Of a stretch of 64,000 nt of DNA, positions 1 to 64,000 are shown in pieces. Under the pieces are notes generated by a model. It was not told where the DNA came from and did not search any database. It saw nothing but the letters and a program-made list of their open reading frames with translations. How positions within the stretch are numbered: the first letter of the stretch is position 1; each line of letters begins with the position of its first letter. Source of the stretch: Bifidobacterium pullorum subsp. gallinarum (GTDB lineage Bacteria > Actinomycetota > Actinomycetes > Actinomycetales > Bifidobacteriaceae); the NCBI RefSeq assembly GCF_000741215.1, contig NZ_JGYX01000001.1:62001-126000 (forward strand). The letters run 5' to 3'. A program made the position numbers and the translations under genes.

Positions 1-528
1 CAACGGACAGCTCAATCCCGGCAGGACGGCGGAACCGCGGCTTCCGGCAACGTGCTGGTCGCCTATTTCTCGGCATCGGGAAACACCGAGCGTGTCGCGC
101 AATACATCGCCGAGGCCACCGGCGGCGACCTGTTCCACCTCGAACCCGCCGATCCCTACACCGACGAGGATCTCGATTGGACCGATGCATCGAGCCGCGT
201 CAACGCCGAGCATGAGGACGAATCGCTGCGCGACATCGAACTGGTATCCGCCAGCGTCGACAATTGGGATGACTATGACGTCGTGTTCATCGGATATCCG
301 ATCTGGTGGGGCATCGCCGCATGGCCGGTCAACGCCTTCGTGACGGCCAATGATTTCACAGGCAAGACGGTGATCCCGTTTTGCACGTCCTCCAGCTCGA
401 GCATCGGCGATAGCGGCGCCTTGCTCGCCGATATGGCCGGCACCGGCGACTGGCTTGGGGGAGAGCGGTTCCCTTCAGGAGCCGACGAATCCGCAGTCGG
501 CGATTGGGTTGCCGAACTCGGCCTGTGA
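1..528 (+). CDS. flavodoxin family protein, 5' end outside window
   Basis: This is an FMN-binding flavodoxin domain, expected to be a low-potential electron carrier or FMN-dependent oxidoreductase. The domain starts at about base 55 (LVAYFSASGNTERVA), where SASGNT matches the flavodoxin phosphate-binding loop; YPIWWG at bases 295-312 fits the region around the flavin ring. The frame stays open upstream to base 1 and reads a Gly/Ser/Ala-rich stretch (SRQDGGTAASGN) that looks like a linker. The gene therefore probably begins outside the window, perhaps with a signal or lipoprotein sequence. A GTG at base 52 is a possible start but has no ribosome binding site. It converges on the LysR gene with a 30-base gap. 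The family is clear; the redox partner is unknown. Confidence 0.8.
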   Translation, partial: QRTAQSRQDGGTAASGNVLVAYFSASGNTERVAQYIAEATGGDLFHLEPADPYTDEDLDWTDASSRVNAEHEDESLRDIELVSASVDNWDDYDVVFIGYPIWWGIAAWPVNAFVTANDFTGKTVIPFCTSSSSSIGDSGALLADMAGTGDWLGGERFPSGADESAVGDWVAELGL

Positions 529-558
529 CCGAATCCGGCAACCGACTGGAGCTGAAGG

Positions 559-1428
559 TCATTCGTCCCGGTCTTGACGGCATCGGAATCGCACCCAATC
601 GAAGATGCGGGTGGCCCGTTCGTCGCCGTCCGTTCGTGCCAACAGGCGGAACGAGGCATGGGCGTCGTCGTCGCTGATCGGCAGCACCACATGGCCCGTG
701 TGCATCTCGTCCAGGTCGTTCTGCGGCGCGTCGGTGGTGAAGAAGATCGTCGAAGAGTTGCGGAGCATCTGGATGAACACCTGGCGGTCCTCCTGCACGA
801 TGAACCGGGAATGCGGCAGATGCCGGTCGCAGATGCCGCGCCAGAATCCGATGTCGTTGAAGAGCTGGAAGGTCTCGCCATCCAGATCATGAAACGTCAC
901 GCTGGATGCGTTCGCCAGCGGGTGGTGTTCCGAAAGCACGACGAACAGGTTCTCATCCATCAGATGGCAGGAACGGAACGCGGGGAACCGCAGATCCTCC
1001 AGACAGATGGCCAGGCCGATCGAGCCGGTGAACAGCCGGCGTTCGATCTGCGGCTGGTCAATCGTCTCCGACGAGATCATCACCCCGGGGAACCGTTCGG
1101 CGATCAGCGATGCCAGATGCCAGAGCGGGGCGGGCGCAATCGTGCCGATGCGCAGCACGTTCGCCTCGTGGGACAATCGGTCCAACGCCTCACGCATCAA
1201 CCGTTCGTCACGCAGCATCGGACGGATGTATTCCAACGCCAGCCGGCCTGCCTCGTTGAGCTCCACATGACGCCCCTCGCGCGACAGGAGCTGGTGCCCC
1301 AGCTCCTGTTCGAGGCGTTGCAGCGAACGGCTGAGCGTGGGCTGCGGCATGCGCAGCTCGTCCGCGGCGGCGCTGATTGTGCCGTAGGTGGCGACGGCGT
1401 CGAACTGACGCAGCTGACCAAGATCCAT
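559..1428 (-). CDS. LysR-family transcriptional regulator
   Basis: This is a 289-residue LysR-type DNA-binding regulator. The N-terminal winged helix-turn-helix covers about residues 3-62 (LRQFDAVATYGTISAAADEL, then QPTLSRSLQRLEQELG), followed by the periplasmic-binding-protein-like effector domain (residues 90-285). The ATG at 1428 is preferred because GGAGG lies six bases upstream; a GTG one codon earlier is too close to it. The gene is divergent from two aldo/keto reductases, and the 216-base shared intergenic region holds a perfect 25-bp palindrome at 1485-1509. The usual LysR arrangement suggests it controls those reductases in response to a small molecule that cannot be named from sequence. 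Confidence 0.9.
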   Translation of the reverse strand: MDLGQLRQFDAVATYGTISAAADELRMPQPTLSRSLQRLEQELGHQLLSREGRHVELNEAGRLALEYIRPMLRDERLMREALDRLSHEANVLRIGTIAPAPLWHLASLIAERFPGVMISSETIDQPQIERRLFTGSIGLAICLEDLRFPAFRSCHLMDENLFVVLSEHHPLANASSVTFHDLDGETFQLFNDIGFWRGICDRHLPHSRFIVQEDRQVFIQMLRNSSTIFFTTDAPQNDLDEMHTGHVVLPISDDDAHASFRLLARTDGDERATRIFDWVRFRCRQDRDE

Positions 1429-1484
1429 CACATGCCTCCCTCGACGATGGGCGCATCATCGTTCGGTCGTCGGCTGATACACGG

Positions 1485-1509
1485 GACGTATGCATGTCAT
1501 GCATACGTC
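1485..1509. promoter_or_regulatory. 25-bp perfect palindrome, putative LysR operator
   Basis: The arms GACGTATGCATG and CATGCATACGTC are exact reverse complements separated by one T. It lies between the divergent LysR gene (start 1428) and the first aldo/keto reductase (start 1644). LysR proteins usually bind interrupted dyads upstream of the divergent target, so this is the best operator candidate. A TATA-rich stretch (TTGCATTATACC) follows at 1520-1531 and may be the reductase promoter. Confidence 0.6.
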
Positions 1510-1643
1510 GCCGGACATGTTGCATTATACCCTCCGGCGCGATTGCCCGATACTGGGAAAGTCCGGATCGCGCCGGGCCTTACGTCTGCCGACATGGGAT
1601 CGGCCGAGTCCGCCGCAGTCCGCATGATGCGAAAGGAGCTACA

Positions 1644-2492
1644 ATGATCGACTACACCATGAATGACGGGCATACCATTCCCGCCGTCGGTTACGGCGTG
1701 TTCCTGATGAGCCCGGCCGAGGTCGAGGCGCATCTGCCGGAGGCCATCGAAGCCGGCTATCGTCATATCGACACGGCCAACGCCTACTTCAACGAGAAGG
1801 CCGTCGGCCGCGTCGTCAAGCGCAGCGGCATCGACCGCAGCGAATTCTTCATCACCTCCAAGCTGTTCCCGCAGGATTACGGGCACGAGGACTGCGGCAA
1901 GGCCATCGACGCCACATTGCGCCGCCTGGACACCGACTATCTGGATCTGCTGCTCCTGCACCAGCCCTACGGCAGGTACACGGAAGCGTGGAAGACGATG
2001 GAGGATGCCGTGGCTGCGGGCAAGGTGCGTTCGATCGGCATGTCGAACTTCAGCCAGGCCAAGGCGCAGGAGGTGCTCGACATGGCTTCGATCACGCCGG
2101 CGGTGATGCAGGTCGAGATGCACCCGTATTGGAACCAGCATGGGATGAAGGCCTTCTTCAAGGACCGCAACGTGACGCTCGAGGCCTGGTATCCGCTTGG
2201 CCACGGCGATGCCAAACTGATGGCCGAACCGGTTTTCGCCGAGTTGGCGGAGAAGTACGGCAAGAGCCCGGCTCAGATCATCCTGCGCTGGCACCTGGAG
2301 GAAGGCAACGTCGTTTTCCCGAAAACGCTCAATCCCGCCCATATGGCCGCCAACATCGACATCTTCGATTTTGCGCTGGCTGCCGACGAGGTCGCCAGGA
2401 TCAACTCCCTGCCGCAGAAGGCCTACTACACCGTGCCGGACGAACCCCCGGCGTTCGTGCTGCAGCACAACGACTGGGATGCTCAGGAGTGA
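1644..2492 (+). CDS. aldo/keto reductase (first of a tandem pair)
   Basis: This is a 282-residue NADPH-dependent aldo/keto reductase, expected to reduce aldehydes or ketones such as 2,5-diketo-D-gluconate or methylglyoxal-like substrates in the cytoplasm. The (beta/alpha)8 signatures are visible: GYRHIDTANAY (Asp43, Tyr48), Lys73 in ITSKLF and His106 in LLLHQPYG form the catalytic tetrad. The ATG at 1644 follows AAAGGAG with five bases between. A close paralogue starts 11 bases after its stop, so the two are probably co-transcribed. The divergent LysR gene and the palindrome at 1485 probably regulate both. The family is certain; the substrate is not. Confidence 0.93.
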   Translation: MIDYTMNDGHTIPAVGYGVFLMSPAEVEAHLPEAIEAGYRHIDTANAYFNEKAVGRVVKRSGIDRSEFFITSKLFPQDYGHEDCGKAIDATLRRLDTDYLDLLLLHQPYGRYTEAWKTMEDAVAAGKVRSIGMSNFSQAKAQEVLDMASITPAVMQVEMHPYWNQHGMKAFFKDRNVTLEAWYPLGHGDAKLMAEPVFAELAEKYGKSPAQIILRWHLEEGNVVFPKTLNPAHMAANIDIFDFALAADEVARINSLPQKAYYTVPDEPPAFVLQHNDWDAQE

Positions 2493-2503
2493 GGGACATA
2501 ACG

Positions 2504-3376
2504 ATGGAATATCGCGAACTGTCGAACGGCGCGAGGATGCCGGTCATCGGATACGGCGTCTTCCAGATTCCCCCGGAGCGGACCGAACGGTGCGTGCGCG
2601 ACGCGCTCGAGGTCGGCTACCGGCTGATCGATACCGCCCAGGCCTACGGCAACGAAGCGGGCGTCGGCAAGGCGATCCGCGAAAGCGGGATCGACCGGGG
2701 CGAGGTCTTCGTCACCAGCAAGGTATGGGTCTCGAACATGAACTATGAGCGAGCCAAGGCCTCAATCGACGCCTCGCTGGAGACAATGGGCCTGGACCAT
2801 ATCGATCTGATGCTGCTGCATCAGGCCTACGGCGACTACCACGGCGCCTGGCGGGCGCTGGAGGAGGCGTACCACGATGGCAAACTGCGCGCCATCGGCG
2901 TCTCGAACTTCTACCCGGTTCGACTCATGGATATGTGTGCCTTCGCGGAAATCCCGCCGATGGTCAATCAGGTGGAGACCCATGTGTTCTGCCAGCAGGT
3001 CGAAGCGCATGAGAACATGAACCGACTCGGCGTGGTCCACGAGGCCTGGGGGCCGTTCGCCGAAGGCCGCAACGGAGTGTTCGTCAGCCCCGTGCTGACC
3101 GGTATCGGCGAGAAGCACGGCAAATCCACCGCTCAGGTCATGCTGCGCTGGATGATGGACCGTGGCATCGTGCCGCTGCCGAAGTCCACGCATCGCGAGC
3201 GCATGACCGAGAATCTGGATGTGTTCGATTTCACGTTGGATGACGCGGATCGCTCCGCCATCGCTGCGATGGACGGTGGTCATCCGATTATTTGGGACCA
3301 TGGCAGCGTCAAGGTAGGCATGGGCCTGTTCGATCTGATCGCCAACGTCCAGTTGCAGGGCTCCAAGCTGTACTGA
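2504..3376 (+). CDS. aldo/keto reductase (second of a tandem pair)
   Basis: This is a 290-residue aldo/keto reductase, paralogous to the preceding gene, with the tetrad at the same positions: Asp43 and Tyr48 in LIDTAQAY, Lys73 in VTSKVW and His106 in MLLHQAYG. Sequence similarity runs over the full length, so the pair likely arose by tandem duplication and diverged. The ATG at 2504 lies 11 bases after the first gene's stop. A strong hairpin follows at 3403-3438. The substrate is unknown; differences in the C-terminal loop suggest the two enzymes have different specificities. Confidence 0.93.
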   Translation: MEYRELSNGARMPVIGYGVFQIPPERTERCVRDALEVGYRLIDTAQAYGNEAGVGKAIRESGIDRGEVFVTSKVWVSNMNYERAKASIDASLETMGLDHIDLMLLHQAYGDYHGAWRALEEAYHDGKLRAIGVSNFYPVRLMDMCAFAEIPPMVNQVETHVFCQQVEAHENMNRLGVVHEAWGPFAEGRNGVFVSPVLTGIGEKHGKSTAQVMLRWMMDRGIVPLPKSTHRERMTENLDVFDFTLDDADRSAIAAMDGGHPIIWDHGSVKVGMGLFDLIANVQLQGSKLY

Positions 3377-3402
3377 TTCGCTCCGGTGTCCCGCTGAATG
3401 CG

Positions 3403-3438
3403 CGGTTTCCGATTCGGACATATGCGAATCGGAAACCG
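3403..3438 (+). terminator. 14-bp hairpin after the reductase pair
   Basis: CGGTTTCCGATTCG and CGAATCGGAAACCG are perfect complements with an eight-base loop, 26 bases after the second reductase's stop. No long T run follows, so termination strength is uncertain. It could also limit transcription from the opposing hydrolase gene. Confidence 0.55.
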
Positions 3439-3503
3439 AGTTCTTCGGGCGTCAAGGTTGCGATAGCAACGTAAGAATCAGAGGCTTCGGACAAATGTGA
3501 TGC

Positions 3504-4514
3504 TTACAGCCCGAAGGTGCGGGTCACGAAATTGCTGACGCGGCGCCAGTAGCGTTCCGGATCCGTGGATGCGGCCATCGTATGCCCGGCCCCGGGGATC
3601 ATCATCTTCTGACGGTCGATGCTGGCGCAGGCGTCGAAGTTCCTCTCCAGCGAGGCGGGGGAGACGAAGTCGTCGGCGCCGCCGTGGATGAACAGCATCG
3701 GGATTGTCGTATGGTGCAGCTGTCGTACGCACGATGCCTCACGGAACCCGTAGCCCGCGCGATGCCGGCAGATCAGGCTCATCGTGGCCACGAGCGGACG
3801 CGCGGCCCAGCGCGGCAGATGGTACAGCGAGCGGGCGTTGAACATGAACTGGTCCCACACGGAGGTAAAGCCGCTGTCCTCGATGGCGGACACCACGTTG
3901 CGCGGCAGCGAGGCCTCGCCGGCCGCCATCATCACCGCCGCGCCGCCCATCGAATTGCCGTGCAGCAGGATGCGTGCCTGCGGATCCGCCGCCGTGATCA
4001 CGCCGATCCAGTCCATCAGGTCCACACGTTCCATCCACCCCATGCCGATGTAGCGCCCCTGGCTCAGCTCGTGCCCGCGCGAGGCGGGCACCAGCACCGT
4101 GAATCCCATCCGGGCATACCGGTGCGCGTACTTGGCCATCTCTGTCGGGTCGCCGCTGTATCCGTGGCAGCAGATCGCGTACAGGTGCGGAGTGGGGCTC
4201 ACGCAATCGGGGTCGACGAGCCAGCCGTGCAGCTTGAACCCGTCGCGGCTCATCATCGAGATCGGCTGCTTGGACTCCTCGAACCAGTCGGCCGCCTCCT
4301 CCTGCTCCGCCATGTCGGCCGCAGGCGTCTCCGGTTGCGGATCCTCCAGCTCGCCGTCCTGCAGGCGGCGCATCATCGACCGCCGGGCCTGGGTGTCCAG
4401 GGCGAACGAGAAGAGGAGATTCGCCGTGGCGTATAGTGCGCCGACCGTGGCCGCGGCGGTGACGCCGGCTCCGATCAGAACCTTCTTCGTCAGCGTTGAT
4501 GTTGTCTGCGTCAT
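3504..4514 (-). CDS. membrane-anchored alpha/beta hydrolase
   Basis: This is a 336-residue alpha/beta-hydrolase (peptidase S9/esterase-like). An N-terminal hydrophobic helix at about residues 11-38 probably anchors it to the membrane, with an acidic linker at 50-80. The nucleophile is Ser188 in HGNSMGG, with likely partners Asp281 (HGGADDFV) and His311 (GAGHTMA); HGYSG at 117-121 supplies the oxyanion region. The start at 4514 has AGAGG upstream; an ATG at 4529 with its own AGAAGG is also possible and adds five residues. It stands alone, divergent from rplY. The substrate is unknown: peptidase, esterase and cell-envelope roles are all open. Confidence 0.85.
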   Translation of the reverse strand: MTQTTSTLTKKVLIGAGVTAAATVGALYATANLLFSFALDTQARRSMMRRLQDGELEDPQPETPAADMAEQEEAADWFEESKQPISMMSRDGFKLHGWLVDPDCVSPTPHLYAICCHGYSGDPTEMAKYAHRYARMGFTVLVPASRGHELSQGRYIGMGWMERVDLMDWIGVITAADPQARILLHGNSMGGAAVMMAAGEASLPRNVVSAIEDSGFTSVWDQFMFNARSLYHLPRWAARPLVATMSLICRHRAGYGFREASCVRQLHHTTIPMLFIHGGADDFVSPASLERNFDACASIDRQKMMIPGAGHTMAASTDPERYWRRVSNFVTRTFGL

Positions 4515-4722
4515 TGCAACCTCTTCCATGGACGGCCTTCTGTTGTTCAGTCTAGCGCCCGGTACACGGGTACGACGACCGCAACACGGCGGGCGTGCGA
4601 TGCAGCCGGCGCGTGGGGCGCTGTCCGGGGTGTGCGTATACTTGATGACTGTTGCTTTGGCGAGGGAAACCGCCGTGGGTGGTTTCCGTAATCGACTCGG
4701 CGCATTCAGCCCCTCCTGCGGG

Positions 4723-4763
4723 GTCGTTCTGCGGCGCGTCGTGGCGTCAAAAGACAGAACGAC
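4723..4763 (+). promoter_or_regulatory. 5' leader hairpin of rplY
   Basis: GTCGTTCTG and CAGAACGAC pair perfectly across 23 bases, about 30 bases upstream of the rplY start and just before the AAAGGAGG ribosome binding site. Another short stem (GAAACC with GGTTTC, about 4668-4686) lies upstream. Ribosomal-protein genes often carry structured autoregulatory leaders, so this is a candidate. I do not recognise a described family. Confidence 0.4.
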
Positions 4764-4793
4764 AAGTGACATGCAACCCAAAGGAGGCCAGCA

Positions 4794-5390
4794 ATGGCTA
4801 GCAACATGATCGTCCTCGAGGGCGAAGTTCGTGATGAGTTCGGCAAGGGCGCCGCGCGTCGTATGCGCGTGGCCAAGCAGATCCCGGCGACCATCTACGC
4901 CGGCGGTGCCGACCCGGTGTTCGTCAAGCTCCCGATGAAGGAGACCACGCTCGCCCTGCGTCACACCAACGCCCTGTTCACCATCAAGTTCGGCGACGAG
5001 CAGAAGATGGCCGTGGTCAAGGACGTGCAGCGCAACCCGGTCAAGCGCATCGTCGAGCACGTGGACTTCTATGAGGTCCGCGCCGGCGAGAAGATCGACG
5101 TCGAGGTGCCGGTGTTCGTCGAGGGCGAGCCGAAGGGCGCCGCCGTGGCGTTCGTGGACATCCAGGAGCTCAAGGTCCGCGCCGATGTGGCCAACCTGCC
5201 GGAGCGCATCGTGGTGAACGTGGACGGCATGACCGACGGCACCAAGGTGTTCGCCAAGGACGTCGTGCTGCCGGAGGGCGTCGAGCTCGACGTCGAGGAT
5301 CCGGAGGAGTCCGTGGTCACCGTTGAGGTGCCGGAGGACGTTTCCACCGAGGAGGCCCCGGAGGCCCCGGAGGCCCCGGAGGCTGAGTGA
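4794..5390 (+). CDS. rplY: 50S ribosomal protein L25 (Ctc form)
   Basis: This is a 198-residue long-form L25/general stress protein Ctc that binds 5S rRNA on the large subunit. The N-terminal L25 domain (residues 1-90) shows the expected MIVLEGEVRDEFGKGAARRMR start; the C-terminal TL5 domain (about 95-180) follows. The tail ends in a low-complexity EAPEAPEAPEAE stretch encoded by a 9-bp tandem repeat. The ATG is preceded by AAAGGAGG at eight bases. It appears monocistronic: a long leader lies upstream, and a perfect 14-bp terminator hairpin at 5417-5451 follows. Confidence 0.95.
   Translation: MASNMIVLEGEVRDEFGKGAARRMRVAKQIPATIYAGGADPVFVKLPMKETTLALRHTNALFTIKFGDEQKMAVVKDVQRNPVKRIVEHVDFYEVRAGEKIDVEVPVFVEGEPKGAAVAFVDIQELKVRADVANLPERIVVNVDGMTDGTKVFAKDVVLPEGVELDVEDPEESVVTVEVPEDVSTEEAPEAPEAPEAE
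5352..5378 (+). repeat. 9-bp coding tandem repeat in rplY
   Basis: The unit GAGGCCCCG occurs three times in exact tandem, with a fourth partial copy, and encodes the Glu-Ala-Pro tail of L25. Such repeats vary in length by slippage in steps of three residues without changing frame. Confidence 0.8.
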
Positions 5391-5416
5391 GCGTAGCGCC
5401 ATCCAGATGTAACCGA

Positions 5417-5451
5417 TGAAAGGAACCCGCCTGTTGAGCGGGTTCCTTTCA
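5417..5451 (+). terminator. rho-independent terminator of rplY
   Basis: TGAAAGGAACCCGC and GCGGGTTCCTTTCA form a perfect 14-bp stem with a seven-base loop, starting 27 bases after the rplY stop. The T-rich end of the stem supplies the U tract. Confidence 0.8.
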
Positions 5452-5578
5452 TATTGTGGTCGCCGTCCCGCATCCCGACATCGGGATGTGAGAGAGTACC
5501 AATCATGAAGCCCGGGCCACAAGCGCGGGAGCATTACCACTGAGCGCCGTCGCAAGGGCGGCAGGAAAGAAGTTGAGA

Positions 5579-6706
5579 ATGACCGAACAGAACCATCACG
5601 ATCCCGCGGCGCTGGACAAGCTCGCCGAACCGTTCACCGTGCTGCCGAACGACAACCCGGCCTCGGACGCCAAGCGGCAGGAACTCATCGACAAGCCGGC
5701 ATTCGGACAGATTTTCTCCGACAACATGGCCCACATCTCCTGGACCAAGGGCGAGGGGTGGAACGACCGCCGCATCGAGCCGTATGCGCCGCTCAAGCTC
5801 GATCCGGGCGCTTCGGTGCTGCACTATGCGCAGGAGATCTTCGAGGGCCTGAAGGCCTACAAGCACGCCGACGGCTCGATTTGGATGTTCCGCCCGGATG
5901 CGAACGCCGAACGCTTCCAGAACTCGGCCAAGCGTCTGTACCTGCCGGAGCTGCCGGTCGACGATTTCATCGGCTCGTGCGCCGCGCTGGTCAAGCGCGA
6001 TGCGGCCTGGGTGCCCTCCCGCCGCGAATACACGCTCTACCTGCGTCCGTTCATGTTCGCGTCCGAGCCGTTCCTGGGCGTGCGCGCCGCGCAGGAGGTC
6101 GACTACTGCGTGATCGCCAGCCCGTCCGGCCCGTACTTCCAGGGCGAGAGCCGCCCGGTGAGCATCTGGGTGGAGGACAAGTGGTTCCGCACCGGTCCCG
6201 GCGGCACCGGCTTCGCCAAGTGCGGCGGCAACTACGCCGCCTCGCTGATCGGCGAGTACAAGGGCATCGAGAACGGCTGCGAGCAGGTGTGCTTCGTGGA
6301 CGCCGCCACCAAGACCTATCTGGAGGAGCTGGGCGGCATGAACATGATGATCGTCCACAAGGACGGCCACATCGAGACGCCGAGCCTGACCGGCAACATC
6401 CTGCCGGGCGTGACCCGCCGCTCGCTCATCCAGCTGGCGCAGGACAAGGGCCATGACGTGGTGGAGACGATGATCAAGCTCGACGACCTGCTGGAGGACA
6501 TCAAGTCCGGCGAGGTCACCGAGGTGTTCGCCTGCGGCACCGCCGCCATCATCGCACCGATCGGCCGCTTCAAGTCCGAGAAGTTCGACGTGACCGTGGC
6601 CGGCGGCGAACCCGGCGAGCTGACGATGGACCTGCGCAACACGCTGCTCGGCATCCAGCTCGGCGAGATCGAGGATCCGCACAACTGGATGTGGAAGGTC
6701 TGCTGA
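5579..6706 (+). CDS. ilvE: branched-chain amino-acid aminotransferase
   Basis: This is a 375-residue class IV PLP-dependent aminotransferase that interconverts valine, leucine and isoleucine with their 2-keto acids, using glutamate/2-oxoglutarate. The PLP Lys is Lys214 in AKCGGNYAAS, a signature of eukaryotic/actinobacterial-type BCATs. EIFEGLKAY (86-94) and YLRPFMF (154-160) are conserved active-site elements. The ATG at 5579 is chosen because AGGAAAG is about nine bases upstream; a TTG two codons earlier is too close to it. The gene lies between two terminators and is probably monocistronic. Confidence 0.95.
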   Translation: MTEQNHHDPAALDKLAEPFTVLPNDNPASDAKRQELIDKPAFGQIFSDNMAHISWTKGEGWNDRRIEPYAPLKLDPGASVLHYAQEIFEGLKAYKHADGSIWMFRPDANAERFQNSAKRLYLPELPVDDFIGSCAALVKRDAAWVPSRREYTLYLRPFMFASEPFLGVRAAQEVDYCVIASPSGPYFQGESRPVSIWVEDKWFRTGPGGTGFAKCGGNYAASLIGEYKGIENGCEQVCFVDAATKTYLEELGGMNMMIVHKDGHIETPSLTGNILPGVTRRSLIQLAQDKGHDVVETMIKLDDLLEDIKSGEVTEVFACGTAAIIAPIGRFKSEKFDVTVAGGEPGELTMDLRNTLLGIQLGEIEDPHNWMWKVC

Positions 6707-6723
6707 CCCGCACCCGAAACCGA

Positions 6724-6764
6724 CACGATGCGCCCCGGCCTATCAACGGCTGGGGCGCATCGTG
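6724..6764 (+). terminator. terminator after ilvE
   Basis: CACGATGCGCCCC and GGGGCGCATCGTG pair over 13 bp, and GGCC with GGCT extends the stem inward to about 17 bp around a seven-base loop. It starts 17 bases after the ilvE stop. Confidence 0.7.
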
Positions 6765-6868
6765 CGTCTGCGCGCCGCCGCGCAACACGCCGCCACATCC
6801 CGTGCGGGAACTGGGTAAGCTCGGTACGGAGCATGGTGCCTGTTTGGGAGAGGATCGGAAGGACGACG

Positions 6869-7561
6869 ATGCAGGGAACGCAGGTGGCGCTGGAGAGCAA
6901 TACGTTCTTTCTGATCATCGAGTACATCGCCATCCTCTGCTGCGGCATGGTCGGGGGACTGTCCGCCATCCGCAAGGGGTATGATCTGTTCGCCATCCTC
7001 ATCACCGCATGGCTGACCGCGTTGGGTGGAGGCATCATCCGTGACGTGATGCTCGGCGCCGTCCCTCCCGTCGGCATCTCCGACCGCGGTTTCGTGTTCA
7101 CCGCGCTGGCATCCGGGGTTCTGGTGGCCGTGATCCACCCCGAGGTCGACAAGCTCAAATGGTCGATGACCGCTTTTGATGCGATCGCGGTCGGCATGTT
7201 CGCCGTCAACGGCACCGAGAAGGCCATGCTGTACGGCACGTCGGGCATGACCGCGGTGTTCATGGGCATGTTCACCGCGCTGGCCGGCGGGCTGATCCGA
7301 GACATGCTCATCAACGAGGTGCCCGTGGTCATCCGCGACAAGCACTGGTACGCCGTGCCCTCGGCGGTGGGATGCGTGGCCACGGTGTTCGTCTGCAAGG
7401 GTGTGCAGGCGGGCGTCATCAACCAGACCGCCGAGATCGTCATCGACGTGTGCGTCGTCGTTTTGGTGGTGGCGATGCGGCTGCTGTCCGTGAAATTCAA
7501 TCTGATGCTGCCGGGTGCGGTGGAACGGCACCACACGTATCTGCCCGGCGGCAGACGCTGA
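6869..7561 (+). CDS. UPF0126/TRIC-family membrane protein
   Basis: This is a 230-residue polytopic inner-membrane protein of the UPF0126 (YicG-like, TRIC-related) family, with about seven hydrophobic segments arranged as two repeats. Each repeat carries the family GGxxRD motif: LGGGIIRDVMLG and LAGGLIRDMLINE. Members are proposed cation channels or, for YicG, small-solute transporters; the substrate here is unknown. The ATG at 6869 is preferred because GGAAGGA lies five bases upstream, over a GTG further 5'. It converges on rpsT. Confidence 0.85.
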   Translation: MQGTQVALESNTFFLIIEYIAILCCGMVGGLSAIRKGYDLFAILITAWLTALGGGIIRDVMLGAVPPVGISDRGFVFTALASGVLVAVIHPEVDKLKWSMTAFDAIAVGMFAVNGTEKAMLYGTSGMTAVFMGMFTALAGGLIRDMLINEVPVVIRDKHWYAVPSAVGCVATVFVCKGVQAGVINQTAEIVIDVCVVVLVVAMRLLSVKFNLMLPGAVERHHTYLPGGRR

Positions 7562-7611
7562 TCACGCGTCTCGACGGTGTGTTGCGAATGCGGGATCCGA
7601 TGGCCGATACA

Positions 7612-7645
7612 AGAAAGTCCCGCACCTCTTGCGAGATGCGGGACT
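7612..7645 (-). terminator. rpsT terminator
   Basis: AGTCCCGCA and TGCGGGACT pair over 9 bp, with an inner CTC/GAG stem. Read on the minus strand, the stem is followed by TTTCTT, giving a rho-independent terminator 26 bases past the rpsT stop. Confidence 0.7.
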
Positions 7646-7670
7646 CAAGCGATGACCTATATGGTCAGGC

Positions 7671-7931
7671 TCACAGGGCGTTGATGGCCACAGCGAGGCC
7701 GGACTTGCGGTTCGCGGCCTGGTTCTTGTGGATCACGCCGGCGCCAGCAGCCTTGTCGAGCTTCTGGGCGGCGACCTTGTAGGCGGCCTCGGCGGCGGCC
7801 TTGTCCCCGGCGGCGATGGCCTCGCGGGTGGCGCGGATCGCGGTCTTCAGGCTGGACTTGACGGCCACGTTGCGCTTGTGCGCCTTCTCGTTGGTCAGCA
7901 CGCGCTTCTTCTGCGACTTGATGTTTGCCAC
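7671..7931 (-). CDS. rpsT: 30S ribosomal protein S20
   Basis: This is an 86-residue S20, a three-helix protein that binds 16S rRNA in the small subunit. [21 protein letters not shown] is the typical basic N-terminus, followed by the Ala/Lys-rich helices ([19 protein letters not shown]). It is divergent from lepA, a common neighbour in Actinobacteria, and ends at the terminator at 7612-7645. Confidence 0.97.
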
Positions 7932-8191
7932 TATCTACTCCAAACGACGTTTATACGGTAAGGACATACAAAACCATGATGATAGCATGTCCGGTGGAAA
8001 AACGAGGTGTCCGAACTGCGCGATTCGCGGTGTGTTGCGTGATTCGACCTCAATCATATGGCATGGAACGGATTCTGTGCCGTCCCGATCCGAACGCGCG
8101 GGACATGCCATGGCGTGCGGTCCACGCTCGGCGGGGAAGTTGCTAGGATGATATGAGTCTTCCATCCCCTGCCATTGAGGAGGCCTTTTTG

Positions 8192-10072
8192 GTGGCTACG
8201 CAGCATAACCAGCCGGGTTTCACCGATCAGTCGCTGATCCGCAACTTCTGCATCATCGCGCATATCGACCACGGCAAGTCGACCGTGGCGGACCGCATCC
8301 TGCAGCTGAGCGGCATCGTGCCCGAGCGTGAGATGCGCGACCGCTTCCTCGACCGCATGGACATCGAACAGGAACGCGGCATCACCATCAAATCCCAGGC
8401 CGTGCGCGTACCGTGGACCTTCGACGGCACCGAATACACACTCGGCATGATCGATACCCCGGGCCATGTGGACTTCACCTACGAGGTCTCCCGCGCGCTG
8501 GCCGCCTGCGAGGGCGCGGTGCTGCTCGTCGACGCCACGCAGGGTATCGAGGCGCAGACCCTCTCGAACCTGTACATGGCCATCGACCACAATCTGGCCA
8601 TCATCCCCGTGCTCAACAAGATCGACCTGCCCAGCGCCGAGCCGGACAAGCACGCCGAGGAGATCGCCGGTCTGATCGGCTGCGAGCCGTCGGACGTGCT
8701 GCGGGTCTCCGGCAAAACCGGCGAGGGCGTGACCGACCTGCTCGACCAGATCGTGATGGACGTGCCCGCCCCCAAGGGCGATCCGGACGCCCCGGCCCGC
8801 GCGCTGATCTTCGATTCGGTGTACGACTCGTACCGTGGCATCGTGACCTACATCCGCATGGTCGACGGCGAGCTGCGCAGCCGCGAGAAGCTGCACATGA
8901 TGGGCATCGGCATGACCCACGACCCGATCGAGATCGGCGTGATCAGCCCGGATATGACCCCGACCAAGGCGCTGGGTGCCGGCGAGGTCGGCTACGTGAT
9001 CACCGGCGCGAAGGACGTGAGCCAGTCCAAGGTCGGCGACACGATTACCACCGCGGCCAAGGGCGCCACCGAGCCGCTGCCCGGCTACCGCGACCCGCAG
9101 CCGATGGTGTACGCCGGCCTGTTCCCGATCGACAACGCCCAGTATCCGGAGCTGCGCGACGCGCTCGACAAGCTCAAGCTCAACGACGCGGCGCTGATCT
9201 ACGAGCCGGAGACCTCGGTGGCGTTGGGCTTCGGCTTCCGCTGCGGCTTCCTGGGCCTGCTGCACATGGAGATCGTCTCCGAGCGCTTGGAACGCGAATT
9301 CGGACTCGACCTGATCTCCACCGCGCCGAACGTACCGTACGAGGTGACCGCGGAGGACAACACGGTCCACCACGTCACCAATCCGAGCGAGTTCCCCGAC
9401 GGCAAGATCAAGAGGATCGTCGAGCCGATGGTGGCCGCCGACATCATCACGCCGAAGGAGTTCATCGGCGCGGTGATGGACCTGTGCCAGGACCATCGCG
9501 GCCAGATGGGCACGATGGAGTACATCAGCGCCGACCGCGTGGAGATGCACTACCGCATGCCGCTGGCCGAGATCGTGTTCGACTTCTTCGACCAGCTGAA
9601 GTCGCGCACCAAGGGCTACGCCTCGCTGGACTACCATGAGGACGGCGAGCAGAGCGCCGACCTGGTGAAGGTGGACATCCTGATCCAGGGCGAGAAGGTG
9701 GACGCGTTCAGCGCCATCGTGCACCGTGACAAGGCGTACAGCTACGGCGTGATGATGACCAAGAAGCTGCGCGAGCTGATCCCGCGCCAGCAGTTCGAGA
9801 TCCCGATCCAGGCCGCGATCGGCTCGCGCATCATCGCCCGAGAGACCATCCGCGCGCTGCGCAAGGATGTGCTCGCCAAGTGCTACGGCGGCGACATCAC
9901 CCGTAAGCGCAAGCTGCTGGAGAAGCAGAAGGCCGGCAAGAAGCGCATGAAGATGCTCGGCCATGTGGAGGTGCCGCAGGAGGCGTTCATCGCCGCCCTC
10001 TCCACCGGCGAGGGCGCGAACGACCGCGACACCAAGGACAAGATCCGCGCCGCGCAGAAGTCCGAAGGCTGA
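8192..10072 (+). CDS. lepA: elongation factor 4 (back-translocating GTPase LepA)
   Basis: This is a 626-residue LepA/EF4, a ribosome-associated translational GTPase. G1 is AHIDHGKS (residues 23-30), with DTPGH and NKID further on, then EF-G-like domains and the LepA-specific C-terminal domain rich in basic residues ([17 protein letters not shown]). I chose the GTG at 8192 because GAGGAGG sits about nine bases upstream. An in-frame ATG at 8153 would add 13 residues, but it lies next to a TAGGAT that looks like a -10 box. The stop codon overlaps an ATG that opens a partial copy of hemW. Confidence 0.95.
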
Positions 10073-10077
10073 TGGCG

Positions 10078-10116
10078 TTCGAGGTTTACGTCCATGTGCC
10101 GTTTTGCCTGCGGCGC
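10078..10116 (+). repeat. duplicated 5' fragment of hemW
   Basis: These 39 bases match hemW codons 2-14 (10213-10251) at 36 of 39 positions; all three differences are synonymous T/C changes. The copy begins with an ATG at 10072 that overlaps the lepA stop (ATGA). It reads on for 44 codons into unrelated sequence, ending at TGA 10204-10206. The original hemW start was probably here, and an insertion moved it downstream. Confidence 0.75.
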
Positions 10117-10128
10117 CGAGCCGTGAAG

Positions 10129-10151
10129 CAGGCAATCCGGTGGATTGCCTG
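10129..10151. repeat. REP-like palindrome between lepA and hemW
   Basis: CAGGCAATCC and GGATTGCCTG are perfect complements around GGT. The palindrome and the GC-rich tail to about 10200 lie between the two copies of the hemW 5' end. This looks like a small repetitive element; I saw no second copy in the window. Confidence 0.5.
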
Positions 10152-10209
10152 TAGGCGAGGGGAGCGACCGCCAAGGCCGCGACGGCAGCGCCGCGTGGAG
10201 GTGTGAGTC

Positions 10210-11469
10210 ATGTTCGAGGTCTACGTTCATGTGCCGTTCTGCCTGCGGCGCTGTGGATACTGTGATTTCAACACGTACACGGCCGTCGACCTGGGCGGCG
10301 GTGCGTCGCGCGGCAACTACGCCGCGATGACGATCCGCGAGATGCGGCTGGTCCGCGACTGGCAGGAGCGTCACGGCATCGCCGAACCGCCGGCCTCGAC
10401 CGTGTTCTTCGGCGGCGGCACGCCCACAATCCTGCCTGCCGACGACCTGATCGCGATCCTGAACGCCATCCGCGAGCTCTGGGGCGTCGAGGACGGCGCC
10501 GAGATCACGACGGAGGCGAATCCGGACACGGTGGATGCGGCGACCATCCGCGCGCTGGCCGACGGCGGCTTCACCCGCGTCTCGTTCGGCATGCAGTCGG
10601 CCGTGCCGCATGTGCTGAGGACGCTGGACCGCACCCATACGCCGGCCAACGTGGAGGCCGGCGTACGCGCCGCCGGGGCGGCCGGCCTGCGCAGTTCGGT
10701 CGACCTGATCTATGGCGCGCCGGGGGAGGGCCTGGAGGATTGGCGCACGTCGGTGCGCACGGCCATCGATCTGGGTGTGAACCACATCTCCGCGTACGCG
10801 CTGACCGTGGAGCCGACGACCAAGATGGGCCGGCAGATCGCCGCCGGCGTGCTGCCGAAACCGGATGACGACGACGAGGCGGCCAAATACGAGATCGCCG
10901 ACGAGTTGTTCTCCGCGGCCGGCCTGCAATGGTACGAGATCTCCAACTGGGCCCGCCCAGGGTATGAGAGCCGCCACAACCTGGGGTACTGGCGCAACGT
11001 CGACTGGGCCGGCATCGGCCCGGGCGCCCACTCGCACTACAACCGCGTCGAGCCTGCATCATGTCGCAGCGAGTCGGAACGCTCCGCCCGGCCGCATGGA
11101 TCGTCCCCTCAGGACTGCGACGCCCATGGCGCCATCCGTTCCTGGGATCTGGCCCACCCGCGGCTGTGGAGCGAACGCGTCAACGCCGGACAGGTGCCAT
11201 GGGCCGGCAGCGAATCCATCACGCCGATGGAGGCCCTTGAGGAAACGATCATGCTGGGCCTGCGTCTGCGTGAAGGACTGGACCTGACGGCGCTCAGGAC
11301 GTCCCTCGATATCGGTGGGACGTCATCCGCGGCACTCGACGCGGGCGTTGAGGCATTGGAACGTGAGGGATTGGTCGAACGCCGCGGTTCCCGGCTCATA
11401 CCCACGCTGCGCGGCCGTCTGCTCAACGACGCCGTCATCGAACGCATGTTCGACTGCTGCGGTCTGTAG
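10210..11469 (+). CDS. hemW: radical SAM heme chaperone HemW
   Basis: This is a 419-residue HemW-like protein (formerly annotated as coproporphyrinogen III oxidase). The radical-SAM cluster motif is Cys11-x3-Cys15-x2-Cys18 in CLRRCGYCDF, followed by FFGGGTPT and the HemN-type C-terminal domain. Residues about 278-306 form a Ser/Arg-rich loop in a region that varies in the family. The ATG at 10210 has GGAGGTG upstream. Synteny with lepA is typical. The family is known for heme binding and insertion; its acceptor here is unknown. An upstream partial copy of its first codons is described separately. Confidence 0.92.
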   Translation: MFEVYVHVPFCLRRCGYCDFNTYTAVDLGGGASRGNYAAMTIREMRLVRDWQERHGIAEPPASTVFFGGGTPTILPADDLIAILNAIRELWGVEDGAEITTEANPDTVDAATIRALADGGFTRVSFGMQSAVPHVLRTLDRTHTPANVEAGVRAAGAAGLRSSVDLIYGAPGEGLEDWRTSVRTAIDLGVNHISAYALTVEPTTKMGRQIAAGVLPKPDDDDEAAKYEIADELFSAAGLQWYEISNWARPGYESRHNLGYWRNVDWAGIGPGAHSHYNRVEPASCRSESERSARPHGSSPQDCDAHGAIRSWDLAHPRLWSERVNAGQVPWAGSESITPMEALEETIMLGLRLREGLDLTALRTSLDIGGTSSAALDAGVEALEREGLVERRGSRLIPTLRGRLLNDAVIERMFDCCGL

Positions 11470-11684
11470 CCGCGGGATGGTCTGCGCCAGACAGTCGCCG
11501 GGCGACGCGGTGATTCGAAATGTGGACACTGAAGTTGCGTGGTAACATCCGGGCGGTACTCTCAAGCGCAGTCAATCCGGATTGGGAGAGAACGGCCGTG
11601 CCGCAAGGCGCAGGATGTCTCATTATGCGGACATTTGTGACCTGCGGGTCGTATCCTGTCCGTAACGCAAGAAAGGTGATCCAA

Positions 11685-16256
<4,572 letters not shown>

Positions 16257-16257
16257 C

Positions 16258-17790
16258 ATGGCGGACCCCAGAGGATTCCTTAAAGTACGTACCCGCCGCG
16301 AACCGGCTGAACGCCCCGTCGAGGAGCGCATCCGCGACTGGATGGACGTGCACGCCGAATCCGGCCTGCAGCCGTGGACGCGCGAACAGGCGTCCCGCTG
16401 CATGGACTGCGGCACCCCGTTCTGCATGACCGGCTGCCCGCTGGGCAACCTCATCCCCGAGTTCAACGACCTGGTGTATCAGGGCAAGTGGGAGGACGCC
16501 TACCACCGGCTGTCCTCCACCAACAACTTCCCCGAGGTCACCGGCCGCATCTGCCCGGCCTTATGCGAATCGGCGTGCGTGCTGGGCATCCACCAGCCGG
16601 CGACGATGATCAAGAACGACGAATGCACGATCATCGACCAGGCGTGGCAGCTGGACTACGTCAAACCGATGCCGCCGCACCGCCTGACCGACATGACCGT
16701 GGCCGTCGTCGGCTCCGGACCGGCCGGACTCGCCTGCGCCCAGCAGCTGACCCGCGCCGGACACACCGTCGTCGTCTACGAGCGCGACGACGCGATCGGC
16801 GGCCTGATGCGCTACGGCATCCCCAACTTCAAACTCGACAAGCGGCTGATCGACCGCCGCGTGGAGCAGATGGAGGCCGAAGGCACGCGGTTCCGCACCG
16901 GCGTGGAGGTCGGCAAGGACATCTCCTGGGACGAGCTGCGTTCGCGGTATGACGCGGTAGTGGTGGCGATCGGCTCCACCGTGCCGCGCGACATGAACCT
17001 GCCCGGGCGGGACCTCGACGGCATCCATTTCGCGATGGAGTACCTGCCGGACGCCACCCGCCGCGTCTACGGCGTGGCGCCGGTCCATGACATCACCGCC
17101 GAAGGCAAGGACGTGATCGTGATCGGCGGCGGCGACACCGGCTCCGACTGCCTGGGCACCGCCATCCGCCAGGGCGCCAGGAGCGTGACCGTACTGCAGA
17201 TCATGCCCAAGGAGCCCACGGAGCGCCCCGACGACCAGCCGTGGCCCACCTACGCACGCCTGTACCAGCGGACCAGCTCGATGGAGGAGGGCGGCGAATA
17301 CCTGTACAACACGGATTCGGTGAACTTCATCGGTTCCGAGGAGGAGCAGGCCAGGGTGACGGTCGAGCATGCCGCCACGGCCGCCGGATTCGTGGCCGAC
17401 GAGCACGGCCACGTGACCGGGCTCAAGGTCGTCAACGTCGCGCCGGGGGAGGACGGGCCGTTCACCCGCCAACCGGGCACCGAACGCGTGCTGCCCGCCG
17501 ACCTGGTGCTGATTTCGGTCGGCTTCCTGCATCCGGACACGACGACGCTTGTTGAGCAGTTGCCGGTCGAACTGGACGGGCGCGGCAACGTGGCGCGTGA
17601 CGACTCGTACGCCACGTCGCAGGACGGCGTCTTCGCCTGTGGTGACGCGGGCCGCGGACAGAGCCTGGTGGTCTGGGCCATCGCCGAAGGCCGCTCCTGC
17701 GCCGCCGCCGTGGATCGCTACCTGACCGGCGACACCGAACTGCCCGCGCCGATCGCCGCCTCGCGCCGGCCGATGGCGCTGCCGCGGTAG
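16258..17790 (+). CDS. gltD: glutamate synthase small subunit
   Basis: This is the 510-residue GOGAT beta subunit, which passes electrons from NADPH through FAD and 4Fe-4S clusters to GltB. Cysteine-rich N-terminal motifs (CMDCGTPFCMTGCPLGN and CPALCESACVLGI) bind the clusters. VVGSGPAGLACA is the FAD site, and VIGGGDTGSDC is the NADPH site. It follows gltB with a one-base gap, so the two are translationally coupled. Confidence 0.97.
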   Translation: MADPRGFLKVRTRREPAERPVEERIRDWMDVHAESGLQPWTREQASRCMDCGTPFCMTGCPLGNLIPEFNDLVYQGKWEDAYHRLSSTNNFPEVTGRICPALCESACVLGIHQPATMIKNDECTIIDQAWQLDYVKPMPPHRLTDMTVAVVGSGPAGLACAQQLTRAGHTVVVYERDDAIGGLMRYGIPNFKLDKRLIDRRVEQMEAEGTRFRTGVEVGKDISWDELRSRYDAVVVAIGSTVPRDMNLPGRDLDGIHFAMEYLPDATRRVYGVAPVHDITAEGKDVIVIGGGDTGSDCLGTAIRQGARSVTVLQIMPKEPTERPDDQPWPTYARLYQRTSSMEEGGEYLYNTDSVNFIGSEEEQARVTVEHAATAAGFVADEHGHVTGLKVVNVAPGEDGPFTRQPGTERVLPADLVLISVGFLHPDTTTLVEQLPVELDGRGNVARDDSYATSQDGVFACGDAGRGQSLVVWAIAEGRSCAAAVDRYLTGDTELPAPIAASRRPMALPR

Positions 17791-17820
17791 GGAACGAAAC
17801 ATTCCCTCCGCGCCATGAAG

Positions 17821-17850
17821 TTGTTTCCCCGCGTGCTTTGACTGTATAGT
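17821..17850 (+). promoter_or_regulatory. promoter of the response regulator gene
   Basis: TTGTTT and TATAGT are separated by 18 bases. The start point predicted from the -10 box falls almost on the GTG codons at 17853/17859, so the mRNA is probably leaderless. Confidence 0.5.
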
Positions 17851-17858
17851 CAGTGCAC

Positions 17859-18527
17859 GTGGGGAACAATGCTATTCACTTGGCGATTGCCGATAATGAC
17901 GAGATCGTGCTGAGGGGACTCGCGGCGATCATCAGCCAGCAGCTGCCGCAGGTTCGTGTCAGATGGGTCGCCCACTCGGGGCATGAGGCCATCGAGCGGG
18001 CGCTGGATCCGCTGAACCGCGTCGGCATCCTGCTCCTGGACATGAGCTTGGAGGATATGCCGGGCACCGAAGCGTGCCGGCGGATACGTTCCAGGAACGG
18101 CATGCTGCCTATTCTGGCGATGACGGCCTTCTCGCTGAACCAGTACGCGGCCACGGTGGCGGACGCCGGCGCGCAGGGCATCGTAGGCAAAGACGATTTC
18201 AATGGTCTGTGCCAGGCGATCACGGCGGTGGCGGCCGGTGGTGTTCTGCCGGCGATGACCGGCGGCATGCGGAACGTCTTGTTTGAGTCGGCGCAGTACG
18301 CTCACAAGCGTCTGCGAGTAGCGGACGGGCCAAATCTGACATTGCTCACTGAGCGAGTACGGCAGGTGGTGGAGCTGTACGCGCAGGCGAACAAACCGGC
18401 CGTCATCGCTCTGCGGCTAAAGATTACGCCAGGGTCGGTCAAGACCCATCTGGACCGGGCGCAGAAACGGCTGGGGCTGTCCTCACGCGCGGAGCTGGTG
18501 GATCTGTGGTGGCGGTGTCAGGTATGA
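17859..18527 (+). CDS. LuxR/NarL-type response regulator
   Basis: This is a 222-residue response regulator. The receiver domain has acidic residues in IADNDE (10-15), the phosphoacceptor Asp61 (LLLDMSLEDMPG) and Lys in GIVGKDD. The C-terminal LuxR-type helix-turn-helix covers about 160-215 (LTERVRQVVELYAQ, then KITPGSVKTHLDRAQKRLGL). No ribosome binding site is seen; a leaderless GTG at 17859 fits the promoter, and GTG 17853 adds two residues. Its stop overlaps the kinase start (ATGA), so both form a two-component operon. The ABC cassette downstream of the IS110 remnant is the likely target. Confidence 0.9.
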   Translation: MGNNAIHLAIADNDEIVLRGLAAIISQQLPQVRVRWVAHSGHEAIERALDPLNRVGILLLDMSLEDMPGTEACRRIRSRNGMLPILAMTAFSLNQYAATVADAGAQGIVGKDDFNGLCQAITAVAAGGVLPAMTGGMRNVLFESAQYAHKRLRVADGPNLTLLTERVRQVVELYAQANKPAVIALRLKITPGSVKTHLDRAQKRLGLSSRAELVDLWWRCQV

Positions 18528-19723
18528 GCAGGAGGAACCGCGGCAATAGCACACACGAGGCCGTGCTTCGGGGCATTCACGGCATTCGCCGGCATATGGC
18601 CGCATGGTCGATAGCGGACAAGGTCATCCTGTGTCTGTCGGCAGCTGCGTTGGTCGTGGCGATCGCCGAATGGATCATGAACCCGCCGCATACGGTGGTG
18701 GGTGTCGTGGGGGCGATGCTGCTTTGTGTCGCGTTGGCGCTACTGCCGTGGCGGGGACGTTTGGCGGCGTGGATGATAGTGATTATCGGGGTCATCGGTG
18801 ACATGTCCATCGGTTTCGATGCCACAGGGCCGAGTGGGACTTGGGCGTTATTGTTGGCGATGGTGGTCTTTGGCCGGCACCCTCGAATCCCGGAATGCAT
18901 CGCCACAATCGGCATTACCATGGCCAGTGTGACATATGCCACGATTCGATATCCGGAGATCATGGGATATGGCATACCAAACGGCATCATGAACTTCGGT
19001 ATTGGATTGTTCTGCGTTTATCTGATTGGGGTGTCGATCTGGTATCGGGAAAGGCAACGTGCCCAACAGGAGATACGGCATCAGATGGAACAGGCGCAGC
19101 TGCAATTGATGGCGGCCACATTGCTGCATGATGCGGTATCAGGCAGTCTGACCAGAATCCTCATCACCGCCGAACGCATGAAGCGGGAACGGCCTGATGA
19201 CTATGCACGTTGCGGTATGGAAGACATCGTCGGGTACGCCACTGACGCGTTGCATAAGACTCATCAGGCCATCGAGATGGTCCACGGTGGAGGTTCGGCG
19301 GCGAACGGAACGGGACGGTTCACGTTGCTGGTCGCCGTTCGAGCTACTGCGTCATCCGGCGACCGAAGACTGCATGAGCTTGGGTACCACGGGGAGACCC
19401 TTATACAGGGGGAATGTAACCGGCAGTTGGACGATCGTGGTTATGCGTTCATCCAACTGCTGCATGAGATCTATACCAACATCGAGCGGCATTGCGATCC
19501 ACAGTGCTCGACATACCGCATACATCTTCGATTCGCCGATGATGCGGTCACATTGCTACAGACCAACGGAACGGCAACATCGGAGCAATGGGTCGCCCCT
19601 CCCAAATCCGGGCGGGGATTGGCTTTGCACGGTGAACAGATCAAGGCGCTCGGCGGAACCATACGCATCGGCGTGAATGATGGGCAATGGCGGTTCTTCT
19701 GCATGATGCCGCTCAACAGTTAG
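18524..19723 (+). CDS. membrane sensor histidine kinase, partner of the LuxR-type regulator
   Basis: This is a 399-residue kinase. Residues about 34-172 hold five or six membrane helices with short loops, so it may sense the membrane or a small peptide rather than through a large external domain. The likely phosphorylated residue is His202 in TLLHDAVSGSLTR, a DHp of the NarL-partner (HisKA_3-like) type. The ATP-binding domain is divergent: the N box is EIYTNIERH (315-323) and a late G-rich stretch is GRGLALHG (363-370). The ATG overlaps the regulator's stop. An IS110 remnant follows, separating it from the ABC cassette. Confidence 0.85.
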   Translation: MSRRNRGNSTHEAVLRGIHGIRRHMAAWSIADKVILCLSAAALVVAIAEWIMNPPHTVVGVVGAMLLCVALALLPWRGRLAAWMIVIIGVIGDMSIGFDATGPSGTWALLLAMVVFGRHPRIPECIATIGITMASVTYATIRYPEIMGYGIPNGIMNFGIGLFCVYLIGVSIWYRERQRAQQEIRHQMEQAQLQLMAATLLHDAVSGSLTRILITAERMKRERPDDYARCGMEDIVGYATDALHKTHQAIEMVHGGGSAANGTGRFTLLVAVRATASSGDRRLHELGYHGETLIQGECNRQLDDRGYAFIQLLHEIYTNIERHCDPQCSTYRIHLRFADDAVTLLQTNGTATSEQWVAPPKSGRGLALHGEQIKALGGTIRIGVNDGQWRFFCMMPLNS

Positions 19724-19893
19724 CCGCATAACCACTGTGAATGCGCATACCAGAGCAACTATTTTGACGTTGATAATGGTTATGCCGGTTGGATTGACCG
19801 GTGATAATGGGAAAGTGGCGGCCGGGGCGGTGACCCACAATTTGACCGGCGGACCCTTCCAGGTCCTGTCCTTGTTTCGGTTTGTCCCGTCCC

Positions 19894-19956
19894 GGTCCGC
19901 CGGCCCGAAGGCCATGGAGGCATGACCTCATAGGAGCGTGGCCGCTCCGCCGGACC
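19894..19956 (+). ncRNA. structured RNA candidate at the IS110 left end (bridge/seek RNA?)
   Basis: GGTCCG (19894) pairs with CGGACC (19951) and encloses three hairpins: GGCC-CGAA-GGCC, GAGG-CATGA-CCTC and GGAGCG-TGGC-CGCTCC. The whole has a cloverleaf-like shape in 63 bases. It lies about 90 bases before the IS110 transposase start, where IS110-group elements are known to encode the bridge RNA that guides target choice. The stems are short and this is a by-eye fold, so the call is tentative. The rest of the gap 19724-20045 shows no gene. Confidence 0.35.
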
Positions 19957-20045
19957 CTAGCAAGAACCATGGTAGCGTGCCCGCGCCGACGTCCTGTCTG
20001 CGCCGGAAGCCTCGGGAACGGCAGACATATGGATGGAGGACAAGG

Positions 20046-21327
20046 ATGGAGCATCCCAGGATCTACGCGGGGGTGGACACCCATTCCGACACGCATACGC
20101 TCGCCCTGATCGACGAGCACGGCAGGCCGTTGGCCACGCAGACGTTCACGGCCGACCCGACCGGCTACGAGAGGCTGGTCGCCATGATCGGCGATCCCGA
20201 TGCCTGCCTGGGCGTCGGGGTGGAAGGCACCAACTCATACGGGGCCGCGCCCGCCAGACGACTCGTCAAGGCCGGGTACGACGTACACGAGGTGCTCCGG
20301 CCCAAACGCTCGGTGCGACGCAGGGACGGCAAGTCCGATCCCGTCGACGCCCTCGCCGCGGCCCGCAGCGTGCTCGCGGGCGACGGGACCAGCGTGCCGA
20401 AAAGCGCGGATGGATGGGTCGAGGCGCTACGCGCCCCGGACGCGGAACGGGCGCAGCCGGTCACGGCGACGGCCGCGCTGTCCAACTCCGCGAAGGGCCT
20501 GCCGGCCACCGCCCCGGAACACATCCGGGAACGCTACCGCGGGCTGCGCACCCCGACCAGGATGCGCAGGCTCGCCGCATGCCGTCCCAGCGGGAACACG
20601 GTGGAACAGGGCATGCTCGTTGCGCTGAAGGCCTCGGGCAAGGCATGGAAGGCCCTCAAGGAGCAGGCGGACCTGCTGGAGAGGAGCATGAGACTCATCC
20701 TGGAGGAGCACGCGATAACGCCCGCCCGCTGCTCGACATCTACTGCGCCAGCACGGTGACCGCCGCGACCCTGGCCATCGTCGCCGGCGACAACCCCGAA
20801 CGCATCCGCAGCGAGGCCGCGTCCGACCAGGCTCTGCGGCGCCTGCCCCATCCCCGCCTCCAGCGGCAAGTCCAACCGGCACCGGCTCAACAAAGGCGGC
20901 AACCGGCAGGGCAACTCCGCCCTGCACCACATCGCCATCGTCCGCATGCGCTACCACCAGCCCACCCGCGACTACGTGAATCGGAAGACCAAGGAAGGCA
21001 AAGGCAAGATGCAGAATCATCCGCTGCCCGGAACGCTTCATCGCCCGCGAGGCCTACCGGGCCCTCATCTCCATCCGCCGGGGACGGACGCCCCTGAACA
21101 AGCCACCGGCCGAACGCGGACGACGGCTTCGCGAGCTACGCGTCGCGCACGGCATCACCCAACAACAGGTCAGCGACGCCCTCGGCGTCCACTCCATCCG
21201 CATCAGCGAGATCGAACGCGGCACCCGCAACCTACCCGAACTCGAACGACGCGCCACCCTCTGGATCCAAACCATCACCACCCCGAACCAACCAAACCAA
21301 CACACCGAAACCCTTGACAATGTATAG
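20046..21327 (+). pseudogene. IS110-family transposase with at least three frameshifts and a C-terminal XRE-like HTH
   Basis: The N-terminal DEDD RuvC-like catalytic domain is recognisable: AGVDTHSDTH, GVEGTNSYG and GKSDPVDAL carry the acidic residues. The frame changes near 20730 (resuming as NARPLLDIYCASTVTAAT), near 20830 (resuming as CPIPASSGKSNRHR, then NKGGNRQGNSALHHI, the transposase_20-type region) and near 21015. A last segment (about 21094-21327) encodes GRRLRELRVAHGITQQQV and SDALGVHSIRISEIERGTR, an XRE/Cro-like helix-turn-helix, ending at TAG. With several shifts it is unlikely to make an active protein. Whether the HTH belongs to the original transposase or is a fusion is not certain. 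Confidence 0.8.
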
Positions 21328-21398
21328 GAGCATCAAAACACATCCTGTATTCGTACGCTCTTCCACATGGTATCGGACGCGAGACCATCATTGGCGGT

Positions 21399-21422
21399 CT
21401 TGTCCCCTAAACGGGGTACAAG
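21399..21422 (+). terminator. hairpin upstream of the peptide gene
   Basis: CTTGT-CCCC and GGGG-T-ACAAG pair around TAAAC with one bulged base. It lies between the IS110 end and the peptide gene. It could terminate transcription coming from the IS element or the two-component genes. Confidence 0.35.
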
Positions 21423-21462
21423 GCTGGTTTCGCTGAAGATAACGAAGCACAGTGTTGTTTGT

Positions 21463-21477
21463 CTTCCACAGTGGAAG
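21463..21477. promoter_or_regulatory. 15-bp palindrome, candidate operator of the peptide/ABC operon
   Basis: CTTCCAC-A-GTGGAAG is a perfect dyad 23 bases upstream of the peptide start. TCTTCCACA also occurs at 21359-21367, about 103 bases upstream, as a second half-site. The size and symmetry fit a LuxR/NarL-type dimer, and the two-component pair lies just upstream. Confidence 0.5.
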
Positions 21478-21500
21478 GCATACAACATAAGGAGGCTCTT

Positions 21501-21560
21501 ATGAGCATGAACGAGAAGGCGATCGTCGGCGAATCCGGGAATTGCAGAAAACAGCAGTGA
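21501..21560 (+). CDS. 19-residue peptide ORF heading the ABC operon
   Basis: The peptide MSMNEKAIVGESGNCRKQQ is preceded by AAGGAGG at seven bases, one of the best ribosome binding sites in the region, and it is downstream of the 15-bp palindrome. Three ABC-2-like membrane proteins and an ATPase follow on the same strand. It is hydrophilic, with one Cys and no recognisable leader. It could be a secreted or signalling peptide, a precursor for modification, or an upstream leader peptide that controls translation. No modification enzyme is seen nearby. I do not recognise the sequence. Confidence 0.45.
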   Translation: MSMNEKAIVGESGNCRKQQ

Positions 21561-21623
21561 CACGCATAGGTGCAGTTTCGGAACTGCCCCATGTGCCAGG
21601 CAAAGCGTAAAGGATGGCGCACG

Positions 21624-22286
21624 ATGAGGGGACTGATGTTCTGTGTAGCTCGAACGTATTGCACGGTGGGGGTGTTGCTGACGGTGGTGCTGGGTAGCGT
21701 CCTGCCGTGGGCGACAGTAGGATTGGTCTCCGGTGTGGCCGCATCCGATGTGGACGTACCTGCTGTAGTTGGCGGTGCATCGATTCCCATTGCCGGCATC
21801 CTGACGGTAATCGTGGTATGCGCCATCATGCATCGGCATATGCATGATGGGGTGTTCTCTATGATCGTATTATCGGAAACGCCGCTGTACCAATACGTAC
21901 TGGCCCAAACGCTGCTGCCCATGTCAAGCGTGGTCGTCAGCACCTTGGTCTGGGTGGCGGTTCTGTCGGCACGTCAATCGGTCATATCGCCCGTTCTGGT
22001 GCTGAACATCGTCTTGTTGGGCGCGGTCATCAACGTGTTGGTCATCAGCATCTGCCTGCTGTGGTACCAGCTTTCGCCGAACCTCGATGAGCAGTCGGCG
22101 GCGATGGGGAGCGTGTTCATATCCGCCATGGTCGTGTGGCTGTCGCTATGGACTGAGCTGCAGTCGCTGGGAACGATTAACGGGTTGGTAACGACACTGG
22201 GACTCGTAGCTTTGGCAGCGGGCGCCACTGCATGGTGCGAGCATGTGTTCCGCCGCCGTTTTCCGCGGGCGCTGGCACAACCATGA
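21624..22286 (+). CDS. small ABC-2-like permease subunit (paralogue of 23973-24656)
   Basis: This is a 220-residue integral membrane protein with about six hydrophobic segments, starting MRGLMFCVARTY and running into VGVLLTVVLGSVLP. The same start pattern, a shared LWTE...N motif and the CEHVFRRRFP-like end are found in the last gene of the cassette, so the two are paralogues. The ATG at 21624 is used; AAAGGA lies about ten bases upstream. With the ATPase at 23080 it probably forms an exporter or an immunity-type transporter. No Pfam-level family is recognisable by eye beyond ABC-2-like. Confidence 0.75.
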   Translation: MRGLMFCVARTYCTVGVLLTVVLGSVLPWATVGLVSGVAASDVDVPAVVGGASIPIAGILTVIVVCAIMHRHMHDGVFSMIVLSETPLYQYVLAQTLLPMSSVVVSTLVWVAVLSARQSVISPVLVLNIVLLGAVINVLVISICLLWYQLSPNLDEQSAAMGSVFISAMVVWLSLWTELQSLGTINGLVTTLGLVALAAGATAWCEHVFRRRFPRALAQP

Positions 22287-22369
22287 CTATAAAGCAACCA
22301 ACACCGCTCCTGCCATTGCGTGCGGTTATTCCGATTTGCAGAATAGCCGCACTCGCACGAAAGTCCGCA

Positions 22370-23044
22370 ATGAAAGCTTTTCTATTCAAGGAATTCCGCT
22401 TATTCACCTCGTTGAATCGGATGTGTTGGGTTTCGCTGATCTTTCCAGTACTTCTGGTGATCCACCCATTGTCGCTTCAGGCAGGGAACGCCCTGTTCAA
22501 TGCAATGATCGATGTTCCGGCGTTCGGATGGTCCTTTGCCATTACCGTGGACTACACCACCTGGCAGGACTATCTGGAAGGCGTCCCCGAGCTCATCGTG
22601 CAATCGGGTACGTCATTCCGCACCTATCTGTTGACGAAGCTGTGGATGTATGAGGCGGCGACCACGGTCTTCCTCGTCATATCGTTGCTGGCGGCGCTGC
22701 ATGCCGACCGCGGCGCCTTGCCGGCACCGGGTATGGTGGCGGCGCAGCTCCTCATGGCTTGTTTGATGAACTGGGCGTGGACCGCGCTGGACACGCAGCT
22801 CGCCATGTTCCTGCGGTTGCTGATGCCGAACACGGCGTTCCTCCTCACCGCCTGCATACTGATGATTCCGATGTTCGCCAGCATCGTGCTATGGGCGCTA
22901 CCATTCGTCACTGCGGCGCTGATTTCCCTGGCGATCGTTCTGCTCTGCGCGGTGGGGGCGTTCCTGCTGTCGCTCACCGTGCTGCAACGCCGATACGCAT
23001 CCACGTTGGGCGATCTCGGCACGATTGCCCCGCCAATCATGTAA
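22370..23044 (+). CDS. ABC-2-like permease subunit
   Basis: This is a 224-residue membrane protein with about six hydrophobic segments and the N-terminus MKAFLFKEFRLFTSLNR, typical of ABC-2 permeases, where an amphipathic KEFR helix precedes the first membrane span. An upstream ATG at 22283 overlaps the previous stop (ATGA) and would add 29 residues. I prefer 22370 because that extension looks non-coding and the three permeases then have similar lengths (220, 224 and 227), but coupling at 22283 cannot be excluded. The ATPase gene follows after 35 bases. Confidence 0.75.
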   Translation: MKAFLFKEFRLFTSLNRMCWVSLIFPVLLVIHPLSLQAGNALFNAMIDVPAFGWSFAITVDYTTWQDYLEGVPELIVQSGTSFRTYLLTKLWMYEAATTVFLVISLLAALHADRGALPAPGMVAAQLLMACLMNWAWTALDTQLAMFLRLLMPNTAFLLTACILMIPMFASIVLWALPFVTAALISLAIVLLCAVGAFLLSLTVLQRRYASTLGDLGTIAPPIM

Positions 23045-23079
23045 TCCATGAACAGTCATCATCGGGAAAGGACCCGTAT

Positions 23080-23865
23080 ATGAACACCGATACGATCATC
23101 GCCGTCGATCATGTGACCTTCGGCTACAGAAAACGCCAGACCGTGCTGGAGGACGTCTCCCTCACGGTGCCGCAAGGACAGACGCTGGCCCTGTTGGGCT
23201 ACAACGGCGTGGGCAAGACCACGCTGTTCAACCTCATCGTCGGACTCCTGCGGCCTCGGAGCGGCCGCTGCGTCATCAACCAGGCGCTTGTGCCGTCGAT
23301 GCGCGATGTGTTCCTGATGACGGAACGGGCCAACCTCGTCGATTCGATGACGCTCCGCGACAACATCAGGTTCCGCGCACTGCTGTTCGCCGACGGCGAT
23401 TCCACGTCACGGAATGTGAATCCGGCTGACCTTGACGATGAGCCGTTGATCCGGGCGTTCGAGCTCGGGCCGCATCTTGACAAGAAGGTGTCGGAGCTCT
23501 CCAGCGGACTGCGCAAGCGCGCTGGCCTGGTGGCGGGCATGCTGTTCGATCCGCACGTCATCATGCTGGACGAGCCCACCAACTCCATCGACCCGATCAC
23601 GCGCGACCTATTCATCGACTACATCAGCCAGCTGCACGTCGCCGGACGGACGATCCTGACCATCACGCATGATCTGGAGTACTGCTGGAAGGCCGCGGAG
23701 CGGGTCGTCATCCTCGACGACCGGCATATCGTCAAGGACATCATGCTCGTCGACGTGCCCGATTACGAAACCTTCACCGGCATCGCGACGTTGGGGCGTG
23801 ACCGTGAGGGCGTGGACTTCGGCATACAACACGCGGGCGAAACGACATCGGAGAGCCGGGGATGA
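23080..23865 (+). CDS. ABC transporter ATP-binding protein
   Basis: This is a 261-residue ATPase subunit. Walker A is GYNGVGKTT (40-48), the signature LSSGLRKRAGL at about 140 is a variant of LSGGQ, and Walker B with the catalytic Glu is IMLDEPTN (about 161-168). The H loop is ITHDLEY. It closely resembles ATPases of ABC-2 exporters for antibiotics or peptides. GGAAAGGA lies upstream of the ATG at 23080. It is the only ATPase in the cassette and must serve the three small membrane proteins around it. Confidence 0.93.
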   Translation: MNTDTIIAVDHVTFGYRKRQTVLEDVSLTVPQGQTLALLGYNGVGKTTLFNLIVGLLRPRSGRCVINQALVPSMRDVFLMTERANLVDSMTLRDNIRFRALLFADGDSTSRNVNPADLDDEPLIRAFELGPHLDKKVSELSSGLRKRAGLVAGMLFDPHVIMLDEPTNSIDPITRDLFIDYISQLHVAGRTILTITHDLEYCWKAAERVVILDDRHIVKDIMLVDVPDYETFTGIATLGRDREGVDFGIQHAGETTSESRG

Positions 23866-23893
23866 ACCGTGGCGTACCCGCGTTCATCAAGTA

Positions 23894-23925
23894 AACACAC
23901 GTATCCCAAACGGCATACGTGTGTT
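23894..23925 (+). terminator. hairpin between the ATPase and the last permease
   Basis: AACACACGTAT and ATACGTGTGTT form a perfect 11-bp stem with a ten-base loop. There is no T run after it, so it may be a partial terminator or an mRNA-stability element setting a lower level of the last gene. Confidence 0.5.
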
Positions 23926-23972
23926 GCAAGAAGCGGGCAACAGACGGACTCATGGTAATGGAAGGAAGATCT

Positions 23973-24656
23973 ATGAAAGCATTGGTGTTTTACGTTGCCC
24001 ACATGTACCGCAGGCTCATCTTCGGCGTATACGCGATGCTTGCCGTACTGGTACCGCTTGTACTCTCCGGCGTGATGATGTCGTCGGACCAGGTCCCCGG
24101 CGCATTGGCGGGACGTGCCGTTGTGGAGTTCGCGTTGCCGGTCGGGAACCTCACGGCTGTGATTGGGGCGTGCCTGGTGCTGCAGCAGGATGTCGCCAGA
24201 GGAATGTTGGTCGACCTCAAGCTGAGCAACACCCCGGTGATGCGGTATGTGCTGGCGAATTCGATATACCCGATGACGACCGCCGTAATTTCAATGATGG
24301 CAACACTGGGCATCCTGTTCGCTCGGCATATTGATATACCCGTCATGACGGTATGCGATGCTTTCATCATTGAATTCATGGCATGCATCATCAGCATCGG
24401 CGTTTGCCTGATATTCTTCATGCTCAATCCGGAGAAGGATTCCCAGACCGCCCAGATGCTTGCGGTGTTTATGTGTTTCTGCATCGTAGCCGTTCTGCCG
24501 TTATGGACGGAATTCGAGGCATTCAGTCTGCTCAATGCCGTTGTCGCGCGGGTCGGGATCCTGGTGGCTCTCATCGCCGCCATATCCGGCTGTCGGTACG
24601 TGTTCGGACGACTGTTCCCCAACACGCTGGACCGCATGTACACGGAATCGGCATAA
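23973..24656 (+). CDS. small ABC-2-like permease subunit (paralogue of 21624-22286)
   Basis: This is a 227-residue integral membrane protein, starting MKALVFYVAHMYRRLIF, with about six hydrophobic segments. It is similar along its length to the first permease of the cassette, including LWTEFEAFSLLN against LWTELQSLGTIN and CRYVFGRLFP against CEHVFRRRFP. GGAAGGA precedes the ATG at 23973 by seven bases. A hairpin separates it from the ATPase, so its expression may differ. It is probably an alternative or additional membrane partner of the same ATPase. Confidence 0.75.
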   Translation: MKALVFYVAHMYRRLIFGVYAMLAVLVPLVLSGVMMSSDQVPGALAGRAVVEFALPVGNLTAVIGACLVLQQDVARGMLVDLKLSNTPVMRYVLANSIYPMTTAVISMMATLGILFARHIDIPVMTVCDAFIIEFMACIISIGVCLIFFMLNPEKDSQTAQMLAVFMCFCIVAVLPLWTEFEAFSLLNAVVARVGILVALIAAISGCRYVFGRLFPNTLDRMYTESA

Positions 24657-24767
24657 TCCCCGAGTCGCCTCGCGTGCCTTGAATTATCCGGAATGCGCGA
24701 CGGATTTCTGCGGTTGCTGTTGTACAGTAGCTTGCAGTGAATCCGTTCGCATCATGAAGGAGTGAGC

Positions 24768-25226
24768 ATGCCGAACCGTGCAGAACGCCGTGCGCAGGAG
24801 AAGCGTAACCGCAGGGGCATCCCGCAGCAGTACGACCAGACCCGGGGTCGTGGCCGTTCCGGGATGATCGACGAATACGCGCTGCAGCAGAAGTCGATCC
24901 GTCTGCAGGAGGGCACGGACGGCGAGTGGAAGCCGACCGCCTCGTTCGAGACGCCGGAGATGACGGCCGATACGGATATCGCGCTGCGCAATCCGAAGCT
25001 CGTCAAGGCACCGCATTCGGTGCGTCAGTGGTTCCGGGTGTTCAGCTGGGCGCTGATCGTCATTGCGGCGATCGCGTTCGTGGTGGTCATGTGGCTGCCG
25101 ACCAAGCCGATCTGGCTGGTGGCCGGCGTGGCCGTGGTCTTCGCGGTCGGCGTGCTCAGCCTGTTCTTCACCGCGGGAAACTCGAAGCACAACCCGAATC
25201 TGGACGCCAACGGCACCGCCGTGTGA
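24768..25226 (+). CDS. small membrane protein of unknown function
   Basis: This 152-residue protein has a basic N-terminal third (NRAERRAQEKRNRRG), a polar middle and two adjacent hydrophobic helices (about 91-110 and 114-135), with a short polar tail. I do not recognise the family. AAGGAG lies seven bases before the ATG at 24768. It has its own terminator at 25256-25300 and no functional partner nearby. The N-terminus resembles cytoplasmic nucleic-acid-facing tails, but that is only composition. Confidence 0.75.
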   Translation: MPNRAERRAQEKRNRRGIPQQYDQTRGRGRSGMIDEYALQQKSIRLQEGTDGEWKPTASFETPEMTADTDIALRNPKLVKAPHSVRQWFRVFSWALIVIAAIAFVVVMWLPTKPIWLVAGVAVVFAVGVLSLFFTAGNSKHNPNLDANGTAV

Positions 25227-25255
25227 TCGGGCGGAAACCGTTCCTCCATCGTTCA

Positions 25256-25300
25256 GATCGCCTCCGACGAACGTCTCACACGCGCTCGTCGGAGGCGATC
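25256..25300. terminator. 15-bp stem terminator shared by convergent genes
   Basis: GATCGCCTCCGACGA and TCGTCGGAGGCGATC pair perfectly around a 15-base loop. It lies between a plus-strand gene ending at 25226 and a minus-strand gene ending at 25312, so it can serve both. Confidence 0.7.
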
Positions 25301-25311
25301 GGCGTTACACG

Positions 25312-25554
25312 TCACCAACCCAGCGGCGCATCCAGCATGACGTGGGTCGATGAGGTCACCAGCACGTCGATCGAGCGGCCTTTGGTCGGGTGCGACGAGG
25401 TCGAGAACGAGAAATGCCGCGTCTTACGGTCTGCATGGGCCTTGGCGACGACATCGCACAGGTCCGCGTACGTCTTCGTCGCGGAATCGGCGGAATGGAA
25501 CTCGAACGGTACGCCGTCGATATACAGACGGTAGATTGCATAATCCTCAGCCAT
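25312..25554 (-). CDS. hypothetical 80-residue protein
   Basis: This is a small soluble protein starting MAEDYAIYRLYIDGVPFEFH, with mixed alpha/beta character and no membrane segment or known motif. A Ser/Thr-rich stretch (FSFSTSSHPTKGRS) is near the C-terminus. The ATG at 25554 has only a weak upstream match to a ribosome binding site; an extension further 5' is possible. It is divergent from glgA. Third-position GC is high, as in neighbouring genes, which supports a real gene. The function is unknown. Confidence 0.55.
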   Translation of the reverse strand: MAEDYAIYRLYIDGVPFEFHSADSATKTYADLCDVVAKAHADRKTRHFSFSTSSHPTKGRSIDVLVTSSTHVMLDAPLGW

Positions 25555-25619
25555 ACGCTCATGTAAACACCGCAATCTTAAAATGCGGTGCGGGGCGTGT
25601 TGCGGCATGGGCGCGCGGA

Positions 25620-25695
25620 TTGTCGACAACGGCGCACAACTTGTCGCAACATGGGCGGTATGTTGTGCGTTTTTTGTGTGCGGATGTCATACAGT
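25620..25695 (+). promoter_or_regulatory. glgA promoter region with dyads
   Basis: A palindrome TTGTCGACAA (25620-25629) and an 8-bp inverted repeat (CGCACAAC at 25633, GTTGTGCG at 25662) precede a probable -10 box TACAGT at 25690-25695. The dyads suggest repressor or activator binding; no -35 box is obvious. Confidence 0.4.
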
Positions 25696-25733
25696 AGACA
25701 GTGGCAGAGTCCATTTCTACAGAGAGGTGACCA

Positions 25734-26969
25734 ATGAAGGTCGATATCCTGACCCGTGAGTATCCGCCCAAGGTCTATGGCGGCGCCGGCGTGCACGCCG
25801 AGGAGCTGAGCAAGGTCCTGGCCGAACGCATCGACGTGACCGTGCGCGCGTTCGACGGCCCGCGCACGGAGGCCGATGTGCCGGCCATCCCCGGCAGCGA
25901 TCCCAAGGGCAGCCTGACGGTCGTCGGCTATGACACCCCGGCCGCACTCAAAGACGCGAACGGCGCGATCAAGACGTTCGGCGTGGATCTGCAGATCGCC
26001 AACGACGTCGACGCCGACATCATCCACGCCCACACCTGGTACGCCTGCCTGGCCGGCCGTCTGGCCCAGCAGCTGCACGAGATCCCGCTGGTCATCACCG
26101 CGCACAGCCTGGAGCCGTTCCGCCCGTGGAAGCGCGAGCAGCTCGGCGGCGGCTACAACCTGAGCTCCTGGGCCGAGAGGGACGCCTATGAGCACGCCGA
26201 CGGCATCATCGCAGTCTCCGGCGGCATGAAGGAGGACATCCTGGCCGCCTACCCGAACGTCGATCCGGACAAGGTGCACGTGGTCTACAACGGCATCACG
26301 ATGGACGACTTCGCCACCCCGGCCGACGACGATCCGGCTTGGGGCGTGTTCGACCGCTACCATATCGACCGCAGCAAGCCGACCCTGCTGTTCGTCGGCC
26401 GCATCACCCGCCAGAAGGGCCTGCCGTATCTGCTGCAGGCGCTGCACTTCGTGGACAAGGACATCCAGGTGGTGCTTGCGGCGGGCGCCCCGGACACCCC
26501 GGAGATCATGGAGGAGGTCAAGACCGCCTTCGCCAAGCTGGACGAGGAGCGCGGCAACATCATCTGGATCGAGGAGATGCTCCCCAAGCCGGAGCTCAAC
26601 GCGCTTGAGCACGGCTGCGACGCGTTCATCTGCCCGTCGATCTACGAGCCGCTGGGCATCGTGAACCTGGAGGCCATGGCCTGCGGTCTGCCGGTGGTGG
26701 CCAGCGCCACGGGCGGCATCCCGGAGGTCGTGGTGGACGGCGAGACCGGCTATCTGGTCCCGATCGACCAGCTGCACGACGGCACCGGCACCCCCACCAA
26801 CCCGGACAAGTTCGTGCACGACATGGCCGACGCGATCAACAAGGTCATGCGCGACCCGGAGCTGGCCAAGAAGATGGGCGAGGCCGGCTACGCGCGCGCC
26901 CGCGACAAGTTCAGCTGGGAGTCGATCGCCGACGCGACCATCGAGGTTTATAAGAAGATCCTCGGTTGA
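25734..26969 (+). CDS. glgA: glycogen synthase, actinobacterial GT4 type
   Basis: This is a 411-residue GT-B glycosyltransferase that extends alpha-1,4-glucan from nucleotide-glucose, or makes maltose-1-phosphate in related GlgM enzymes. MKVDILTREYPPKVYGGAGVH is the N-terminal acceptor-side signature; FVGRITRQKGL, PSIYEPLGIVNLEAMACGLP and ATGGIPEVV form the GT4 donor site. The ATG has GAGAGGTG upstream. It is shorter than E. coli GlgA, as expected for this actinobacterial group. A 27-bp stem terminator follows at once. Confidence 0.9.
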   Translation: MKVDILTREYPPKVYGGAGVHAEELSKVLAERIDVTVRAFDGPRTEADVPAIPGSDPKGSLTVVGYDTPAALKDANGAIKTFGVDLQIANDVDADIIHAHTWYACLAGRLAQQLHEIPLVITAHSLEPFRPWKREQLGGGYNLSSWAERDAYEHADGIIAVSGGMKEDILAAYPNVDPDKVHVVYNGITMDDFATPADDDPAWGVFDRYHIDRSKPTLLFVGRITRQKGLPYLLQALHFVDKDIQVVLAAGAPDTPEIMEEVKTAFAKLDEERGNIIWIEEMLPKPELNALEHGCDAFICPSIYEPLGIVNLEAMACGLPVVASATGGIPEVVVDGETGYLVPIDQLHDGTGTPTNPDKFVHDMADAINKVMRDPELAKKMGEAGYARARDKFSWESIADATIEVYKKILG

Positions 26970-26975
26970 TCGGAT

Positions 26976-27065
26976 GAGGTTCGCACTACCTCGGGGTTCG
27001 AAAAAACTTTGGCGGCTTTTCAGCTAGGGTGCATTCGAACCCCGAGGTAGTGCGAACCTCTTTTT
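26976..27065 (+). terminator. 27-bp perfect stem terminator of glgA
   Basis: The arms 26976-27002 and 27034-27060 are exact complements (GAGGTTCGCACTACC against GGTAGTGCGAACCTC, and so on), with a 31-base loop, followed by TTTTT. This is an unusually long perfect stem, starting six bases after the glgA stop. Confidence 0.85.
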
Positions 27066-27121
27066 GTCCTCATGATGGCCGCCAGCCTGCAACCCCCGAT
27101 TCTCCGGCGTACAGTGAACCT

Positions 27122-27973
27122 ATGACCGATAACGAGATTGCATTGAAGCTTTCGCAGGTGGAGTTCCGCCGTCAGCGCCGCGTGATCCTGGCGGACGTGA
27201 ACCTGGAGATCCGCAAGGGCGAGAAATGGGTGCTGTTCGGGCCCAACGGCATCGGCAAATCCAGTCTGGTGCAGATGATGAGCACGCGCGGATTCCCGTC
27301 CTCGGGCACCGTGGACATCCTGGGCAACCGGCTGGGCAAGGTGGATGTGTTCTCCTACCGCAACCGCATCGGATTGAGCTCGGCCGAACTGGCCCGGGCG
27401 TTCCCGCCGAACGAGGACCCGCTGGACGCGGTGGTGACCGCGCTGACCGCCACCACGGGGCGCTGGCGCGACGAGTACACGGCGGAGGATTTCGCCAAGG
27501 CGCGTGGGCTGATGGAGGAGTTCGGCATCGCCTACCTGGAGGGCAAGCAGATGTTCAAGCTCTCGGAGGGGGAGCGCACGCGCGTGCTGATCTGCCGCGC
27601 GCTGATGGCCGACCCGGATCTGCTGATTCTCGACGAGCCGACCACGGGGCTGGACTTGGGCGGACGCGAGCTGGCGTTGCGGGCGTTGAGCCGCATCGGC
27701 GCCGAGGACACCGACCGCACCGTGCTGCTGGTCACGCACCGCCTGGAGGAGATTCCGACCGGGTTCGACCATGTGGCCGTCATGGGCCGCATGAGCGGCG
27801 ACGAGGCCGACGCCTACAGGGCGAACGTGGCGGGCAACAATCCCTCGCCCGGCACCATCGTGTACACCGGTGACCTGGAACACGGGTTCACCTCGGAACG
27901 GCTGACGGCCGTGTTCGGCCTGCCGCTGGACGTGACGCACGCCAACGGCCGTTGGTCCGCGTTCGCGCACTGA
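27122..27973 (+). CDS. stand-alone ABC ATPase (PhrA/ModF-like)
   Basis: This is a 283-residue ABC ATPase with no membrane partner nearby. Walker A is GPNGIGKSS (40-48), the signature LSEGERTRV lies in the middle, and Walker B is LLILDEPTTG. The overall layout resembles COG1119 proteins (molybdenum-transport-like ATPase, photorepair PhrA), whose role in Actinobacteria is not settled. The ATG at 27122 is probably leaderless: TACAGT ends a few bases before it and there is no ribosome binding site. Confidence 0.85.
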   Translation: MTDNEIALKLSQVEFRRQRRVILADVNLEIRKGEKWVLFGPNGIGKSSLVQMMSTRGFPSSGTVDILGNRLGKVDVFSYRNRIGLSSAELARAFPPNEDPLDAVVTALTATTGRWRDEYTAEDFAKARGLMEEFGIAYLEGKQMFKLSEGERTRVLICRALMADPDLLILDEPTTGLDLGGRELALRALSRIGAEDTDRTVLLVTHRLEEIPTGFDHVAVMGRMSGDEADAYRANVAGNNPSPGTIVYTGDLEHGFTSERLTAVFGLPLDVTHANGRWSAFAH

Positions 27974-28041
27974 CGACTCGCAAACGTCCTCATCTCCGTG
28001 TCGGGCGTATCCGCACCCGATTAGCTTACGGTGAAAGATAG

Positions 28042-28096
28042 TTCCTTACGTGTGTGTAGTCTGGTCTCGATTCACTGGACGACACGACGTAAGGAA
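28042..28096. promoter_or_regulatory. 10-bp inverted repeat upstream of the ABC exporter pair
   Basis: TTCCTTACGT (28042) and ACGTAAGGAA (28087) are perfect complements 35 bases apart; the second arm overlaps the start of the AAGGAAAGGAG ribosome binding site. It is a possible repressor site or mRNA hairpin controlling the exporter. Confidence 0.4.
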
Positions 28097-28112
28097 AGGA
28101 GTTGAATGACGC

Positions 28113-29843
28113 ATGTTCCGCATCATGACGCACTATCTCAAAGCGTATAAGTGGCAGGTGCTGGCGCTGATGGTCTTCCAGATCGCGCAGGCGCTGCTGG
28201 CGCTCTACCTGCCGAATCTGAACGCCGACATCATCAACAAGGGCGTCGCCTCGGGCTCCAGCTCGGAGATCTACCGCTACGGCGCGATCATGCTGGGTTT
28301 CAGCCTGTTGCAGGTCGCCGCGGCCATCGTGGCCACGTACTTCTCGTCCCGGTTGGCGATGCGCCTGGGCTATGAGGTCCGCCGTGACTACTTCAAGGCG
28401 GTGGAGGGCTTCTCGCTGCAGGAGGTGGAACGTTTCTCCGCCGGCTCGCTGATCACCCGCGCCACCAACGACGTGCTGCAGGTGCAGATGATGTTCTACC
28501 AGGGCTTCGCCGTCATCCTGCAGGCGCCGATCATGTTCCTGGGCGGCATCATCTTGGCCATCAAGCAGGATGCCACGCTCACCTGGCTGCTGGTGGTCAT
28601 CATCCCGGTGATCTTCATCGTGGCCATGCTGCTCATGGGCCGCATGCGCCCGCTGTTCGGCCAGCTGCAGGACCGTCTCGACAACCTCAACCGCATCGTG
28701 CGCGAGCAGATCACCGGCGTGCGCGTGATCCGCGCGTTCACCCGTGAGGCCACCGAGGCGGAACGCTTCGAGAAGGGCAACTCCCAGCTGCGCCAGACCA
28801 TGGTCGGCGTCGGCCGCCTGATGAGCCTGATGATGCCGCTGATGATGTTCATCATGAACCTGTCGAACATCTCGATCATGTGGTTCGGCGGCAAGCGCAT
28901 CGACGCCGGCGGCATGGAGATCGGCAGCCTGCAGGCGTTCATCCAGTACCTGATGATGATCCTGATGAGCCTGATGATGGCCGCGATGATGTCGGTGATG
29001 ATCCCACGCGCGATGGTCTCCGCCAAGCGCATCAACGAGGTGTGCGACACGACCTCGTCGATCACCGCGCCGGAGCATCCGTACCATCCGACCGACACGA
29101 AGGGCGTCGTGGAGTTCCGCCACGTCTCCTTCCGCTACCCGGGCGCCGAGGAACCGGTGCTCGACAACGTGAGCTTCACGCTCGAACCAGGCAAGACCCT
29201 GGCGATCATCGGCTCGACCGGTTCGGGCAAGTCCACGATCATCCGCCTGGCCCAGCGCATGTTCGACGCGACCGAGGGCCAGATCCTGGTCGACGGCCAC
29301 GACGTGCGCGAATACGACCCGCACGAGCTGGCCGCGCTGTTCGGCACCGTGCCGCAGAAGGCCCTGCTGTTCACTGGCACCGTGGCCAGCAACCTGAAGT
29401 TCGGCGACCGCAACGCCGACGAGGCCAAGATGTGGAAGGCTCTGGAAATCGCCCAGTCGGACGGCTTCATCCGGGAGAACCCGGAGGGGCTGGACGCGCC
29501 GGTGGCCCAGGGCGGCACGAACTTCTCCGGCGGCCAGCGCCAGCGTCTGTGCATCGCACGCGCCATCATGCGAGACCCGAAGATCTTCACCTTCGACGAC
29601 TCGTTCTCGGCGCTCGATTTCGCCACCGACCGCGCACTGCGCGACGCGCTGAAGCCGATCACCCGGCAGACGGCCGTGATCATCGTGGCGCAGCGCATCT
29701 CCACGGTGATGGACGCCGACCAGATCATGGTGATGGAGAACGGCAGGATCGTCGGCATGGGCCGGCATGAGGAACTGATGCGGGACTGCGAGACGTACCG
29801 CGAGATCGCGGACTCGCAGCTGAAGAACGAGGAGGTGGACTGA
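28113..29843 (+). CDS. ABC exporter half-transporter, degenerate ATP site
   Basis: This is a 576-residue type IV ABC exporter subunit with six membrane helices (residues 1-310) and a nucleotide-binding domain. Walker A is GSTGSGKST (about 367-375) and the signature is FSGGQRQRL. The Walker B sequence IFTFDDSF has Asp in place of the catalytic Glu, as in the degenerate half of heterodimeric exporters such as BmrCD. Its stop overlaps the next gene's ATG (ATGA), so the two are coupled and form one heterodimer. It probably exports drugs or peptides; the substrate is unknown. An in-frame stop two codons upstream fixes the start. Confidence 0.92.
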   Translation: MFRIMTHYLKAYKWQVLALMVFQIAQALLALYLPNLNADIINKGVASGSSSEIYRYGAIMLGFSLLQVAAAIVATYFSSRLAMRLGYEVRRDYFKAVEGFSLQEVERFSAGSLITRATNDVLQVQMMFYQGFAVILQAPIMFLGGIILAIKQDATLTWLLVVIIPVIFIVAMLLMGRMRPLFGQLQDRLDNLNRIVREQITGVRVIRAFTREATEAERFEKGNSQLRQTMVGVGRLMSLMMPLMMFIMNLSNISIMWFGGKRIDAGGMEIGSLQAFIQYLMMILMSLMMAAMMSVMIPRAMVSAKRINEVCDTTSSITAPEHPYHPTDTKGVVEFRHVSFRYPGAEEPVLDNVSFTLEPGKTLAIIGSTGSGKSTIIRLAQRMFDATEGQILVDGHDVREYDPHELAALFGTVPQKALLFTGTVASNLKFGDRNADEAKMWKALEIAQSDGFIRENPEGLDAPVAQGGTNFSGGQRQRLCIARAIMRDPKIFTFDDSFSALDFATDRALRDALKPITRQTAVIIVAQRISTVMDADQIMVMENGRIVGMGRHEELMRDCETYREIADSQLKNEEVD

Positions 29844-31774
29844 TGCCCGGACATGGACGCGGCAACGCAACCACGGCTCCGACGACCACGAAGCCGCGCA
29901 GCCACACGCTCAAGCGTCTGGTGAAGTACATCCTGGCCGACAAACTGCGCGTGGCGATCGTCATCATCGCCTGCGGACTGGCCACCACCACCATGGTGCT
30001 GGGGCCGAAGATCATGGGCCAGGCCACGAACGTGCTGTTCGAGGGTGTGATCTCCAAGATGCTGCCCGCCGGCACCACCAAGGAGCAGGCCATCGCGGCC
30101 CTTGAAGCCAACGGCCAGGGCAGCATGGTGGACATGGTCTCCTCGATGGACATCCACCCCGGTCAGGGCGTGGACTTCGGCAAGGTGGCGATGATCCTGG
30201 GGGTCACCGCCGGCGTGTTCCTCTGCACCGTCACGCTGCGCTGGATTCAGGGCTGGACACTGACCCGCCTGGTCTCCAACGCGGTCTACCGCATGCGCCA
30301 GCAGATCGAGGCCAAGCTCGACCACCTGCCGCTGAGCTACTTCGACCGCGTGCCCCGCGGCGAGGTGATGAGCCGCACCACCAACGACATCGACAACATC
30401 GGCCAGTCGCTCCAGCAGGTGCTGGGCGAGTTCATCTTCGCCCTGTTCTCGATCATCGGCACCGTGATCATGATGATCACGATCTCGCCGCTGCTGCTGC
30501 TCATCTCGCTGATCGTGATCCCGTTCCTGCTGGCGGCCGCGTACTTCATCATCCGCAAGTCGCAGCCGTACTACATCCGGCAGTGGGATGCCACCGGCAA
30601 GGTCAACAGCCAGGTGGAGGAAATGTTCTCCGGTCATATGGTGATCCGCGCCTACGGACAGGAGGACGAGACGATCGACGAGTTCGACCGCCGCAACCGC
30701 GAGCTGTATGATAGCTCGTTCATGGCCACGTTGATCGCCGGCATCAACATGCCGGTCACGCAGTTCTTCGGCAACCTGAACTTCGTGATCGTGGTGGTCG
30801 TCGGCGGACTCAAGGTGCTCTCCGGCACGATGACGCTGGGCGACCTGCAGGCGTTCTCCCAGTATTCGCGCCAGCTCTCCCAGCCCCTCGGCCAGTTGAG
30901 CTCGATGGCCACCATCCTGCAGAGCTCCCTGGCTTCGGCCGAGCGCATCTTCGAGTTCCTGGACGAACCCGAGGAGGTGGCCGAACGCGAGCACACCCAG
31001 GACATCAAGGACGTCAAGGGTCTGGTGCGCTTCGACCACGTCAAGTTCAGCTACGATCCGGCCGAGCCGCTGATCGAGGACCTGTCGCTGGAGGCCAAGC
31101 CCGGCCAGACGATCGCCATCGTCGGCCCGACCGGCGCCGGCAAGACCACGCTGGTCAACCTGCTCATGCGCTTCTACGAGATCCAGGGCGGTTCGATCAC
31201 CATCGACGGCGTGGATACGCGCGACATCACCCGTCACGACCTGCGCCAGCATTTCGGCATGGTTCTGCAGGACACCTGGCTGTTCGACGGCACGATCCGC
31301 GAGAACCTGCTCTACGGCCTGCACGAGGGCGAGACCATCAGCGAGGAGCGGATGATCGAAGGCGCCAAGGCCTGCCATGTGGACGAGTTCGTGCGCCGTC
31401 TGCCCGACGGGTATGACACCGAACTCAAGGATGAAACCGCCGAACTGAGCCAGGGCGAGCGTCAGCTGATGACCATCTGCCGCGCGTTCCTCTCCGACCC
31501 GGACATCCTGATCCTGGACGAAGCCACCAGCTCGGTCGATACCCGCACCGAGGTGCTGGTCCAGCAGGCGATGAACCATCTGCGCGAGGGACGCACGAGC
31601 TTCGTGATCGCCCACCGCCTGTCCACGATCCGCGACGCCGACCTGATCCTGGTGGTCAACCACGGCTCGATCGTGGAGCAGGGCCGCCACGAGGAGCTGC
31701 TCGCCAAGGGCGGCGCCTACGCGAACCTGTACCAGGCGCAGTTCGCGAACGGCGACAACATCGAGGACGACTGA
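29843..31774 (+). CDS. ABC exporter half-transporter, catalytic partner
   Basis: This is a 643-residue partner of the preceding gene. Six membrane helices precede a nucleotide-binding domain with Walker A GPTGAGKTT (about 428-436), signature LSQGERQL and Walker B LILDEATS, including the catalytic Glu that its partner lacks. An extracellular loop between the first two helices (about residues 70-125, containing LPAGTTKEQAIAALEANGQG) is longer than usual. ATGA overlap with the first gene shows co-translation. A nested inverted repeat follows the stop. Confidence 0.92.
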   Translation: MPGHGRGNATTAPTTTKPRSHTLKRLVKYILADKLRVAIVIIACGLATTTMVLGPKIMGQATNVLFEGVISKMLPAGTTKEQAIAALEANGQGSMVDMVSSMDIHPGQGVDFGKVAMILGVTAGVFLCTVTLRWIQGWTLTRLVSNAVYRMRQQIEAKLDHLPLSYFDRVPRGEVMSRTTNDIDNIGQSLQQVLGEFIFALFSIIGTVIMMITISPLLLLISLIVIPFLLAAAYFIIRKSQPYYIRQWDATGKVNSQVEEMFSGHMVIRAYGQEDETIDEFDRRNRELYDSSFMATLIAGINMPVTQFFGNLNFVIVVVVGGLKVLSGTMTLGDLQAFSQYSRQLSQPLGQLSSMATILQSSLASAERIFEFLDEPEEVAEREHTQDIKDVKGLVRFDHVKFSYDPAEPLIEDLSLEAKPGQTIAIVGPTGAGKTTLVNLLMRFYEIQGGSITIDGVDTRDITRHDLRQHFGMVLQDTWLFDGTIRENLLYGLHEGETISEERMIEGAKACHVDEFVRRLPDGYDTELKDETAELSQGERQLMTICRAFLSDPDILILDEATSSVDTRTEVLVQQAMNHLREGRTSFVIAHRLSTIRDADLILVVNHGSIVEQGRHEELLAKGGAYANLYQAQFANGDNIEDD

Positions 31775-31798
31775 CTCCTTCGGTAGGTGATTTCCGTC

Positions 31799-31890
31799 TT
31801 CAGTTGGAAACCGTTGAACGATTCGGGCCCGGATACGCCGCATGAAGGCGTGTCCGGGCCCGCTTATACCCGGTTCAGTTTCCAACTGAA
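31799..31890. terminator. nested double inverted repeat after the exporter operon
   Basis: An inner stem CGGGCCCGGATACGCC/GGCGTGTCCGGGCCCG (16 bp, one G-T pair) at 31824-31862 sits inside an outer 12-bp perfect repeat, TTCAGTTGGAAA/TTTCCAACTGAA (31799 and 31879). The inner stem resembles a terminator; the outer one may close a long cruciform. The remainder of the gap to 32056 shows no gene. Confidence 0.65.
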
Positions 31891-32056
31891 TCACTGATTC
31901 CCATACTGAATGCATGTCGACCGGGCACGAAGGCAGCTTCCAGGACGTTTCCGATGTTCACCACGCATGAAACGTCGCCGGATGCGGCGCATGTGGGCCG
32001 ATTCCGCCCCAATCGGTATGCTCGGGTGAGGATTCAGCCACGAGGAAAGGACGCGC

Positions 32057-33187
32057 ATGCGCAGAGGGCCGCTGCAGGCGGGTGAGAAGGTGCAGTTCAC
32101 CGACCGCCGGGGCAAGAAGATCACCGACCAGCTGGTGCCGGGCGGCACCACGCAGACCGAACACGGTCTAATCCTGCACGATGAGGTGATCGGACGACCC
32201 GAAGGCAGCGTCACCGTCACCGTCAGCGCCAAACGCGAGGCGCAGATCAACGCGCAGCATCCCGAACGCGACGCCGGCAAGCCGTGGAAGGGCGCACGGG
32301 CCATCGGCGGCTGGCAGTTCGCCGTCATGCGCCCACGCCTGGCCGACTACGTGCTCTCCATGCCGCGCGGCGCGCAGATCATGTACCCGAAGGACATCGC
32401 CCAGGTCATCCAGCTCGGCGACATTCGCTCCGGTATGACCGTGCTCGAATCCGGCGCCGGCTCCGGCGCGATGAGCATAAACCTGCTGGACGCCGTGGGG
32501 GAGACCGGGCATCTGACCACCATCGAGATGCGCGGCGAGTTCGCCCGCGTGGCGGAGGCCAACGCCACCGTGTACTACGGGTCCCGGCCGCAGTGGTGGA
32601 ACCTGCTGACCGGCGACTTCGACTCGGTGGCCGCCACGTTGCCCGAACACTCGTTCGACCGCATCATGCTCGATATGCTCGACCCGTGGAATCGACTCGA
32701 ACAGGCGTACCGCGTGATCGCCCCGGGCGGCGTGCTGATCTGCTACGTCACCACCACCACCCAGCTGAGCCGGCTCGCCGAGGCCCTGCGCGAGACCGGC
32801 GTGTGGACCGAGCCGGACGTGCAGGAGACGCTGGAACGCAACTGGAAGGTGCAGGGGCTGGCCGTGCGTCCAGACCATCAGATGATCGGGCACACAGGGT
32901 TCCTGGTGGTCTCGCGCGCCATGGCAGAGGGGTTCGAGGCGTTGAAGAAGCGCGATCGCCCGGCCAAGGACACGACCAGCGACATCGACGAGATGACCGC
33001 CGTGGAACGCGCGGCGCAGCTGGAGGAGCTGGAGCTGCGCGACATCTCCGACCGCAAGCTGCGCAAGGTGCTGCGCGACCTCGACGCGCAGGTGGCCGCG
33101 TTGCCGGACACGGAAGGCGCTGCGGACGCGACGGATGTCGGCGGTTCCGACGTCGGCGTGACGGGCGGTGCCGGCGCGCTCATGTAG
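32057..33187 (+). CDS. trmI: tRNA (adenine-N1-)-methyltransferase
   Basis: This is a 376-residue TrmI-type enzyme that makes m1A at position 58 of the tRNA T-loop, using SAM. The N-terminal beta domain and IMYPKDIAQVIQLGDIRSGM lead into the SAM motif VLESGAGSGAMS, followed by DMLDPWN, the usual motif IV. An extra C-terminal segment (about 300-376), Glu/Arg-rich and then Gly/Ser-rich, is longer than in many members and looks disordered. The ATG has GAGGAAAGGA upstream. Confidence 0.92.
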   Translation: MRRGPLQAGEKVQFTDRRGKKITDQLVPGGTTQTEHGLILHDEVIGRPEGSVTVTVSAKREAQINAQHPERDAGKPWKGARAIGGWQFAVMRPRLADYVLSMPRGAQIMYPKDIAQVIQLGDIRSGMTVLESGAGSGAMSINLLDAVGETGHLTTIEMRGEFARVAEANATVYYGSRPQWWNLLTGDFDSVAATLPEHSFDRIMLDMLDPWNRLEQAYRVIAPGGVLICYVTTTTQLSRLAEALRETGVWTEPDVQETLERNWKVQGLAVRPDHQMIGHTGFLVVSRAMAEGFEALKKRDRPAKDTTSDIDEMTAVERAAQLEELELRDISDRKLRKVLRDLDAQVAALPDTEGAADATDVGGSDVGVTGGAGALM

Positions 33188-33326
33188 TTGAGCGATTGCG
33201 TGGCCATGCCGCACCGGCGACGTAGTTTGTGCAAAAGCCGTGTCCGGATGCGGGTCGCGTGGCGCAATCTGCAAGAATGGTGAGTGGTGAAGGTCGGCGT
33301 CCCGCCGGCCATGGAAGGACGGGGCA

Positions 33327-33884
33327 GTGGGAGTCAATCTCAAGAAAGTGGCCAAGGCGGCCAAGGAATACCGGCATATCCTCATCGTGATGCGCCACGC
33401 CAAGGCCGAATCCCTGGGCAAGTCCAGCGACCGTGACAGGAACCTGACCGACAAGGGCCTCAAACAGGCCAAGACCGTGGCCAAGGGATTGGCCGAGCTC
33501 AAACTCGTCCCGGACCGCATCGCCTGTTCGGGCGCGGCCCGCGCTCTGCAGACCTGCGAGCGCATGCTCAAGACCTTCGGCGACCATCCCACGGTGGATT
33601 ACCGCCAGAGCCTGTATGACAACGGCGTGCAGGCCGTGTTCGACGAGATCGCGCAGACCAAGGGCAAGCATCGGGTGCTGATGGTGCTCGGGCATGAGCC
33701 GACCGTGTCGATCAGCTGTCAGTGGCTGGCCTCCGCGGATTCCGATCCGTCGCTGCTCGACCTGCTCAATCTGGGCCTGTCCACCGCCGGCGTGGTGATC
33801 TTCGGTTCCGACGAGCCGTTCGAGCGTTGGCAGATCCGCACCGGCCAGCTCCTGGCCGTCCTCACCCCCAAGGACTTCGACTGA
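33327..33884 (+). CDS. SixA-like histidine phosphatase
   Basis: This is a 185-residue histidine phosphatase superfamily protein. The catalytic RHA motif is Arg23-His24 in VMRHAKAES, and GHEP at about 122-125 supplies the second His. It resembles SixA phosphohistidine phosphatases, and hydrolysis of phosphohistidine or a small phosphoester in the cytosol is expected. The start is GTG at 33327, with AAGGAC upstream. Terminator-like hairpins follow. Confidence 0.85.
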   Translation: MGVNLKKVAKAAKEYRHILIVMRHAKAESLGKSSDRDRNLTDKGLKQAKTVAKGLAELKLVPDRIACSGAARALQTCERMLKTFGDHPTVDYRQSLYDNGVQAVFDEIAQTKGKHRVLMVLGHEPTVSISCQWLASADSDPSLLDLLNLGLSTAGVVIFGSDEPFERWQIRTGQLLAVLTPKDFD

Positions 33885-33923
33885 TTCGTGACTGTGATAC
33901 ATTCCGGGCACAACGTATTCTTC

Positions 33924-33948
33924 AAAATCGTTGAAATTCCAACGTTTT
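33924..33948 (+). terminator. hairpin after the SixA-like gene
   Basis: AAAA-T-CGTTG and CAACG-TTTT pair around AAATTC with one bulged T, ending in TTTT. It is a plausible weak terminator 40 bases after the stop. Confidence 0.5.
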
Positions 33949-34018
33949 GGAGACATGTGTCACGGTCACGATGCATCAGAGTCCGGGTGGAGGGCCGAGA
34001 CGAGCAGTGAACCTAGGC

Positions 34019-34035
34019 TATAAACCTGGTTTATA
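34019..34035. promoter_or_regulatory. 17-bp palindrome upstream of metE
   Basis: TATAAACC-T-GGTTTATA is a perfect dyad about 150 bases before metE. It is probably a repressor or activator site for methionine genes; no matching regulator is in the window. The surrounding 303-base gap (33885-34187) holds this dyad and one hairpin, with no gene seen. Confidence 0.5.
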
Positions 34036-34187
34036 ACGACACTCAAATCGAGCTGATGACTTATATCCTGAACTTCTCTGATAGGCTGACCGCAACACGA
34101 TAGCGAACGCATCCGGCGCGCGCGACGGTCCGGGAACATTCGGGGACCCGGACACGCAAGCGCCATCGTCAACGGTCAGGAGGCATC

Positions 34188-36497
34188 ATGTCCACACTCA
34201 CCTCGGTTTCCGGCTTTCCCCGCATCGGCGGCGACCGCGAATTGAAGAAGGCCATCGAGGGTTATTGGAAAGGCAAGCACGGTCTGGACCAGGTGCGCGC
34301 CACCGCCAAGGAGCTGCGCGAGCGCCATTGGCGGCTGCAGGCCGAGGCCGGCATCGATCTGATCCCGAGCAATGACTTCAGCTACTACGATCAGGTGCTG
34401 GACACCGCCATCCTACTCAATGTGATCCCGCAGCGCTACGACCGTCTGGCCTTCGAGAACCCCGAGGACACGCTGTTCGCGATGGCCCGCGGCTATCAGG
34501 GGCCCAAGGGCGACGTGACGGCCCTGCCGATGAAGAAGTGGTTCACCACCAACTACCACTACCTGGTACCGGAGATCGACAGCGCCACCGACATCCATCT
34601 CAACGGCACCAAGCCGTTCGACGAGTTCGAGGAGGCCAAGGCGCTCGGCATCCACACCAAGCCGGTGCTCGTGGGCCCCTACACGTTCCTGAAGCTCGCG
34701 CGCAACGCCAAGGCCGAGCCACTGGAGCTCGACAAGGGTCTGGTCAACGCCGTGGCCGCCGTCTACGCCGAGATCCTGACCCGCTTCGCCGCGCTCGGCG
34801 CCACTTGGGTCCAGTTCGACGAGCCGTATCTGGTGCTGGACAAGGAGGACGGCGACGTCGAGCTGTTCAAGACGCTGTACGCCAAGATCCTGCCCGCCCG
34901 CACCGGCGGCGTCAAGGTGCTGCTCAACACGTATTTCGGCCATATCGCCGACGTGTACGAGACCGTGAGCCTGCTGGGCTTCGACGGCATCGGACTGGAT
35001 CTGATCGAGGGCCGGGACGAGAATCTGGAGGCCGTCGGCCGTTACGGCGTGGGGGAGTCGACCACGCTGTTCGCCGGCGTCATCAACGGCCGCAACATCT
35101 GGCGCAACGACTACGCGGCGAGCCTGGGGCTGGTCGACGCACTGCGGCAGGTCACGCCGAATGTGGCCGTGGCCACCGCCTGCTCGCTGCTGCATGTGCC
35201 GTTCAGCACCGCCGGTGAGGACGGTCTGGGCGATGAGGTGCTCCGGCATTTCGCGTTCGCGGTGGAGAAGCTCGGCGAGCTGCGTGCGGTCGCCGACCTG
35301 TCCGACGCCGACGAGGAGGCGAAGAAGGCCTCCGACCTCCTGCGTGAGAACCAGGCGCTGTTCGATGGCACGCGCGTCGAGCCCGACCGGGCCGTGGCCG
35401 ACCGTCTGGCCGCGCTGACTGACGAGGACGCGACCCGCCTGCCCGCCCGCGCCGAGCGCCAGCGGCTGCAGCGTGAGGCCCTGCACCTGCCGCTGCTGCC
35501 GACGACCACCATCGGCTCGTTCCCGCAGACCGCCGAGGTGCGCGCCGCGCGTGCCCGCCTGCGCAAGGGTGAGTTGAGCCGCGAGGATTACGATGCGTTC
35601 ATCCGCTCGCAGATCGATCAGGTCATCGCCTGGCAGGAGCAGATCGGGCTCGACGTGCTCGTGCACGGCGAGTTCGAGCGCAACGACATGGTGGAGTATT
35701 TCGGCCAGCGGCTCAACGGGTTCCTGTTCACCCGGAACGCCTGGGTGCAGTCCTACGGCACCCGCTGCGTCAAGCCCCCGATCGTCTGGGGCGACGTCTC
35801 GCGCCGCGAACCGATCACCGTGGCCTGGAGCTCGTACGCGCAGAGCCGCACGAACCATGTGGTCAAGGGCATGCTCACCGGCCCGGTGACGATCCTCAAC
35901 TGGTCGTGGCCGCGAGAGGACGTCTCCAACGAACTGCAGACCAGGCAGCTGGCGTTGGCGATCCGCGACGAGGTGCTCGACCTGGAGCGGGCCGGCATCC
36001 GCGTCATCCAGATCGACGAGGCCGCGTTGCGCGAGAAGCTGCCGCTGCGCAAGTCCGACTGGCACAAGAAGTATCTGGATTGGGCGATCCCCGCGTTCCG
36101 CCTCGTGCATGCGGCCGTGCAGCCGACCACGCAGATCCACACCCACATGTGCTACTCGGAGTTCAACGACATCATCCGCGACATCGACGCGATGGACGCC
36201 GACGTGATTTCCTTCGAGGCCTCGCGCGGCGACCTGGTGGTGCTGGACGCCATCCACGACGCGCATTTCGAAACCGAAACCGGCCCGGGCGTCTACGACA
36301 TCCACTCCCCGCGCATCCCCTCGGTCGATGAGATCGAGGAGCGCATCGACGAGATCCTGGCCAAGGTGGATGCCGGCAAACTGTGGATCAACCCCGACTG
36401 CGGACTGAAGACCCGCGGCAACGAGGAGACCTGGCCGAGCCTGAAGAACATGGTGGAGGCCACACGCATCGTCCGCGCCAGGCTGGCCGCCCGCTGA
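34188..36497 (+). CDS. metE: cobalamin-independent methionine synthase
   Basis: This is a 769-residue MetE that transfers the methyl group of 5-methyltetrahydropteroyl-triglutamate to homocysteine. Two (beta/alpha)8 barrels are present. The zinc site is HMCYSEFN (His and Cys at about 651-653) with the distal Cys in NPDCGLKTR (about 737). The N-terminus [19 protein letters not shown] is typical. AGGAGG lies five bases before the ATG. MetF follows 82 bases downstream, supplying its methyl donor, so the pair is a functional unit. Confidence 0.97.
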
Positions 36498-36579
36498 CCG
36501 GCATATCGTACCGCACCATCCCGTTTCGGGCCGGTGATCCCTTGAGGATGCCGGCCCTGACATAGGAGAGTCGTTCACC

Positions 36580-37419
36580 ATGAGCAAGCCGCTGTTCTCC
36601 CTGGAGGTGTTCCCTCCCAAACGCACCGCGCCGATCGGCACGATCTACGATACGCTCGACGGCCTGCACGGCGTCGATCCCGCATTCATCTCGGTGACCT
36701 ACGGCACCGGCAAGCAGTCGGACCGTACGATCACCGCGCGCATCGCCAACACGATCCGCACCGAATACGGCATCCCCGCCGTCGCCCACCTGACCGCCCA
36801 GTATCTGGACCGCGATCAGACCGACGAGGCGCTGGACATGTTCGCGCAGGCCAAGGTCGCCGCCGTGCTCGCGTTGCGCGGCGACCGCAACCCCGAACGC
36901 GAGCCGGCCGGCGTGTTCATGCACGCCAGCGACCTGACCCGCTACATCCGCCAGACCCATCCGGAGATCACCGTGTACGGCGCCTGCTACCCGGAATGCC
37001 ATCCGCAATCCCGGGATCTGGACGAGGACATCAGTTGGCTCAAGGTCAAGGTGGACGCGGGCGCCAGCCATCTGATCTCCCAGCTGTTCTACGACAACGC
37101 CGACTACCTGAGGTTCCTGGACAAGGCGCGCGCCGCCGGCATCGACGTGCCGATCGAGGCCGGCATCATGCCGGTGACCAACGCCGCGTCGGTCCGGCGC
37201 ATGACCGGTATGTGCTCCTCCAAGGTGCCCGAACGGCTGGCCACCATCCTGGACCGCTGGGGCGATGATCCGAACACGCTCAAGGAGGCAGGCATCATCT
37301 ACGCCTCCGAGCAGATCGCCGACCTGGTGGCCCGCGGCGTGGACGGCATCCACCTGTACACCATGAACCATCCGGGCGTGACCCGCCGCATCTGGCAGAA
37401 CGTCCAGGGACTGTTCTGA
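36580..37419 (+). CDS. metF: methylenetetrahydrofolate reductase
   Basis: This is a 279-residue FAD-dependent reductase that makes 5-methyltetrahydrofolate from 5,10-methylenetetrahydrofolate. FSLEVFPPK at the N-terminus and VTYGTG, LALRGD and HLISQLFYDN are family motifs. It lies directly after metE, which uses its product. AGGAG precedes the ATG. Confidence 0.95.
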   Translation: MSKPLFSLEVFPPKRTAPIGTIYDTLDGLHGVDPAFISVTYGTGKQSDRTITARIANTIRTEYGIPAVAHLTAQYLDRDQTDEALDMFAQAKVAAVLALRGDRNPEREPAGVFMHASDLTRYIRQTHPEITVYGACYPECHPQSRDLDEDISWLKVKVDAGASHLISQLFYDNADYLRFLDKARAAGIDVPIEAGIMPVTNAASVRRMTGMCSSKVPERLATILDRWGDDPNTLKEAGIIYASEQIADLVARGVDGIHLYTMNHPGVTRRIWQNVQGLF

Positions 37420-37478
37420 GCGGTTCGCCGCGCGGTCAGGGCCACGCAGGACGGCGCTGCGGCATGTACATTGGAGAT

Positions 37479-40400
37479 ATGGAAGCACGGCAGGATCTCA
37501 CCATCAGCGTCAGGGAACTCATCCATGCGGGGCTGCAGGACCTCGACCAGGCCAGGGGGGCGTTCCGCCAGCTGGCGGACAGGGGCATGACCGCGGACCA
37601 GCTGACGTTGACGCTGCGCATGCTGGAACGCACCTGCGACCCGGACACGGCGCTGACCAATCTGGTTCAGATCGTGGGCACGCAGGCCGACCGTGACGGG
37701 TGGCTGGGCGACACGCTGCCCGACGAATCGTCGTTCGCGCGCCTGATGTCGGTGCTCGGGGCCTCGGATGCTATGGGCAAGATGATGCGCGCCCGTCCGG
37801 ATCTGGTGGAGGCCGTGGCGGTCGACCGCTGCGGCAGCCGCGACTTCGACCGCGCCCGGCGCCGCGAGCATATCCTGAACGCGGTGGGAGCCGATCCCGC
37901 GGATGCAACGGCCCCCACCGCCACGCTGGATCTGGCGCAGGCCACCACGGGGCTGCGCGCCGCATACTACAAGCAGCTGGCCACCATCATGGCCGAGGAC
38001 ATGACCGCGGCCGACCCGATCAGCGAGCAGCCGCGCATCAGCCGTATGCTTGCGGACCTGGCCGACGCGGCGCTCGAAGGGGCACTGGCCATAGCCCGTC
38101 ATGAGGTGGCCGGCAGCGAGCGTTGCCGCTTCGCCATCATCGGCATGGGCAAGCTGGGCGCGCAGGAGCTCAACTACGTTTCCGACGTGGACCTGATCTA
38201 CGTGGTCGAGCCGGTCGACGGCGCCGACGGCATGACGCTCACCCGCATCGGCACCAAGATGGCCACCACATTGCAGCGCGTCTGCCAGGCCGTAGTCATG
38301 GGCGTCACCGAACCGGCGCTCTGGCAGATCGACGGCGGTCTGCGGCCCGAAGGCAAGGACGGCCCGCTGGTGCGCCGTCTGGATTCCCATCAGACCTACT
38401 ACGAGCAGTGGGCGGAGAACTGGGAGTTCCAGGCGCTGCTCAAGGCCCGCCCGGCGGCGGGCGACCCGGAGCTCGGACAGGCGTATATGGACATGACCCG
38501 CCCGTTCGTGTGGAAGGCGTCCCAGCGGGACAATTTCGTCAACGACTGCCAGCAGATGCGCCGGCGCGTGGAGGATCTGATCCCCGCGCCGCTCAAGGAC
38601 CGTGAGATCAAGCTTGGGCGCGGAGGGCTGCGCGATGTGGAGTTCACCGTGCAGATGCTCCAGCTGGTGCACGGGCGCACCGACGAGTCGCTGCGCACCC
38701 GGTCCACGCTCGAATCGCTGCAGGCGCTCTCCGACGGCGGCTACGTCTCCCGCAAGCAGGCCGTGCGCCTGTCCTGGGACTACCGCTTCGAGCGCGTGAT
38801 GGAGCACCGCCAGCAGATGTGGGCCCTGAAACGCACCCACCTGTTCCCTGATCTGGGGGCCGCCAGCGTCGGCGGGCTGGAGCGCAAGCGCGAGGCCAAT
38901 GTGGACGAGTTCAGCCGCAACGGCGAGCTGCGCAGGCTCGCCCGCGCCTTCCGCATGCACCCCGAGGAGCTCGTCGCCGCATTCGACGAGACGCGCCGCG
39001 AGGTGCGCCGGCTCCATCTGGACATCTACTACCGGCCGATGCTGCCGATCAGCGCGCGATTGGATGATGAGGAGGTACGGCTGTCCGACAGCGCGATGCG
39101 CGACCGCTTCGCCTCGATCGGCTTCGAGGATCCGGACGCGGCGCAACGCCATGTGGAGGCCCTGACCTACGGCGTCTCGCGGGCCGCCAAGATCAACCGC
39201 ATCATCCTGCCGGCCGCCCTACAATGGCTGGGGGAGGGCCAGAACCCGGATATGGGCCTGCTCAACTGGCGCAAGCTGGAGGAGCATTTCGGCGAGGAGA
39301 GCGAATACCTGGGCTTCCTGCGCGATTCGCCGTCCGCGGCGCAGCGGCTGTGTCATGTGCTGTCCAACTCCCGGTTCCTGGGCGACGCGTTGAACAAGTC
39401 CGTGGAATCGGTCACCTGGCTCGGCGACAGCCACCGGCTCGCGCCGCGCACACGCGAGAGCCTGGACACGCAATGCCGGGCCACGCTGGAACGCAACCGC
39501 AACGATATGCGCGATTTCGCCAATTCGGTGCGCGCGTTGCGCCGCCATGAGATCGAGCGCATCGGCCTGGCGTGGATGAACGGCGTCATCGACGACGACG
39601 CCAGCTTGGGCGGCATGACCGACGTGTATGACGCGATCATCGACGCGGCGGTGGATTGGGCGATCGGCAACCAGCTCAAGGCGTTCGACCTGAGCGAGCC
39701 GCCGGCCGCGATCGCGGTGATCGCGATGGGCCGGTACGGTGGTCGGGAGGTGAACTTCAGCTCGGATGCGGACGCGATGATCATCTACCGGCCCAGCGGC
39801 GAGGCCGACGAGGCGACCGCCAACCGCTTCGCCCGCAAGGTGGCCGACGACCTGCGCGCGATCCTGCAGGGACCGGTGTCGTTGGAACAGAGGATCGAGC
39901 TGGATCTGGACCTGCGCCCGGAGGGCAAGAACGGGCCGCTGGTCCGCTCCTACGCCTCCTGCAAGGAATACTACGGGTCGTGGGCCAGCACCTGGGAGCA
40001 TCAGGCGCTGCTGCGCGCCCGCCACGCCGCGGGCGATCGCACGCTGAGCGAGGACTTCCTCAAGAACCTGGCCGATCCGCTGCGCTACCCGGACTGTCCG
40101 GTCTCGCAGGCGCAGATCGCCGAGATCCGCAAGCTCAAGGCCCGCATGGAATCCGAACGCCTGCCGCGCGGCGTGCGGCGCGAACGGCATTTGAAGCTCG
40201 GCAAGGGCGGGCTGTCCGACGTGGAATGGACCGTGCAGCTGCTGCAGCTCGAACATGCGGGGGAGCATGAGGGGCTGCGCGTGAACTCCACGCTCGGCGC
40301 CCTGGCCGAACTCGAACGGCTGGGGCTGATCGACGGCGGCGACGCCGCGCAGCTGCGCGACACGTGGCGGCTGTGCACGGCGGCGCGCAACGGCAACTAC

Positions 40401-40607
40401 CTGTGGAACGGCCGCGCCAACCAGGCGGACATCCTGCCCGACGACATGTATTCGCTGGGCGGCATCGCCGTCTACCTCGGATACGACGCGCACCGCGGAC
40501 AGGTGTTCGAGAACGATCTGCTCGGCGCGATGCGCCGCTGCCGGGACATCATGGAACGTCTGTTCTACGGTCTGGACGATACGGCCGACGAGGTGAACAC
40601 GCGGTGA
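37479..40607 (+). CDS. glnE: glutamine synthetase adenylyltransferase/deadenylase
   Basis: This is a 1042-residue bifunctional GlnE that adds and removes AMP on glutamine synthetase in response to nitrogen status. Two nucleotidyltransferase domains are seen: GMGKLGAQELNYVSDVDLIY (about 220-240) and AMGRYGGREVNFSSDADAMI (about 747-767), each with the G...SDxD motif. The helical GlnD_UR_UTase-like regions lie after each. The ATG at 37479 is preferred; another ATG at 37464 adds five residues but overlaps a TACATT that may be the -10 box. It follows metF by 59 bases. Confidence 0.94.
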   Translation: MEARQDLTISVRELIHAGLQDLDQARGAFRQLADRGMTADQLTLTLRMLERTCDPDTALTNLVQIVGTQADRDGWLGDTLPDESSFARLMSVLGASDAMGKMMRARPDLVEAVAVDRCGSRDFDRARRREHILNAVGADPADATAPTATLDLAQATTGLRAAYYKQLATIMAEDMTAADPISEQPRISRMLADLADAALEGALAIARHEVAGSERCRFAIIGMGKLGAQELNYVSDVDLIYVVEPVDGADGMTLTRIGTKMATTLQRVCQAVVMGVTEPALWQIDGGLRPEGKDGPLVRRLDSHQTYYEQWAENWEFQALLKARPAAGDPELGQAYMDMTRPFVWKASQRDNFVNDCQQMRRRVEDLIPAPLKDREIKLGRGGLRDVEFTVQMLQLVHGRTDESLRTRSTLESLQALSDGGYVSRKQAVRLSWDYRFERVMEHRQQMWALKRTHLFPDLGAASVGGLERKREANVDEFSRNGELRRLARAFRMHPEELVAAFDETRREVRRLHLDIYYRPMLPISARLDDEEVRLSDSAMRDRFASIGFEDPDAAQRHVEALTYGVSRAAKINRIILPAALQWLGEGQNPDMGLLNWRKLEEHFGEESEYLGFLRDSPSAAQRLCHVLSNSRFLGDALNKSVESVTWLGDSHRLAPRTRESLDTQCRATLERNRNDMRDFANSVRALRRHEIERIGLAWMNGVIDDDASLGGMTDVYDAIIDAAVDWAIGNQLKAFDLSEPPAAIAVIAMGRYGGREVNFSSDADAMIIYRPSGEADEATANRFARKVADDLRAILQGPVSLEQRIELDLDLRPEGKNGPLVRSYASCKEYYGSWASTWEHQALLRARHAAGDRTLSEDFLKNLADPLRYPDCPVSQAQIAEIRKLKARMESERLPRGVRRERHLKLGKGGLSDVEWTVQLLQLEHAGEHEGLRVNSTLGALAELERLGLIDGGDAAQLRDTWRLCTAARNGNYLWNGRANQADILPDDMYSLGGIAVYLGYDAHRGQVFENDLLGAMRRCRDIMERLFYGLDDTADEVNTR

Positions 40608-40630
40608 ACGGGAGCGTCCCGAATCCGGTC

Positions 40631-40636
40631 TATAGT
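40631..40636 (+). promoter_or_regulatory. -10 box of the pyr operon
   Basis: TATAGT lies 50 bases before pyrB; no clear -35 box is seen. The leader is too short for a classical PyrR attenuator with antiterminator and terminator. Confidence 0.4.
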
Positions 40637-40685
40637 CGGATAGGTCACAACACGTGGCCACCTGGACGAAACGAAAGGTGAGCCG

Positions 40686-41681
40686 TTGTCTACTGAAGTC
40701 CCACCGTCGGAAACCCCATTCGTTGGCAAGAGCGTCGTGACGCTTGACGATCTGTCCCGTCACCAGATTCTCGAACTCCTGCACAAGGCCGCATACATCG
40801 ACGCGCATCGCCGCGAGGTCTCGCACACCTGCGACGGCCGTGTGCTGGCCACCCTGTTCTACGAGCCGAGCACCCGCACCCGCCTGAGCTTCGAGACGGC
40901 CATGCTGCGCCTGGGCGGCAAGGTCATCGGCTTCGCCGGCGCGCAGCTGGCCTCGGTGACCAAGGGCGAGTCGATCGCCGACACCATCAAAACCGTGTCC
41001 AACTACGTCGACGCCATCGCCATCCGTCACCCGAAGGAGGGCGCGGCGCTCGTCGCCTCCCGCGCCGCCTCGGTCCCCGTCATCAACGCGGGCGACGGCG
41101 GCCACATGCACCCCACGCAGACCCTGGCCGACCTGGCCACCCTGCAGTCGCGCTTCGGCCGCATCACCGACCTGACCGTCGGCCTGTGCGGCGACCTGAC
41201 CTTCGGACGCACCGTGCACTCGCTGATCGAGACGCTGTGCAGGTTCGGCAACGTGCGCTTCGTGCTGATCAGCCCGGACGAGCTCAAGACCCCGCAGTAC
41301 GTCATCGACCGCATCAACGCCACGCCGTCCTGCTCGTACGTGGAGGTGCGCGACCTGGTCTCGGTGATCGGCGACCTGGACGTGCTGTACATGACGCGCG
41401 TGCAGAAGGAGCGCTTCTTCAACGAGGACGACTACCTGCGCCTGCGCGACACGTACATCCTGGACGAGGCCAAGCTGAGCCTGGCGCAGCCGCATATGGC
41501 GGTGCTGCACCCGCTGCCGCGCGTCAACGAGATCGCCGTCGAGGTGGATGACGACCCACGCGCCGCCTACTTCGAACAGGTCAAGAACGGCATGCTGATG
41601 CGTATGGCGCTCGAAAGCTCCGTCATCGGCGACGAACTGCCCGGATACGTTCCGCTCGAACCCAAGGAGGTGCAGGCCTGA
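40686..41681 (+). CDS. pyrB: aspartate carbamoyltransferase catalytic chain
   Basis: This 331-residue PyrB carries out the committed step of UMP synthesis, carbamoyl phosphate plus aspartate to carbamoyl aspartate. The carbamoyl-phosphate loop is FYEPSTRTRLSFE (58-70). HPTQTLADL and LHPLPRV are the other conserved motifs. The start is TTG, with AAAGGTGAG five bases upstream. The stop shares one base with the ATG of pyrI, so the catalytic and regulatory chains are coupled. Confidence 0.97.
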   Translation: MSTEVPPSETPFVGKSVVTLDDLSRHQILELLHKAAYIDAHRREVSHTCDGRVLATLFYEPSTRTRLSFETAMLRLGGKVIGFAGAQLASVTKGESIADTIKTVSNYVDAIAIRHPKEGAALVASRAASVPVINAGDGGHMHPTQTLADLATLQSRFGRITDLTVGLCGDLTFGRTVHSLIETLCRFGNVRFVLISPDELKTPQYVIDRINATPSCSYVEVRDLVSVIGDLDVLYMTRVQKERFFNEDDYLRLRDTYILDEAKLSLAQPHMAVLHPLPRVNEIAVEVDDDPRAAYFEQVKNGMLMRMALESSVIGDELPGYVPLEPKEVQA

Positions 41682-42100
41682 TGGAGGTCACCAGCATCCA
41701 GGACGGCATCATCATCGACCACGTGCCCGCCGGCACGGCGCTGAAGGTGCTCCAGTATCTGAAGATCGACCCGTCCAAGACGCGGCTCGCGCTCATCATG
41801 AACACCGACAGCCCGCGCTACGGCACCAAGGACATCATCAAGATCGAGAACGTGGAGGGCATCGACCTGGACGTGCTCGGGCTCGTCGCGCGGCAGGCCA
41901 CCGTCGACATCGTCCGCGGCGGCCGCATCGTGGAGAAGGTCCAGCCGCACCTGCCCGAGCACGTCGTCAACGTCATCACCTGCGTGAACCCGCGTTGCGT
42001 GACCACCACCGAGCGCGGCATCGACCAGATGTTCCACCTTGCGCACTCCGAGCGGCAGGAATACCGCTGCGACTACTGCGACGAGGAAGCCAAGCTCTGA
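41681..42100 (+). CDS. pyrI: aspartate carbamoyltransferase regulatory chain
   Basis: This is a 139-residue PyrI, which binds CTP/ATP and the PyrB trimers. The C-terminal zinc domain has four cysteines: Cys101, Cys106 (CVNPRC), Cys130 and Cys133 (CDYC). The nucleotide-binding N-terminal domain is at residues 1-95. A PyrI-containing holoenzyme implies allosteric control by end product. Confidence 0.96.
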   Translation: MEVTSIQDGIIIDHVPAGTALKVLQYLKIDPSKTRLALIMNTDSPRYGTKDIIKIENVEGIDLDVLGLVARQATVDIVRGGRIVEKVQPHLPEHVVNVITCVNPRCVTTTERGIDQMFHLAHSERQEYRCDYCDEEAKL

Positions 42101-42122
42101 ACCCAACCGAAAGCGAGACAGC

Positions 42123-43574
42123 ATGATCACCCTGCATGACGTCAAGGTGTGGGATACCGGCGAGGTCATCGACCTGGTCATCCCCGGCACCGCCGCCGAC
42201 CTGCTCACCGACGCCGACAGACCGTTCCCGCCCGCCGCCGCGCAGGTCGCGGACGGCGACGTGCACATCGACGCGACCGGTCTGACCGTCGCTCCGGGTC
42301 TGGCCGATCCGCACGTCCACTTCCGCGACCCCGGCCAGACCGCCAAGGAGACGATGGTCTCCGGCTGTGCGGCCGCGGCCTCCGGCGGGTACACGAACGT
42401 GCTTATCATGCCCAACACCGTGCCCGCGATGGACGGCGAGAAGGTCGCGGCGGGGCAACCCGGCACCGACGAGGTGCTGACCGCCGGGCACGACTGCGTG
42501 ATCGACTTCCTGCAGCATTACGAGGCCGACCACGGCGTCACGCTGCCGGTGGCCTACGACCTGTGCGTGTGCGCGTCCAAGGGCCGCGCCGGCAAGGAGC
42601 CGACCGAGCTGGCCGACATCGCCTGGTACATGCCCGGCAGGCACACGGGCGAGAAGGACGCCGCGCAGCTCGCGCATCCGGTCACCGCGGTCAGCGACGA
42701 CGGTTCCGCCGTGCCCGACGCGATCCTGGACGAGGTGCTCACCCGCATCAAGGACGCGGGGCTGTACCTGATCGAGCACTGCGAGCACCACGACACCGGC
42801 TTCATCAACGAGGGGCCGGTCTCCCGCCAGCTCGGGCTGCCCGGCATCCCGGAGGACACCGAGCTGCGGATCGTGGCGCGCGACATCGAGGCCGCCCGCC
42901 GCACCGGCGCGCACGTGCACTTCCAGCACGTCAGCACCGCCGGTTCGTTCGAGGCGATCCGCAAGGCCAAGGCCGAAGGCCTGCCGATCACCTGCGAGAC
43001 CGCGCCGCATTACATCGCACTGACCGACGAGGCGATCCTGGAGTACGGCCCGCTGGCCAAGATGAACCCGCCGCTGCGCTCGGCCGCCGACCGCCAGGCC
43101 GTGCACGCGGCCATCGCCGACGGCACCGTGGACCTGATCGCCACCGACCACGCCCCCCACACGATGGAGGAGAAGAACGCCGGGTTGGAGGCCGCGCCCA
43201 ACGGCATCATCGGCCTGGAATGCGCCTACGGCGTCTGCCACAAGGTGCTGGTGGACGGCGGCATCATCTCCGAGCAGCGGCTCATCGAGCTGATGGCCAC
43301 CGCGCCGATGCATCTGATGGGCCATACGCCCACCGACGTGGCCGGCCTGCTCAACACCTCCAGCGCCTGCGCCACCAAGCGCACGCTGGACCTGGGCGCC
43401 GTGGAGCACCCCGAATCGGTGAACCTGGTGATCCTGGACACCGACCGCCCCTGGACCGTGGAACCGGAACGGTTCCATTCCAAGGCGCGCAACACCCCGT
43501 TCGGCGGGTGGCAGGTAACCGGCATGCCGCTGGCCACCGTCATCGCCTCGAAGCTCGTCTTCAGCAGACTCTAA
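42123..43574 (+). CDS. pyrC: dihydroorotase
   Basis: This is a 483-residue zinc amidohydrolase that cyclises carbamoyl aspartate to dihydroorotate. The metal ligands are in GLADPHVHFRDPG, with more conserved His residues in HCEHHD, HFQHVST and ATDHAPH. The ATG at 42123 follows an AAAGCGAGA stretch. It is 22 bases after pyrI. Confidence 0.95.
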   Translation: MITLHDVKVWDTGEVIDLVIPGTAADLLTDADRPFPPAAAQVADGDVHIDATGLTVAPGLADPHVHFRDPGQTAKETMVSGCAAAASGGYTNVLIMPNTVPAMDGEKVAAGQPGTDEVLTAGHDCVIDFLQHYEADHGVTLPVAYDLCVCASKGRAGKEPTELADIAWYMPGRHTGEKDAAQLAHPVTAVSDDGSAVPDAILDEVLTRIKDAGLYLIEHCEHHDTGFINEGPVSRQLGLPGIPEDTELRIVARDIEAARRTGAHVHFQHVSTAGSFEAIRKAKAEGLPITCETAPHYIALTDEAILEYGPLAKMNPPLRSAADRQAVHAAIADGTVDLIATDHAPHTMEEKNAGLEAAPNGIIGLECAYGVCHKVLVDGGIISEQRLIELMATAPMHLMGHTPTDVAGLLNTSSACATKRTLDLGAVEHPESVNLVILDTDRPWTVEPERFHSKARNTPFGGWQVTGMPLATVIASKLVFSRL

Positions 43575-43589
43575 CCGGAAGGAACCGCC

Positions 43590-44561
43590 ATGGATCGACT
43601 TATCGAGGCCATCGCAGCCACGCAGAACCCCAGCGTCGTCGGCCTGGATCCGACCGAGGCGCTGGTGCCGGCGCAGGTCGTCGCCAGCTTCGCCGACGAG
43701 ATCGCCGACGAGGTGGAGGATGCCGCCGACCGCCCGGCCGCGCAGCTCGCCGTCGCCTACTTCGAGTACAACCGGGCGATCATCGACGCGATCGCCGACA
43801 TCGTGCCCGCCGTCAAGCCGCAGATCGCCATGTACGAGGCACTCGGCCCCGCCGGCGTGGACGCGTACACGATGACCTGCGAATACGCGCAGTCGCATGG
43901 CCTGTACGTGATCGGCGACATCAAGCGCGGCGACATCGGCTCCACCGCGGCCGCCTACGCCGGGCACTTGGGCGGCGTGGCGTTCGGCGCGGGGGAGAGC
44001 GGGCCGTACGACCCGTGGCATGAGGATGCGGTGACCGTGAACCCGTACCTCGGCACCGACGGCATCACCCCGTTCGTCGAGGCCGCCACCGCCGCCGACA
44101 AGGACATCTTCGCGCTCGTGCGCACCTCCAACCCCTCCAGCAGCGAGATCCAGGAGCTCGAACTGGCCGGCGGCTGCCGCGTCTACGAGCATGTGGCCGA
44201 TCTGGTGGAGCGTTGGGGCCAGGGCACCGTCGGGCAGCACCGCTATTCGCGGGTCGGCGCGGTCGTCGGCGCCACGCACCCCGAGGAGGGCCGCGCCCTG
44301 CGCGCACGCATGCCGCACACGTTCTTCCTCGTGCCCGGGTACGGCGCGCAGGGCGGCACCGCCCGCGACGTGGCCGGCATGTTCGACGACGCCGGCTCCG
44401 GCGCGATCGTCAACTCCTCGCGCGGCATCATCGGCGCCTGGAGGAAGACCGGCGCATACAGCGAGACGATGAGCGCCGAATCCGCGCTCGACCTGGTGGC
44501 CGACGCCGCACGCAACGCCGCCATCGCCATGCGCGACGACCTGCGCGCCGTCATGCCGTAA
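43590..44561 (+). CDS. pyrF: orotidine-5'-phosphate decarboxylase (type 2)
   Basis: This is a 323-residue type 2 OMP decarboxylase that makes UMP from OMP. The active-site array is GDIKRGDIGSTA with Asp110, Lys112 and Asp115. Its length is that of the long mycobacterial type. GGAAGGA precedes the ATG. Confidence 0.95.
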   Translation: MDRLIEAIAATQNPSVVGLDPTEALVPAQVVASFADEIADEVEDAADRPAAQLAVAYFEYNRAIIDAIADIVPAVKPQIAMYEALGPAGVDAYTMTCEYAQSHGLYVIGDIKRGDIGSTAAAYAGHLGGVAFGAGESGPYDPWHEDAVTVNPYLGTDGITPFVEAATAADKDIFALVRTSNPSSSEIQELELAGGCRVYEHVADLVERWGQGTVGQHRYSRVGAVVGATHPEEGRALRARMPHTFFLVPGYGAQGGTARDVAGMFDDAGSGAIVNSSRGIIGAWRKTGAYSETMSAESALDLVADAARNAAIAMRDDLRAVMP

Positions 44562-44622
44562 CCAACATCCGACACCCGCAAGCATAAGGAAAAACACAAG
44601 ACAACACAGACAAGGAGTCCCC

Positions 44623-45444
44623 GTGTCCAGCGCAACGTTCCTGCCGACCGTCGCCGAGGCGACCGCCGCGGGCTACTTCCCCGGCCGCCACACGGTCGAG
44701 GTCACCGAAGTGACGGAACTGACGCCCGGCGTCGTACGGTTCACGTTCCGCGACCCGTACATCGCCGCGCACGCCAAGCCGGCGCAGTTCGTCAACCTGT
44801 TCTCGCACGACCCGATGAAGCTGCTGCCGCGCCCGTTCGGCGTCAGCGAGGTCAGCGGCGACCTGGTCTCGCTGATCTTCGCCGTCGTGGGCACCGGCAC
44901 CGCCGAATTCGCCACGATGCGCGCCGGGGACACGATCGACGTGCTCGGACCGCTCGGCGGCTCCTTCAAGGTCAAGGAGCCGGCACACTACGTGCTCGTC
45001 GGCGGCGGTCTCGGCGTGCCGCCGCTCATCTACGCGGCGCAGCGACTCGCGGAGCGCGACGACTGTGCGGTCACTGCCGTGTTCGGCTATCGCGACGCGC
45101 ATTTCGCCGACGAGTTCGTCTCCCGGTACGTGGACACGCGCAGCATCGACGAGACCGAGGGCAACGTCGTCACGCTGCTCGACCGCATGGAGGCCGAGCT
45201 GACCGCGCCGCGCGAGGACGGGCTGAAGACCGTGTTCCTGACCTGCGGGCCGACGCCGATGATGAAGGCCGTGGCGCTGTGGGCGTCGCGGCGTGGCATC
45301 GAGTGCCAGGCGAGCATGGAGCAGCGCATGGGCTGCGGGTACGGCACCTGCGTGGTCTGCGTGGTCGACACGGTGGACGGCCGCAGGAAGGTGTGTTCGG
45401 ACGGCCCGGTGTTCACCGCACAGCAGCTGGGATGGGAGGCGTGA
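44623..45444 (+). CDS. pyrK: dihydroorotate dehydrogenase electron-transfer subunit
   Basis: This 273-residue PyrK carries FAD and a 2Fe-2S cluster and lets PyrD use NAD+. The ferredoxin-reductase-like domain has RPFGVSEV and GGGLGVPPL (FAD and NAD sites). The C-terminal cluster loop CGYGTCVVC...KVC is at about 238-258. The start is GTG with AAGGAG upstream. PyrD follows two bases after the stop. Confidence 0.95.
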   Translation: MSSATFLPTVAEATAAGYFPGRHTVEVTEVTELTPGVVRFTFRDPYIAAHAKPAQFVNLFSHDPMKLLPRPFGVSEVSGDLVSLIFAVVGTGTAEFATMRAGDTIDVLGPLGGSFKVKEPAHYVLVGGGLGVPPLIYAAQRLAERDDCAVTAVFGYRDAHFADEFVSRYVDTRSIDETEGNVVTLLDRMEAELTAPREDGLKTVFLTCGPTPMMKAVALWASRRGIECQASMEQRMGCGYGTCVVCVVDTVDGRRKVCSDGPVFTAQQLGWEA

Positions 45445-45446
45445 CG

Positions 45447-46430
45447 ATGGACGAGACGACGACCACAACGACCACGGAGCAGCAGATGAACGATTCGCAC
45501 ATCAACGTCTACGAGCCGCACGAGTGGAAGCACAAGACCGTGGTGGCCGGCGTGGAATGGAAGAACCCGGTCGGCACCGCCTCCGGCACGTTCCAGCTCG
45601 CCGCCTGCCGCTGGTTCTACGATGTGGCCCAGATGGGCGCGATCTGCACCAAGGGCGTCTCGCCGGTGCCGTGGGAGGGCAACCCCGGTCCGCGCACCGC
45701 GGAATGCCCGGGCGGCATGGTCAACGCGGTCGGCCTGCAGAACCCCGGCGTGGACCATTATCTGGTCGATGAACTGCCCAAGCTCAAGGAGATGGGCGCC
45801 ACGGTCATCACCAACGTGGCCGGCCACAGCGACGACGACTATGCCGAGGTGGTGGCCAAGCTCGCCGATTCGGCCGCCGACATGCTGGAGATCAACGTCA
45901 GCTGCCCGAACGTCAGCCACGGCGGCATGAGCGTGGGCACCGATCCGGTGGGGCTCGCCCGGCTCATCGAACGGCTGCGCAAGATCACCTCCAAGCCGAT
46001 GATCGTCAAGCTCACGCCGAACGTCACCGACATCGCGGCCATCGCCCGCGCGGCCGCGGAATCCGGCGCCGACGCGCTGAGCCTGATCAACACGCTGGTC
46101 GGCATGCGCATCGACATCCGCACCGGCGAGCCGATCATCGCCAACCGCACCGGCGGTGTCTCCGGACCGTGCGTGTTCCCGGTCGCCCTCGGCTGCGTGT
46201 GGCGCGTGCGCCAGGCCCTGCCGGACATCCCGATCATCGGCATCGGCGGCATCGACTCGGGCGAGAAGGCGCTCGAATTCCTGTACGCCGGCGCGAACGC
46301 CGTGGAGGTGGGCGCCGCCGCGCTCTATGATCCGACCGCGCCGATGCGCGTGGCCCGCGAGCTCGACGACCTGCTCGACTCGCGCCCCGAACTCGCCGCC
46401 AAGCTCGCCGCCGGCCAGACCTGGCGGTAA
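45447..46430 (+). CDS. pyrD: dihydroorotate dehydrogenase, class 1B catalytic subunit
   Basis: This is a 327-residue FMN enzyme that oxidises dihydroorotate to orotate and works with PyrK. The catalytic loop is LEINVSCPNVSHGG, and IGIGGIDSGEKALEF is the phosphate site. The N-terminus holds a run of seven Thr (MDETTTTTTTEQQ) encoded by an ACG/ACC repeat; a second ATG at 45486 would remove it. GGGAGG lies upstream of the chosen ATG. Confidence 0.95.
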   Translation: MDETTTTTTTEQQMNDSHINVYEPHEWKHKTVVAGVEWKNPVGTASGTFQLAACRWFYDVAQMGAICTKGVSPVPWEGNPGPRTAECPGGMVNAVGLQNPGVDHYLVDELPKLKEMGATVITNVAGHSDDDYAEVVAKLADSAADMLEINVSCPNVSHGGMSVGTDPVGLARLIERLRKITSKPMIVKLTPNVTDIAAIARAAAESGADALSLINTLVGMRIDIRTGEPIIANRTGGVSGPCVFPVALGCVWRVRQALPDIPIIGIGGIDSGEKALEFLYAGANAVEVGAAALYDPTAPMRVARELDDLLDSRPELAAKLAAGQTWR

Positions 46431-46511
46431 CAGATCGGCGCGCGACCGCATACCGTTTGCCCATACACAATCGTCTCCCGCTGAGGGAGACCTGATACCA
46501 AGGAGCTCATT

Positions 46512-47210
46512 ATGACCGACGAATCGCTCGATCTGCGGTTCACCCGCTTCCTGCTGGAATCGCAGGCGCTCAAGTTCGGCGACTTCACGCTGAAGTCCGG
46601 CCGCAAGTCCCCGTACTTCATCAACGCCGGCGCGTTCAACGACGGCGGCAAGATCGCCCGGCTCGGCGAGTTCTACGCCGAGAAGATCGCCGCCGAGATC
46701 GAGGCGGGTTCGCTGCCCGGCGACATCGACACCGTGTTCGGCCCGGCGTACAAGGGCATCCCGCTGGCCGTGTCCACCGCCATCGCGCTGACCGGCGGCC
46801 ATGGCATGCAGGTCGGGTACACGTTCGACCGCAAGGAGAAGAAGGACCACGGCGACGGCGGCATGATGGTCGGCACGCAGCTGGCCGACGGCATGAAGGT
46901 GCTGCTCGTCGACGACGTGATGACCGCCGGCACCGCCGTGCGCGAGGTCGTGCCCAAGCTCAAGGCCGAGGCTGACGTGCAGATCGTCGGCTTGGTGCTC
47001 TCGGTGGACCGCATGGAGAAGACCAAGGACTCCGACCTGTCCGCGGTCAAGGCCGTCGAGGCGGAGTTCGGCTTCCCGGTTATGGCGATCGCCAACGTGC
47101 GCGAGATCTTCGAGGCCGGCCGGTCCATCATGACCGCCGACGGCACGCCGTACGTGACCGACGAGATCGCGGCCGCCGCCGACGCCTACCTGGCACAGTA
47201 CGGCGCCTGA
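46512..47210 (+). CDS. pyrE: orotate phosphoribosyltransferase
   Basis: This is a 232-residue PyrE, which joins orotate and PRPP to give OMP. The PRPP motif is [13 protein letters not shown] (about 131-143) and the flexible catalytic loop is [12 protein letters not shown]. It is the last gene of the pyr operon, 81 bases after pyrD, and is followed by a terminator. Confidence 0.96.
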
Positions 47211-47230
47211 CGCCGTTCCTTAGTTCTCAA

Positions 47231-47265
47231 GTGCCGAGGCCAAAGACGGCCCCGGCACCTTTCTG
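47231..47265 (+). terminator. terminator of the pyr operon
   Basis: GTGCCGAGGCC and GGCCCCGGCAC pair over 11 positions with one mismatch, with a six-base loop, followed by CTTTCTGTTT. It starts 20 bases after the pyrE stop. Confidence 0.75.
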
Positions 47266-47316
47266 TTTGCCGACTTGCATTCAGACGTCATCCATTGAGC
47301 TTTCAGATGGTGCAAA

Positions 47317-47338
47317 ATGTGCATCATCTCATGCACAT
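47317..47338. promoter_or_regulatory. 8-bp inverted repeat, putative MazE operator
   Basis: ATGTGCAT and ATGCACAT are exact complements across six bases, 47 bases upstream of the predicted -10 box of the antitoxin gene. Toxin-antitoxin operons are usually repressed by the antitoxin at such dyads. Confidence 0.5.
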
Positions 47339-47361
47339 ATCCACAAAATTCCTCAGGGCGG

Positions 47362-47390
47362 TTGCGCTGACTTTTCGGCTTTCTTATAGT
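47362..47390 (+). promoter_or_regulatory. mazEF promoter
   Basis: TTGCGC and TATAGT with a 17-base spacer. The -10 box ends about 43 bases before the antitoxin ATG at 47434. Confidence 0.6.
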
Positions 47391-47433
47391 CGCTGTCATG
47401 ATGGCCGCAAACCATTCGCGAAAGGATATACTT

Positions 47434-47733
47434 ATGGATATACAGGTTGCGGAAAGAGTGGATACCATGGTCAACGTTACTGTGCAACGCTGGGGAAACA
47501 GCGAAGGCATACGCATTCCCAAAGAGCTGCGCGAGCAAGCTGGCATCCATGCCGGCTCTATGCTCAATGCTGAATATGTTGACGGCACAATCGTGCTGCA
47601 TCCGATCTCCGTCAGAACCACGCAAATCGGGACCTATCGGGTGCCTCGATTGGAGGATCTGTTTGCGGACTACAACGGGACATATCAAGGAGAAGAGTGG
47701 CAGACGGCCCCGTCCGTCGGAGGCGAGGCATGA
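47434..47733 (+). CDS. MazE-like antitoxin
   Basis: This is a 99-residue AbrB/MazE-type antitoxin: TVQRWGNSEGIRIPKELREQ is the swapped-hairpin DNA-binding motif at about residues 15-34, and the C-terminal acidic tail (LEDLFADYNGTYQGEEWQ) should wrap the toxin. AAAGGA is eight bases upstream of the ATG. Its stop overlaps the toxin's start. Confidence 0.9.
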   Translation: MDIQVAERVDTMVNVTVQRWGNSEGIRIPKELREQAGIHAGSMLNAEYVDGTIVLHPISVRTTQIGTYRVPRLEDLFADYNGTYQGEEWQTAPSVGGEA

Positions 47734-48080
47734 TCGCACACTTCGCGCAAGGCGATATCATCCGTGTTAACTTCGATCCCGCTGCGGGTCATGAGCAAAT
47801 CAAACGGCGATATGCCGTTGTGGTCAGTAACGCCGCGTTCAACAGGATATGCAATTTGACGATGGTCTGTCCCATCACCAGCACGGACAACGGCTATCCG
47901 CTACACGTCGATCTGCAGGAGCCAACAACATTGCTCGGCACATCGGCCATTACCGGTTTCGTGCAGATTGAGCAGCTGAAATCCTTGGATCTGCACGCCC
48001 GTCACGCCCAGTATTGCGGCACCGTATCCGACGCCATCCGTACGCGACTCACAGAGCTGATACTGGCTTGTGTCATGTGA
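47730..48080 (+). CDS. MazF/PemK-type mRNA interferase toxin
   Basis: This is a 116-residue endoribonuclease of the CcdB/PemK fold, expected to cut mRNA at short motifs when free of its antitoxin. GDIIRVNFDPAAGHEQIKRR at the N-terminus and PITST further on are family motifs. The ATG overlaps the antitoxin stop (ATGA), so the order and coupling are those of a type II toxin-antitoxin pair. Confidence 0.9.
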   Translation: MIAHFAQGDIIRVNFDPAAGHEQIKRRYAVVVSNAAFNRICNLTMVCPITSTDNGYPLHVDLQEPTTLLGTSAITGFVQIEQLKSLDLHARHAQYCGTVSDAIRTRLTELILACVM

Positions 48081-48191
48081 GCACTGGACGGCACACGTCC
48101 GCTGCACTGCGCGACTCGCATGTTCGATTGCGCGTGACTGCCGGTTCACAGTATGGTGAAGGCCACGACAGTGAATCGAGGGAGCTTCGCC

Positions 48192-48836
48192 ATGGCGTTC
48201 GACTACAAAAAGGAATATCGGGATCTCTATCAGCCCGCGTCCCAGCCATCCATCATCACCGTGCCGCGAATGAACTTCGTCGCCGTAGAGGGAGTGGGCG
48301 ACCCCAACGAGGCCGGCGGCGCCTATCAGACCGCGGTGCAATTGCTGTACGGCATCTCGTACACCATCAAGATGAGTAAGAAGTCCAAGGATCCCTCACA
48401 GCGGATCGATGGGTATTTCGACTACGTGGTCCCGCCCTTGGAGGGGCTGTGGTGGATGGATGGCATCAACGGCATCGATTACACGCACAAGGCACGGTTC
48501 AACTGGATCGCGATGATCCGGCTGCCGGAGTTCGTTACCCGCGAGGCATTCGCGTGGGCCCGGCAGGCATACTCGGCCAAGCACCCGGAGGCCGACGCCG
48601 ATTGCGCGTTCCTGTTCGAGTTCGACGAAGGGACGGTGGTACAGGCCATGCACCGTGGTCCTTATGATGATGAGCCTGCCACCGTGGCCAAGATGGACGC
48701 CTATGCGGCGGACCAGGGCTATGAGCTCGACTTCACCCAGCGGCACCATCATGAGATCTATCTCGGCGATCCTCGCCGCGGCAAACCGGAGAATCTCAAG
48801 ACCGTGATCCGTCATCCCGTGAGACCGATGCGTTAG
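48192..48836 (+). CDS. GyrI-like small-molecule-binding domain protein
   Basis: This is a 214-residue protein of the GyrI-like (SOUL/AraC effector-domain) superfamily. MNFVAVEGVGDPNEAGGAYQ near the N-terminus and VVQAMHRGPYDDEP are typical of YdeI/GyrI-like stand-alone domains that bind small molecules or act on gyrase inhibitors. AGGGAG lies seven bases before the ATG. It stands alone between the TA pair and a nucleotidyltransferase. Confidence 0.85.
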   Translation: MAFDYKKEYRDLYQPASQPSIITVPRMNFVAVEGVGDPNEAGGAYQTAVQLLYGISYTIKMSKKSKDPSQRIDGYFDYVVPPLEGLWWMDGINGIDYTHKARFNWIAMIRLPEFVTREAFAWARQAYSAKHPEADADCAFLFEFDEGTVVQAMHRGPYDDEPATVAKMDAYAADQGYELDFTQRHHHEIYLGDPRRGKPENLKTVIRHPVRPMR

Positions 48837-48950
48837 CCGTCCGACACTCTGACAGCAATGCAGTAGCCCGCACGAAAGCCGAACGGCTGAAGTCGTCGCG
48901 CCGAGCGGCGTCTTCGCATATACTGAGCGTTCTGGCGGAAGGATAAGACG

Positions 48951-49661
48951 ATGATCGATCTGAAGACATGGAAGCCGGCGGCGATGGCGGCAGTGAAAGA
49001 AGCATTCGGCGAGCGCCTGCTTTGCCTGGGATTGCAGGGGAGTTATCTGCGCGGCGAGGCTACGGCGGATAGCGATATCGATCTGTTGGTGGTGCTCGAC
49101 CAGATGACGATCGATGATCTGGACGCATTCCATGCGGCGATGCGTTCACTGCCCGATGGCGAGCGCGCGGTCGGCTTCACCTGCGGGCGGGCGGAGCTGG
49201 CGGCCTGGCCGGCGTATGAGCTGTATCAGTTCGAGCATGGGACCGAGGTCTGGCTGGGCGATCTTCACACCCTGCTGCCGGAGTATGACGAGGATGACAT
49301 CCGTCTGGGAGCCCGGGTCAGCGTCGCCAACCTGTACCATATGGTCAACCACACCTATCTGACCACGCGCGACCTCGATGAAACGGCACGGACGGATGCT
49401 CTCAAGTCACTCTTGAAGGCGTTCTTCTTCTCCCTGCAGATCGTCCACGCCGTCCGAACCGGAATCTTCGCTCCCACCAAGCGGCAGCTGCTCACGGAAC
49501 TCACCGATGAGGACGAGCGGACGCTGCTCCGCCATGCCATGCCGAGCAACGCCGTCATGTCCGTCGGCAAGGCCAACGTCAACAACAATGACATCGCGGG
49601 CGAGACTCTCTATACGCTTCTCCAAGCATGGTGCTCCCGCACGCTGATTGCCATCCGCTGA
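48951..49661 (+). CDS. nucleotidyltransferase-domain protein
   Basis: This is a 236-residue protein with a Pol-beta-type nucleotidyltransferase domain: LQGSYLRGEATADSDIDLLV holds G30-S31 and the D42-x-D44 metal pair. The C-terminal part is helical (TRDLDETARTDALKSLLKAF). The domain occurs in aminoglycoside nucleotidyltransferases and in MNT-type antitoxins. The helical tail may be HEPN-like, but I do not see the RxxxxH catalytic motif of HEPN toxins. Substrate is unknown. Confidence 0.8.
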   Translation: MIDLKTWKPAAMAAVKEAFGERLLCLGLQGSYLRGEATADSDIDLLVVLDQMTIDDLDAFHAAMRSLPDGERAVGFTCGRAELAAWPAYELYQFEHGTEVWLGDLHTLLPEYDEDDIRLGARVSVANLYHMVNHTYLTTRDLDETARTDALKSLLKAFFFSLQIVHAVRTGIFAPTKRQLLTELTDEDERTLLRHAMPSNAVMSVGKANVNNNDIAGETLYTLLQAWCSRTLIAIR

Positions 49662-49708
49662 CGCTCGGTTGGATCTTTTCTCGTTCGAATGTCGCGCCTC
49701 CGCGCCCA

Positions 49709-49718
49709 TTCCTTAATC
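49709..49718 (+). promoter_or_regulatory. TTCCTTAATC motif upstream of the OmpR-type regulator
   Basis: The same ten bases occur at 51798-51807 upstream of the carboxypeptidase gene, suggesting a shared binding site for the regulator in this operon. The motif is followed by CTTTCTTCACC, resembling OmpR-type direct repeats. Confidence 0.4.
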
Positions 49719-49812
49719 CTTTCTTCACCCTCCGCCGGCCTCCATCCCCGCCCAGTACGCTACACTCGGTAGGGTTCGGCGGAAGTCCAGCAACGAGTGC
49801 AAGGAGGGTGCC

Positions 49813-50544
49813 GTGAGCGGTGACGGCGGCAAGGGGACCGTGCTGATCGTGGACGACGAGAAGGAGATCGCCGATCTGGTCGCCGTCTACCTTGAGGCCG
49901 AGGGCTATCAGACCCGGGTCCGCTATGATGCGGCGGGTGCGCTCGAAGCGGTCGCCGACCCCGACATCGCCATCGACCTGGCCGTGTTGGACGTCATGCT
50001 GCCCGACATGAACGGCTTCCATCTGTGCCGCGAGATCCGCAAAAACCACCGCTGGCCGATCATCATGCTGACGGCGCGCGACGATGAGGTCGACAAGATC
50101 ACCGGACTGAACTTCGGCGCCGACGACTACGTGACCAAGCCGTTCCGCCCGCTGGAGCTCGTCGCCCGCGTCAACGCCCAGCTGCGCCGCTACACGCATT
50201 ACGACCGTTCCGACGGCAGCACCCGCCGCGAGGAGGAACGCTATGAATACCGCGGGCTGGCGGTGGATCCGCGCACCCGTGCCGTGAGCGTGGACGGCCG
50301 GCGTGTGCGCCTGACGCCCAGCGAGTTCGCGATCCTGGTGGCGTTGTTCCGGCATCTGGGAGAAGCGGTGAGCGCCGAGGAGCTGTTCCATGCGATGTGG
50401 GATGGCGAACCGTATCTGAAGACCAGCAACGCCATCAGCGTGCATGTCCGTCATCTGCGCGACAAGATAGGAGACCAGGTTGATCGACCGCGATTCATCC
50501 ACACCGTCTGGGGCGTTGGCTACCGGCTCGGCGACGACTGCTGA
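49813..50544 (+). CDS. OmpR/VanR-type response regulator
   Basis: This is a 243-residue response regulator. The receiver domain has Asp60 (LDVMLPDMNG) and the conserved Lys in VTKPFRP; the winged-helix C-terminal domain (about 145-240) has LTPSEFAILVALFRH and HVRHLRDKIG. The start is GTG with AAGGAGGGTG upstream. It overlaps the kinase gene. With the carboxypeptidase downstream it resembles a VanR-VanS-type cell-wall-sensing unit, an inference from context. Confidence 0.92.
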   Translation: MSGDGGKGTVLIVDDEKEIADLVAVYLEAEGYQTRVRYDAAGALEAVADPDIAIDLAVLDVMLPDMNGFHLCREIRKNHRWPIIMLTARDDEVDKITGLNFGADDYVTKPFRPLELVARVNAQLRRYTHYDRSDGSTRREEERYEYRGLAVDPRTRAVSVDGRRVRLTPSEFAILVALFRHLGEAVSAEELFHAMWDGEPYLKTSNAISVHVRHLRDKIGDQVDRPRFIHTVWGVGYRLGDDC

Positions 50545-51772
50545 GGCCCCGGCCGGGCAGTACCGCACCGATCGCACGCACCGTCCGACTCGGCGGCCCG
50601 ATTCCGGTTCCGCGTCCGTGCCGCCGGTTCGGGGCGGGGGCGCGCCGATTCCGGATGTCGCCAAGCCGGAGCATCGCAGACGGCGGGGTGCCGGCGGCCG
50701 GTTCGCCTTCATCCTGGCCCTGCGCATGCTGGGCGCCCTGGGGCTGGGTCTGGCGGCCGTGCTGCTGTTGCGACTGATGTGGAACGCCGATGCGATCGCC
50801 ACCTGGCTGACCGACGTGTGGTATGTGGATTGGGAATCCGCGGTATATATCATCCAGGGCATGCGCAATCTGGCACCGGCGGTGGCGGTGCTGGTGTTCG
50901 CCCTCGGCTACCTGCTCATCGTCAGGCCGTATGTGGTGAGGATCTTCTCGACGCTGACCGATGGGATCGCCCAGCTGCTGGCGGATGACGGGCGCATGTC
51001 GGAGCTGCCCGACGAGCTGGATGATGTGGCGGTCGCGCTCGGCGAGGTGCGTCGGCGACTGGACCGCCGCGCGTTCGAGGCGCGGATGGCTGAACAGCGC
51101 AAGAACGATCTGGTCATGTATCTCGCGCATGACATCCGCACGCCGATGACCTCGGTGGTCGGCTATCTGAGTCTGCTGGACGAGGCGCGGGACATGCCGG
51201 AGGAGCAACGACGCCGGTACACGCATATCGCGCTGGATAAGGCCCAACGTCTGGACGCGCTGGTCGACGAGTTCTTCGACATCACCCGGTTCAATCTGTC
51301 GAACGTGCCGTTGGAGGTCGGCCCGGTGGATGTGAGCCTGCTCATGGTGCAGATGGTCGAGGAGTTCCATCCGCAGCTTGAGGCGCACGGCAACACCGTG
51401 CAGCTGCATATGCCCGACGCCCTGACCATTACGGCCGATGCGGAGAAACTTGCCCGCGTGTTCAACAACCTGATGAAGAACGCCATCGCCTACAGCGAGC
51501 GCGGCAGCGTCATCACGGTCGAGGGCACGGCGGACGAGGCGACCGCCCGCATCGCGATCGGCGATCATGGCCGCACCATCCCCGCGCGCAAGCTCGACAT
51601 GCTGTTCGACAAGTTCTACCGTCTCGACTCGTCCCGCAGCAGCGCCGACGGCGGCGCGGGCCTCGGCCTGTCCATCGCCCGGCAGATCACCGAGGCGCAC
51701 GGCGGCTCGATCGCGGCCTCCAGCGCCGACGGCGTCACCACGTTCACGGTGACGCTGCCCGTCACAGCCTGA
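50480..51772 (+). CDS. sensor histidine kinase, VanS-like
   Basis: This is a 430-residue kinase. A Pro/Arg-rich N-terminal 70 residues precede two membrane helices (about 75-99 and 131-150) with a short external loop (about 100-130). The DHp has His217 in YLAHDIRTPMTSVVGYL; the ATPase has NLMKNAIAYS (N box), GDHGRTI and GAGLGLSIA. The start is TTG at 50480, with AGGAG upstream, overlapping the regulator by 65 bases; a later start is possible, so the N-terminal 70 residues are uncertain. Confidence 0.87.
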   Translation: MIDRDSSTPSGALATGSATTAEAPAGQYRTDRTHRPTRRPDSGSASVPPVRGGGAPIPDVAKPEHRRRRGAGGRFAFILALRMLGALGLGLAAVLLLRLMWNADAIATWLTDVWYVDWESAVYIIQGMRNLAPAVAVLVFALGYLLIVRPYVVRIFSTLTDGIAQLLADDGRMSELPDELDDVAVALGEVRRRLDRRAFEARMAEQRKNDLVMYLAHDIRTPMTSVVGYLSLLDEARDMPEEQRRRYTHIALDKAQRLDALVDEFFDITRFNLSNVPLEVGPVDVSLLMVQMVEEFHPQLEAHGNTVQLHMPDALTITADAEKLARVFNNLMKNAIAYSERGSVITVEGTADEATARIAIGDHGRTIPARKLDMLFDKFYRLDSSRSSADGGAGLGLSIARQITEAHGGSIAASSADGVTTFTVTLPVTA

Positions 51773-51797
51773 AGCCGCAGAGCAGCGGCCTTCATCG

Positions 51798-51807
51798 TTC
51801 CTTAATC
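51798..51807 (+). promoter_or_regulatory. TTCCTTAATC motif upstream of the carboxypeptidase
   Basis: This is the second copy of the motif seen at 49709. It lies 87 bases upstream of the carboxypeptidase start. Confidence 0.4.
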
Positions 51808-51893
51808 GAACGCTCATCATCCCGGGGCCCTCGGCAGGCGCGATTCCTCTAGCGTGAGGTGCGAACCAACCACCTGGAGGAAAGAGGCTTGAG

Positions 51894-52883
51894 ATGAGCG
51901 CATCACGATATGACCACCCGATGCCCCGCACGGCGGCCTGCCGTCCCGCACGACGGGCCGATGCGGCGCCGGTGCCGACGGTCCCGCGTCGACGGTCGCA
52001 TTCGTGGCGGACGACGATCGCGGTGGTGATGGCCGCCGCCATCGTCTGCCTGGCGGCGTTGCTGTATGCGACCGGCGGCGCGCCGTTCGGCCCGACCGTA
52101 TCGTTCGATGGGCTGAACAGCCGGTACGCGATGCTCATCGACGCCGACAGCGGCGAGGCCATCGCATCGCGCGACGCCGACGCACGCATGTATCCCGCCT
52201 CGCTGACCAAGGTGATGACCGCGGTGGTGGTCCTCGACCACGCCGAGACGTTGGACGACGTGGTCGAGGCCCCGGCCGACATGTTCCCGGAGCTGTGGGA
52301 GCAGAACGCCTCGATGGCCGGCCTGCAGCCGGGGGAGAGCGCCACGGTGGAGGATATGCTGTACGGGCTGATGCTGCCTTCCGGGGCGGATTGCGCCATC
52401 GCGCTGGCACGGTATGTGGCCGGCGACGTCGAGGCGTTCGTCGAGCTGATGAACCGGACCGCCGCCGCGCTCGGCATGTCCGGCACGCATTTCACGAACC
52501 CGACCGGCCTGCATGACGCCGACCATTACTCGACGGCGCGGGACATGGCCACGCTGTTCGCCCATGCGATGCGCAACGGCACCTTCCGCACCATCGCAGG
52601 TTCCCCGTCGCATACGATGTCCAGCGCCAGCCTGCACGACGGGGATCTGACCGTCGAAAGCACCGTGTTCGAGGAGCTGGGCACGCCGTTCGTCGCCGGC
52701 GGGTGGATCGTGGCCGGCAAAACCGGATACACGCCCGAGGCCGGCCTGTGCCTGGCCACCGCCACTCGGTTCGGCGGCAGGACCTACATCCTGGTCACTG
52801 CGGGGGCGCCCGGCGACCACGCCACATCGCAGGCGGATGTGGATGACGCGCGCTACGTCTACGGCCAGATCCCCGGACTGTGA
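51894..52883 (+). CDS. D-Ala-D-Ala carboxypeptidase (class C low-mass PBP)
   Basis: This is a 329-residue penicillin-binding DD-carboxypeptidase that trims the last D-Ala of peptidoglycan peptides. A membrane anchor or uncleaved signal at about 40-60 precedes the periplasmic catalytic domain. Motif 1 is Ser103-Leu-Thr-Lys106. Motif 2 is Ser163-Gly-Ala165 where SxN is usual; Ala in place of Asn is odd, though some Gram-positive members appear to have SGAD. Motif 3 is Lys276-Thr-Gly. The gene follows the two-component system and has GGAGGAA upstream, so it may be its target. Confidence 0.88.
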   Translation: MSASRYDHPMPRTAACRPARRADAAPVPTVPRRRSHSWRTTIAVVMAAAIVCLAALLYATGGAPFGPTVSFDGLNSRYAMLIDADSGEAIASRDADARMYPASLTKVMTAVVVLDHAETLDDVVEAPADMFPELWEQNASMAGLQPGESATVEDMLYGLMLPSGADCAIALARYVAGDVEAFVELMNRTAAALGMSGTHFTNPTGLHDADHYSTARDMATLFAHAMRNGTFRTIAGSPSHTMSSASLHDGDLTVESTVFEELGTPFVAGGWIVAGKTGYTPEAGLCLATATRFGGRTYILVTAGAPGDHATSQADVDDARYVYGQIPGL

Positions 52884-53060
52884 TCCGTCCGCGGTCCGGC
52901 GGCGTCGCAGGCCCGGCGCCGGCGACACGTGTCGCCCTCGCTCCGTTCGTGCCCGCGTATGCTCCATTCGTCCGAAAACCGCCTCCCGTCAGGCATTTCC
53001 GCCGCGCGGAACGCCCCGATGGCGCAGGATGGTGGCATCGCCTCACGAAAGGAGCATACG

Positions 53061-53903
53061 ATGACGACCATCATGTCGATGGATGGCGTCTGCCTGTCAT
53101 TCGGCAGCAAGCAGGTGCTGCACAACCTCACCTTCGCCGTGCGGCGCGGCGAGACGTTCGGGTTCCTCGGCCCCTCCGGCGCGGGCAAGACCACCACCAT
53201 CAAGCTGCTGACCCGCCAGCTGATCAAGGATTCCGGACGCATCACGCTGTTCGGCCGTCCGATCGAACGCGCGAGCGAATCCGACTACGAACGCATCGGC
53301 ATCCTCTCAGACACCAGCGCCCTGTACGAGCGGCTGAGCATCGCGGACAACCTACGGTTCTACGCACGCCTGCGCGGCGTGCCGGAGCGCGGCGTCCAAC
53401 CGCTGCTCGCCCGCATGCGGCTGGACAAGGACGCCAAGACGCTGATCAAGAACTGTTCGAAGGGCATGCGCCAGCGAGCCGCCCTGCTGGCGGCGATGAT
53501 CCATTCGCCCGAGCTGCTGTTCCTCGACGAACCCACCAGCGGGCTCGACCCCGCCACGCGGGCCGAGGTGCACCGCATGCTCGGCGAGCTGAAGGACTCC
53601 GGCACCACGGTGTTCCTGACCACGCACGACATGGCCGAGGCGGACGCCGTCTGCGACCGCATCGGCATCCTCGCCGAAGGCCATCTGGTGGCCTGCGACG
53701 AGCCGGAACGGCTGAAACTGCGGTTCGCCCGCAACCACATCACCATACGGACCCGCACGCACGGTACCATCGAAACGACGAAGGACGCCGCGGCGGCCGA
53801 ACAGATAGACGGCCTGCTGCGGTCGGGGGAGATCCTCTCCATCCATTCCGACGAACCGAACCTTGAGGAGGTCTTCCTCGAACTGACAGGAAAGGAGTTC
53901 TGA
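53061..53903 (+). CDS. ABC transporter ATP-binding protein
   Basis: This is a 280-residue ATPase subunit. Walker A is GPSGAGKTT (37-45), the signature NCSKGMRQRAAL is a variant, and Walker B is LLFLDEPTSG. It looks like ATPases of ABC-2 drug or bacteriocin exporters, with a C-terminal domain after the H loop (TTHDMAEAD). AAAGGAG is upstream of the ATG. The permease gene starts one base after its stop, so they are coupled. Confidence 0.93.
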   Translation: MTTIMSMDGVCLSFGSKQVLHNLTFAVRRGETFGFLGPSGAGKTTTIKLLTRQLIKDSGRITLFGRPIERASESDYERIGILSDTSALYERLSIADNLRFYARLRGVPERGVQPLLARMRLDKDAKTLIKNCSKGMRQRAALLAAMIHSPELLFLDEPTSGLDPATRAEVHRMLGELKDSGTTVFLTTHDMAEADAVCDRIGILAEGHLVACDEPERLKLRFARNHITIRTRTHGTIETTKDAAAAEQIDGLLRSGEILSIHSDEPNLEEVFLELTGKEF

Positions 53904-53904
53904 C

Positions 53905-54654
53905 ATGAACGCGAACACCCGCAAGATCGCCGTCCTGTGCGGCAAGGACGCCCGCGACGTTCTGCAGAACCCGACCATGCTGGTCTCCTGCCTCATGCCC
54001 ATCGGCTTCATGCTGCTGTACCGGTACATGATGCGCCGCATCGGCGGCGACGCGGTGGACACGTCGGCCGGCCGCACGCTCACCGACGGGTTCCTGATGT
54101 CCACGGCCGCCATCTTCACCATCGCCATGGTCGGGTCGATGGTGCTGCTCTACGGTCTGGCCGAGGAGAAGGAGAAGCACACGCTGCGCACGCTGATGCT
54201 GGCGAACGTGGGCGCCGGACAGATCCTTACCGCCAAACTCGCGGTGACGCTTGCGCTGACCGCGATCACCGAGGCCGTCTGCTTCCTCATCATCGGCGCG
54301 CCGGCCCGCATGCTGCCGGCGTTCCTGGCGATCGGCGTCATCGGCGCGATACCGATCATGTTGGTCTCCGCGCTGCTGGGGCTCCTGTCCCGCGACCAGA
54401 TGACGTCGGGCCTGTACGCGGTGCCGATGCTGCTGGTGGCGATCGCGCCGATGTTCTCGATGATCGGCGAGGAGGTGTCCAACGTGACGCGGTTCCTGCC
54501 GACGGGCGGCACGGATCAGCTGTTCAAGCTGCTGGCCGAGGACAGGCTGCTGAGCATGGACGCGTTACCGCCGGTTGCGGTGACCGCGGTCTGGATCATC
54601 GTCTGCACCGTGGCGTTCGGGCTGCTGTTCAGACGACTCGCCCGGGACAACTGA
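53905..54654 (+). CDS. ABC-2-type permease
   Basis: This is a 249-residue integral membrane protein with six hydrophobic segments. The polar segment EEKEKHTLRTLMLANV between helices 2 and 3 is the ABC-2 coupling region. It follows the ATPase by one base. Its 3' end overlaps the end of an opposing gene (54565-55377) by 90 bases. Confidence 0.88.
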   Translation: MNANTRKIAVLCGKDARDVLQNPTMLVSCLMPIGFMLLYRYMMRRIGGDAVDTSAGRTLTDGFLMSTAAIFTIAMVGSMVLLYGLAEEKEKHTLRTLMLANVGAGQILTAKLAVTLALTAITEAVCFLIIGAPARMLPAFLAIGVIGAIPIMLVSALLGLLSRDQMTSGLYAVPMLLVAIAPMFSMIGEEVSNVTRFLPTGGTDQLFKLLAEDRLLSMDALPPVAVTAVWIIVCTVAFGLLFRRLARDN

Positions 54655-55377
54655 CCGCGCGGCGGTGCGGAACCGCCGCAGGGACCAGCGGAACAGCATC
54701 AGGGAGGCCATGAGCCATATCAGGCTGATCGCCGCAACGGGCAGCCACCCCATCAGCGGCGATCGGCCTGCGGCCATGGCCATAACCGTATCCACATAGA
54801 GGTTCGCCGGCAGGAATTCGGACACCATCCGCAGGGAGGGATCCATCGGCGCCAGCATGCCGAACATCAGCAAAGTCACGATCACCAGCGAAGGCGTCGA
54901 GGTGTCCGACTGGCCGGCAATCACCCCGCCGAACGCCGTGGCCGCGGCGGCAATCGCAACCACGGCAGGCAGGCACGACAGCCACAGCATCACAGTGCAT
55001 GTCGCGTCGAACGGGGAAAGCGCGGCCAGGGCAATCGCCGACAACGCCATGCTCCAGGCGACACCGGCGGCAAGCTTCGACCACATCATCGACGCGGGGG
55101 AGACCCCGGTTCTCGCCAGCGTCTGGCAACTGCCGCGCTCGCGCTCCTCGACCAGCAGATACAGGCCCGGCAACGTCCCGGCCATCGCGATCGCGAACAG
55201 CACCGTCAGCAGCAGCGTGAATGCCACGCCCAGCCGATCGTCGTCACCGCCGGCGAGCCATGCCCGCAACAGCAGTCCGGCGGCCAGCGGCAACAGCAGG
55301 TACATGAGATACACGGAACGCAGCATCATCATGATGTCATGCCGCAGCAGCGCCCGGAATGCTCGTGGTGCGGTCAT
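54565..55377 (-). CDS. ABC-2-type permease on the opposite strand
   Basis: This is a 270-residue membrane protein with six hydrophobic segments and the coupling motif EERERGSCQTLARTGVSP, similar in layout to the plus-strand permease. The ATG at 55377 follows AGGAGGAA at five bases. The last 37 residues (from about FRTAARSVVPGESSEQQPE) are polar and are read through the coding region of the other permease, so the C-terminus is probably an extension. It likely partners the ATPase at 53061 from the other strand. Confidence 0.82.
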   Translation of the reverse strand: MTAPRAFRALLRHDIMMMLRSVYLMYLLLPLAAGLLLRAWLAGGDDDRLGVAFTLLLTVLFAIAMAGTLPGLYLLVEERERGSCQTLARTGVSPASMMWSKLAAGVAWSMALSAIALAALSPFDATCTVMLWLSCLPAVVAIAAAATAFGGVIAGQSDTSTPSLVIVTLLMFGMLAPMDPSLRMVSEFLPANLYVDTVMAMAAGRSPLMGWLPVAAISLIWLMASLMLFRWSLRRFRTAARSVVPGESSEQQPERHGADDDPDRGHRNRR

Positions 55378-55474
55378 GCGGTTTCCTCCTGCCTACGGTG
55401 CCGATCACGCCTGTTCCATCGTAACCGTTTGTTAGGCTGAATCCAGGTTCTGTCCGGTACGTGCAAGGAGAACG

Positions 55475-56428
55475 ATGCACAGTTATGATTCCGTGGAATC
55501 GCTGATCGACGGTGAGCGCGAGTCGAACATCCATGTGGAATGCAGCCGGCCGGTCACGATGAGGGCGCTTGACACGGTCCGCGGACTGTACAAGAACCGG
55601 CGTTGTGCCTTCTACCTGCGCTCCGATCGCGGGTTCGACCGTGACAGCGTGCGCTCATACCTGCGCTTCTTCGGCGCGCTGTCCGGCACCAGGGCGGACG
55701 CCGAGACGGCGATCGACCATTTCGGATTGCGGCCCGTGGCGTCGAAACGCATCGGCAAGCTCGACGACGAGCAGCGGGCCATGGTGAACTTCGCCCGCAT
55801 GAGCCTGGCCGATCCCGAGATCTGCTTCATCGAATACCCGCTCGGCTACCTTGGCTCGGCCGCGCGCTCATTGACGTTGCGATGGATCGCGGAAGCCAGC
55901 GAGCGCGGCACGTTGTTCATCACGACGGGCCAGCCGTTGCGTGATGCGCTGCTGATGCCCGGCACGGCGTGGTGGATGGAGGACGACCGGTGCATCGCGG
56001 CGCAGACGGAAACCGGCGACGCCGACGGCGGGAGTCCGATACCCGAATCCGCGCAGGATCCACAGCAGGACGATGCGGAACCCGACGAGGTGCAGGTCGT
56101 CAAGATCGTCTGCAAAAGCGGCACGACGACGTTGCTGTTCGATCCGCGCGAGGTCGACTTCATTGAAAGCATCAACCGGGCGAACTACGTATCGGTGCGC
56201 GGCCAGCGGTACCAGACCGCGCTGACCCTCGACGAGCTGGAGGCGATGCTGGAACGGTTCGGCTTCTTCCGCTGCCATCGTTCCTATATCGTCAACGTGC
56301 AGAAGGTCGCCAAACTGGAACGGTTCACCCGCAACAGCTACAACCTCACCCTGTCCGACGCGGCGCAGTCCACCATCCCGCTCGCCAAGGGCCGCGTGGC
56401 CGACATGCGCGAACACTTCGGCCTGTGA
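55475..56428 (+). CDS. LytTR regulator with degenerate ABC-ATPase-like N-terminal domain
   Basis: This is a 317-residue protein. The C-terminal LytTR DNA-binding domain is at about 207-315 (KSGTTTLLFDPREVDFIE, RCHRSYIVNVQKV, LPLAKGRV-like end). Residues about 30-175 resemble an ABC ATPase whose active site has decayed: LDDEQRAMVNFARMSLADPE (96-115) matches the signature helix and FIEYPLGYLG matches Walker B, but there is no Walker A lysine. A Gln/Glu/Asp-rich linker (180-206) joins them. It follows the ABC genes and probably regulates them, with the ATPase-like part perhaps sensing or docking. AAGGAG precedes the ATG. Confidence 0.82.
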   Translation: MHSYDSVESLIDGERESNIHVECSRPVTMRALDTVRGLYKNRRCAFYLRSDRGFDRDSVRSYLRFFGALSGTRADAETAIDHFGLRPVASKRIGKLDDEQRAMVNFARMSLADPEICFIEYPLGYLGSAARSLTLRWIAEASERGTLFITTGQPLRDALLMPGTAWWMEDDRCIAAQTETGDADGGSPIPESAQDPQQDDAEPDEVQVVKIVCKSGTTTLLFDPREVDFIESINRANYVSVRGQRYQTALTLDELEAMLERFGFFRCHRSYIVNVQKVAKLERFTRNSYNLTLSDAAQSTIPLAKGRVADMREHFGL

Positions 56429-56451
56429 TCAGGCACGCACGACCATCGCCC

Positions 56452-56510
56452 ACTGTTCTATAGTCCGATAGAACAGTCAGCACACTGTTATATACGTGTC
56501 AATAACAGTG
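56452..56510. terminator. two adjacent hairpins in the LytTR/LysR convergent gap
   Basis: ACTGTTCTAT/ATAGAACAGT (56452 and 56468, six-base spacer) and CACTGTTAT/ATAACAGTG (56483 and 56502, ten-base spacer) lie in tandem and share ACTGTTnTA. They fill the gap between two converging genes and probably terminate both transcripts, though they also look like tandem operators. Confidence 0.5.
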
Positions 56511-56541
56511 GCAACCGTGCCCCGTCCGGTCCGGGAAGGCG

Positions 56542-57465
56542 TTATCCGATGGGTTCGTAGCCGTGATTGGCGATGACCTCGCGCAGCCGGTCCAGATAGG
56601 TCTCGGCCGCGGCGGACAGGCGCGCACGCTCGTTGGAGATCCAGCCGACCGTCATCGTCTCGTCCGAGTCCAGCGGCACGGTGACAATCTTCTCGTTGTT
56701 GAGGTCGCCGTTGTCGATGCCGGTGCACACCGTGTAGCCGTTCAGACCGATGATGAAGTTGAGGATCGTGGCCCGGTCGGTCACATTGATCTGCTTGGGG
56801 GAGTTCTCCGGCCAGACCGCCTCCTCAGCGAAGAAGAAGCTGCCCTCCTCGCCCTGCTCGAACTGGATGAACGGATAGGGTTCCAGGTCCTTCATCGTCA
56901 CCCTGTCCCGCCCGGCGAGCGGATTATCGCGCGAGATGAACACCTGCAGTCCGGAGCGGAACAGCGGGTGGAACTCCAGATGCTTCTCGCGCAGCAGCTT
57001 GCCGATGACCTGACGGTTGAATTCCGACAGGTACAGGATGCCGATCTCCGACTGCAGGTTCGCCACCTGGTTGATGATATCCCGGGTGCGGGTCTCGCGG
57101 ATCGTGAACTCGTACTCGTCCGACTGCGTGGCGTTGATCATCTCCACGAACGCCTCCACGGCGAACATGTAATGCTGCGTGGCCACCGAGCACAGCTGCT
57201 TACGCGGCTTGGCGTTCTTGTACCGTTCCTCGAGCAGCGCCGCCTGGTCGAGCACCTGGCGGGCGTAGGTCAGGAATTCGGCGCCGTCCACGGTCAGCGC
57301 GATGCCCTGGGAGGAGCGGGTGAAGATCTCGATGCCCAGCTCCTTCTCCAGCTCGCGCACCGACGCGCTCAGCGCGGGCTGTGAGACGTACAGCTCATGC
57401 GAGGCCTCGTTCATGGACCCGCATTCGACAATCTTGACGATGTACTTCAGTTGCAGCAACGTCAT
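56542..57465 (-). CDS. LysR-family transcriptional regulator
   Basis: This is a 307-residue LysR regulator. The winged HTH is at residues 1-60 (LKYIVKIVECGSMNEASHEL, then QPALSASVRELEKELG); the effector domain is the remainder. The ATG at 57465 overlaps the stop of the HAD gene (ATGA), so it is translated after it. An upstream TTG would add three residues. Its effector and target cannot be told; the shared operon suggests a link to the HAD enzyme or to nnr. Confidence 0.9.
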   Translation of the reverse strand: MTLLQLKYIVKIVECGSMNEASHELYVSQPALSASVRELEKELGIEIFTRSSQGIALTVDGAEFLTYARQVLDQAALLEERYKNAKPRKQLCSVATQHYMFAVEAFVEMINATQSDEYEFTIRETRTRDIINQVANLQSEIGILYLSEFNRQVIGKLLREKHLEFHPLFRSGLQVFISRDNPLAGRDRVTMKDLEPYPFIQFEQGEEGSFFFAEEAVWPENSPKQINVTDRATILNFIIGLNGYTVCTGIDNGDLNNEKIVTVPLDSDETMTVGWISNERARLSAAAETYLDRLREVIANHGYEPIG

Positions 57466-58094
57466 AGTGCGCAACCCAACGAATGCAGGTCGGCACGCGC
57501 CTGTTCGGCGTCGGAGAACCGGAAGGCGTGCCAGCCCACGGCCTGCGCGCCAGCCACGTTCCTGGCGGTGTCGTCGAAGAACACGGTGCCGGCCGGCGTC
57601 AACCCGAATCGCCGCTCGGCCAGCCGGTAGATGTCGGCGTTCGGTTTGTGCATCTTCTCCACGCCGGACACCACCGTGCCGCGCAGCAGCCGTTCCAGCT
57701 GCGGATACTTCTCGAACGCGATGTGGAACGTCTCATGCGACCAGTTGGTCAGCCCCCACACCCGGTATCCGGCGGCGTTCAGGTCGCCCAGCAGCTGCTC
57801 CATCCCCGGCAGCATGCGGGGGAGCGCATCCCCGTAGTGCTCGATGTAGTACCGGAACACCTGCGCTACCTCCTTGCCGTGCTCGCGAACCACATCGGGA
57901 TAGATGTCCGCAAAATCCTCGCCGGCGTCCATCCGGTCCTCATAGTGGAAGAACCCGCAGGGGTCATCGTCGGCGCAGATCCGGTCCACGAACACCTGCG
58001 GCAGGACGCCCTCCAGACAGGCGCGCGTCTGCCAGTCCAGCAGCACGCCGCAGAAATCGAAGACGACATCGGTGATAGGGGTTTGTTCGCTCAT
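57462..58094 (-). CDS. HAD-superfamily hydrolase
   Basis: This is a 210-residue HAD phosphatase-like protein. The nucleophile Asp13 is in VFDFCGVLLDW; the usual second Asp of the DxD motif is Gly/Cys, as in the 'DFxGV' subgroup. GLTNWS is motif 2, and GVEKMHKPNADIY with FFDDTARN supplies motifs 3 and 4. It lies 20 bases after nnr and is coupled to LysR. Confidence 0.88.
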   Translation of the reverse strand: MSEQTPITDVVFDFCGVLLDWQTRACLEGVLPQVFVDRICADDDPCGFFHYEDRMDAGEDFADIYPDVVREHGKEVAQVFRYYIEHYGDALPRMLPGMEQLLGDLNAAGYRVWGLTNWSHETFHIAFEKYPQLERLLRGTVVSGVEKMHKPNADIYRLAERRFGLTPAGTVFFDDTARNVAGAQAVGWHAFRFSDAEQARADLHSLGCAL

Positions 58095-58114
58095 ACCGCC
58101 CAGTCTACCGGCGA

Positions 58115-59887
58115 CTACTGGATAACCTCCTCGAACACCCGTGGGATGGCCGCCACGATATCGGAGGCGATGATGGGGTGTCCGGGCGTGGGCGCCGGCT
58201 CCGCGTGATGTTGCCCATACACCGCCGGTGCCGACCAGCCGCGCTGTTCGGAATCAGCCGCGAGCTCGGCGGCGAGACCGTGCAGGTATGCGCCGACCGC
58301 GGCGATCTCAACCGTCGAGGTGTCGGTATGGGGGGTGTCAGGGGCGTTCTGGGCCAGCAGCGCGCCCAGCATGCCCGCCAGCACGTCGCCCGCGCCGGCG
58401 GTCGACAGCCATGCGGGCGCGGCGCCGGACAATATGGTCCGCTCCTCGCCGTCCTCCTCACCGACCAGGATCGTCACAGCCCCCTTGAGCAGCACCGTCG
58501 CGCCGGTCAGCGCGTGCGCGCGCCGCGCACAACGCCACGGTTCGGCCAGCACATCATCCACGTCGACGTCCTCGCCCAGGCGTTGCAGCAGTCGCGCCAG
58601 CTCGGCGGCGTGCGGCGTAATCAGCACCTGCGGCGGCACACGGTTAGGCAGCAGATCGAGCGCGCCCGCATCGACCACGATCGGCGGCATGTCATACGCG
58701 TCGTTTTCCGGCTCGACACCGTTCGGCGCATCCGGCTCGCCGGCATCGTAGTGGCGCAGCAGACGGCCGATCGTCTCGCGCTGGATGTCGTCGCCGTCCG
58801 GGTCGTCGTCGGCACCGGGCACGCCGGAGCCGACGACCCAGGACTGCACATGCCCCTTGCCCAGCACCGCTTCGGGGCGGGCGGCCAACACCATGTCCTG
58901 CGCCCGCTGCGGGCCCAGATACCGCACCATGCCCACATTCGCACGTGAGGCCCCCTTGACGGTGAGCACCGCGGCGCCGGGGTATCGGGCGGAACCGGTC
59001 ACCAGCCCGACCACGCCGCGTGAGTACTTCGAATCGGTCAGTCGCGGCAGCCGGACCAGCTCGCCGGCGGTCTCGTCATCGACCATCTCCACCGCGGGTT
59101 CGGCGTCGTCCACGTCGAATCCAAAGTCCACCAATGTCAGCCGTCCCTGCACGTAGCAGGCGGGAGGCATCATCGCGCAAGGCTTCATCGCGCCGAACGT
59201 CACGGTCGCGTCGGCCGGGATGTATGCGCCGGGCAGCGCGCCGTCGTCGACCCCCACGCCGGAGGGGGCGTCGACGGCCACCACCATCGGGAACCGGCGT
59301 GTACGCTCGTATTCCGGTGCGGCGGGGCGTTCCGGCACCGCACCGTCCAGGCCCATCGAGGAGGCGATGGCCGCCGGGATGCCGCGCAGTCCGCCTTCGA
59401 CGCCGATGCCGGTCATCGCGTCGATCAGCACATGCGCGCGGGAGATGATCGACAGCGCCGTCTCGAACCGTTCGCCCGCCTCGCCTGCGGAGAAGTCGCT
59501 CGCGCAGCCGGGAATCTGGGCGCGGGGATCCAGCACCAGTACCTTGCCGCCGGCGCGCACCATCGCGGCGAACGCGGACTCGTGCAGCGACCTGCCGACC
59601 GCCACCGCGGTCACGGAGGCACCGGCCTCGGCCAGACGGGCCGCCGCGTACACGCCGTCGCCGCCGTTGTCCCCGGCGCCGGCGAGCACCACGACGCGCG
59701 CCTCGGACAGGTCGATGCCCTCGTCGTCGAGCAGGCGGGCCGCGATCTCGGCCACCGCGCCCGCGGCCATGCGCATCAGCGGCACGCCGTCATCCAGCAG
59801 GGGGCGTTCCAGAGCGCGCACCGTGGCGGCGTCATACGCCGAGTGAAGCAGTGTTTCGCGGCGATCCGCATCCTGATCCGGTACCAT
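58115..59887 (-). CDS. nnr: bifunctional NAD(P)HX epimerase/dehydratase
   Basis: This is a 590-residue fusion that repairs hydrated NAD(P)H. The N-terminal YjeF_N epimerase domain (about 20-270) has VLAGAGDNGGDGVYAA and DAMTGIGVEGGL. The C-terminal ribokinase-fold dehydratase (about 280-585) has VGLVTGSARYPGAAVLT and STAGAGDVLAGMLGALLA. A -10-like TAAAGT lies about 45 bases before the start; GAAAGGGG is the ribosome binding site. HAD and LysR genes follow in the same operon. Confidence 0.94.
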   Translation of the reverse strand: MVPDQDADRRETLLHSAYDAATVRALERPLLDDGVPLMRMAAGAVAEIAARLLDDEGIDLSEARVVVLAGAGDNGGDGVYAAARLAEAGASVTAVAVGRSLHESAFAAMVRAGGKVLVLDPRAQIPGCASDFSAGEAGERFETALSIISRAHVLIDAMTGIGVEGGLRGIPAAIASSMGLDGAVPERPAAPEYERTRRFPMVVAVDAPSGVGVDDGALPGAYIPADATVTFGAMKPCAMMPPACYVQGRLTLVDFGFDVDDAEPAVEMVDDETAGELVRLPRLTDSKYSRGVVGLVTGSARYPGAAVLTVKGASRANVGMVRYLGPQRAQDMVLAARPEAVLGKGHVQSWVVGSGVPGADDDPDGDDIQRETIGRLLRHYDAGEPDAPNGVEPENDAYDMPPIVVDAGALDLLPNRVPPQVLITPHAAELARLLQRLGEDVDVDDVLAEPWRCARRAHALTGATVLLKGAVTILVGEEDGEERTILSGAAPAWLSTAGAGDVLAGMLGALLAQNAPDTPHTDTSTVEIAAVGAYLHGLAAELAADSEQRGWSAPAVYGQHHAEPAPTPGHPIIASDIVAAIPRVFEEVIQ

Positions 59888-59982
59888 GCATGTCCCCTTT
59901 CACATCCGTATCGGTTGAACACCACTTTACTCCGGCCGCACCGGCATCGGCGCACCGTGAGGCGCCCGCGCCCGCCGGTGCC

Positions 59983-60016
59983 CGCCGACGCACGCCGACG
60001 CACGCCGACGCACGCC
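59983..60016. repeat. 10-bp tandem repeat upstream of the alcohol dehydrogenase
   Basis: CGCCGACGCA occurs three times in exact tandem with a partial fourth copy. It lies in the divergent region between nnr and the dehydrogenase. Confidence 0.75.
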
Positions 60017-60069
60017 ACGTGCCGAATACCCGTAGAGTAGATGGTGCGAGCAACGGCGAAGGAGCAAGC

Positions 60070-61113
60070 ATGACGATGGATATTCCGGCAACGATGAAGG
60101 CGGTGGTGTTCGAGAAGGTCGGGCAGTGGGCGGTCAGGCAGGTGCCGACGCCACGGCTGACCGGCCCGACCGACCTGCTGGTCAAGGTGCTGGCCTGCGG
60201 CATCTGCGGCACGGACAACCAGATCCTGCTCGACCCGCCCGGCGCGCACGCCACGCCCGGCGTGATCATCGGGCATGAGATGGTGGCCGAAGTAGTGGCC
60301 GTGGGCGACGCCGTGGACGCGTTCCAGCCCGGTGACATGCTGGTGGGCGACAACAACCTGCCGTGCGGTCATTGCACGATGTGCCACGGAGGGCAGTACA
60401 ACGAGTGCGCGTCGCTGCGGTCGATGGGCGAGGACATCGACGGGTTCATGTGCCAGTACCAGGTCATGCCGCAGTCGCAGGCGATCAGGCTGCCGGCGGG
60501 GACCCCGGTGGACACGGCGGCGCTGACCGAGCCGGTCAACTGCGCGATGGGTGCGCTGCAGAAGCTTGACCTGCGGCCGGGCAAGTCGTATGCGGTGCTG
60601 GGGTGCGGGCCGATCGGGCTGATGTTCGTGGCGTTGCTCAAGGCGTCGGGCGCGGCGCACATCGTGGCCAGCGACCTGTCCGCGGAGCGGTTGGCGATGG
60701 CCGGCGAGTTGGGCGCGGACATCCTGTGCGACCGGGGGAGCGATCCGGTCGCCGCCTGCCGGAACGCGACCGACGGCATCGGCGTGGACGCGGCGATCGA
60801 CGTGGTCGGCTGTCTGCTGCCGCAGGCGCTGGACTGCGTGCGCAAGGGCGGCGACGTGATCGCCTTCGGGCTCAACGCGCACAGCCGGCAGACCATCGAC
60901 CAGGCGGATCTGGCGATGCGGGGCGTAACGATCCACGGCACGTTCATCGGCCACTTCACCTTCGAGACGACGGCTCGCATGCTGGCCGCCGGCGTGGTGG
61001 ACCTGCGCCGGCTGATCACCGACCGCTTCGACATCGACGATTTCGGCGAGGCGCTGGCCGCGCTGCGCTCGGGTTCCAGCTGCAAGGTCGTGATCTACCC
61101 GAACGGACGGTGA
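60070..61113 (+). CDS. zinc-dependent medium-chain alcohol dehydrogenase
   Basis: This is a 347-residue MDR enzyme of the sorbitol/threonine dehydrogenase type. Catalytic zinc ligands are Cys43 (ACGICGTD), His69 and Glu70 (GHEM). The structural zinc is held by Cys99, Cys102, Cys105 and Cys113 (CGHCTMCHGGQYNEC). The Rossmann motif is LGCGPIGLMF. It should oxidise a polyol or secondary alcohol with NAD(P)+. AAGGAGCAAGC precedes the ATG. A small metallopeptidase follows. The substrate is unknown. Confidence 0.93.
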   Translation: MTMDIPATMKAVVFEKVGQWAVRQVPTPRLTGPTDLLVKVLACGICGTDNQILLDPPGAHATPGVIIGHEMVAEVVAVGDAVDAFQPGDMLVGDNNLPCGHCTMCHGGQYNECASLRSMGEDIDGFMCQYQVMPQSQAIRLPAGTPVDTAALTEPVNCAMGALQKLDLRPGKSYAVLGCGPIGLMFVALLKASGAAHIVASDLSAERLAMAGELGADILCDRGSDPVAACRNATDGIGVDAAIDVVGCLLPQALDCVRKGGDVIAFGLNAHSRQTIDQADLAMRGVTIHGTFIGHFTFETTARMLAAGVVDLRRLITDRFDIDDFGEALAALRSGSSCKVVIYPNGR

Positions 61114-61118
61114 CCGGC

Positions 61119-61487
61119 ATGCGGATCAGCGACGACGAGTTCGACGCCGCGGTCGCCGAAGCGCTGGACGGCGTACCGGAGCGGTTCAAGGCGGTGCTGC
61201 ACAACATCGCCATCACCGTGGCCGACGAGCCGACGGACCGCGAGCGCGGCACCATGGCCGACCCGCACGGCGAATTGCTGGGACTGTATCAGGGCGTGCC
61301 GCTGCCGCAGCGCACCACCGGCTACAGCGGCGTTCTGCCGGACATCATCACGATCTTCAAGGGGCCGCATGAGCGGGTCTGCGGCTCGCGGGCGCAGCTG
61401 GTGGGGCAGATCCGCAAAACCGTGCTGCACGAGATCGGCCACTACTTCGGCTTCGACGACGACTACCTGCACGCGCACGGGTACTGA
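61119..61487 (+). CDS. metallopeptidase family protein (zincin-like)
   Basis: This is a 122-residue minimal zincin of the DUF1025-type family. The metal motif HEIGHYFGFDDDYLHAHGY has His104, Glu105 and His108, with acidic residues downstream. The ATG at 61119 is five bases after the dehydrogenase stop; a GTG at 61110 overlapping that stop would add three residues. The substrate is unknown. Confidence 0.87.
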   Translation: MRISDDEFDAAVAEALDGVPERFKAVLHNIAITVADEPTDRERGTMADPHGELLGLYQGVPLPQRTTGYSGVLPDIITIFKGPHERVCGSRAQLVGQIRKTVLHEIGHYFGFDDDYLHAHGY

Positions 61488-61503
61488 TGAGCAACCATGG
61501 CCA

Positions 61504-63162
61504 TCACCACGGCTGCGCGTACACCTCGAAGGAGTCGTATGCCGGCGGGTCGAACACGTCCATCGAGAACGGGCGCGAACCGCCTTCCGGCGGCCAGTCC
61601 ACGTATGTGTCGAATCCGTAGATGATGGCGCCCGCATCGTCGCGCAATACCAACGACACGTTCAATTGGCTCGACTGCTCCCGCACGCGTGCCGAATCCT
61701 TCGCGACGGATATCTCACCCGAGAAGATCTCGCCGCCATATCCGTCGGATGCAGCATGCAGATTGGCGGACTTGAAAGATGCGGATTCACTGGAAGTCTC
61801 GTAGTTGTAGTCCTCGGGTTCCAGAACGGTGAAGTCGACGGTCGCGGGAATGATTCCGTTGCCATTGCCGGCCTGAGCTCCGAAATAAGTGGTCTCACCC
61901 GGGAACGAAAACATCAGCACTTGGGTGGCGGAGAACAGCACAGTGCCGTCCTCTCCCCGCCCGGTGATCTCGATGGAGGGAGATCGCACGCACAGGCTGT
62001 CGCTGGTGTTCCTCAGGCCGAACGCGTAGTGGACGTAGCCGGATTCGTCCGCCGACCAGCCAGTTTCCACCAGTTCGAGCGGGTTGCCGTATTCCGCATT
62101 GCCATGTGCGGCCCCGTCGCCCGCGGGATCCCGCACGGACGGGTCGGCGCCGGGATCCGCGGCGTCGCCATCATCGTCCGTTGACGGGTCGGGCCGGGAT
62201 CCGGCGTGCTGCGACGTTCCGTTCGCCGCGCCTCCATCCGAGCCGTCCGCGATCCAGCGCGGAATCAGCACGGCCGCCGCCACGATGGCGATGACCGCCA
62301 CGCAGGCGACCGCAACGGCGATAACGGTGCGGGGACGTGGTTTGCCGTTCGCCACGGGCCGTTGGACGGCGTAGGCGGGAACGTAGGAATCCACGGGATC
62401 GGTCGGCGAGGTGAGCGCCTGGGCGAACTGCGCCACGTTCTGGTACCGCGCGCTGGGCTCGAACGCCGTGGCGCGTTCGACGATCGCGCGCAGCCTGGGG
62501 GTCACGTGCAGGTCGTCGGACAGCAGCGGCGTGTATCTGGTGTCGTCCGGGTACACGCCGGTCAGCATGAATCCGAGGATGCGCCCGAGCGAGAAGATGT
62601 CGGATCGGACGTCGGTGGGCGCGAAGCCGTATTGCTCGGGGGAGGCGAATCCGTAGGTGCCGAGAGCGGTGGTGTCACGGTTCCGGTTGGCCGTGTCGGT
62701 CAGGGGACGGGCTATGCCGAGGTCGATGATATGGGTGCCGTCGTCCGCGACGATGATATTCGCCGGGGTCAGATCGCGATGGAGGATGCCGAGCCGATGC
62801 AGTTCCTGAACGGCCTCGCAGATCTGCTGCGCGAGGCTGACGGCCTCGTTCTGCTGCAGCCAGCCCCGTTCGGCGACGACCTGTTCCAGGGTGGGGCCAG
62901 GTATGTAGTCGAGAACGACGGCCACGCAGTCGGGCAGTTCGTACGTGGCCTCGACGCGGGGGAGTCGCGGGCAGGTGCTGCCGCCCAGGGCCGACCATAC
63001 GCCACGCTGGGCCAGCACGGTCGGGATCTTCTTGCGGACGAACGGGCCGACGCCGTCGATGGTGACCAGTTCAGTGACGCCGCGCGGGCCGCGGGCCAGG
63101 ACCTGTTCGACGTGATAGGCGTCGTCGATGCCCATCGCGTGCATGGTCTGGGTATCGTCCAT
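61504..63162 (-). CDS. receptor-like serine/threonine protein kinase
   Basis: This is a 552-residue kinase. The kinase domain (residues 15-250) has Lys44/45 (FVRKKI), HRDLTPANII (His128, Arg129, Asp130, Asn135), DLG in place of DFG (147-149) and SPE. The glycine loop is poor (LARGPRGVTE). A single membrane helix (about 279-300) and a Gly/Ser/Asp-rich linker (305-358) lead to an external domain (359-552) of beta character resembling FxLYD domains. It probably transmits an outside signal to cytosolic targets. AAAGGAG lies upstream. The HTH gene is 97 bases upstream on the same strand. Confidence 0.9.
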   Translation of the reverse strand: MDDTQTMHAMGIDDAYHVEQVLARGPRGVTELVTIDGVGPFVRKKIPTVLAQRGVWSALGGSTCPRLPRVEATYELPDCVAVVLDYIPGPTLEQVVAERGWLQQNEAVSLAQQICEAVQELHRLGILHRDLTPANIIVADDGTHIIDLGIARPLTDTANRNRDTTALGTYGFASPEQYGFAPTDVRSDIFSLGRILGFMLTGVYPDDTRYTPLLSDDLHVTPRLRAIVERATAFEPSARYQNVAQFAQALTSPTDPVDSYVPAYAVQRPVANGKPRPRTVIAVAVACVAVIAIVAAAVLIPRWIADGSDGGAANGTSQHAGSRPDPSTDDDGDAADPGADPSVRDPAGDGAAHGNAEYGNPLELVETGWSADESGYVHYAFGLRNTSDSLCVRSPSIEITGRGEDGTVLFSATQVLMFSFPGETTYFGAQAGNGNGIIPATVDFTVLEPEDYNYETSSESASFKSANLHAASDGYGGEIFSGEISVAKDSARVREQSSQLNVSLVLRDDAGAIIYGFDTYVDWPPEGGSRPFSMDVFDPPAYDSFEVYAQPW

Positions 63163-63259
63163 GATTCTCCTTTACGTATCGCCTGCGCAGCGTTGCCATC
63201 CGGTTGCGGCACGGGCCTGCACCCCTCATCGGATGAACGGTCCCCGCCGCGATGCCGTC

Positions 63260-63700
63260 TCACTTCGATTGTAGGAGGGGTCGCTCGCCCAGACGTTGCA
63301 ATTCGTCGTCGGTGGCGGCCAGGTCGAAGCCGTGCTCGATGCACCAGATGATGATGGCGTCACGGCGCTGCTTGCACCACAGCTCGGAAACGCCCGCCAG
63401 ACGAAGCAGCCGTTGGGTTTCGCGCAGGTCGCAGTTCAGACCGATGGAGAGCATGATGGCATGGTCGCGGCCGGGGCGGCTCTTGCCGGAGAAGATGTCA
63501 TAGACGACGGTGGCGTTCAGTCCCGATTCGCGGGCCACTGCGGCCCGCTTCAGATCGTGGGTATCGAGCAGGGCTCGCAGGTAGTCGGTAAGGTCGTGGT
63601 CGACGATGTGCTCTTCGTTGAGATAGGCGTCGATCTTGTCGGTGGCCAACAGCCGGTTGAGCAGTTCCTCGGTCAGGCGCGGTTTGTGTGCGACGGTCAT
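63260..63700 (-). CDS. helix-turn-helix protein upstream of the kinase
   Basis: This is a 146-residue protein with an XRE/lambda-like helix-turn-helix at about 46-75 (DLKRAAVARESGLNATVVYD) and a C-terminal region (QRLLRLAGVSELWCKQRRDAII) typical of small HTH proteins found next to Ser/Thr kinases. It ends 97 bases before the kinase gene and is probably co-transcribed with it, as a possible kinase substrate or regulator. Confidence 0.75.
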   Translation of the reverse strand: MTVAHKPRLTEELLNRLLATDKIDAYLNEEHIVDHDLTDYLRALLDTHDLKRAAVARESGLNATVVYDIFSGKSRPGRDHAIMLSIGLNCDLRETQRLLRLAGVSELWCKQRRDAIIIWCIEHGFDLAATDDELQRLGERPLLQSK

Positions 63701-63982
63701 GGTCCCTTCCCTCACCCTCCTGATATGGCAGCTGGCAGACACCGCTGAAAACTCCATCCTAGCGGATGAAATGCCAACACCATTCAGTTGGCGACTGACA
63801 CGGCGTACATCCCGAGTTGCGACAATGTGCGGCAAGGTTGTGCAGCCGCAACACGCAGGATGCACCATATATCTCATAGAAAACTATTTTATTTACATAT
63901 TGCTAATTTGCTTACATATTCACAAGTATTTACACTACAGTGGTGTAGTACAGCACAGGACGTCACGAGGGAAGAGGCAAAC
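63701..63982. promoter_or_regulatory. AT-rich divergent promoter region
   Basis: This 282-base gap holds no gene. The part from 63865 to 63945 is much more AT-rich than the rest of the window, and ACTACA-GTGG-TGTAGT at about 63933-63948 is a 6-bp dyad. It probably contains the promoter and operator of the gene at 63983. Confidence 0.5.
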
Positions 63983-64000
63983 ATGAGTGAACGCTGTCAG
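63983..64000 (+). CDS. start of an unidentified gene, cut by the window end
   Basis: ATG at 63983 with GAAGAGGC upstream opens a frame MSERCQ that runs off the window. Only six codons are visible, so no function can be given. Confidence 0.4.

Follow-up and report, generated by a model that had tools for sequence, protein, structure and literature searches.

A class II lanthipeptide cluster in Bifidobacterium that has probably lost production and kept protection

The locus at 17859..24656 of the window (the whole 64,000-nucleotide stretch of DNA analysed here) is best explained as a class II lanthipeptide cluster of the lichenicidin A2 type in which production of the peptide was lost and protection was kept, a reading with an estimated probability of about 75%. 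Its components, all on the + strand, follow the order given in the initial annotation: a response regulator (RR) and a histidine kinase (HK) at 17859-19723, an IS110 remnant, a 19-codon ORF with a strong ribosome binding site (RBS), two permeases, an ATPase and a third permease. The RR, the HK, permeases P1, P2 and P3 and the ATPase are all open frames, six genes occupying about 4.7 kb, and their description as a bacteriocin- or immunity-type module that combines a two-component system with an ABC transporter was right. An Rfam search of positions 17400-25000 gave no match.

On sequence grounds, the identification of the 19-codon ORF (21501..21560, RBS AAGGAGG at 21489-21495) as the deleted remnant of a class II lanthipeptide precursor gene, lanA, is well supported. 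Residues 1-12 agree at 11 of 12 positions with the leader of two intact class II precursors encoded in another Bifidobacterium genome, G004, with the next best leader match among the 5725 start codons examined in the 64-kb window reaching only 6 of 12. The DNA match over the RBS and leader gave a local score of 74 with G004 lanA2 (maximum of 28 in 300 shuffles) and of 46 with G004 lanA1 (maximum of 27 in shuffles). Residues 1-12 are followed by a seven-residue tail, GNCRKQQ, resembling the Cys-Lys tails of intact precursors (GTCKKH, GKCHK and FKCNKH), so the leader match and the tail together point to a lanA gene from which an internal segment was deleted in frame. This deletion would have taken out the cleavage site and almost the entire core: the product has neither a GG-type cleavage site nor a Ser/Thr/Cys core, a single Cys being left in the tail, and it is therefore regarded as a remnant and not as a family member. 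All five intact relative precursors found score above the cut-off of TIGR03893 (lichenicidin A2 family), and the lichenicidin A2-type assignment of the remnant goes via these relatives, as the 19-aa product itself is not scorable.

The peptide had initially been said to belong to no known family, which fails once the relatives are compared, and a new signalling-peptide family for the 19-mer was rejected on the leader match. The view of it as a complete signal, secreted and sensed by the kinase, is likewise unsupported for a deleted precursor without the GG-type cleavage region. No LanM was detected either in its own genome (no TIGR03897 match at E <= 1e-4) or at 17001-26000 of the window, and the genome gave no match to the LanT-type C39 peptidase (PF03412, E <= 0.01), leaving no such enzyme to modify or export the 19-mer. 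Disruption of the ORF in comparison with relatives had been named in the initial annotation as evidence against its proposal; such disruption was found in the peptide, whereas the surrounding module did not show it.

In the related clusters, compared using one genome per species, the genes are ordered RR-HK-lanA-permease(s)-LanM-ATPase-LanT, of which RR-HK-lanA is common to the window locus. LanM is broken in three of the five relatives, two of which (G060 and B. tissieri) keep the RR, HK and ATPase open. The cluster of G046, putatively B. merycicum, has a broken HK, permease, LanM, ATPase and LanT; its loss of the kinase, a permease and the ATPase as well counts against the protection reading.

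The LanR-like response regulator (17859..18527, GTG start) consists of a receiver domain (PF00072, 4.4e-16) and a LuxR-type HTH domain (PF00196, 2.1e-8). It shares 41% identity with its counterparts in the lanthipeptide clusters of G006, G060, G046 and B. tissieri; its receiver Asp and Lys are aligned. The LanK-like membrane histidine kinase (18524..19723) was not named by Pfam; it contains a His box (LLHDAVSG), an N box (EIYTNIERH) and a G box (SGRGL), all alignable with those of the kinases from the related G006, G004 and B. tissieri clusters, and is 30% identical to the G004 kinase. Between the kinase and the lanA remnant lies the remnant of an IS110-family element (20049..21338), recognized as such from the beginning and matching PF01548 with 1.2e-16 at 20049-20756. 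Its transposase frame is broken into separate ORFs, and a second copy in the genome is 95% identical over window positions 20123-21338.

The ABC ATPase (23080..23865; PF00005, 4.1e-22) and the three permease ORFs were confirmed as annotated. The ATPase shares 65% identity with its counterpart beside LanM in the intact G004 cluster, 59% with that in G006 and 64% with that in B. tissieri. In LanF ATPases, Glu replaces Gln in the Q-loop, forming the so-called E-loop. The motif MTE of the LanF-like window ATPase is aligned with CPQ of ABCA3, and Glu occupies the Q-loop position in five of the six aligned Bifidobacterium ATPases. The family is also common in Bifidobacterium cassettes lacking LanM or lanA, an observation that speaks against the protection reading. 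The ATPase tree, with long outgroup branches and midpoint rooting only, was dropped as proof of origin since the LanM-associated ATPases did not separate as one exclusive clade.

Permeases P1 (21624..22286), P2 (22370..23044) and P3 (23973..24656) are predicted by crude hydropathy to contain 6, 4 and 6 transmembrane (TM) segments, respectively. No Pfam, NCBIfam or PADLOC model matched any of them at E <= 0.1, and none matched an anti-phage family. LanE/LanG-like P2, which shares 48% identity with a permease in G028, is the only one of the three to match a cluster permease profile (probability 94, with the permease located between lanA2 and lanM in G004); no P2 was found in plasmids. P1 and P3 are paralogues (30% identical) and gave no profile match above 30% with the cluster permeases. 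The P3 query returned only P1 and P3 themselves from 112 genomes of the genus, and a search of 396 genomes of the order gave relatives of neither outside their own genome, which is a further point against the protection reading. The AlphaFold model of P1, built from a two-row alignment, had a pLDDT of 45.9, too low for use.

Upstream of the remnant there is a palindrome, TTGTCCCCTAAACGGGGTACAA (21400..21421), a candidate response-regulator operator whose motif is common to the G004 lanA upstream regions. The distance from its 22-bp core to the gene downstream is 79 nt for the lanA remnant and 83 nt for both lanA genes of G004, and the whole genome contains no other such site. A second inverted repeat, TGTCTTCCACAGTGGAAGGCA, lies closer to the RBS (21460..21480). 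The palindrome ACACACGTATCCCAAACGGCATACGTGTGT before P3 (23895..23924), assigned after the fact, may be a second operator. In the window, the corresponding class, GTAT[TC]CC..GG.ATAC, precedes P3; in G006, G060, G046 and B. tissieri it occurs upstream of the lanA gene or lanA remnant. The pattern is descriptive, as it was written after the sites had been seen.

The remaining genes are best read as an inducible protection module of LanFEG/Cpr-like type that persisted when the biosynthetic half was lost. The lanA gene would have suffered the in-frame internal deletion and the LanM synthetase and the peptidase-exporter LanT would have been lost, leaving LanRK-like sensing and a three-permease, LanFEG-like ABC transporter. 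The kinase may sense a lantibiotic produced by neighbours, or envelope stress of a related kind, upon which the LuxR-type regulator would bind the palindromes upstream of the lanA remnant and perhaps also the one preceding P3, and the transporter would presumably clear the membrane of the peptide in the manner of Cpr-type resistance operons.

It is possible, though rather unlikely, that the whole locus is just decaying and has no present function, lanA, LanM and LanT having gone first and the other genes being not yet broken. The multiply broken G046 cluster and the IS110 copy inserted in the locus are in line with this, and, LanM being the longest gene, its early loss needs no selection, which weakens the case for protection. 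However, the six genes are open although no trace of LanM or LanT is detectable in the locus, suggesting that the time for breakage has passed, and the catalytic residues of the kinase and the receiver are kept. That the module never formed part of a lanthipeptide cluster, being a peptide-sensing ABC and two-component module with a convergent leader match, is hardly credible given the match of the leader at both protein and DNA levels, the shared palindrome and the shared RR-HK-lanA-permease order, even though ATPase relatives occur in cassettes without lan genes and P1 and P3 do not resemble the cluster permeases.

Re-use of the 19-residue ORF, whether as a translated leader ORF for the operon or as a short ligand peptide for the kinase, is improbable as well. 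The ORF still has its start codon, strong RBS and in-frame stop, the upstream palindrome is retained too, and the deletion is in frame, but an in-frame outcome is expected by chance for one third of deletions, the cleavage site is gone, no signal peptide is evident, the genome lacks a C39-peptidase exporter, and no second genome with the same deletion was found among those compared (one per species). It is equally doubtful that the locus represents a natural intermediate on the way from a lantibiotic producer to a stand-alone lantibiotic-sensing resistance operon, with the shortened lanA kept as a leader ORF or 19-residue ligand.

For the preferred reading of lost production and kept protection, the precursor remnant beside an intact sensor and transporter provides sequence evidence, in a genus of gut commensals, for the direction from producer to resistant non-producer, accompanied by partly parallel losses in relatives. 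It also cautions that small ORFs with a strong RBS may be leftovers of longer precursors and not new peptide signals.

Among known systems, the type 2 lantibiotics of the lichenicidin A2 family (TIGR03893; LanM TIGR03897, LanT) resemble the locus in the leader of the remnant and the RR-HK-lanA order, whereas the window copy lacks LanM and LanT as well as the cleavage site and almost the whole core. The LanFEG immunity transporters are similar in having an ATPase like those next to LanM in Bifidobacterium, the Q-loop Glu and small hydrophobic permeases, but they contain two six-TM permeases, LanE and LanG, while the window has three, outside a producing cluster. Cpr operons, such as CprABC of C. 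difficile and nsrFE1E2G of S. mutans, combine a LanFEG-like ABC transporter with a two-component system without biosynthetic genes and are assumed to be evolutionarily linked to producer clusters (PMC5786555). The window locus has the same composition, and the name nsrFE1E2G implies three permeases, as found here; it differs in its LuxR/NarL-type regulator, the lanA remnant still present, P1 and P3 without detected relatives and a resistance role that is putative. The bisin locus of B. longum DJO10A (PMC2430713) and the locus of pseudocin 196, a lacticin 481/variacin-like peptide (PMC11305057), are by description also class II, contain a two-component system and immunity genes and lie next to IS elements. 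For pseudocin, immunity was examined by expression in Lactococcus cremoris NZ9000 (PMC11305057). The lantibiotic region of DJO10A is reported to have been lost in culture, strain DJO10A-JH1 having lost the whole region including immunity (PMC2430713), whereas the window locus keeps its putative protection genes.

The initial annotation described a regulator and kinase followed by an IS110 remnant, a 19-codon ORF (21501-21560), permease P1 (21624-22286), permease P2 (22370-23044), an ATPase (23080-23865) and permease P3 (23973-24656), and this gene order and its coordinates were borne out by ORF and domain searches. We read the locus (17859-24656) as a decayed lichenicidin A2-type lanthipeptide cluster which has kept sensing and protection. 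The regulator contains receiver and LuxR-type HTH domains; Pfam does not recognize the kinase, whose His, N and G boxes can be aligned to those of lanthipeptide-cluster kinases from genomes G006 and G004 (presumably B. aesculapii) and from B. tissieri. The IS110 element is genuine, being a copy with a broken frame, and elsewhere in the genome a second copy shares 95% identity with it across 20123-21338. The frame 3′ of the transposase remnant (21098-21325) resembles a small helix-turn-helix protein and has no Pfam match.

The window ATPase was used to search 112 Bifidobacterium genomes, and close relatives (best E below 1e-50) were found in 23 of the 111 others. The G004 cluster contains two ORFs starting MSMNEKQIVGES, and all five precursors scanned (two from G004, one each from G006, G046, presumably B. 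merycicum, and B. tissieri, the last taken from a separate collection outside the 112 genomes) passed the lichenicidin A2 family cut-off of NCBIfam. The window ORF reads MSMNEKAIVGESGNCRKQQ, with 11 of its 12 leader residues common to the G004 precursors, the next best match among 5725 start codons of the window, each read for 12 codons, being 6/12. At the DNA level, the RBS and leader gave local scores of 74 against G004 lanA2 (maximum of 300 shuffles, 28) and 46 against lanA1 (shuffle maximum, 27). The tail GNCRKQQ aligns with the precursor Cys-Lys tails GTCKKH, GTCKKH, GKCHK, FKCNKH and YKCK, a putative assignment based on few residues, unlike that of the leader. On the simplest reading of these sequences, the ORF would be lanA after an in-frame internal deletion that removed the leader remainder, the cleavage site and nearly the whole core. 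We put the probability of its being a lanA remnant at about 0.95, and it is very unlikely that the 19-mer has been put to a new use.

LanM (1036 residues in G006, 1046 in G004) and LanT with a C39 peptidase are present in both these genomes, while the window's genome has no match to LanM at E ≤ 1e-4 or to the C39 peptidase at E ≤ 0.01, and no LanM trace was found in 17001-26000. Three of the 112 genomes scored above the cut-off for LanM (G004, G006, G099) and three for lanA (G004, G006, G046). The class II cluster of G006 is complete (RR-HK-lanA-permease-permease-LanM-ATPase-LanT), making it a candidate producer; that of G004 is apparently complete, with one LanM, LanT and two A2-type precursors (1599-1793 and 4903-5091 of the G004 locus), between which an IS110-type transposase-like ORF is located.

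Six clusters carry lanA or its remnant (window, G004, G006, G046, G060, B. tissieri), with the G004 regulator only partially in view in this comparison. LanM is intact in G004 and G006, lacks its cyclase part in B. tissieri, where 651 residues remain, and is down to 142 matched residues in G060, whose lanA has lost its start, and 97 in G046. The window, G060 and B. tissieri all have open frames for regulator, kinase and ATPase; in G046, breaks affect the kinase, one permease, the ATPase and LanT. As LanM is the longest gene, its breakage is to be expected often, with or without selection.

The palindrome TTGTNCCCN6GGGNACAA lies 79 nt upstream of the lanA remnant, its sole occurrence in the 2.16-Mb genome, and 83 nt upstream of both G004 lanA genes. 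A different palindrome, GTATTCC..GG.ATAC, precedes lanA or its remnant in G006, G046, G060 and B. tissieri, and a palindrome akin to it is found at 23895-23924, upstream of P3. Both types are putative operators which the regulator may bind.

The window ATPase is 65% identical to its relative in G004, 59% in G006 and 64% in B. tissieri. Its identity rises to 74% with an ATPase of G028, a genome without LanM that also encodes a permease 48% identical to P2; a regulator and kinase lie upstream of these on the opposite strand, and the group is perhaps another orphan protection cassette. A second ATPase of the family in the window's own genome (G000:C1:265623-266366) is 51% identical. Glu in place of the Q-loop Gln, the ‘E-loop’, is a mark of LanF proteins; a literature search for this mark found nothing. 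The window ATPase and five of six aligned relatives have Glu there. P2 shows profile likeness (probability 94%) to the G004 permease upstream of LanM; P1 and P3 are paralogues (30% identity), for which a search of 396 genomes from the order gave no relatives. A plain LanFEG label is opposed by the three permeases, by the weak links of P1 and P3 and by the fact that many relatives of the ATPase sit in cassettes lacking lan genes and are not set apart in the tree. The protection module is probably retained in function.

A literature search on bifidobacterial lantibiotics returned no title on this locus, which does not prove its absence in print. Immunity to pseudocin 196 was demonstrated through expression in L. 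cremoris, according to the available text of PMC11305057. Cpr-type operons, as described in the accessible part of PMC5786555, combine LanFEG-like transporters with a two-component system without biosynthetic genes and are induced by external lantibiotic, their link to producers being assumed. Excerpts of two further papers report staphylococcal producers outcompeted by resistant non-producers, termed cheaters (PMC5945643), and, for B. longum, that the lantibiotic region was lost together with immunity (PMC2430713). For S. mutans, the available portion of PMC9241761 argues the reverse direction, with resistance genes present first and synthesis cassettes inserted afterwards; at the window locus, the lanA remnant favours loss.
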